DNA from: an uncultured Butyricicoccus sp.
Lineage (GTDB): Bacteria > Bacillota > Clostridia > Oscillospirales > Butyricicoccaceae
Assembly: GCA_900544475.1 (NCBI GenBank)
Contig: UQVU01000008.1
Location: 1 to 30,843, forward strand
Direction of reading: 5' to 3'
DNA length: 30,843 bases
The position numbers and the translations under genes were made by a program. How positions within the stretch are numbered: position 1 is the stretch's first letter; the number at the start of each line of letters is the position of its first letter. The notes beneath the pieces are model-generated. The model saw only the letters and a program-made list of their open reading frames with translations. It was not told the origin of the DNA and ran no database searches. Below are positions 1-30,843 of the stretch, piece by piece.

Positions 1-297
1 CTGCCATATCTCATCCAGCCTCTCCTGTATCTCCTGCATATCCGCTTTGTACGCGCCGCCTCCCGCGTTGATCCGCTTGGCGATCTGATTGATGTTCCGG
101 CCGATGGCGGACAGAGCGGCGTTCATCCGCTCGATATCCGTGGTGTCAGGCTGGATGATATACCCGTCTATCGCCATCTTCCGCAGATACGCCCCGTACC
201 GCCGTGTGGGGAGCTACGCCATCTTTTCATCTACGAGCCGTTTTTCCTCCTCCGTCACATAGAATTTCATCTGAATGTTCCGCTTTCAGTTCGCCAT
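1..297 (-). pseudogene. Decayed MobC-type plasmid mobilisation protein, runs off the window edge
   Basis: Read from the ATG at 297, the frame stays open to position 1 apart from two stops: TGA at 288-286 (codon 4) and TAG at 216-214 (codon 28). Ignoring them, it reads MAN-stop-KRNIQMKFYVTEEEK, then RRYGAYLRKMAIDGYI, then GRNINQIAKRIN and finally EIQERLDEIW. That pattern (basic N-terminus, ribbon-helix-helix-like start, the NINQIAKRIN core and a terminal EIW) is typical of MobC relaxosome accessory proteins of Firmicutes mobilisable elements, which help the relaxase at oriT. Both stops are one C-to-T change from sense codons (CGA and CAG), which fits recent decay. A relaxase gene would be expected just left of the window. 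I infer a dead mobilisation module; sequencing error at two sites is the alternative. Confidence 0.8.
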
Positions 298-299
298 GG

Positions 300-617
300 G
301 CAGCCTCCGTTTCTCATAAGGGTCTGGGGTCTCGCCTGTCAGCTCGGTCGGCGCTTCAAAGCGTTTCACGCTTTGAGGTCTCCACCGGAGACCCGCGCCC
401 CAGCAAGCAATTTTGACTGTTCGGGCAAGGGACCTGAACAGCGCAAAATCCGCAAGCGGGTACTCGCTTGCTGTGCTTGCTGACTACTTCGTACCCCCGT
501 ATTTCCCCCTCTACCCATACTACAATCTGAAGGGGGCGTTTTGGCCAGTTTCGGAGGACTTTTCCAAAAAATGTCGCTCCTATCCGTAACTTTTCGCTGA
601 ACACTTCGCCGGATGCC
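300..617. other. Hairpin-rich non-coding spacer, possible oriT
   Basis: I see no convincing gene here. The stretch lies directly upstream of the mobC remnant, where mobilisable elements usually carry oriT. It holds a run of perfect inverted repeats: 356-363 with 369-376 (8 bp, 5-nt loop), 377-383 with 387-393 (7 bp, 3-nt loop) and 452-458 with 465-471 (7 bp; almost continuous 20-bp palindrome). A G-rich stretch follows at about 530-540. The oriT role is an inference from position and hairpins; no nick site is identified with certainty. Confidence 0.4.
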
Positions 618-646
618 TTGTGTTTCTTCGGATATTCGTATATAAT
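618..646 (+). promoter_or_regulatory. Sigma-A-type promoter of the HTH/ECF sigma operon
   Basis: TTGTGT at 618-623 and a perfect TATAAT at 641-646 are separated by exactly 17 bases. The -10 lies 37 bases upstream of the HTH gene start at 683. The operon therefore seems to be read by the housekeeping sigma factor rather than only by its own ECF factor. Confidence 0.75.
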
Positions 647-682
647 GTATCGTGTTGAGCATTATCCATGCGGAGGTGCGGT

Positions 683-892
683 ATGAACGGGATCAAGGGC
701 TATATCTCCATTCGGGAGGCCTCCTATCGTTGGGGCGTGTCAGAGCGGCGGGTCAACCAATACTGCGCCGAGGGGCGGATCCCCGGCGCATCCCGGTTCG
801 GGCGTTCATGGGCGATCCCAGAAAACGCGGAAAAGCCGTCCGACCCGCGCTTTCAAGGGCAGCACCGCGATCCCGGCAGGACAAGCACCTGA
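683..892 (+). CDS. Small helix-turn-helix (excisionase/MerR-like) DNA-binding protein
   Basis: This is a 69-residue protein. The segment ISIREASYRWGVSERRVNQY followed by GRIPGASRFGRSWAIP is a winged-helix HTH of the HTH_17/excisionase type: a recognition helix around residues 17-27, then the typical GRIPGA...W.IP wing. The ATG at 683 is chosen over the upstream in-frame ATG at 668 because GGAGGTG (672-678) sits just ahead of it. Such small proteins are common on mobile elements, where they act as excision factors or local regulators. It is the first gene of the sigma/PrsW operon, 48 bases before the sigma gene, so it may regulate the cassette. The C-terminal tail (about residues 52-69) is polar and probably disordered. 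Exact function is unknown. Confidence 0.75.
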   Translation: MNGIKGYISIREASYRWGVSERRVNQYCAEGRIPGASRFGRSWAIPENAEKPSDPRFQGQHRDPGRTST

Positions 893-900
893 CAGACACC

Positions 901-921
901 CGGCTGCATTGGAAGCAGCCG
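901..921 (+). promoter_or_regulatory. Perfect 7-bp hairpin just ahead of the sigma gene ribosome binding site
   Basis: CGGCTGC (901-907) and GCAGCCG (915-921) form a perfect stem with a 7-nt loop. It is followed at once by the A-rich Shine-Dalgarno region CAAAAAGGAAG. It lacks a U tract, so it is unlikely to be a terminator. It could tune sigma translation or stabilise the mRNA end; that role is an inference. Confidence 0.5.
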
Positions 922-940
922 CAAAAAGGAAGTGAACGCT

Positions 941-1489
941 ATGACCTGCGACGAGAGCTTATACCGCCAATATCTGAGCGGTGACGACGAAGGGCTCAAT
1001 GCCCTGATGAAAAAATACGGCGACCCCCTGACCCTGTATATCGACGGCTACCTGCACGACGTTCACGAGTCCGAGGAGCTGATGCTGGATGTTTTCGCCT
1101 ATCTGTTCACGAAAAAGCCCCGCATCCGGGACGGCGGCTTCAAGGCGTATCTCTATAAGGCGGCGCGGCACATGGCGCTGCGCCATAAGAGCAAACGAAA
1201 GCCCCTGTTCAGCCTCGACGCGCTGACCGGCGAGCCGGACGGACAGCTGCTGGCGGAGGAGGTCATACGGACAGAGGAGCGAAACCGCGTCCTGCACTTC
1301 TGCATGGATGAAATGAACCCGGACTATCGGGAGGTTTTATATCTCACCTATTTTGAGGGCATGAGCTACGCGCAGGCGGCGGAGGTCACGGGAAAAACGG
1401 TGAAGCAGATCACCAACATGGTGTATCGCGGAAAAGAGAGCCTGCGAAGGCTGCTGGAACGGGAGGGGATCACAAATGCGGAGTCATGA
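941..1489 (+). CDS. ECF-type RNA polymerase sigma factor
   Basis: This 182-residue protein has the two-domain layout of ECF (group 4) sigma factors. Region 2 spans about residues 6-80 (YRQYLSGDDEGLNALMKKYG to GFKAYLYKAARHMALRHKSK). Region 4 spans about 120-178 (MDEMNPDYREVLYLTYFEGM, then SYAQAAEVTGKTVKQITNMV as the HTH that reads the -35). There is no region 1 or 3. An in-frame GTG at 932 also exists, but AGGAAG (928-932) is well spaced only for the ATG at 941. The gene overlaps the next by 14 bases, so the two are probably translationally coupled. With a PrsW-type protease in the same operon, it is likely held by a membrane anti-sigma factor and released by proteolysis. The likely target is the giant surface-protein operon downstream, an inference from position. 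Confidence 0.92.
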   Translation: MTCDESLYRQYLSGDDEGLNALMKKYGDPLTLYIDGYLHDVHESEELMLDVFAYLFTKKPRIRDGGFKAYLYKAARHMALRHKSKRKPLFSLDALTGEPDGQLLAEEVIRTEERNRVLHFCMDEMNPDYREVLYLTYFEGMSYAQAAEVTGKTVKQITNMVYRGKESLRRLLEREGITNAES

Positions 1490-1838
1490 GGAGCGCGTCG
1501 CGGAGACAAAGCGGCGCATCGCCAAAATGGAACGAGAGAAACGGCGTCGGCGCAATACGGTCACCATGGCTTCCGCCGTGGCGGCATGCCTTGTGCTGCT
1601 CATAGGCGCGTCCCTCGCCATGCCCGGCATTGCCGCGCGGATACAGACCGGTGACTACTCCGGCTTTGAAACGGCGGCCAGTATGTACGGCGGCGGCGCT
1701 GCCTTGGGATACATCGTCATTGGGCTGCTGGCGTTTTTACTCGGCGTGTGCGTGACCGTTCTGTGCTTCCGGCTGCGTCAGATGAGCCGTGAGGACGATC
1801 AGAACAAAGAAAGCGAGGGGATTCATGGAGCTGATTGA
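1476..1838 (+). CDS. Two-TM membrane protein with basic N-terminus, candidate anti-sigma factor
   Basis: This 120-residue protein has a strongly basic cytoplasmic N-terminus (about 1-28, including a KRRRR run), a transmembrane helix at about 30-50, a short outside loop, a second helix at about 75-98 and an acidic/basic tail. The ATG at 1476 follows GGGAGGGG (1461-1468) and overlaps the sigma gene end. I recognise no named family, and there is no zinc-binding HxxxCxxC motif of ZAS anti-sigma factors. Its place directly after an ECF sigma gene and upstream of a PrsW homologue makes it the natural candidate for the membrane anti-sigma factor; this is inference. It resembles the protein at 3236-3589 in size, topology and the motif around 93-100 (VTVLCFRLR here, ITALCIRLR there). 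Confidence 0.75.
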   Translation: MRSHEERVAETKRRIAKMEREKRRRRNTVTMASAVAACLVLLIGASLAMPGIAARIQTGDYSGFETAASMYGGGAALGYIVIGLLAFLLGVCVTVLCFRLRQMSREDDQNKESEGIHGAD

Positions 1839-2451
1839 GAACCTGCTACAACTGCTGACCACGTTCGTCGGCGCGCTGCTCTCGGGTATCTCCTACCGAA
1901 AAAGTGGGCGACAGGTGTATTTTCTGCTGCTGTGCTTCTACGACTGCTTTGCCCTTGGCGCGCTCTACTGGACGCTGTACCTGCTGCTGTTCGATACCAC
2001 GCCGCGGGTTTTCTATGTCTCGGAGTTCGGCTGGGTGGCGAGTCTCATCTTCCTGCGCATTTTGCAGGCGACGCTCTCCACACCGGAGGAACGCAGTTTC
2101 CGCTGCCGCAGGGCATGGCTTGCGCCTGCATTCGGCCTTCCGCTGCTGGCGTTCTACTGTGCTTTCGGGGACATTCTCTCCAACCTGATCTGGTGCGGCA
2201 TGATGATGAACCTCTCCTTCTGCGCCATTCGTGGGCTGGTCTACGCCAATGGGCAGACGGGCGCGGCGTGGAATATGCGGTACTTCCACATCGGCGTGCT
2301 GTGCTTTGCGTTCTCGGAGTACCTGCTTTGGACGGTGGGCTGCTTCTGGCCCAACACCTCCCCGGACAGCCCCGCCTTCTGGTGCGATATGCTGCTGACG
2401 CTCGCCATATTGGGGCTACTGCCCGCCATGAGAAAGGCGGTGGCGGCATGA
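1825..2451 (+). CDS. Polytopic membrane protein of unknown function
   Basis: This 208-residue, very hydrophobic protein has about six or seven predicted helices (near residues 4-22, 30-53, 64-82, 96-112, 116-136, 150-170 and 185-203). It is unusually rich in aromatic and cysteine residues, for example FLLLCFYDCFALGALYW. The ATG at 1825 is preferred over an upstream in-frame start at 1789 because GAGGGG (1815-1820) is placed for it. It overlaps the previous gene by 14 bases and the PrsW gene by 4 (ATGA at 2448-2451), so the set is co-translated. I do not recognise the family. Location suggests a sensor or partner for the sigma-release pathway, but no catalytic motif is visible. Confidence 0.75.
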   Translation: MELIENLLQLLTTFVGALLSGISYRKSGRQVYFLLLCFYDCFALGALYWTLYLLLFDTTPRVFYVSEFGWVASLIFLRILQATLSTPEERSFRCRRAWLAPAFGLPLLAFYCAFGDILSNLIWCGMMMNLSFCAIRGLVYANGQTGAAWNMRYFHIGVLCFAFSEYLLWTVGCFWPNTSPDSPAFWCDMLLTLAILGLLPAMRKAVAA

Positions 2452-3077
2452 CCTATATTGAAAATATCTTCCTCTGCATGGTATCTCCCCTGCTGGTGGC
2501 CGCTTTGTGCATGGGCAGGCGGCAGCTCCGCTTCTTCCTGTTCTGCATTGCCGGGATGGGGGTGTGCCTGTTCTCGGCCTATATCAACACCTTCCTTGCG
2601 GCGGTATGCCGGGCGGACGCCCTTGCCGCCACGGCGGAGATCGCGCCGGTGGTGGAGGAAATGATGAAGCTGCTGCCGCTGGTGTTCTATCTTCTGGTAT
2701 TCGAGCCGGAGGGAGATAAAATCAAGCCCGCCGCCATCACGATTGCCCTTGCCTTCGCCACCTTTGAAAACGTCTGCTATCTCATCCAGAACGGCGCGGA
2801 CCGCTTCTCCTTCATCTTCTTCCGTGGCTTCGGTACAGGGGCTATGCACGTCCTCTGCGGCCTGACCGTGGGCGGCGGGCTTGCCTATGCGTGGCAGCGG
2901 ACGTGGCTGAAGGTGGCCGGCACCTGCGGCCTGCTGGGCGCGGCCATCACCCTCCACGCCATCTACAATCTGCTCATCGCCTACGGCGGCGCGGCGCAGT
3001 ACATCGCCTACGCCCTGCCGGCGCTGCTGGTGGCGGCGGGAAAGCTGTCTGCTTTCCGATTATCGCGGAAGCAATAA
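2448..3077 (+). CDS. PrsW-family intramembrane protease
   Basis: This 209-residue polytopic membrane protein carries the signature of PrsW glutamic-type intramembrane proteases: VVEEMMK (E70, E71, K74), FATFENVCYL (F103, E107), RGFGTGAMHVL (H134) and LHAIYN (H170), each in or next to a hydrophobic helix. In Bacillus subtilis, PrsW makes the first cut in anti-sigma factor RsiW to free SigW; Clostridioides difficile uses a PrsW with an ECF sigma (CsfT) in the same way. Here the gene sits in an operon with an ECF sigma factor and shares a 4-base ATGA overlap with the gene before it. The likely substrate is a membrane anti-sigma partner, probably the two-TM protein at 1476-1838. A strong terminator follows. 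Confidence 0.85.
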   Translation: MTYIENIFLCMVSPLLVAALCMGRRQLRFFLFCIAGMGVCLFSAYINTFLAAVCRADALAATAEIAPVVEEMMKLLPLVFYLLVFEPEGDKIKPAAITIALAFATFENVCYLIQNGADRFSFIFFRGFGTGAMHVLCGLTVGGGLAYAWQRTWLKVAGTCGLLGAAITLHAIYNLLIAYGGAAQYIAYALPALLVAAGKLSAFRLSRKQ

Positions 3078-3092
3078 CCGAATATCCACTCC

Positions 3093-3128
3093 TTGAGAGC
3101 TGCTTTTTGGCGGCTCTCAAATTTTTTT
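3093..3128 (+). terminator. Rho-independent terminator of the sigma/PrsW operon
   Basis: TTGAGAGC (3093-3100) pairs with GCTCTCAA (3113-3120) around a T-rich loop, followed by A and seven T residues (3121-3128). It separates the regulatory operon from the giant surface-protein operon, so the latter needs its own promoter. Confidence 0.85.
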
Positions 3129-3148
3129 GAAAAATTTTGCGTTTTGGG

Positions 3149-3180
3149 TGAGAGTTTTTTCGATTTTTTGTACCTATATA
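3149..3180 (+). promoter_or_regulatory. Possible ECF-type promoter for the giant surface-protein operon
   Basis: The only gap with room for a promoter before the 3236 start holds a TATATA at 3175-3180, but nothing like TTGACA at 16-18 bases upstream. Instead there is TGAGAG followed by a T tract (3149-3160) and TGTACC (3169-3174). This loosely recalls ECF promoters (GAAC-like -35, CGTA-like -10), though the spacing is shorter than the SigW consensus. The assignment is tentative and based mainly on the absence of a sigma-A -35 next to an ECF sigma gene. Confidence 0.35.
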
Positions 3181-3235
3181 AGTGAAAGGGTTTTTATCAC
3201 AGTTTCAGACAAACCGGAAAGGGGGTTCGAACAAT

Positions 3236-3589
3236 ATGTACGATACCGCAAGACGGGTCGCACTCGTCAAGCAGCGGGTGCGGGAAAACACCCGCCGGAG
3301 GCAGCGGCGCGGCATATATGGACTGAGCGGTGCGTGTATGCTGCTGTTCGCGGTGCTGATGCAGGCGGCAGGCACGGTCGTCGGGCCGGGGCAGACCGCC
3401 GCGTGTGGCGTGTTCGGCGCGATGCTGCTGCGGGAGGACGCGGGCGGCTATGTGCTGGTTGCTGTCGTCTCCTTTGCAGCGGCGGTGGTCATCACCGCAC
3501 TGTGCATTCGGCTCAGAAACAGAGAAAACCAGAAAAAAGACGGAACGGACAAGCCCGCCCGACACGAACAGGAGGAGAAAAGCCAATGA
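3236..3589 (+). CDS. Two-TM membrane protein related to the one at 1476-1838
   Basis: This 117-residue protein has a basic N-terminus (residues 1-26, with a RRRQRR run), helices at about 27-50 and 70-93, and a charged tail. Topology, size and the conserved stretch VVITALCIRLRNRENQKK match the protein at 1476-1838 (VCVTVLCFRLRQMSREDDQNK), so I infer a duplicated family. The ATG at 3236 follows GGAAAGGGGG (3216-3225); an in-frame start at 3182 lacks such a site. Its stop overlaps the start of the giant surface protein (ATGA at 3586-3589), so the two are translated together. It may be a second anti-sigma-like protein or a membrane partner for export of the giant protein. Function is not known. 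Confidence 0.75.
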   Translation: MYDTARRVALVKQRVRENTRRRQRRGIYGLSGACMLLFAVLMQAAGTVVGPGQTAACGVFGAMLLREDAGGYVLVAVVSFAAAVVITALCIRLRNRENQKKDGTDKPARHEQEEKSQ

Positions 3590-6500
3590 AAAAACGAATA
3601 CTTAGCATACTGCTCGTCTGCTGCATGGTGCTGACCATGCTGCCGACGACGGCGTTTGCAGCGCTGAGCGATTCGCTGGGCAACACACCCAGGGAAAATC
3701 AGGCGATTTTGGAGCAGCTCTCCGCCCTGACTGGCAGCAGCAGCGACCAGGTGCTTTCCATGCTGAACGCTTTGGGGCTGCTGGATGAAGACGGCAATTT
3801 CAAGGTGGATCAAACCATCACGCTGGACGGCCAGGTGTTGACACTGGCGGCTGTCATGGAGCTGCTGGAAAATCCCGCCACGGATCTCACCCGCATAGCC
3901 GACGTGGATGGGACTCCGGTGGCGCTGGGCGATTTGAAGACCATGATCCAAATCGAACAGGAGCTGCAGCGGATCAAGGACACCTATTTCTCCGGCAGGG
4001 AGTTTACCGGGGAAGCTCTGGAGAATCTCAACAGCCTGATGGAGCAGCTGGAGCTGCGGGGCATCAGCTTGCAGTATTCCGCCTCTGCCACAGCGCCCGA
4101 GGGCGTTGAGACGGTGGATATGAGCGGCATGATGAGCCTAACGCTGGGGACCGAAGCATACAACAACAAATGCAGCTCTGGGACTTTTACTGTATACGGC
4201 GGAAAACCGGTCGGCTTTTCCTACCGCATTCAAAAAGGCCAGCTCAGCGAGTATATCACCGATGTGGAGGTCTCGATAGGCGAGACAAGTGAGGTCGTCA
4301 AGCAAAGCGACGGGTCCTACAAGCTGACCTATAAGGTAGACGGCCCGAATTCCAGTTTAGGTGGTTGTCAAATCACTGTCAAGGTTACAACCAAAGGAGG
4401 GGCCATGGCCTGGCACGAGGGTTCTTTTTCCTATGGCGACCTGCTGGGGATGATTGAATTTTACGATGCGGAAAATCTGGTGTTCTATGACGGTGTCGGT
4501 TATGCCGACCACTGTCAGCTCAAGCTAAAAAAGACGGTTCCCGTCCCCACAATAAAAAAATCAATGACCGCGCCGAGCTATGTTGAAGAAGTCAAAAATA
4601 CAACCGTATTATATGATGATTTGTTTATTCCTTTGCTGACAGAAAGTTACACTGGCGGCAGTGCCAACAATTCGGACTTTGTTGCGCTAAGCAATACCAT
4701 CGGAATTCTGGAGGGTGCCCGCAACTTGGTGCTTCCCGACGGCTCCGCCCCATTTTATCAGCCATACCAAATCGACGCCAGCATCAAGTTTGACTGGAGT
4801 ACCGATGTAGCTGCCTATACTGGCCCTGCGCCGTATGGCAATTATAATTCTATAACCCCACAACCATATGCCCCGTTCTGTCTGACGGAGTACAAGCTCG
4901 ATGGAACAGCTCTGACGCTCAGCGGCGACAGAAAGAGAACGGAGGAATGTACGATTAACAAGGGCAGTACGGTCAGCATCTCCCTGCAGTCTACCACGAA
5001 AAACAGAGTGGATGAGAAGTACTATCTGCCCTTCGAACTGTATCTGAAGAATGTAAATAATAATATCCATAATTCCACCACCACCGCCAAGACCAGCGGC
5101 GTCCACGCCAAGCTGGTGGACACGGACAAGCCCACCATTCAAAGCGTCACGGCCCCGCCGGGAACCTATGCCAGCGGACAGCACGTGCCCATCACAGTTA
5201 CCTTTAACGAGTTCGTGGATCTTAGAAACGCCAGCGTGACCATCAATGGCAAAGTGTATACCGCCGCTGAGCTTTCCATGAACAAATACGGCGTCACGGC
5301 AATGCTCTGGTACCCGGTGCAGGATGCGGATGCCACCACGGTCACCGTCACTGGTATGACCGGCGTGGAAGATGTTTTCGGCCATGAGCTGGATACCGCA
5401 CTCTATCAAAGCGACCCGATTACCGGAGTTGAGCTGAAGAGCGTCTTGATGCGCAACGCCCCCACCGCACTGACCGCCGACTACGCCAACGGCAAGGCAT
5501 CGTTCACGATGCAGGCCAACATGGAGCAGGCCTACAAGACCGTATACAGCAATTATCACACCCCGGCAGGCACAGAGCCGAAGGAAGCCCCCTTCCGCCT
5601 CGAGCTGAGGTACAACTCCGAGGAGGAACCGATCCATCTGCAGGTCTATCTGGATACAGAGACCGGAGACTTCACCGTCAGCGACTACGAAATCGCACCA
5701 CCCTCTGATTTCGGCCGCACCTATACGGTGACGCTGCAGGCCAACGAGGGCACGAAAGACGCTCCTAAGTGGGTGAATGTTCTTCCCCTGACCCGGCAGT
5801 TCACGGTGCAAAAGAGAGTTCCCGTGAGCACGGTGACCATCGTCCCGGAAGCGAATGACGCGGACTATACGATTTCCCGCGCCGATTCCACCCGCCCCAC
5901 GCTTAAGGCAGAGGTTTTGGGGGCAGGCGGTGAGCAGGCCAGCTACACCACCGGTAAATGGAGCAGCAGTGACCCGCTCATTGCCACCATCGACGAGGAT
6001 ACCGGCGTTGTTGCTACCACAGGAGCCAAAGTGGGAACCGTCATCTTTACCTTTACGGCGGACAACGGGACTGTGGACACTGACAATGATGATGTGTCGG
6101 GCCAGTCACAGCCCTATACCGTGACGGCAGGCGATTCCCTGGCACTGGTGATTCCCGGCGGCGCGTCCATCGTGACGCGGGTAAATCAGCCCGCCACCGT
6201 GCTGTGGAGCTCCAACGCCGCGCAGATGGCACCGAACAAAGAGTTCCATTACAGGATCGACCTGTATGAGGGCAACTACAAGAATGAGGCGGCGCTGAGC
6301 GGCCGCAATCCCGTTGCGACTTATACCGCCGGCAAGGATAAAAACAGCGTGCAGATCGAGGAGAATGTGCTCTCCAAGCTCTCCAACGGCAATACCCCTG
6401 CCTACACGGTATTGGTCTCCATGCCGCACCCCAATGCCGGGGGTGAGGACGTCCGCCTGTCAGCACTTGCCTGGATCATCGTGCAGGCACCGCCTGCCGC

Positions 6501-9500
6501 AGCCAAGCTGACACCGCCCCAGAGCATTTACCTCAAGGATACCGACGGCACCGTCAATATCGACTGGTCGGTGGAAAACGCCACTGCCGGCACCCCTCAA
6601 CAGCCCACGCTGACCATTACCCGGGTCACAGAGGACAACTCCACCCAAGAGGTGGCCCGTGAGCGCCTATCCGGCACCTCCGGAAGTTACTCCCTGCCAT
6701 TACGGAGTGTGAAAGACGGCAATCTAAAGGACACCTATCAAGTGGTTTTGAGCGTGGAGAACCCTGGTGAGGAATCTCCCAGCACCGACTCCTTCCCCCT
6801 GTATGTCTACGATGCCGACGCACTGAAGGTGCAGGACGACGAAGGACACACGATTTCTGCGCTGACCATGGACAATACCTCCAAGGTCAGCGGCACCCTG
6901 CCCACCGATACAGCTAAAATTTTGCAGCTGCGCCAGGAGCTGGGGCTGATCGAGTACATAGGCATCAACTATGACGAGTACGGATGGAACTCCTTTAAGG
7001 ACGGGATCCAGTGGCTCTCCAGCAACAACAATGCCATTTCCGTCAACTACAAGCAGGGCGGACTGTATGAGGACATCAGAAACTTCTCCTTTAAGTCCTA
7101 CCTTCCCGAAACCAAAATGGCGCTGTCCGGCTTGGCCAACGGCAGCGCAACCGTCACGGCTACCCATGCCGCCACGGGCATGAGCGCCGCCGTACAGGTG
7201 ACAGCGGAGACGCTGCAAAATAAGTTCTATCTCTTCCAGCTGACGCCTGCGGCGAAAACTACGCTGCAATACACCGACGGTAAAGGCGCGCCCAAAACGG
7301 TCACGACCAACCGTGATGGCGTGCTGGCGCTTTACGAACCCAACGGAATCGCCAGTGAGGTGTCTCTGCGGTCCGGCTCCGGCGCGGATATTTATCTGGG
7401 CACCATCTATAAAGAAAATCTGCGTTCCGGCGAGCGGGATGCCACAAAGCTGCAGCTTTATCCCTTGAATACCTTCAGCCTTCGGCGAGTCGCCCGGGCA
7501 TCTGTGACGCTCATCACACCGGGCGGCGATCCGCTGGCGAACGAGACGGTGACCGTTCGCGGCGGCGTTTATAAAAACGGAGGCTACTGCGAGACAGCTC
7601 GGCTGGGCTCCAGGGCAGGAGCACTTGTCAGCGGCATCACCGGCGACACCTATACCACGGATGAGGCGGGAAATATAACCGTCTATCTGGATTCCACCCA
7701 GTTCTGGTCGGAGGAAAAGGGCGAGAGCAACACCACGGCGCTTTCCGCTCTGGATCAGCTGGAGTACATTCTGGAGATCAGCGAAATTGACGGCGACAAT
7801 TACTATCCGCTGCTGCTGACCGTCAACGGCAAGCTGAGCGTGGACGATGTAATGCGCACCGCAGAGGGCGTTGTCTCTCTGGAGAGCGTGCCGCCGGGGG
7901 AGAAAAACAAACCCTTCATTGTGGCGCAAAGCGTTGATTACGGTCTTGCCAACGGTCAGAAGGTGGATGTCCGCAGCTCGACCGGGAAGATCGGCCCTAA
8001 CAGCAGCTTTAAAACAGCAACCCTGCACACCACCATGTTCCTCTGGGGCGAGGATATTGCCAAGGCGCAGAATTACAGTCTCAAGCTGGCGGACGAATAC
8101 GGTATTCTTCCTGCCGCCCAGAGCAGCAGTACCACGCAGTATCCCTTCTCATCCATCCCCGTAGCGGAAAACGATCTGACCCTCACCGAGGCCACCATGA
8201 CCACCTCTGGATGGATCGCCGACGGCAAGGATGTGGGTATGAAAACGCAGCTGAGCCTGAACGGCAGCCTGCTGCAGGAGAAAATAATGCCCTTCCGGGT
8301 CGTTGATCTGACCCGAGTGCCCAAGGTGACAGAGGATGAGCGCGTCACCGGTATTCTGGCGACGATGGGAGAATCCAGTGGAGTGAATCAAGTCGACTTT
8401 GGCGGAGTGGGCGATAGCAACATTCTCAAGGTGCTGACCGGACGGCTGGATGATCTGAGCGGTCCGGTGAACAGTTCCGTGTTCAAAATGATCATCACCC
8501 CCAGCGAAGATCCCTCCGTGTTCCGTGCCATGATTTGGGCCGGGTACAATACGCTGGAGATGGAGGACATGGACTATTCCGAGGACGGCGTGGCGTTGGG
8601 TGCGAATGTGCTGACGCAGAACCTGGAAGTGGGCGTGCCCGGGACCGGGGACCTGAGCCAGATGGCCCAGGGCACCTATGATCCCAAGGGGGACTACAAA
8701 ACCAACTCCATAGCCGACAATGTCACCAGCACGGATCTCAACTTGCAGTTGGAGGGCTTTTACGAAGCGGAAATCCGCTATAACACCGAAAAAAAGGAGT
8801 GGGAGGTTTTCACCGTAGGCGGCGGATTTACCGCCGGCGTTGGTGTGGGCTTCTCCTTCAGCGTGAACGCCATGGCTGGCCCCGTGCCGTTGACAGCAAC
8901 CTTTGAGCTGGGTGGTGCCATTCAGCTGGATTTCCGTACCGCAGTGCGCTACGGCCAGCAGGGCGAGGGTACAGAGCTTGCCTGGAGCGATCCCACGGCC
9001 ACGGCAGTGAATGACTTTTTGACCACGCTGCGTATCAACGCCTATGTCCACGCGTTTGGCGGCATTGGCTTTGACTATTCGGTCGTGGCGCTGAAGATCG
9101 GCCTATTCGGCAATTTGGATGTGGACAGTCAGAATAAGTTCCTCTCCCGCACCTATCTTGCCGACAAGTCAAAGCGCCAGATCAACGGTCAGGCCCTGGG
9201 GATTCAAAGCGAAGTGGGAATCAAATTTGTGGCCACCTTCCTGTTTATCTCCTACGAGGCGGTGATCGCCTCCGGAACCCTTGGAGCCACCAGGACTTTT
9301 AATGACTGGGACACAATTGACAACTACTGGAATAGCGCCACCAGTGGGCTGAGCCTTGCCTCGCTGCGGATGGCGGCGGCCCAGAGCGGAATGCATGTGG
9401 CTTCTGGCAGTGCAACGCTCCAAAGCCGGGACTATCTGGAGCAATATGCCCGTACCTGGGGCCAGCCCCAGCAGCGGATGATGCTGTTCTCTCTGAACTC

Positions 9501-12500
9501 CACCAGTGGGCTGGAAAACATCCAGACCAATGCCAATCCCACATCCTATCCACAGCTCAGCGATGACGGGAAGGTATTGGCCTACATCAACGACGGCGAC
9601 AGCAGCAGTATTTACGACAGCCGGGCACATTTCTCCACCCTCAATAGCGGCGTCTATTCTCCCTCCAGCCAAATTGCCGATCCCACAGGGTTCTCCGGCT
9701 ACGGCGACACGAGCGTTTCTCTGTCCGGCACTGACCGCTTCGCGGCGGCGGCTTGGGTTCGCATGGGCACCGACCTGCCGGGTAAAAATGCCGGTGATCC
9801 CGTGACATTGGAAGAGCAAAACCTGCTGATGAACAGCACGGAGATCGTAGTGTCCGTCTATAATGGAACAAACTGGACTTCCACCCGCCTAACCAAGGAC
9901 GGCACGCCGGATCTGGCCCCGGCCACGGCAGTGGGCGGCGACGACAAGGCCATCGTGTTCTGGCGCAGCGTCTACACCCCCGATCCCGTGAGCGCTTCAG
10001 GCAGCAACAACCTGCTGAACTTCACGACCAGAGATTGCATCATGTACAGTTGCTATGACAGCAGTAACGACCGCTGGAGCGATGCCAAAATGCTTTATAA
10101 CGGTGCTACCGGCAGCGTGAAGGCGTTGCAGGCGGCCATGCTGCCCGACGGAACCGCTATGGCGGTTTACTCGCTGGACCGCAGCGGAACCGGAGATACC
10201 TCCGTCTACGAGATCGCCTATTGTACCGTGGCTGCTGACGGAACGCCCGGTACAGCCATGCTGGCGACCTGTGACAGCAATCTTGATGAAAACCCCCAGG
10301 TCGTTGCAGCCAACTTTGGCATCGGGGATGACCGATTTGTCATCGGTTGGCATAGTGTCCGAGACGGCAGCAGCGATATCCAGCTGTTGGCTGTGGACGG
10401 CGGAGGCACCATGTCCAACAGCTTCCCCGGCTCTCTGTCTGCCCTGACCAGCAGCGGCAACGCCGTCGTGGGCGGAGACTTCCGCTTCGCTTCCCTCAGT
10501 GGGGATCATCGCAGCCTCAATGATCTTACCATCGTCTGGAATGAGACTGTCAATGACGCCAACGGCGCGGTAGATCACGGCATTTTGAAGGCGGCCAAGC
10601 TGCGCTATGCCGCAAATACCTACACGCTCTCCGCACCATTGGAACTGGCAGAGCTGCCGGATCGCACGCTGGCTGACCACTTTGATGCCTATGTCAGCGG
10701 CAGCAATCAGGTGCAGGCTGCCATTCAGGCCACCCGGTATGACGATGAAAAACCGGAGGTAATCGGCGGCGTGACCGTTCCGGGTGAGGAAACGATCCTC
10801 TATACCGCTACCTCTAATTTTATCACCGATGCGGTGGCCGTGGAACAGATCGGTGTGGATTATGCAACGCTGGCGCTGAACAGCCTGACACCCATTCGCT
10901 TTACCATCCGCAACACCGGGCTGAACGATGTGACAAACCTAACGGTCAAGCTTGGCAGCGGGGAAACCGCCACCCTTACGAAAAAACTGCTGCCCAATGA
11001 AAGCACCACCCTTACCGTCTGGCACCATGTGAAGGACCGCGTGACCGACCCGAGCTATACCATCACCGCCGCCGGCGGCATCAACGAAAACGGCACAGTG
11101 TATCTGGATTATCCCGACATTGGCATCTCGCAAATGGAAGTGATTGCGGAGAGTGCCGGCAAGCGCACGGTGCGCATGACCCTCTATAATTCCTCTGCCG
11201 CCACGCTGGCCGGCGGAAAGAACCGCGAGGTGAAGCTTGCGTTCTATGCGGATGATCTGCATACCAAATCTGCAGTGGTAGCCTGCGCCACAAACGGCGT
11301 ACAGGTTGGTGGTATTAGTGGTAATGAAATCACCATTTCCGGAGACGATGCCCTCGCCCGCATCGATCAGGGAAGCTTTACACTGGACCTGACCTATGAT
11401 CTGGGCAAGTATATGAACTCCATTGGCAAAAACGAGATCCCCAATGTGGGTACCTATCTGTACGCCGAGGCGTGGGCGGAAGGCAAGATCGGTGGAACGG
11501 GAAGCAATCAGCGCCTGCCGGAGTATGACGGCAGTGACAGCGAGGCCAGCGTCCATATGACCGGCGCACTGGCCCGCACAGGAGAGAAGCTAACGATGGA
11601 TGTGGCACAGGGGAACGACGGCAACGGTCACAGCACCGCCGCCATTACCCTGCGCAACAACTCCCTGCGGTCTCAGAATAGCGCAGAGCTGGTGGCCACG
11701 CTGCTGGATGCTGCCGGGACCGTTCTGGAAACGCAAAAGACCGGTATTGGCGGTGCCATCTCCGGGGAAACCTTCCGGACGGAAACCGTCACCTTCTCCC
11801 AGCCCGGCGCCCGCGTAGTGGTGCGAGCCACAGTGCCCGGTGATGACCTTCTGACCTTTGAAGGTCTGGCAGTGGGGCTCGGCGATTTTACCGCCAACGG
11901 AACGAACTATACCTATACGCTGCAAAATGATAGCGGAGCAACATCTACGCTAGTCACAGCGGTGTCTAGAAACGGCGAGCCCGTGAGCATCAACGGACAG
12001 GCTCTGTCCACCGGCGGCAGCGCAACCGTTGCCATCCCCAACAGCGGCACAACCGACATTGTCGTGGGAATCGGTGCTAAAACCTACACGCTGACGATTC
12101 TGCGCAATAGCGGCACAGGCGGCAATGAAGGCGGTGGCGGCGGAGCGACCAGCTACACGCTGACCTTCGATACCAACGGCGGCAGCGCCATTTCCAAGGT
12201 ATCTAAAACCAGCGGCACAACTGTTGATCTGACCGGCTATACGCCTACTCGTGACGGCTATACCTTCGATGGTTGGTACAGCAATAGCGCCCTGACTGTC
12301 AAAGTCACTTCTATCAAGCTGACTTCCAATACCACCATTTACGCAAAGTGGACGACAAAATCGGATATGTCTTTCACCGATGTGGCAGACAAAGCATATT
12401 ACAGAGATGCCGTTGAGTGGGCTGTTGAGAACGGCATCACGAAAGGCACCACCGTAACGACCTTCAGCCCTAACGCTACCTGCACCAGAGCGCAGGCCGT

Positions 12501-12897
12501 GACCTTCCTGTGGCGTGCCGCTGGCAGTCCTGAACCCGAAACCCGCGCCATGCCGTTTACCGACATCCCCGTGGGCAGCTATTATTACGACGCTGTGCTG
12601 TGGGCGGTGGAGAATGGCATCACCAAGGGCACCAGCGACACCACGTTCAGCCCCAACATGACCTGCACCCGCGCCCAGATCGTCGCGTTCCTGTGGCGTT
12701 CCGAGAAGTCCCCGGCAGCGGGTACAGCCAATCCCTTTGCCGATGTGAAGTCCACCGCCTACTATGCTGATGCGGTTCTGTGGGCGGCCAAGGCGGACAT
12801 CACCAAGGGAACCACCAACACCACATTCAGCCCCGGCGCGGATTGCACCAGAGCGCAGATCGTGACCTTCCTGTATCGCGCCTATCAGGGCAAATAA
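3586..12897 (+). CDS. Giant secreted SLH-domain surface protein (3103 residues)
   Basis: A classic signal peptide (residues 1-25, KKR then a hydrophobic core, cut after AFA) leads a helical segment (about 35-150) and long beta-rich regions. Visible parts are an Ig-like unit near 511-600; a BIG2-like unit at about 749-825 (WSSSDPLIATIDEDTGVVATTG); a glycine-rich strand region at about 1725-1912; propeller-like repeats from about 1987 (YPQLSDDGKVLAYI); a CARDB-like unit at about 2420-2510 (PIRFTIRNTGLNDVTNLTVKL); a GGGGG linker near 2850; and a Listeria-Bacteroides repeat at about 2856-2925 (TFDTNGG...GYTFDGWYSN). Three SLH domains close it, near 2926, 2989 and 3049 (FTDV...YYDAVLWAVENGITKGT...FSPN..CTRAQ). 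SLH domains bind secondary cell-wall polymer, so it should sit on the cell surface. There is no LPXTG and no catalytic motif I recognise; adhesion is a reasonable guess. The ATG follows GGAGGAG and overlaps the two-TM gene. Confidence 0.93.
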   Translation: MKKRILSILLVCCMVLTMLPTTAFAALSDSLGNTPRENQAILEQLSALTGSSSDQVLSMLNALGLLDEDGNFKVDQTITLDGQVLTLAAVMELLENPATDLTRIADVDGTPVALGDLKTMIQIEQELQRIKDTYFSGREFTGEALENLNSLMEQLELRGISLQYSASATAPEGVETVDMSGMMSLTLGTEAYNNKCSSGTFTVYGGKPVGFSYRIQKGQLSEYITDVEVSIGETSEVVKQSDGSYKLTYKVDGPNSSLGGCQITVKVTTKGGAMAWHEGSFSYGDLLGMIEFYDAENLVFYDGVGYADHCQLKLKKTVPVPTIKKSMTAPSYVEEVKNTTVLYDDLFIPLLTESYTGGSANNSDFVALSNTIGILEGARNLVLPDGSAPFYQPYQIDASIKFDWSTDVAAYTGPAPYGNYNSITPQPYAPFCLTEYKLDGTALTLSGDRKRTEECTINKGSTVSISLQSTTKNRVDEKYYLPFELYLKNVNNNIHNSTTTAKTSGVHAKLVDTDKPTIQSVTAPPGTYASGQHVPITVTFNEFVDLRNASVTINGKVYTAAELSMNKYGVTAMLWYPVQDADATTVTVTGMTGVEDVFGHELDTALYQSDPITGVELKSVLMRNAPTALTADYANGKASFTMQANMEQAYKTVYSNYHTPAGTEPKEAPFRLELRYNSEEEPIHLQVYLDTETGDFTVSDYEIAPPSDFGRTYTVTLQANEGTKDAPKWVNVLPLTRQFTVQKRVPVSTVTIVPEANDADYTISRADSTRPTLKAEVLGAGGEQASYTTGKWSSSDPLIATIDEDTGVVATTGAKVGTVIFTFTADNGTVDTDNDDVSGQSQPYTVTAGDSLALVIPGGASIVTRVNQPATVLWSSNAAQMAPNKEFHYRIDLYEGNYKNEAALSGRNPVATYTAGKDKNSVQIEENVLSKLSNGNTPAYTVLVSMPHPNAGGEDVRLSALAWIIVQAPPAAAKLTPPQSIYLKDTDGTVNIDWSVENATAGTPQQPTLTITRVTEDNSTQEVARERLSGTSGSYSLPLRSVKDGNLKDTYQVVLSVENPGEESPSTDSFPLYVYDADALKVQDDEGHTISALTMDNTSKVSGTLPTDTAKILQLRQELGLIEYIGINYDEYGWNSFKDGIQWLSSNNNAISVNYKQGGLYEDIRNFSFKSYLPETKMALSGLANGSATVTATHAATGMSAAVQVTAETLQNKFYLFQLTPAAKTTLQYTDGKGAPKTVTTNRDGVLALYEPNGIASEVSLRSGSGADIYLGTIYKENLRSGERDATKLQLYPLNTFSLRRVARASVTLITPGGDPLANETVTVRGGVYKNGGYCETARLGSRAGALVSGITGDTYTTDEAGNITVYLDSTQFWSEEKGESNTTALSALDQLEYILEISEIDGDNYYPLLLTVNGKLSVDDVMRTAEGVVSLESVPPGEKNKPFIVAQSVDYGLANGQKVDVRSSTGKIGPNSSFKTATLHTTMFLWGEDIAKAQNYSLKLADEYGILPAAQSSSTTQYPFSSIPVAENDLTLTEATMTTSGWIADGKDVGMKTQLSLNGSLLQEKIMPFRVVDLTRVPKVTEDERVTGILATMGESSGVNQVDFGGVGDSNILKVLTGRLDDLSGPVNSSVFKMIITPSEDPSVFRAMIWAGYNTLEMEDMDYSEDGVALGANVLTQNLEVGVPGTGDLSQMAQGTYDPKGDYKTNSIADNVTSTDLNLQLEGFYEAEIRYNTEKKEWEVFTVGGGFTAGVGVGFSFSVNAMAGPVPLTATFELGGAIQLDFRTAVRYGQQGEGTELAWSDPTATAVNDFLTTLRINAYVHAFGGIGFDYSVVALKIGLFGNLDVDSQNKFLSRTYLADKSKRQINGQALGIQSEVGIKFVATFLFISYEAVIASGTLGATRTFNDWDTIDNYWNSATSGLSLASLRMAAAQSGMHVASGSATLQSRDYLEQYARTWGQPQQRMMLFSLNSTSGLENIQTNANPTSYPQLSDDGKVLAYINDGDSSSIYDSRAHFSTLNSGVYSPSSQIADPTGFSGYGDTSVSLSGTDRFAAAAWVRMGTDLPGKNAGDPVTLEEQNLLMNSTEIVVSVYNGTNWTSTRLTKDGTPDLAPATAVGGDDKAIVFWRSVYTPDPVSASGSNNLLNFTTRDCIMYSCYDSSNDRWSDAKMLYNGATGSVKALQAAMLPDGTAMAVYSLDRSGTGDTSVYEIAYCTVAADGTPGTAMLATCDSNLDENPQVVAANFGIGDDRFVIGWHSVRDGSSDIQLLAVDGGGTMSNSFPGSLSALTSSGNAVVGGDFRFASLSGDHRSLNDLTIVWNETVNDANGAVDHGILKAAKLRYAANTYTLSAPLELAELPDRTLADHFDAYVSGSNQVQAAIQATRYDDEKPEVIGGVTVPGEETILYTATSNFITDAVAVEQIGVDYATLALNSLTPIRFTIRNTGLNDVTNLTVKLGSGETATLTKKLLPNESTTLTVWHHVKDRVTDPSYTITAAGGINENGTVYLDYPDIGISQMEVIAESAGKRTVRMTLYNSSAATLAGGKNREVKLAFYADDLHTKSAVVACATNGVQVGGISGNEITISGDDALARIDQGSFTLDLTYDLGKYMNSIGKNEIPNVGTYLYAEAWAEGKIGGTGSNQRLPEYDGSDSEASVHMTGALARTGEKLTMDVAQGNDGNGHSTAAITLRNNSLRSQNSAELVATLLDAAGTVLETQKTGIGGAISGETFRTETVTFSQPGARVVVRATVPGDDLLTFEGLAVGLGDFTANGTNYTYTLQNDSGATSTLVTAVSRNGEPVSINGQALSTGGSATVAIPNSGTTDIVVGIGAKTYTLTILRNSGTGGNEGGGGGATSYTLTFDTNGGSAISKVSKTSGTTVDLTGYTPTRDGYTFDGWYSNSALTVKVTSIKLTSNTTIYAKWTTKSDMSFTDVADKAYYRDAVEWAVENGITKGTTVTTFSPNATCTRAQAVTFLWRAAGSPEPETRAMPFTDIPVGSYYYDAVLWAVENGITKGTSDTTFSPNMTCTRAQIVAFLWRSEKSPAAGTANPFADVKSTAYYADAVLWAAKADITKGTTNTTFSPGADCTRAQIVTFLYRAYQGK

Positions 12898-12990
12898 GGG
12901 GCATCAGCCTATATAATGCAAAGCGAGGCCACCGGAAATTATCCGGTGGCCTTGCGCTCTGCTCATGAACGGTATTTGGTTGATGCCCCT
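12897..12990. repeat. Nested palindromes after the giant surface-protein gene
   Basis: A perfect 11-bp stem, AGGCCACCGGA (12926-12936) with TCCGGTGGCCT (12942-12952), 5-nt loop, is enclosed by a 10-bp outer inverted repeat, AGGGGCATCA (12897-12906) with TGATGCCCCT (12981-12990). The inner hairpin may end transcription of the surface-protein gene, but it has no T tract. The nested layout could also mark the right edge of the accessory region; that is inference. Confidence 0.6.
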
Positions 12991-13031
12991 CTGCGGGGGT
13001 GCCTTTGCGGCTCCCTTGATTTTCATGCCCA

Positions 13032-13058
13032 TAGGGCGGGGTGCTCTCACCCCGCCGC
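13032..13058. repeat. GC-rich hairpin shared with the 28.6 kb repeat
   Basis: GGCGGGGT (13035-13042) and ACCCCGCC (13049-13056) form a perfect 8-bp stem. The 27 bases at 13032-13058 match the minus strand of about 28557-28583 with only two differences, so this is a fragment of the same dispersed repeat family. It lies downstream of the chromate transporter genes and may also act as their 3' structure. Confidence 0.6.
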
Positions 13059-13090
13059 TGCTCTCGTCATGCAGGAGGGGCAAAGCGGCC

Positions 13091-13657
13091 TTAAAACCGG
13101 AACACAATACCCACGAGCGCACCCACGCCGATGAACACGATGGGGTGGAGCTTGGGCAGCTTGCGGATGGCAATCGACAGAATGAGAAACAGCGCGATTG
13201 CCCGCAGGTTCAGCACGCGCAGCAGGCTCTCCGGGCCGGTCCATTTATCAAGATAGAGCAGCGAGGACGTGAAAACGCTGAGCATCGCGCCGAAAATAAG
13301 TCCGGCGGACGCCGGGCGCAGACCATAGAAGCCGTTCTGAACGAGCGGCGAGGAGCGGAATCGTTCGAGTGCACGCGACACCAGAATAATAATGATAACG
13401 GACGGCAGAACGAGCGAGAAGGTCGCAGCGACAGCACCGGGGAGACCTGCGGCATGGAAGCCTGCATAGCTCGCGGAGTTGACGCCCATCGGGCCGGGCG
13501 TGGACTCGGACACCGCAATCATGTCCATGAGGTCGCTCATCGTGAACCACGGGTACTTCTGCGCGATGGCTTTCAGAAAGGGGAGGGTGGCGAGACCGCC
13601 GCCGACAGCGAACAGACCGGCCTTGAAGAACTCGTAGAACAGTTGGAGGAAAATCAT
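13091..13657 (-). CDS. Chromate transporter, short-chain subunit (second of pair)
   Basis: This 188-residue membrane protein belongs to the CHR family. The N-terminal signature FKAGLFAVGGGLATLPFL (about 10-28), followed by SESTPGPMGVNSASYAGF (about 50-67), matches the half-size ChrA domain, and about five or six hydrophobic helices follow. In Firmicutes, short CHR proteins work as pairs of homologous halves (as in B. subtilis YwrA/YwrB) and export chromate or related anions. Its start overlaps the end of the upstream partner by four bases (13654-13657), so the two are coupled. The substrate in this organism is not proven; many gut CHR proteins have no tested role. Length is typical of one half. 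Confidence 0.92.
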   Translation of the reverse strand: MIFLQLFYEFFKAGLFAVGGGLATLPFLKAIAQKYPWFTMSDLMDMIAVSESTPGPMGVNSASYAGFHAAGLPGAVAATFSLVLPSVIIIILVSRALERFRSSPLVQNGFYGLRPASAGLIFGAMLSVFTSSLLYLDKWTGPESLLRVLNLRAIALFLILSIAIRKLPKLHPIVFIGVGALVGIVFRF

Positions 13658-14196
13658 GCCTTCTTCCCCCTTGCTGCATTGATCAGGATGCCGGCCGCCG
13701 CGGCAATGATAACCATGACGACGGGCGACACGCCGAAGAACGCCACGGCGCAGAACGTGACAAGAAGAATCACGCCGGTCGCGCGGTCAACCACGCCTTT
13801 TTTGGCCATTTTCCATACGTTCTGGAGCACAAGGGCGCAGACCGCGATACGGATGCCGGCGAAGGCGTGCTGCACGATGGCGAGGTGGGCAAACTGCTGA
13901 ATAAAGGCTGCGATAATGGTGATGATGCAGAGCGAGGGGAAAATCATGCCGGCGGTCGCGGCGATCGCGCCCGGGACGCCGCGCAGACGGTAGCCGATAA
14001 AGGTCGAGGTGTTGACCGCGATAACACCCGGCGTGCACTGGCCGATGGCGTAGTAGTCCATCAGCTCGTTTTCGGTCGCCCAGCCGCGCTTTTCCACGAC
14101 CTCGCGCTGCAAAATCGGCAGCATGGCGTAGCCGCCGCCGAAGGTGCACACGCCCATTTTTGCAAAGGTGATAAACAGGTCAAGATACGGGTTCAA
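13654..14196 (-). CDS. Chromate transporter, short-chain subunit (first of pair)
   Basis: This 180-residue CHR-family half-transporter has FAKMGVCTFGGGYAMLPIL (about 11-29) and IGQCTPGVIAVNTSTFIGY (about 51-69), the same two motifs as its partner but in a diverged form, as expected for a heteromeric pair with opposite membrane orientation. Translation appears to start at TTG (14196-14194), because AAGGAG lies about nine bases upstream and no ATG is available there. It is the promoter-proximal gene of the two. It may export chromate or another oxyanion; specificity cannot be read from the sequence. Confidence 0.9.
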   Translation of the reverse strand: MNPYLDLFITFAKMGVCTFGGGYAMLPILQREVVEKRGWATENELMDYYAIGQCTPGVIAVNTSTFIGYRLRGVPGAIAATAGMIFPSLCIITIIAAFIQQFAHLAIVQHAFAGIRIAVCALVLQNVWKMAKKGVVDRATGVILLVTFCAVAFFGVSPVVMVIIAAAAGILINAARGKKA

Positions 14197-14268
14197 CGGA
14201 AAATCTCCTTTGAATTTCTTTCGTTACCGGATTTTTGACAAAACTCGGTTATCTTATGATTTCAGTTA

Positions 14269-14442
14269 CGCGCGAAAGCGCGCATAAAATACAATCTGCG
14301 AAGCAGATTGATAAAAACCGGGAGCATGTATCACGGTTTTTATACTCCCAGAGGGAGAAAGTTTCCGAATGGGAACTTTCGGACGTCCGTGTTTTGCGAA
14401 GTCAAAACACAGATTGTCGGCGAAACTGTAGTTTCGCGACAG
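14269..14442 (+). repeat. Dispersed palindromic intergenic repeat, copy A
   Basis: The gap between the chromate and glyoxalase genes is made almost wholly of small hairpins: 14269-14282 (GCGAAAGC core), 14292-14310 (GCGAAGC core), 14311-14320 with 14334-14343, 14345-14357 and 14391-14408. It shares long identical blocks with the minus strand of 28524-28734, including ATAAAAACCGGGAGCATG (18 bases), TGTATCACGG and TTGTCGGCGAAACT. No open reading frame here looks real. A TTGACA at 14235-14240 lies just ahead, but with a poorly spaced TATGAT (14255-14260). Confidence 0.75.
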
Positions 14443-14447
14443 CTATC

Positions 14448-14819
14448 TTACTTTTTAGCGGGGATAATTTCGACCCAGTAGCCGTCGGGGTCGGAGATGA
14501 AGTAGATGCCCATTGCCGGGTTCTCGAAGCAGATGCAGCCCATCTGCTGATGCTTGTGGTGGGCGGCGGAGAAATCGTCGACCGAGAGCGCCAGATGGAA
14601 CTCGTTGTCGCCGAGGTTGTACGGCTTGTCCCAGTCGCGCAGCCAGGTCAGCTCCAGCTGATGCGGGGACACGCCGTCCGACAGGTAGACGATGATAAAG
14701 CTGCCGTCCTTGGCGTTTATGCGGCGGACCTCTTTGAGACCGAGCGCTTCATTATAAAAGCTGAGCGAACGCGCAAGGTCGCGGACGTTAAAGTTATTGT
14801 GTGCAAAACGGAACTGCAT
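14448..14819 (-). CDS. gloA: Glyoxalase I / VOC-family lactoylglutathione lyase
   Basis: This 123-residue single-domain vicinal oxygen chelate protein keeps the four metal ligands of glyoxalase I in the usual order: H7 (FRFAHNNFNV), E56 (HQLELTW), H75 (NEFHLALSV) and E117 (GYWVEIIP). The N-terminal NVRDLARSLSFYNEALGLKE is the standard VOC opening. The enzyme would convert the methylglyoxal hemithioacetal to a thioester; which thiol this Clostridium uses is unknown. The ATG at 14819 is preferred over an upstream in-frame start at 14894 because GGAGG lies about eight bases ahead of it. It is transcribed alone, divergently from gdpP. Confidence 0.87.
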   Translation of the reverse strand: MQFRFAHNNFNVRDLARSLSFYNEALGLKEVRRINAKDGSFIIVYLSDGVSPHQLELTWLRDWDKPYNLGDNEFHLALSVDDFSAAHHKHQQMGCICFENPAMGIYFISDPDGYWVEIIPAKK

Positions 14820-14884
14820 AATAAAACCTCCGGTCGTGTGTCTATTTCTGCGGAAATGCAGGATGCACTCCTCTGTATCTTTAT

Positions 14885-14913
14885 ACTCTACCATTTATTT
14901 TCCCGAAACACAA
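14885..14913 (-). promoter_or_regulatory. Promoter of the glyoxalase gene
   Basis: On the minus strand, TTGTGT (14913-14908) and TAGAGT (14890-14885) are 17 bases apart, with a TGG just ahead of the -10 (extended -10). It faces the glyoxalase gene, whose ATG is at 14819. Confidence 0.6.
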
Positions 14914-14927
14914 TAGCGAGTTGTGTT
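14907..14927. promoter_or_regulatory. Operator-like inverted repeat over the glyoxalase -35
   Basis: AACACAA (14907-14913) and TTGTGTT (14921-14927) form a perfect 7-bp inverted repeat with a 7-bp spacer. The left arm is the glyoxalase -35 itself, so a bound dimeric repressor would block that promoter. No regulator is assigned. Confidence 0.45.
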
Positions 14928-14962
14928 AAGATACCATATAAGAAGGATTTTGCGCGTTTGGC

Positions 14963-14991
14963 TTTACATCCGCCCGGGGAAATGCTATAAT
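14963..14991 (+). promoter_or_regulatory. Sigma-A promoter of gdpP-rplI
   Basis: TTTACA (14963-14968) and a perfect TATAAT (14986-14991) are separated by 17 bases, and a TGC precedes the -10 (extended -10). The gdpP start at 15030 lies 38 bases downstream. Confidence 0.8.
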
Positions 14992-15029
14992 CATGCTGTA
15001 TATTTGCGTCCAAAAAGGGGGGCGGGAAT

Positions 15030-17033
15030 TTGAAAAAGAAAATCCAGACGGCGCTTCGACCCGGCCGCGCGGTGTTTTATGTGCTGTTTTTCGCATTTGC
15101 GGCCGTCGGTCTGTATTTTTCCAGACCGTACGGACTGGTCGGCATGGCGACCGTCGCAGTTCTGCGCCTTGTCGCGATCCGCAGCGACGCGGAGCGGCGG
15201 CAGCAGGTGCACGAGCTGATGGAGAACATCGAGATCGAGGGCGGCGAGATCCGTCCGGCAGTCACGAAATCTCCGCTTCCGACCGTCGTGGCGCTCGCAA
15301 CGACCGGACAGATCATCTGGGCGAACGAGGCGTTCGCAGACATGACCGGCCACTTTGCGCACGCGCCGCATATGCGTCTGAGCGAGCTTGCGCCGACGTT
15401 TGAAACCCGCTGGCTCATCGAGGGCAAGACCGCCTTTCCGGGCGAGCTGCGCATGGGGCGCGGCGTCTATCACGTATTCGGCAGCATGGTGCAGTCGGGC
15501 GCGGGACAGATGATGATGCTGCATTTTATTGATTGCACCGAATTCGTGCATCTGCGCGATGACGCTTCGACCCGCCGGCCGGCCATCGCGGTCATCGCCA
15601 TCGACAACTACGAGGAGCTGGTCAAGAACACGACCGACTCGGAAAAGTCCAACATCCTCGCCGGCATCGACAAGCGCCTGTCCACCTGGGTCAAGGACTC
15701 GAGCGCCGTCATGCGCAAGTACGACCGCGACAAGTATATCTTCATCATCGAGAACGCCGAGCTGGACAAGCTCGCGGCAAGAAAGTTCTCGGTTCTTCAG
15801 GAAGTGCGCGATATTCAGAACCATGAGGGCGTTATTGCGACGCTCTCCATCGGCATCGGCCGCGATGGCGAGACACTCGCGGAGAGCTATAAGTTCGCGG
15901 GACTCGCCATCGACATGGCGCTCTCGCGCGGCGGTGATCAGGCGGTCATCAAGAACCGCTACAACTTCGAGTTCTTCGGCGGCCTGAGCGAGGAAGTCGA
16001 AAAGCGCACCAAGGTCAAGAGCCGCGTGGTCGCGAACGCGCTCAGCCAGCTGATCCGCGACTCCTCTCAGGTGCTCGTCATGGGCCACAAGAACAGCGAC
16101 ATGGATGCCATCGGCGCGGCGGCCGGCATGGTCTGCGCGGCGCGCGTCAAGAACAAGCCGGTGCACATCGTGGTTGACCGGCAGCACACCATGGCGACCG
16201 AGCTCATCGACCGCCTCGAAACCCAGAGCGAGTACAAGGGCGTGTTCGTCAGCGCCGAGGACGCCATGCTCATGTGCGACTTCAACACGCTTCTCATCGT
16301 CGTGGACGTCAACCGTCCGGGCTACGTTGAGAGCGAGGCGCTGCTCCAGTCCATCAACAAAATCGCGGTCATCGACCACCACCGCCGTGCGGCGGACTAT
16401 ATCGAAAACGCTGTCGTCAGCCTGCACGAGCCGTATGCGTCCTCCGCGTCCGAGCTTGTCAGCGAGCTGCTTCAGTACCTCGTTCCGACGAGCAGCATCC
16501 TGACCGCCGAGGCGGAGGCGATGCTCGCGGGCGTCTACCTCGATACCAAGGGATTTTCTACGCGCACCGGCGTGCGCACGTTTGAAGCGGCGGCCTACCT
16601 CCGTCGAGCGGGTGCGGAGTCGAGCGATGTCAAGCGCCTGTTCCAGTCGAGCTTCGACCAGTACATGGAGCGCCAGAAAATCATTTCCTCTGCGCGAAAC
16701 TGCGGCCACGGCGTGATTTTCGCCATCACCGGCGAGCCGGTGGACCGTGTCGCGGCGGCGCAGGCGGCGGACGAGCTGCTTTCCATCATCGGCACCTCGG
16801 CGTCGGTCGTGGCGTTCCGCAGCGGTGAGAACGACATGGCGGTTTCCGCCCGTGCGGCGGGTCAGGTCAACGTGCAGCTGCTCATGGAGCGGCTGGGCGG
16901 CGGCGGCAACCATTCCGCAGCGGGTGCGCAGCTGAAAAACACCACCCCGGAGGAGGCGGACCGGCTGATCACCGAGGCCATCCGAGGCTATCTCGAGGAC
17001 CAGCGCGCGGAAAAGCAGAACGAGCATCCGTAA
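15030..17033 (+). CDS. gdpP: GdpP-type cyclic-di-AMP phosphodiesterase
   Basis: This 667-residue membrane protein splits cyclic-di-AMP to pApA and so controls osmotic and cell-wall balance. Two N-terminal helices lie at about 14-50. A PAS-like domain (about 80-190) and a degenerate GGDEF domain (about 200-325; RKYDRDKYIFIIE, GGDEF signature absent) follow, as is usual for GdpP. The DHH phosphoesterase domain carries GHKNSDMDAIG (352-362), VVDVNRP, VIDHHRR (D449, H450, H451) and GVYLDTKGFSTRTG. A DHHA1 domain ends with GGGGNHSAAGAQL. It starts at TTG (15030), with a G-rich Shine-Dalgarno (AAAAGGGGGGCGGG) just ahead. The gdpP-rplI-dnaB order is conserved across Firmicutes. Confidence 0.96.
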   Translation: MKKKIQTALRPGRAVFYVLFFAFAAVGLYFSRPYGLVGMATVAVLRLVAIRSDAERRQQVHELMENIEIEGGEIRPAVTKSPLPTVVALATTGQIIWANEAFADMTGHFAHAPHMRLSELAPTFETRWLIEGKTAFPGELRMGRGVYHVFGSMVQSGAGQMMMLHFIDCTEFVHLRDDASTRRPAIAVIAIDNYEELVKNTTDSEKSNILAGIDKRLSTWVKDSSAVMRKYDRDKYIFIIENAELDKLAARKFSVLQEVRDIQNHEGVIATLSIGIGRDGETLAESYKFAGLAIDMALSRGGDQAVIKNRYNFEFFGGLSEEVEKRTKVKSRVVANALSQLIRDSSQVLVMGHKNSDMDAIGAAAGMVCAARVKNKPVHIVVDRQHTMATELIDRLETQSEYKGVFVSAEDAMLMCDFNTLLIVVDVNRPGYVESEALLQSINKIAVIDHHRRAADYIENAVVSLHEPYASSASELVSELLQYLVPTSSILTAEAEAMLAGVYLDTKGFSTRTGVRTFEAAAYLRRAGAESSDVKRLFQSSFDQYMERQKIISSARNCGHGVIFAITGEPVDRVAAAQAADELLSIIGTSASVVAFRSGENDMAVSARAAGQVNVQLLMERLGGGGNHSAAGAQLKNTTPEEADRLITEAIRGYLEDQRAEKQNEHP

Positions 17034-17074
17034 ATTAAATTCGTTAATTCACACCCCAAAAGGAGATACACATC

Positions 17075-17521
17075 ATGAAAGTAATTCTGACAGCAGACGT
17101 AAAGGGCAAGGGCAAGAAGGGCGACCTCATCGAGGTCAGCGAGGGCTACGGCCGCAACTTCCTGATGCCGCGCGGTCTGGCGGAGCTGGCTACCGCAGAC
17201 AACCTGAACGTAAAGAAGGCGCAGGACGAGGCGCACGCACGCAAGGTTGCGCTCGAGCAGCAGGCGGCGCGTGAGGCGGCGGAAAAGCTGAAGGAGAGCC
17301 CGGTCAAGGTTCCGGCGAAGGGCGGCACGGGCGGCCGTCTGTTCGGCGCCGTCACCTCCAAGGAAATCGCCGAGGAACTCAACAAGCAGTATGGCCTGAA
17401 CGTTCCGAAGCAGAAGATCGTGCTTGAGGAGCCGATCAAGACCTTCGGCGTACACCGCGTCAAGGCGAAGCTGTATCAGGACATCGCAGGCGAGATCCTC
17501 GTACAGGTAGTCGAGGCCTAA
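17075..17521 (+). CDS. rplI: 50S ribosomal protein L9
   Basis: This 148-residue protein is the normal length for L9. The N-terminal rRNA-binding domain reads [20 protein letters not shown], then [20 protein letters not shown] (about 22-41), the L9 signature. A long connecting helix (about 45-75) and a C-terminal domain with [20 protein letters not shown] follow. L9 binds domain V of 23S rRNA and helps frame maintenance. AAAGGAG lies about nine bases before the ATG. It is 41 bases after gdpP and likely shares its promoter. Confidence 0.98.
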
Positions 17522-17886
17522 AGCCGCTTGCGCGGCTTATAGGGGGCTTCAAAAGCCCCCTATATACGAAGGACGGTTCCCTTGAAACCGCCCTTCGATA
17601 CCCGAATGTCGCGCCCCACGGGCGCTGGGTCGGGGTACAAAAAGACCCAGCAGAGCTGGGCCTTTTTGTGTGCTGCGAAGCAGCACGATTGCATGCCGTG
17701 CGCGAAAGCGCACGGTCGCCTGCGGGCGGGCCAAGATGCTCGCCGACGCCTTTTCGGCGCGGCTGCATCTGAGGTGCGCCGCTGCAAGCAGCGGCGTCAT
17801 TTTTATGGCGGACGAAGTCCGCGCTCCTTTTATGGAGAACTGCGTCCGCAGGGCGCATACCTTTTTATTAGATCGAGGTGTATTTG
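17522..17886. repeat. Hairpin-dense rplI-dnaB intergenic region
   Basis: This 365-base gap has no convincing gene but at least six near-perfect hairpins: 17538-17564 (12-bp stem, 3-nt loop), 17567-17597 (12-bp stem, one mismatch), the terminator at 17639-17667, 17670-17686 (GTGCTGC/GCAGCAC with a GCGAAGC core), 17696-17715 (CCGTGCGC/GCGCACGG with a GCGAAAGC core), and GC-rich stems around 17750-17795 and 17810-17855. The GCGAAGC and GCGAAAGC cores recur in the repeat at 14.3 kb. Confidence 0.7.
17639..17667 (+). terminator. Rho-independent terminator after rplI
   Basis: CCCAGC (17646-17651) and GCTGGG (17655-17660) with an AGA loop are flanked by five A residues upstream and CCTTTTT downstream. 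The symmetry means it could act in both directions. It should end gdpP-rplI transcription, so dnaB probably has its own promoter or depends on read-through. Confidence 0.75.
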
Positions 17887-19251
17887 TTGGATGAGCTTTT
17901 AATGCGGCAGGTGCCGCAGGATCTGACCGCGGAGCAGTCGCTTCTCGGCGCGATGCTGGTCGATCCGAACTGTATCCCGGAGGTCATCGAGCAGGTGCGC
18001 TCGGACGACTTCTATGCAGACGAAAACAAGCGTATTTTCGAAACCATCTATTCGATGTTCAACGGCGCGAAGCGCATCGACCCGGTCACGGTGCTCGATG
18101 AGCTGACGAGCGCCGGCTACTACGATGAGGCGGGCGGACGAGCCTACCTGTTCCAGCTGATGGACATCACGCCCGGCTCGCGGAACGTGGCGGAATATGT
18201 GCGCATCGTGCGCGACAAGAGCCTGCTGCGGCAGCTGGCGGACGCCGGAAGCGAAATTCAGCAGAACGCGATTTCGGGTCAGGGCGACGCTTCGGGCATC
18301 GCGGAGCTGGCCGAGCAGCGCATCTACAACATCCGTCAGGGGCGCGAGATCAAGGGTCTGTCCAAGCTCGAAAACGTCATTGCCGACCTGTATACCGAGC
18401 TGAACGAGCGGATGCAGTCGGACAGCGACATTCCGGGTATGTCCACCGGCTTCCACGCGCTCGACAAGGCGCTGACCGGCCTTAACAAGTCCGACCTTAT
18501 CCTGATCGCCGCCCGACCCGGCATGGGCAAGACCGCCTTCGCGCTCAACATTGCCCTGAACGCCGCCAAGGCGAGCGTCCAGAACAAGCCGAAGGGCTAC
18601 AAAAAGGGCACGGGCGTGTGCGTTTTTCAGCTTGAGATGGGCAAGGAGCAGCTTGCGAGCCGCTTTCTGTCCAGTCAGGCGCTCATCGAAGCGCAGAAGC
18701 TCAAGACGGGCGACCTGACGATGGACGACTGGGATAAAATCGCGCGCGGCGCGGGTGTCCTGTCAAGCCTCGACATCTACGTGGACGACAACCCGGCCAT
18801 CACCGTACCCGAAATCAAGGCGAAATGCCGCCGTCTGGGCGACGAACTCGGCCTTATCGTCATCGACTATCTTCAGCTGATGCACGTTGGCGGCCGCCAC
18901 ATGGACAACCGTGTGCAGGAGGTCGCGGAAATTTCGCGTTCGCTCAAGATCATGGCCAAGGAGCTGAACGTTCCGGTCGTGTGTCTGTCGCAGCTGTCCC
19001 GTGCGTCCGAGCAGCGTTCGGACAAGCGTCCGATGCTGAGCGACCTGCGTGAGTCGGGCGCGATCGAGCAGGACGCGGACATCGTTATGTTCATCTACCG
19101 CGATGACTATTACGATGAGGAAAGCGAAAACAAGAACATCGCGGAAATCATCATCGCGAAAAACCGTCACGGCGCGACCGGCACGGTAGAGCTTCAGTGG
19201 GTCGGTCAGTACACGACCTTCTCCAACCCGGACCGCATCCATGAGGAATAA
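17887..19251 (+). CDS. dnaB: Replicative DNA helicase DnaB
   Basis: This 454-residue hexameric helicase has the N-terminal primase-interacting domain (VPQDLTAEQSLLGAML, about 9-24), the linker, and a RecA-like ATPase with Walker A ARPGMGKTA (about 208-216), Walker B LIVIDYLQLM (about 323-332), LSQLSRASEQRSDKRP and the C-terminal NIAEIIIAKNRHGATGTVELQW. It unwinds DNA at the fork. I take the TTG at 17887 because GAGGTG (17875-17880) is six bases ahead; a GTG at 17878 would overlap that site. About 14 basic residues (QNKPKGYKKGTG) lie between the Walker A helix and VCVFQLEM, longer than in most DnaB proteins. It overlaps tilS by 11 bases. Confidence 0.97.
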   Translation: MDELLMRQVPQDLTAEQSLLGAMLVDPNCIPEVIEQVRSDDFYADENKRIFETIYSMFNGAKRIDPVTVLDELTSAGYYDEAGGRAYLFQLMDITPGSRNVAEYVRIVRDKSLLRQLADAGSEIQQNAISGQGDASGIAELAEQRIYNIRQGREIKGLSKLENVIADLYTELNERMQSDSDIPGMSTGFHALDKALTGLNKSDLILIAARPGMGKTAFALNIALNAAKASVQNKPKGYKKGTGVCVFQLEMGKEQLASRFLSSQALIEAQKLKTGDLTMDDWDKIARGAGVLSSLDIYVDDNPAITVPEIKAKCRRLGDELGLIVIDYLQLMHVGGRHMDNRVQEVAEISRSLKIMAKELNVPVVCLSQLSRASEQRSDKRPMLSDLRESGAIEQDADIVMFIYRDDYYDEESENKNIAEIIIAKNRHGATGTVELQWVGQYTTFSNPDRIHEE

Positions 19252-20584
19252 CGGCCTTGTGCGGACGGCGGCCGACACCATCCGCCGGTACGATATGCTG
19301 AGACCGGGGGAGGCCGTTCTTGCGGCGCTCTCGGGCGGCGCGGATTCGGTGTCGCTCCTGCTCGTGCTGCAAAGCCTCGGCTACGAGGTCCGCGCGTTTC
19401 ACTTAAACCACTGTCTGCGCGGCGCGGAGTCCGACCGGGACGAGGCGTTCTGCCGGGCGCTGTGCGCAAAGCGGGGTGTTCCGCTGACCGTCGTGCGCGT
19501 GGATATTGCCGCGCTCTCGCAGGGAAAGGCGGTCGAGGAGACCGCGCGGCGCGAGCGCTACGCACAGCTGGAAAAAGCGGCGGACGGCTGCAAAATCGCG
19601 ACCGCCCACACGGCGGACGACAACCTCGAAACCGTGCTGTTCCATCTGGTGCGCGGCAGCGGCGCGAGGGGCCTTGCCGGCATCCCGCCCGTGCGGGGCA
19701 ATATCATCCGGCCGCTTCTGAACGCGGAGCGGCGCGAAATCGAGGCGTTCCTGCGCGAAAACGGGCAGGATTACGTCACCGACAGCTCAAATCTCAGCGA
19801 CGACTACACGCGGAACCGCCTGCGGCACAGCGTGCTGCCCGTGCTGCGTGAGATAAACCCCGCGGCGGCGCAGTCGGCGCTCCGCTTAGGGCAGCAGCTG
19901 CGGCAGGACGAGCAGACCCTCGGCGCACTCGCGGCGGACTGCCTGCACGCGGCGGCGCAGCCGGACGGCTCATATGACACGCGGCCGTTTCTCTTGTGCC
20001 GCGAGGCGGTGCGCGGGCGTGCGCTGCGGAAGGCGGCGGAAAACGCCGGAATGCCGCTGCGCGACCTTGCGCAGACCCATATCGAGGCGCTCGGGCGTCT
20101 GCTCGAAAGTGCAGACCCGTCCGCGCAGCTCGACCTGCCGCACGGCTTTACGGCCCGACGCGAGTACGAGCGCTTCCGTATTGAAAAGCGGGAGAGCCTC
20201 CCGGCCGCCGAAGCGATGGCGCTTGCGGTGCCGTTTGACGGCGTGTGGGCAGGCGGAAACAGAGTCAAACTCAGAAAATTAGAAAAATCCGAAGTTTTTT
20301 ACAAAACAGTCAATACTTTTTGCGCAGATTGTGGTACAATAGATTTTGCATCGCTGTGTGTTCGTGCGCGGCAGACGGGAGACCGGCTGCGCCTGACCGA
20401 AAAGGGAGGGAGCCGCACGCTCAAAAAGCTGATGATCGACCGGAAAATCCCGGCGGCGGAGCGGAACGGGCTCGCCGTCATTGCGGATAAAAACGGCGTC
20501 ATCGCGGTGCAGAATATCGGCATGGATCTCAGTCGAGCGCCGAAAAACGGCGAAAGACTGGAAATAAAAATTGAGAGGAACTGA
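19241..20584 (+). CDS. tilS: tRNA(Ile)-lysidine synthase
   Basis: This 447-residue protein has the PP-loop motif SGGADS at 31-36, then LNHCLRG and TAHTADDNLETVLFHLVRGSG, which mark TilS. It attaches lysine to C34 of the CAU-anticodon tRNA-Ile, changing it to read AUA. The C-terminal TilS domain is visible as RQTGDRL...GGSRTLKKLMIDRKIP. It starts inside the end of dnaB, so it is translated with it. The tilS-hpt-ftsH order is widely conserved in Firmicutes. An AT-rich stretch near 20,262-20,345 differs from the rest of the gene and may carry a promoter for the genes after it. Confidence 0.96.
   Translation: MRNNGLVRTAADTIRRYDMLRPGEAVLAALSGGADSVSLLLVLQSLGYEVRAFHLNHCLRGAESDRDEAFCRALCAKRGVPLTVVRVDIAALSQGKAVEETARRERYAQLEKAADGCKIATAHTADDNLETVLFHLVRGSGARGLAGIPPVRGNIIRPLLNAERREIEAFLRENGQDYVTDSSNLSDDYTRNRLRHSVLPVLREINPAAAQSALRLGQQLRQDEQTLGALAADCLHAAAQPDGSYDTRPFLLCREAVRGRALRKAAENAGMPLRDLAQTHIEALGRLLESADPSAQLDLPHGFTARREYERFRIEKRESLPAAEAMALAVPFDGVWAGGNRVKLRKLEKSEVFYKTVNTFCADCGTIDFASLCVRARQTGDRLRLTEKGGSRTLKKLMIDRKIPAAERNGLAVIADKNGVIAVQNIGMDLSRAPKNGERLEIKIERN
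20332..20340 (+). promoter_or_regulatory. Possible internal promoter for hpt-ftsH
   Basis: Inside tilS, an AT-rich island holds TGG directly ahead of TACAAT (20335-20340), an extended -10. No clear -35 is present at 16-18 bases. It lies about 250 bases upstream of hpt, so it could give ftsH independent expression. Confidence is low because it overlaps coding sequence. Confidence 0.35.
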
Positions 20585-20588
20585 CGAA

Positions 20589-21143
20589 ATGGCTTATAAC
20601 ATGCGAGACGATATTAAGGAAGTATATTTCACCGAAGAGCAGCTCCGGGACAAGGTCCGCGAACTCGGCGCACGCATCACGGAGGACTACCGCGGCAAGA
20701 ACCCGCTGATCGTCAGTGTCCTCAAGGGCTCGTACATCTTCATGGCCGACCTGACCCGCGCGATCGACACCCCGTGCAACGTGGATTTCATGGTCGTGTC
20801 CAGCTACGGCAACGGCACCAAGACCACCGGCGAGGTTCAGATCATCAAGGACATCGCGCAGCCGATCGACGGCCGCGACCTGCTGATCGTGGAGGACATC
20901 CTCGATTCGGGCGTTACTCTGCATTACCTCATGCAGATCCTTGCGGCACGCGGCGCGAACTCCATCCGCCTGTGCACGCTCCTGTCCAAGCCGGAGCGCC
21001 GCAAGATCGATGTAAACGTAGACTACCTCGGCTTCGAAATCCCGGATGAGTTCGTAGTCGGCTATGGTCTGGACTACGCGGAAAAGTACCGCAATCTGCC
21101 GTACATCGGCATTCTCAAGCCGCATGTATACGGCGGCGAATAA
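20589..21143 (+). CDS. hpt: Hypoxanthine phosphoribosyltransferase
   Basis: This 184-residue purine-salvage enzyme makes IMP (and GMP) from hypoxanthine (or guanine) and PRPP. The PRPP loop LLIVEDILDSGVTL is at about 98-111. The N-terminal VSVLKGSYIFMADL and the C-terminal DYLGFEIPDEFVVGYGLDY, which contacts the base, are both present. The ATG at 20589 follows AGAGGAA; an in-frame start at 20571 overlaps the end of tilS and has no such site. The gene begins 4 bases after the tilS stop. Confidence 0.96.
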   Translation: MAYNMRDDIKEVYFTEEQLRDKVRELGARITEDYRGKNPLIVSVLKGSYIFMADLTRAIDTPCNVDFMVVSSYGNGTKTTGEVQIIKDIAQPIDGRDLLIVEDILDSGVTLHYLMQILAARGANSIRLCTLLSKPERRKIDVNVDYLGFEIPDEFVVGYGLDYAEKYRNLPYIGILKPHVYGGE

Positions 21144-21176
21144 TTTTTTCCCAACGGAAAGGGGCGTTAAACCAAT

Positions 21177-23117
21177 TTGAAAGGCAAAATGAAGGGCTTC
21201 GGCCTTTACCTGCTCATACTGGTGTGCCTGCTGGCCGGCGTAAGCTACGTCGTCAGCCAGACGCAGAAAACCGAGTCGATCTCCTACTCGGATGTGTACC
21301 AGTATTTCGAACAGGGCGACGTGGACCGCTACACGCTGGAGGGCGGCACGCTGACCATGCACCTCAAGAACGAGAACCGCGCGGTCAGCTATGAGATCGG
21401 CGACTATACCTCGGTCTGGTGGTCGCAGCTCGGCGAGGTCATCGACCAGCAGATGAAGGACGGCACGCTGACCAAGGTAGACTACATCACCACAACGATT
21501 CCGTGGTGGGCGCAGTTCCTGCCGTATCTCATCCTCGTGGTGCTGATCGGCGCGTTCTGGTATTTCATGATGAACAAGCAGTCCGGCGGCGGCGCAGGCC
21601 CGATGCAGTTCGGCAAGGCGCGTGCGAAGCTGGCGCAGGACGGCAAGAACAAGGTGACGTTCAACGATGTCGCGGGCGCGGACGAGGAAAAGGCCGAGCT
21701 TCAGGAAATCGTTGAGTTCCTGAAAAATCCGCAGAAGTTCGTGCAGATCGGCGCACGTATCCCCAAGGGCGTGCTGCTCGTCGGCCCTCCGGGCACCGGT
21801 AAAACGCTGATCGCCAAGGCGGTCGCAGGCGAGGCGGGCGTTCCGTTCCTGTCCATCTCCGGCTCGGACTTCGTTGAGCTGTATGTCGGCGTCGGCGCGT
21901 CCCGCGTGCGCGACCTGTTCGAGCAGGCCAAGAAGAACGCACCGGCCATCGTGTTCATCGACGAGATTGACGCGGTCGGCCGTCAGCGCGGCGCAGGCCT
22001 CGGCGGCGGTCACGACGAGCGCGAGCAGACGCTCAACCAGCTGCTCGTTGAAATGGACGGCTTCGGCGCGAACGAGGGCGTTATCGTCATCGCCGCGACC
22101 AACCGCAAGGATATTCTGGATAACGCGCTGCTTCGTCCGGGCCGCTTCGACCGTCAGGTCTATGTCGGCGCACCGGATGTCAAGGGCCGCGAGGCGATCC
22201 TCAAGGTTCATGCACGCAACAAGCAGTTCGACCCGGATGTCAAGTTCTCCGACATCGCCAAGACGACCGCCGGCTTTACCGGCGCAGACCTCGAGAATCT
22301 GCTCAATGAGGCGGCGCTTCTTGCGGCACGCCGCAACAAGAAGCTGATCTCGCAGGAGGAGATCGAGGAGTCGCTGCTCAAGGTCGTCATGGGCGTGGAA
22401 AAGAAGAGCCACATCATCACCGAGCACGACAAGCGCCTGACCGCTTACCATGAGGCCGGTCACGCGATCTGCTTCGAGGTGCTGCCGACGCAGGACCCGG
22501 TACACCACGTTACCATCATCCCGCGCTCGTCCGGCGCAGGCGGCTTCACCATGCCGCTGCCCGAGGAGGACCAGGCGTACCGCACGAAGAAGTATATGGA
22601 GGAATATATCGTCGTCTGCCTTGGCGGCCGCGTAGCCGAAAAGCTGACGATGGAGGATATTTCGACCGGCGCTTACGGCGACATCAAGCAGGCCACCCAG
22701 ATGGCGCGTGCGATGGTCACGAGCTACGGCATGAGCGACAAGATCGGCCCCATCGACTACGGTTCCGAGGGCGGCGAGATCTTCCTCGGCCGCGACTTCG
22801 CCGCAGGCAAGGGCTACTCCGAGGTCAAGGCGGCTGAGATCGACGATGAAATTCACCGCATCATCGAAACCGCTTATCACCAGTGCGAGGCGCTTCTGAC
22901 CGAGCACATGGACGCGATGACCCGCGTCGCGGAATACCTCATCCGCAACGAAACCATGGACGGCGAAACGTTCAAGAAGGTTTTCAACGGTGAGGAAGTT
23001 CCCGATAAGGTGGTCGGCGCGGATCTCGTAAGCGAGCTTCAGAAGGACCTGAACGAAAAGCTCGGCGAGCCGGCAAAGGCTGAGCCGCAGCAGAGTGAAC
23101 AGTCCGAAAACGAGTAA
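21177..23117 (+). CDS. ftsH: ATP-dependent zinc metalloprotease FtsH
   Basis: This 646-residue membrane AAA+ protease has helices at about 6-26 and 112-131, bracketing the small extracytoplasmic domain. The AAA domain follows with Walker A GPPGTGKT (203-210), Walker [16 protein letters not shown] and the second region of homology [21 protein letters not shown]. The peptidase zinc site HEAGH is at 425-429. It degrades misassembled membrane proteins and some regulators. It starts at TTG (21177), with GGAAAGGGG about 12 bases ahead; the in-frame ATG at 21189 would be too far from that site. The acidic, glutamine-rich tail is typical. A strong terminator follows. Confidence 0.97.
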
Positions 23118-23123
23118 AAAATT

Positions 23124-23165
23124 ATCCCACAGGGAAAGCGCTTTCTGCTCCCTGTGGGATTTTTT
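23124..23165 (+). terminator. Rho-independent terminator of ftsH
   Basis: A perfect 12-bp stem, ATCCCACAGGGA (23124-23135) with TCCCTGTGGGAT (23149-23160), is followed by T residues to 23165. It lies between the convergent ftsH and the minus-strand gene ending at 23174. Confidence 0.92.
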
Positions 23166-23173
23166 ATGCCTGT

Positions 23174-23926
23174 TTAATCGGGGGACGCCGTGAAAACACG
23201 GCCGTAGGCGTCCGTGATTTCAACCTTGATGCTGAAGTCGCTCATGCGTCCCTCGAACGCGCCAAGGCGTACTTCGGTATCGTAAATGTTGCTGCCGTAT
23301 TCGCCGTCGGAGATGCGGTATTCGAGCGGCTGCTCCGCGATTTCTTTGCCATTCTGATAGAGAATGATGCGCCCGGTGAACGATTTGTCCTCCAGCGCGT
23401 CATGGACATCCACATAGGTGGAAAGCGTCCCCGTGAACGTGTTCCTGCCAAAGCTGAACATCGGGCCGCCGCTCGACCAGTAAGCCTGAACGTCAATCGA
23501 GAAGCGGTTTTCGATGTCGGATTCGCTTGCGATGAGCAGATTGCGCGTGCTGCCGTCCGCGCCGGTGAGAACGAGATAAACCGAGTATTCGTCCACCATC
23601 GGGATTGTCAGACTGCCGCGATAGCCGCCTCCGGCGTCGTCTTCCGCCTCGCATTCCCACGACTGCTCGCCGCCTCGGAGCAGGAATTTCGCGGTTTCGC
23701 CGTCGCTTGCCACGCGCGGCACGGCGGAGAACGTCACGATAAGCTGCTCGGTGTTCTCCGGGTCGAGCGTCATGTGCTCGCTCGACTCCGCGAAGTCGCC
23801 GGTATCCGCGTCAGTGCCCGGGTAGTAGACCGTATTGACATTTCCGGCCTGCACGCGCAGCGCCTGCACTTCGCCTTTCAGCTGCGCGATTTGATACAGG
23901 CATACCGCGTTCAGCGCGAGAGACAC
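23174..23926 (-). CDS. Membrane-anchored extracellular part of a split HTH regulator
   Basis: The frame encodes a C-terminal module with a transmembrane helix and an outside beta-rich domain, ending near ITDAYGRVFTASPD. The listed frame begins at a GTG (23926) in the middle of the helix, which is an unlikely true start. Reading upstream in the same frame gives QRRFSIARENLAIGGAALLC, completing a normal membrane helix, until a TGA at about 23998. This strongly suggests it is the second half of the HTH protein ending at 23911, separated by a -1 shift. The outside region (GDFAESSEHMTLDPENTEQL onward) matches no family I can name. It may sense envelope conditions. Confidence 0.7.
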   Translation of the reverse strand: MSLALNAVCLYQIAQLKGEVQALRVQAGNVNTVYYPGTDADTGDFAESSEHMTLDPENTEQLIVTFSAVPRVASDGETAKFLLRGGEQSWECEAEDDAGGGYRGSLTIPMVDEYSVYLVLTGADGSTRNLLIASESDIENRFSIDVQAYWSSGGPMFSFGRNTFTGTLSTYVDVHDALEDKSFTGRIILYQNGKEIAEQPLEYRISDGEYGSNIYDTEVRLGAFEGRMSDFSIKVEITDAYGRVFTASPD

Positions 23927-24249
23927 GCACAGCAGCGCCGCGCCGCCGATGGCGAGATTTTCCCGTGCGATGGAAAAACGCCTTTGTGCGGCGTCTCAGG
24001 GGCCGCAGGAGCGTCTGTGCTGTTTTCCACCGCCGGTGGAGCGGGGAAGGGCGCGTCCGGCCGCAGCAGCGTATCGACCGGCACGCCGAACAGCCGGCTC
24101 AGCTCCATCAGATTGTCCATGGTCGGGACGGCCTGGTCGGCCTCCCATTTGCTGACCGCCTGCCGGGAAAGCCCGAGCTTTTCTCCGAGTGCTTCCTGAC
24201 TTAATTTATGCTCGCGTCGGAGCGCCGCGATTTTTTCGCCTGTCGTCAT
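23911..24249 (-). CDS. XRE-family HTH regulator, N-terminal half of a frameshifted gene
   Basis: This 112-residue frame starts at ATG 24249 (GGAGGTG six bases ahead). It has a clear XRE/Cro-type HTH at about residues 4-60: EKIAALRREHKLSQEALGEK, LGLSRQAVSKWEADQAVPTM, DNLMELSRLFGVPVDTLL. A Pro/Ala-rich linker follows, and the last 20 residues are arginine/cysteine-rich in a way that looks like out-of-frame translation. Shifting by one base at the A5 tract (23974-23978 on the plus strand) joins it to the membrane domain in the frame below. One-piece XRE-TM-extracellular proteins are common in Clostridia, so one gene of about 360 residues is the likely original form. Confidence 0.8.
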   Translation of the reverse strand: MTTGEKIAALRREHKLSQEALGEKLGLSRQAVSKWEADQAVPTMDNLMELSRLFGVPVDTLLRPDAPFPAPPAVENSTDAPAAPETPHKGVFPSHGKISPSAARRCCACLSR

Positions 24250-24370
24250 ATCGGTCACCTCCGTTGTCCTTTCGTTATCTCTACTCTACCCAATCTGCGC
24301 ATTCCGTGCCACCAACCCGGCGTTTCCTGCTGTCAACCGCAGGTTGCGGCGGGATTTTTGCGGCACAAAA

Positions 24371-24409
24371 GTACAAGAAAAGCCCCGAACACGCGGTTTC
24401 GAGGCTTTT
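24371..24409 (-). terminator. Terminator downstream of lysC
   Basis: On the minus strand AAAAGCC (24409-24403) pairs with GGCTTTT (24384-24378), with further pairing inside, and then a T-rich stretch. It should close the ACT-hom-thrB-lysC operon. Confidence 0.65.
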
Positions 24410-24446
24410 GATGCGGATTTGAAAAAATACGGTGTTACCCTGAGTA

Positions 24447-24920
24447 TCAGTCGCCGAAGAACTGGTCGTGGATGGCCTTGACTGCCTTCTCGCTGTCCTC
24501 CTCGTTGATGAGGACGGAGATCTTGATCTCGGAGGTGGAGATCATGCGGATGTTGATGCCGGCGCCTGCCAGAGCCTCGAACATCTTGGATGCAACGCCT
24601 GCGGCGGAAGCCATGCCTGCGCCGACGATGGAAACCTTAGCGACCTTGGTGTTGATGGAAACGTCCTCGTAGTCGAGCATTTCCTTTGCATCGCGCAGGA
24701 TCTTCTCAACGCGCTCTGCGTCGTCCTGACGGATGGTGAAGGAGATGGACTTCTTGTTGTCGCGGCCGACGGACTGGAGAATGATGTCGATGTTGACGTT
24801 GTGCTTTGCCATCAGGGAGAATACCTTGAAAGCGGTACCCGGGGTATCGTTCAGGTTGATGATGGCGACACGCGCGCAGTTATTATCACGGGCTACACCC
24901 GAAACGTTCAGTTTTTCCAT
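24447..24920 (-). CDS. lysC: Internal start giving an aspartate kinase beta subunit (ACT domains only)
   Basis: Inside lysC, AAGGAGGG (24935-24928) lies seven bases ahead of an in-frame ATG at 24920 (residue 246, MEKLNVSGVARDNN). This is a stronger site than most gene starts in the window. In B. subtilis LysC, an internal start at the same residue number makes a beta subunit of 163 residues that pairs with the alpha chain; here the product would be 157 residues holding both ACT domains. Synthesis is inferred, not shown. Confidence 0.7.
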   Translation of the reverse strand: MEKLNVSGVARDNNCARVAIINLNDTPGTAFKVFSLMAKHNVNIDIILQSVGRDNKKSISFTIRQDDAERVEKILRDAKEMLDYEDVSINTKVAKVSIVGAGMASAAGVASKMFEALAGAGINIRMISTSEIKISVLINEEDSEKAVKAIHDQFFGD

Positions 24921-25655
24921 GTTAGAACCCTCCTTGACTTTCGTACCCGGATTGCGGGTAAAGCTCGAAACGACCTCGAGATCGACATTGTACTTCTTTG
25001 CCATTTCAACCGAGCGGTTGTGCAGGACCTGTGCGCCGAGCGACGCAAGCTCGAGCATTTCATCATACGTGATGGCGTCCAGCTTACGCGCATTCTTGAC
25101 GATGCGCGGGTCGGCGGTGTATACGCCGTCAACGTCGGTGTAGATCTCGGTGGTCGCCGTATCATTAAAAAACGCGATGGCAACTGCGGTGGTGTCCGAG
25201 CCGCCGCGGCCGAGGGTAGTCACGTCGCCCATCTTGTTGATGCCCTGGAAACCGGCAACGATAACGATGCGGCCGTTGTCCAGCTCTGCCTTGAGGCGGT
25301 CGCCGGAGATGCGCTTGATGCGTGCGTCCGAGTAGTTGCTGTTGGTCTCCATGCCGATCTGCCAGCCGGTCAGGGAAACGACCGGGAAGCCGAGCTTCTG
25401 GATAGCCATGGCGAGCAGGGACATCGAGATCATCTCACCGGTGTTGAGCAGCACATCCATCTCGCGTCTGGACGGACGCTCGTTCAGCTCGGCGGCCTTT
25501 TCGATGAGGTCGTCGGTGGTGTCGCCCTGTGCGGAAACGACGACAACGACCTGGTTGCCGGCCTTAGCGGTGCTGGTGACGATGTCAGCGACATTCTTCA
25601 GTCGCTCGGTATTAGCGACCGAGGTGCCGCCGAACTTTTGCACAATAAGACTCAT
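24447..25655 (-). CDS. lysC: Aspartate kinase (alpha subunit; contains adapter-derived residues)
   Basis: This 402-residue enzyme phosphorylates aspartate, the first step to lysine/DAP, threonine and methionine. The kinase domain has KFGGTS (7-12), FQGIN, TLGRGGSDTTAVAIA and EIYTDVDGVYTADPR. Two ACT domains (about 260-402) bind the feedback inhibitor. Length and internal start resemble the B. subtilis aspartokinase II type. Residues 162-169 (FFNDTATT) are not biological: they are a translation of Illumina P5 adapter plus a homopolymer, and the true residues there are unknown (families usually have an AALxADxC-like stretch). The rest reads normally and the frame is kept. It is the last gene of the operon, 94 bases after thrB. 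Confidence 0.95.
   Translation of the reverse strand: MSLIVQKFGGTSVANTERLKNVADIVTSTAKAGNQVVVVVSAQGDTTDDLIEKAAELNERPSRREMDVLLNTGEMISMSLLAMAIQKLGFPVVSLTGWQIGMETNSNYSDARIKRISGDRLKAELDNGRIVIVAGFQGINKMGDVTTLGRGGSDTTAVAIAFFNDTATTEIYTDVDGVYTADPRIVKNARKLDAITYDEMLELASLGAQVLHNRSVEMAKKYNVDLEVVSSFTRNPGTKVKEGSNMEKLNVSGVARDNNCARVAIINLNDTPGTAFKVFSLMAKHNVNIDIILQSVGRDNKKSISFTIRQDDAERVEKILRDAKEMLDYEDVSINTKVAKVSIVGAGMASAAGVASKMFEALAGAGINIRMISTSEIKISVLINEEDSEKAVKAIHDQFFGD
25138..25172 (-). other. Illumina P5 adapter sequence embedded in lysC (assembly artefact)
   Basis: On the minus strand, 25166-25138 is identical over all 29 bases to the Illumina P5 flow-cell oligo (begins AATGATACGGCGACCACC, ends GAGATCTACAC). 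Six A residues (plus strand, 25167-25172) follow, as happens when a read runs past the fragment end. The last 11 bases of P5 also encode the conserved EIYT of aspartokinase, which explains the capture. Confidence 0.95.
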
Positions 25656-25749
25656 AGTTGTTTAATTTCCTCCTTATATCACGCGCCCGCCGAAGCAGGA
25701 GCGTCCCCATATGCAAATAGAAAAGTGTTCGATGCGTAAACTATTTGCC

Positions 25750-26640
25750 TTACAGACGTTTTACCGTGGTGCCGACCTCATCGCAGCGCAGCTGCACGGC
25801 CTTCCAGTGCGGGTACTTGCTCTCGCAGAGCGCCTGCGCCTTTTCGATGTAGTCGCGGTCGCCCTTGTAGACGATAGCCACGATGGACGGGCCTGCGCCC
25901 GAGATGAACGCGCCGAGTGCGCCGAGCTGCTTGGCCTCGCGGACGATGTCCTCGCCGTTTTCGATGAGGCTGAAGCGGTAGGGCTGATGCAGGCAGTCGC
26001 CGGTCGCGACGTCCAGATTTTCCAGCTTGCCGGTGGTCAGGCTGCCCGCGAGCAGAGCCGCACGCGCGAGGTTGTAGACCGCGTCGTGGTGGTCGATGCG
26101 CTTCGGGAGCGCCGCACGCGCCTTTTCGGTAGAAAGCTGGAAGTCCGGGATAAAGACCACGAAGTCGATCGCGCCGTGAACCGGCACGCGGACGTGGCTG
26201 ACGTGGCCGTTTTCGAGCAGCGCCACGCAGAAGCCGCCGAGAATGGCGGGCGTGGAGTTGTCCGGGTGGCCCTCGATGGTCGCCGCAAGGTCGATGACCG
26301 CGTTGCGGTCGAGCGGCTCGCCGAGCAGGGCGTTCGCGCCCATGATGCCGGCGACCGTGCAGGCCGAGGACGAACCCAGACCGCGCGTCTGCGGAATCGC
26401 GCAGTCCTCGATGATGGTCAGGCCGGAGAGCGGCTTGCCGCACTCGTCGTACACGCGCTTGGCGCACTGATAGATGAGGTTGGACTCGTCCTTCGGGACG
26501 AACTGACAGTTTTTATCGGAAATATCGATATGATCGTTTTCAGCAAGGTCGATCACGTTGTACATTTCGAGCGCGATGCCGATGCTGTCATAGCCGGAGC
26601 CCATATTGGCGCTCGTAGCAGGAACGGTAACACGAACCAT
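25750..26640 (-). CDS. thrB: Homoserine kinase
   Basis: This 296-residue GHMP-family kinase makes O-phosphohomoserine for threonine synthesis. The N-terminal VRVTVPATSANMGSGYDSIG is the usual ThrB opening. The ATP loop RGLGSSSACTVAGIMGAN (about 86-103) and the C-terminal GAFISGAGPSIVAIV are intact. Its Shine-Dalgarno (AAGGAGG) overlaps the hom stop codon, and the gap is only 15 bases, so it is coupled to hom. Threonine synthase (thrC) is not in the window. Confidence 0.97.
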   Translation of the reverse strand: MVRVTVPATSANMGSGYDSIGIALEMYNVIDLAENDHIDISDKNCQFVPKDESNLIYQCAKRVYDECGKPLSGLTIIEDCAIPQTRGLGSSSACTVAGIMGANALLGEPLDRNAVIDLAATIEGHPDNSTPAILGGFCVALLENGHVSHVRVPVHGAIDFVVFIPDFQLSTEKARAALPKRIDHHDAVYNLARAALLAGSLTTGKLENLDVATGDCLHQPYRFSLIENGEDIVREAKQLGALGAFISGAGPSIVAIVYKGDRDYIEKAQALCESKYPHWKAVQLRCDEVGTTVKRL

Positions 26641-26655
26641 TTTATGTATGCCTCC

Positions 26656-27867
26656 TTAGAGAATACGCATTGCGGCGCAGACCTTGCCGCGAGCGTTCAG
26701 CTTTTCGGTTGCCGCGTCCATTTCGGCAGTCGGGATCTTGCTCGTCTGAACGACGAATACGCCCTCAACCGGCTCGGACAGGCTTTCGACCGGGAGAATG
26801 CTCTCGATGTCCTCGCGCGCGCCCTTGAAGCGGACGTACCACGCGGAGCGCAGCGTATCGAGCGGACGGAGCAGGTTCTTCGAGCCGTTGCCCCACATGA
26901 TGCGGCGGCGGCTGTCCCTGTGCTCGATGGAGTCGAGCATATCCGCGACAACGGCGGAAGCGGTCGCGAGCTTGCCCGCGCCCTTGCCGTAGAACATGAC
27001 CTCGCCGGTCGCGTTGCCGTCGACCATGATGGCATTGAATACGTCCTCGACGGCTGCGAGCGGGCTTTCCTTGTGGATGAGGTGCGGCGCAACGTAAGCG
27101 TAGGCCGTGCCGTCCTCGCAGCGTACCGAGCGGCCGAGCAGCTTGATGACGCAGCCGAGCTTGTCGGCGTTTGCGACGTCCTCAAGGGTGATCTTGGTGA
27201 TGCCCTCGCAGGAAACCGTATCCGGGTCGAACTTGTCGCCGTAGGCGAGGTCGGAAAGGATGCAGATCTTGCGGCAGGCATCGTGACCCTCAATGTCGGC
27301 GGTCGGGTCCTTCTCGGCGTAGCCGTTGACCTGCGCCTGACGCAGCGCGTCCTCGAAGGTGACGCCGTTGTGGATCATCTGGGTCAGGATGTAGTTGGTG
27401 GTGCCGTTCAGAATGCCGCAGATCTCGTTGAATTCATTGGCTGCGAGGCACTGGAGCATCGGGCGGATGATCGGGATGCCGCCGCCGACGGACGCCTCGA
27501 ACATATAGTTGACGCCGTGCTCCTCTGCGATTTTCAGCAGCTCGTCGCCCTTCGTCGCGACCAGCTCTTTGTTCGAGGTGCAGACGCTCTTGCCGGCCTC
27601 GAGGCAGCGGCGGGTGAACTGATAAGCTGCACCCACGCCGCCCATGACCTCGGCCACGACTGTGACTTCGGGGTCGTTCTCGATGATCGAGAAGTCGTTT
27701 ACGAACTTATCCGCATAGGACAGAGAGGAAAAATCGCGCAGATCGAGCACATATTTGACCTCGACCGGCTCGCCGACTGTGCGTGCGATTTTCTCTGCGT
27801 TCATCTCGAACACCTCGTACACGCCGGAGCCGACCGTTCCGTGTCCCATGATTGCTACTTTTACCAT
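26656..27867 (-). CDS. hom: Homoserine dehydrogenase
   Basis: This 403-residue NAD(P)-dependent enzyme reduces aspartate semialdehyde to homoserine. The nucleotide-binding loop VAIMGHGTVGSGVYEV is at the N-terminus, and the catalytic core holds SVGGGIPIIRPM, GILNGTTNYILTQM and DPTADIEGHDACRKICIL. The C-terminal region keeps the length of an ACT domain (about 330-403) but reads SAWYVRFKGAREDIESILPV in place of the usual RL.V.D.PGVLA effector loop, so feedback control by threonine may be lost or altered. It is the second gene of the operon, 40 bases after the ACT protein. Confidence 0.96.
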   Translation of the reverse strand: MVKVAIMGHGTVGSGVYEVFEMNAEKIARTVGEPVEVKYVLDLRDFSSLSYADKFVNDFSIIENDPEVTVVAEVMGGVGAAYQFTRRCLEAGKSVCTSNKELVATKGDELLKIAEEHGVNYMFEASVGGGIPIIRPMLQCLAANEFNEICGILNGTTNYILTQMIHNGVTFEDALRQAQVNGYAEKDPTADIEGHDACRKICILSDLAYGDKFDPDTVSCEGITKITLEDVANADKLGCVIKLLGRSVRCEDGTAYAYVAPHLIHKESPLAAVEDVFNAIMVDGNATGEVMFYGKGAGKLATASAVVADMLDSIEHRDSRRRIMWGNGSKNLLRPLDTLRSAWYVRFKGAREDIESILPVESLSEPVEGVFVVQTSKIPTAEMDAATEKLNARGKVCAAMRIL

Positions 27868-27907
27868 TGTGATTGTTCCTTTCCGTGGGGAATTTGTTGC
27901 TCGTTTA

Positions 27908-28348
27908 TCACTCGGAGGCGAGAATTTCGACCTTGTTTACGCCTTCGAACTGCTCTGCGCGGTGCAGCAGCTCCTCGACCGAGTATTTCATCTCACCCGT
28001 GCGGGCCGCGATCGTGACCGACGCCTGACCGCGCATGGGGATGGACTGGTTGACCGTCATCAGGTTCGCGCCCGACTTCGCCATCAGCCCGAGAATGCTC
28101 GAGAGCATACCCGGCTGGTCGTGCAGCATGAAGTGGAACGTAACGATGCGGTCGGTCGTCGCCTCGAAAAAGGGGCGGACGCCGTCCTTGTATTTATAAT
28201 AAGCGCTGCGCGACAGGCCTGCGAGCTTTGCGGCCTCGCTGGCTGTGGCAGCCTTGCCCGAGGCGATCGCCTCGTTGGCCTCGATCACGCGCTGAAATAC
28301 CTCGGGCAGCAGTGTTCGTTCGACCAGATAGTATTTTGGTTTGACCAT
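27908..28348 (-). CDS. UPF0735-type ACT-domain protein (PheB-like)
   Basis: This 146-residue protein has an N-terminal HTH-like segment (ATASEAAKLAGLSRSAYYKY, about 34-53) and a C-terminal ACT domain (VTFHFMLHDQPGMLSSILGL, about 72-91, then VTIAARTGEMKYSVEELLHR). Length and layout match the UPF0735 family, often annotated pheB, which binds small molecules and may regulate amino-acid genes. I take the ATG at 28348 (MVKPKYYLVERTLLPEV) because the family starts this way and AGGGAGG lies 13 bases ahead; an in-frame start at 28378 has no such site. It is the first gene of the threonine/lysine operon, a common place for this family beside hom. Confidence 0.9.
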   Translation of the reverse strand: MVKPKYYLVERTLLPEVFQRVIEANEAIASGKAATASEAAKLAGLSRSAYYKYKDGVRPFFEATTDRIVTFHFMLHDQPGMLSSILGLMAKSGANLMTVNQSIPMRGQASVTIAARTGEMKYSVEELLHRAEQFEGVNKVEILASE

Positions 28349-28399
28349 GCGTTTAATCTGTCCTCCCTGAAAAGACAACTGTCTTTCTCACGCTCTCCT

Positions 28400-28428
28400 A
28401 TCATACCATATAGCCGTGTCTTGCGCAA
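28400..28428 (-). promoter_or_regulatory. Promoter of the ACT-hom-thrB-lysC operon
   Basis: On the minus strand, TTGCGC (28428-28423) and TATGAT (28405-28400) are 17 bases apart, with TGG right ahead of the -10 (extended -10). The leader to the ATG at 28348 is about 45 bases, too short for a lysine riboswitch or T-box. Confidence 0.7.
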
Positions 28429-28523
28429 GAGAGAAATTGATAAAAATCCCTAAAATTCGCCTGCGTATTTGTGTGTTCTGCCGAAGGTATGGGAAAGCGG
28501 TAACGATATGATACAATATAAGT

Positions 28524-28734
28524 CTGTCGCAGAACTAAAGTTTCGCCGACAAACTGTGTTTGCGGCGGGGTGAGGGCACCTCGCCCTACGTGGAAAGGTG
28601 AAACAGTATAAAAGCCGTGATACACAAGGTGAATTGCCGCATAGCGGCAAGAGAGGGTGGCCTGGGCCATGCTCCCGGTTTTTATGATTTTGCGTTGCAA
28701 AATCTGTTTCATGTGCGCTTTGCACGCGAAACGC
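28524..28734 (-). repeat. Dispersed palindromic intergenic repeat, copy B
   Basis: The minus strand here is related to 14269-14442. Both contain ATAAAAACCGGGAGCATG, TGTATCACGG followed by TTTATACT, and AACACAG.TTGTCGGCGAAACT near the end, with hairpins GATTTTGC/GCAAAATC (28685-28704) and CGTGCAAAGCGCAC at one side. Copy B has an extra segment of about 80 bases with hairpins TTGCCGC/GCGGCAA (28634-28650) and GGCGGGGTG/CACCTCGCC (28563-28584); the latter also occurs at 13.03 kb. I find no gene in this 440-base gap. Confidence 0.75.
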
Positions 28735-28765
28735 AATATTATTGAAAAATTGATGGACTGTTTAT

Positions 28766-28794
28766 ATTATATGGTATGAAGCAAGTAAAGTAAA
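28766..28794 (-). promoter_or_regulatory. Strong promoter facing the copy B repeat, no gene directly after it
   Basis: On the minus strand, TTTACT (28794-28789) and a perfect TATAAT (28771-28766) are 17 bases apart. It lies 23 bases from comF's end and about 30 bases ahead of repeat copy B. A transcript would cross the repeat before reaching the threonine operon 410 bases on, giving either a long structured leader or a small RNA. Confidence 0.6.
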
Positions 28795-28817
28795 GCGTGA
28801 ACCCGTGAAAAATAAAG

Positions 28818-29459
28818 TCAGAGCGTGGTTTTAGCGGCGGAAAGCACGAAAACGGACTCTGCGCCCATGCTTTTCAGCACGCGCACGGCTTCTCCGGCGG
28901 TAGAGCCGGTCGTGATGATGTCGTCAATGACGAGGATGCGCCCACCATCGACCGAAGCGCCGCGCCCGGGGAGGAGCGAACCGGCGGCGCTTTCCCGGCG
29001 TTCGCTCCCGGTGCGGCTCGACTGCCGTCCGGCGAACAGCCGCTTGCGCAGGAGCGGCGTGCGGGGGAGAGAAAAGGCTTCCGCGACCGGCTGCGCGAGC
29101 AGCTCGGCCTGATTGTAGCCGCGCTCACGGGCACGCATCGGCCCGAGCGGCAGATAGGTCACGCAGGTCGGCCGCCACTCGTCAAGGTACTGTGAAAGCA
29201 CGAGCGCCATTTCGGCGGCAAACCACGAAGCATAATTCGCCCGGCCGCCGAACTTGAAGCGGCGGAGCGCCTCGCGGACACGCCCTCGGTAGACAAGCGC
29301 CGCCGCCGCGCCGTCCGCGCCGGGGATATGTATTTCGCCGTGAAAACGGTACTCGCTTCGCACCTCTCGTGCACAGTCCGGGCAGATTTCTGCGCGGCGC
29401 GTGTCGGCGGAGAGCACATCGCCGCAGAGAATGCACCGCCGGTCGAAAAGCAGGGGCAT
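28818..29459 (-). CDS. ComF-family phosphoribosyltransferase
   Basis: This 213-residue protein has an N-terminal zinc-ribbon with C9, C12, C26 and C29 (CILCGD...CPDC) and a C-terminal type I phosphoribosyltransferase fold with the PRPP loop ILVIDDIITTGST (about 177-189). The middle carries YLPLGPMRARERGYNQAELL, the usual ComF signature. ComF helps single-stranded DNA handling in natural competence in Bacillus; in Clostridia its role is less clear. I take the ATG at 29459, eight bases after GGAGG; a GTG at 29468 would overlap that site. It stands alone, with no competence genes beside it. Confidence 0.9.
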   Translation of the reverse strand: MPLLFDRRCILCGDVLSADTRRAEICPDCAREVRSEYRFHGEIHIPGADGAAAALVYRGRVREALRRFKFGGRANYASWFAAEMALVLSQYLDEWRPTCVTYLPLGPMRARERGYNQAELLAQPVAEAFSLPRTPLLRKRLFAGRQSSRTGSERRESAAGSLLPGRGASVDGGRILVIDDIITTGSTAGEAVRVLKSMGAESVFVLSAAKTTL

Positions 29460-29486
29460 GAAAAACACCTCCGGAAATTTTCTGCG

Positions 29487-29521
29487 GAAAGAAAAAGAGC
29501 CGTCCGCGAGGGACAGCTCTT
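29487..29521 (-). terminator. Terminator downstream of dapL
   Basis: On the minus strand AAGAGC (29521-29516) pairs with GCTCTT (29500-29495), with GTCC/GGAC pairing inside, followed by TTTTTC. It separates dapL from comF. Confidence 0.85.
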
Positions 29522-29560
29522 AAATTGCTGTAACTGTTATCTGTCGATGTTCCGTTTAGA

Positions 29561-30739
29561 TTACTTGGAAAGCAGCTTCTTCAGGCGCTCAGCGGCCTCG
29601 AGGGTGCGCTTCTGGTCGCCGAAAGCGGTCAGTCGGAAGAAACCGTCGCCGTTCTTGCCGAAGCCTGCGCCCGGGGTGCCGACAACGTTCGCGTTCTCGA
29701 GCAGGTAGTCGAAGAACGTCCAGGAATCCATGCCGTTCGGGCACTTGAGCCACAGATACGGGCTGCTCTTGCCGCCGGTGTACCAGATGCCCAGCTCGTC
29801 GAGGGTCTCGGACAGAACCTTGGCGTTCTGCTTGTAGTAGCCGAGGGTCTCCTTGATCTGCTTCATGCCTTCCTCGGTGAAGCAGGCGGCAGCGCCCTTC
29901 TGAACGATATACGGAACGCCGTTGAACTTGGTGGTCTGGCGGCGCAGCCACATCTTGTTCAGCTTGCCGTCCGCGAGAGCGGTCGGAACGACCGTCCAGC
30001 CGCAGCGGGTGCCGGTGAAGCCTGCCATCTTGGAGAACGAGCAGAACTCGATGGCACAGGTCTTTGCGCCTTCGATCTCGTAGATGGAGCGCGGCAGATT
30101 CTCGTCCTCGATGAAGCACTCGTAAGCCGCGTCATAGAGGATAACCGCGTTCTGCGCGTTTGCGTAGTCTACCCATGCCTTGAGGCCCTTGCGGTCGTAA
30201 GCGGCGCCGGTCGGGTTGTTCGGGGAGCAGATATAGATGATGTCGCACTTTACGGATACGTCCGGCAGCGGCAGGAAGCCGTTTGCCTCGTTTGCGTCCG
30301 CGAAAACGATCTTGCGGCCTGCCATGACGTTGGTATCGACGTAAACCGGGTAAACCGGGTCCGGAACGAGAACAACGTTGTCCTTGCCGAAAATGTCGAG
30401 GATGTTGCCGAGGTCGCTCTTCGCGCCGTCAGAGATGAAGATCTCATTGGTTGCAAGCTCTACGCCGTGGGTCTTGTAGTAGCCGACGAGTGCTTCGTGC
30501 AGGAAATCGTAGCCCTGCTCGTCGCCGTAGCCGTGGAAGGTCTCCTGCTTGGCCTGGTCTTCAACCGCCGCGTGCAGCGCGTCGATGACCGCCGGAACGA
30601 GCGGACGGGTAACGTCGCCGATGCCGAGGCGGATGATGTCCGCTTCCGGATGCGCCGCGGAATACTCGCGGACCTTGCGTGCGATGGTGGAGAACAGATA
30701 GCTCTGCTCCAGATTGTCGTAATTGGTGTTTAACTGCAT
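29561..30739 (-). CDS. dapL: LL-diaminopimelate aminotransferase
   Basis: This 392-residue PLP enzyme converts tetrahydrodipicolinate directly to LL-diaminopimelate, by-passing the acylated intermediates of lysine and peptidoglycan synthesis. The fold-type I motifs are clear: [18 protein letters not shown] (38-55), [18 protein letters not shown] (101-118), [16 protein letters not shown] (171-186) and the PLP lysine in [16 protein letters not shown] (K237). The Cys in TRCGW and the DVTRPL start are typical of DapL rather than AspC. AGGAG lies about nine bases ahead of the ATG, within the end of pyrG, and the pyrG stop abuts the ATG, so the two are coupled. Confidence 0.97.
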
Positions 30740-30843
30740 TTACTTCTTGCTCCTTTTCAGAGATGCCGCGACAAACGCCTTGAACAGGGGATGTGCGCGG
30801 TTGGGGCGGGACTTGAACTCGGGGTGGAACTGAACGCAGATGT
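30740..30843 (-). CDS. pyrG: CTP synthase, C-terminal end (partial)
   Basis: The last 33 residues before a TAA (30742-30740) read [20 protein letters not shown], then [18 protein letters not shown] followed by KSRP is the end of the class I glutamine amidotransferase domain of CTP synthase: the His and Glu complete its Cys-His-Glu triad. The enzyme aminates UTP to CTP. Most of the gene is to the right of the window. The stop codon directly adjoins the dapL start. Confidence 0.93.

Follow-up and report, generated by a model that had tools for sequence, protein, structure and literature searches.

An Illumina primer sequence within a Butyricicoccus lysC gene, most likely overlaid on the true sequence during sequencing

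Introduction

The 30,843-nucleotide stretch of DNA analysed here (the window) contains a lysC gene that retains its reading frame and length and at the same time spells out, within its coding sequence, the Illumina P5 flow-cell oligonucleotide. The question raised by this locus is how a sequencing primer can stand inside an otherwise ordinary gene. An earlier note on this DNA had recognised an adapter artefact and explained it by mispriming of P5 during library PCR. Here we compare the locus with its relatives, with other occurrences of P5 and P7 in public contigs and with other LysC proteins. It is near certain that positions 25148-25172 are a sequencing scar and not genomic DNA, and the bases recorded there are most likely those of an Illumina primer, written over the native ones while the DNA was being sequenced.

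The lysC gene and the embedded primer

The gene product is a monofunctional aspartate kinase, LysC, whose whole-protein score exceeds the curated cut-off (NCBIfam profile search: 551.5 bits against NF005155, cut-off 346; 442.7 against TIGR00656, cut-off 402.25) and which aligns with solved PDB aspartokinases across nearly its full length. According to profile searches the genes upstream of lysC are thrB and a homoserine dehydrogenase; the neighbourhood is an ordinary amino-acid gene group. The features discussed below are collected in Table 1.

Table 1. Features of the lysC locus, in window coordinates.
Feature	Position	Strand	Basis
lysC, monofunctional aspartate kinase, 402 aa	24447..25655	-	open frame, NCBIfam profiles, PDB aspartokinases
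Illumina P5 oligonucleotide sequence, 29/29 bases	25138..25166	-	exact match; 0/100 shuffles
Six-T run on the 5' side of P5 (plus strand: AAAAAA), putative remnant of a surface-primer spacer	25167..25172	-	
Stretch unlike relatives, residues 162-170, FFNDTATTE	25148..25172	-	nucleotide and protein comparison
AGATCTACAC, lysC bases identical to the P5 3' end, presumed priming footprint	25138..25147	-	10-base match in L176
91-aa frame reading MIRRPPRST, companion adapter peptide, taken as spurious	24908..25183	-	open-frame list

The observations on which the earlier note was built are borne out: the 29 bases of P5 are matched exactly on the minus strand, six A adjoin them on the plus strand, and FFNDTATT (residues 162-169) is read in the lysC frame and MIRRPPRST in another minus-strand frame. 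The two strings are known translated adapter peptides, arising from two frames of P5; here they are embedded in the gene of a full-length enzyme. The exact match is the only one in the window, and a chance match was rejected, since none of 100 shuffles matched P5 even with up to three mismatches. All 18 of the 12-mer matches to the Illumina adapter sequences tested fall at the lysC scar, where the sole window occurrence of the last eight P5 bases (ATCTACAC) is also found. The nearer end of the window is 5677 bases away from P5, and what comes next to the oligonucleotide is lysC sequence, with neither an index nor a read-1 primer site, so the arrangement typical of contig-end adapter contamination (a position at the end, then an index or read-1 site) is absent. 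Because of the scar, this LysC lacks the native residues that precede IYTDVDG in its relatives, FFNDTATTE standing in place of ATLGADLCQ-like residues.

Native sequence expected from relatives

The closest proteins among those listed (P0121-P0127, from one contig each and 2-9 residues shorter than the window LysC) are 98.5-99.5% identical to it outside residues 162-169. They read ATLGADLCQIYT, or ATLGSDLCQIYT in P0123; that is, ATLGADLCQ, or ATLGSDLCQ in P0123, before IYTDVDG. At the DNA level the nearest relative compared is L176 (genome G474; 93% protein identity), whose lysC, like those of L177, L178 and L188, has the same 1209 nt as the window gene in ungapped comparison. Against L176, 1043 of 1184 bases are identical outside 25148-25172 and only 6 of 25 inside; against each of the four relatives no other 25-nt stretch of lysC agrees less well than the scar, which is the worst or shares that place. 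Comparison with relatives, of the kind that the earlier note had called for among sister strains, upholds its central claim of an adapter artefact, as well as its description of normal aspartokinase flanks and preserved length.

Its boundaries require some adjustment. The residue preceding IYT in the closest relatives is Q, so that E170 of the window LysC is probably also adapter-derived and the native codon was most likely CAG, as in L176. The footprint of the primer therefore comprises ten bases and the altered stretch begins at 25148: of the 11 bases encoding EIYT in the earlier note, the last ten stand, and its altered stretch of 25149-25172 is correct as to site and one base too short. 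The native site in L176 ends in AGATCTACAC, identical at 10 of 10 positions to the last ten bases of P5. This sequence occurs just twice in the 2.8-Mb G474 genome, one copy lying inside lysC; sites for priming of this kind are thus very scarce, and the scar coincides with one of them.

Replacement in register at other loci

No gap is present at the scar in any of seven scars tested, in seven genes, from which it follows that they are overlays and not insertions. DNA-level comparisons were made for an aminotransferase gene (L029; four relatives of the seven fetched), a uracil-permease-like gene (L098; three of four) and a Xer-type recombinase gene (L092; three of nine). RmlA from a viral contig (L250) was compared as protein with one solved structure, and Ddl (L174) position by position with seven relatives, these being the seven of 11 that passed a motif filter. 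For a P7 scar (L347/L476) an unscarred counterpart, L477, is available from another IMG/VR data set: 1274 of 1277 aligned gene bases agree outside the 34-base scar and 17 inside it, and the alignment is free of gaps for 60 bases around it. The two are not identical throughout, L477 having 99 bases absent from L476 at 363 bases from the P7 start and diverging from it about 270 bases past that start. The lysC scar of the window combines an exact P5 with a T-run, unchanged length, native flanks and a native site matching the primer 3' end, as would be expected of the in-register surface-primer scar proposed below.

Besides the window and L174, the register comparison covered five of 16 internal scars (L029, L092, L098, L250 and L347), the other eleven being L067, L078, L088, L244, L253, L268, L307, L355, L390, L415 and L450. 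Downstream of the oligonucleotide, L078 continues into TruSeq sequence, L268 into index-like bases and L450 into Nextera-like bases. A search for phage relatives of the P5 scars in L244, L250, L253 and L307 returned no record covering 80% of any query: in the hits listed, L307 and L244 matched at the adapter itself, L253 gave one short recombinase match and L250 gave partial homologues that stop short of the scar.

P5 and P7 in public contigs and the origin of the T-run

A scan for P5 of contigs from one genome per species (genome_contigs) gave at least 120 stretches, with at least 124 exact matches in the stretches listed. Of the 124, 118 lie close to where the fetched stretch ends, with TruSeq coming after P5 in 70, Nextera in 36 and other sequence in 12, while five are internal without adapter and one is internal with TruSeq. 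Two deposited phage records, KX965989 (112-154) and KY883634 (131981-132025), are 95-100% identical to the P5 query region close to the record end, and annotated records of this kind probably carry adapter.

The run of T immediately 5' of the oligonucleotide was measured at 237 distinct P5 and 135 distinct P7 sites among the matches listed, the P7 scan including viral contigs. Exactly ten T precede P5 in 22 of 100 runs that reach an end and in 33 of 137 others; for P7 the figures are 30 of 75 and 13 of 60, ten being the commonest length in all four groups of matches listed. Most of these sites represent plain read-through, and they bear on the origin of the spacer, not on the overlay. As the T-run is common to P5 and P7 despite their different sequences, it is taken to come from the surface primers. 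Passages of PMC11123353 print a 10-T spacer on immobilised primers of the P5/P7 type. The six A, which the earlier note had correctly located and left as an unexplained poly-A tail, thus fit the complement of such a spacer. The internal scars among the matches listed number 16 and include both P5 and P7 kinds, with exactly ten T in seven of them.

The window has six T, where the mode over the public contigs is ten among the matches listed. A smaller group of listed P5 and P7 sites has six or seven T. Spacers may be shorter on newer flow cells, and the instrument used may affect the length of the spacer or the calls made in dark cycles.

Recurrence in LysC proteins and base-by-base mixtures

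The lysC scar recurs: besides the protein of the window, 25 of the LysC proteins listed show it in pure or mixed form, 17 of them with FFNDTATTE exactly and eight with variants. They were found in two listings, each the best 120 of 7993 scored proteins, one aimed at the scar region; the scarred share in the latter is not a rate, because that search selects for the scar. DTATTEIYT is present in 22 of the best 120 proteins from the scar-aimed search, at the LysC register in 21. The other, P0029, is a short aspartokinase in which the P5 peptide does not coincide with the EIYT of LysC but lies elsewhere in the gene. Of the 240 proteins in both listings, a filter for register retained 234: 208 were native-like, 24 were scars or mixtures, and two (P0107 and P0128), regarded as natural variation or an indel, were left out of the count. 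The 25 also include P0131 (VSHDAETSE), dropped by a motif filter and read as a mixture by eye; they contain the near pairs P0009/P0010 and P0011/P0021, and the independent events may be fewer. Alanine is kept before FF in 13 of the 17 exact scars, and these must therefore contain fewer than nine T. Among 59 lysC stretches from genomes that were read at the DNA level, none was scarred.

Some scars look like mixtures of native and P5 sequence, base by base. In Ddl of L174, 38 of 39 positions across spacer and P5 correspond either to the P5 or spacer base or to the commonest base of the relatives, and native bases are seen at three separate places within P5. In six LysC variants (P0164, P0023, P0024, P0025, P0015 and P0017) each residue of the scar is consistent with a codon that blends native with P5 bases, FVNEAEVSE of P0025 being one example. 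The test, which explains six of seven variants fully, is lenient, a random residue being explainable with a chance of 0.06-0.62 depending on position, and for five of those six the nearest natives are only 60-74% identical. P0164 alone has a close native: it reads SSHDTAPTE where P0238, 97.8% identical, reads ASLGADLCQ.

One metagenome-derived genome, G005, contains one exact and four degenerate P5 copies (L171-L174 and L072), and in three of these cases a contig end is no more than 12 bases away. The record for L072 is titled uncultured Leucobacter sp.

Origin of the scar

We think it quite probable that a surface primer, mispriming during cluster growth, wrote the scar over the native lysC signal. 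The surface primer, 5'-T spacer-P5-3', would base-pair via its 3'-terminal AGATCTACAC with the corresponding lysC codons of an insert and be extended, giving a shorter strand which still bears both end sequences and could amplify within the same cluster. In read 2 the full-length and shorter strands would be read in step and would agree up to IYT. Beyond that point the shorter strand would be read as complementary P5 and, after that, complementary spacer, with the stronger signal being called at each cycle. Once the shorter strand ended at the surface only native signal would be left, and the read would return to native sequence with no bases gained or lost. Scarred reads of this kind, native on both sides, could be assembled. 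The paired-end scheme would predict P5 scars in read 2 only and P7 scars in read 1 only.

This mispriming in the cluster is favoured because it would explain spacer, register and mixtures together; priming of P5 by its 3' end would account for the location of the scar. A partial parallel is provided by PMC3163567, in passages of which merged clusters give mixed signals, the base called resembling one of the molecules more closely and quality being low at certain positions. There too, two sequence populations are merged in one cluster; the mixture, however, comes from neighbouring clusters, and 'mispriming' refers to mixed sequencing primers. Those passages do not describe a surface primer priming inside an insert. 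Several observations run against the surface-primer overlay: the six T of the window in place of ten, the P5 of L027 with no T-run at all and the T-runs of 11-15, which are commoner among the matches listed than native T would give. The first scar residue of P0021, one base near the spacer in L029 and one base in L174 match neither source, and L088 holds both native and scarred versions.

Mispriming in library PCR, as the earlier note had it, would have the P5 primer priming at lysC and reads from the other end running through P5 into poly-A. To this has to be added that assembly or consensus lays such an end over the native sequence without a gap. It draws on the same footprint argument, that is the AGATCTACAC match in L176 and its rarity in G474, and a column consensus could likewise produce base mixtures. 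It also finds a counterpart in L088:3500-3700, where native sequence is followed by five N and then by six T, P5 and the same native sequence once more; such joining of a dead-end contig by a scaffolder probably happens too, as a second route to scars. Against this, the poly-A would be the last thing in reads from library-PCR products, but all 7/7 scars return to native sequence in register, so that an extra overlay step is needed. PCR primers are not known to carry a T spacer, which the flow cell would therefore have to supply under either account. Moreover, a molecule with P5 but lacking the read-1 primer site should give no read-1 signal and be filtered out. Priming by the P5 3' end is thus kept from the earlier proposal, whereas library PCR by itself leaves both the native return in register and the apparent mixtures unexplained; we consider it an unlikely source of the scar.

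Ordinary read-through of short inserts into the adapter, assembled into the contig, is the commonest setting of P5, accounting for the 106 of 124 listed matches that lie near an end before TruSeq or Nextera, and contamination at contig ends is described in PMC11536531. It is contradicted by the sequence downstream of P5: the match lies thousands of bases inside, lysC comes next with no index or read-1 site, and bases have been replaced, not added. As the origin of this scar read-through is very improbable. A true genomic change in the strain would agree with the open frame and normal flanks, but would have to reproduce a synthetic oligonucleotide at 29/29 bases, and the same nine residues recur amid different flanks in 17 other listed LysC proteins. 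Since the P7 scar of L347/L476 in addition has its close unscarred counterpart in L477, we give a genomic origin practically no credence.

Returning to the surface-primer overlay, it seems to us reasonably likely that these scars make up a distinct class of systematic Illumina error, in register and free of indels, that consists of the spacer with P5 or P7 and has as its hot spots, across unrelated species, motif codons matching a primer end. We propose the in-register surface-primer scar as a working class. On the same joint claim, and with the same reasonable likelihood, EIYT/QIYT of LysC and TTEIYT of Xer-type recombinases would be recurrent motifs of false variation. For the recombinases (L092 and its relatives L162-L170), the motif TTEIYTHV is encoded in some species by bases closely resembling the 3' part of P5, and it is a likely further hot spot.

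Relation to known artefacts and consequences

As reported in parts of PMC11536531, Illumina adapter letters are found inside deposited assemblies and are widespread in public databases. There, a 12-base TruSeq adapter was tested, found concentrated at contig ends and dealt with by trimming the ends. In the window, by contrast, a full P5 occupies part of a gene, has taken the place of native bases in register and gives way to native sequence afterwards; trimming of ends would therefore miss it. A search of open-licence PMC literature found neither the FFNDTATT nor the MIRRPPRST string, the single match being to another peptide, FPTRRSSD. The same literature yielded no description of in-register primer scars, although such descriptions may exist elsewhere.

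The scars are of moderate importance for data quality and of no biological interest. They keep frame and length, could pass for plausible variants of a protein and would not be removed when contig ends are trimmed; mixed scars such as SSHDTAPTE are hardly recognisable as adapter. If the surface-primer class is real, it passes indel, frame and contig-end checks alike. Screening assemblies and protein sets for in-register P5 and P7, together with their mixtures, would clean the sequences on which protein models and family alignments draw.

Other features of the window

Frames of 678 aa (14991-17027, minus strand) and 792 aa (20529-22907, minus strand) gave no Pfam match at 1e-5, and each is overlapped by a long opposite-strand frame. 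A 3256-aa open frame at 3127-12897 on the plus strand contains three S-layer homology stretches and, near the C-terminus, a Listeria-Bacteroides repeat; its product is probably a very large surface protein.
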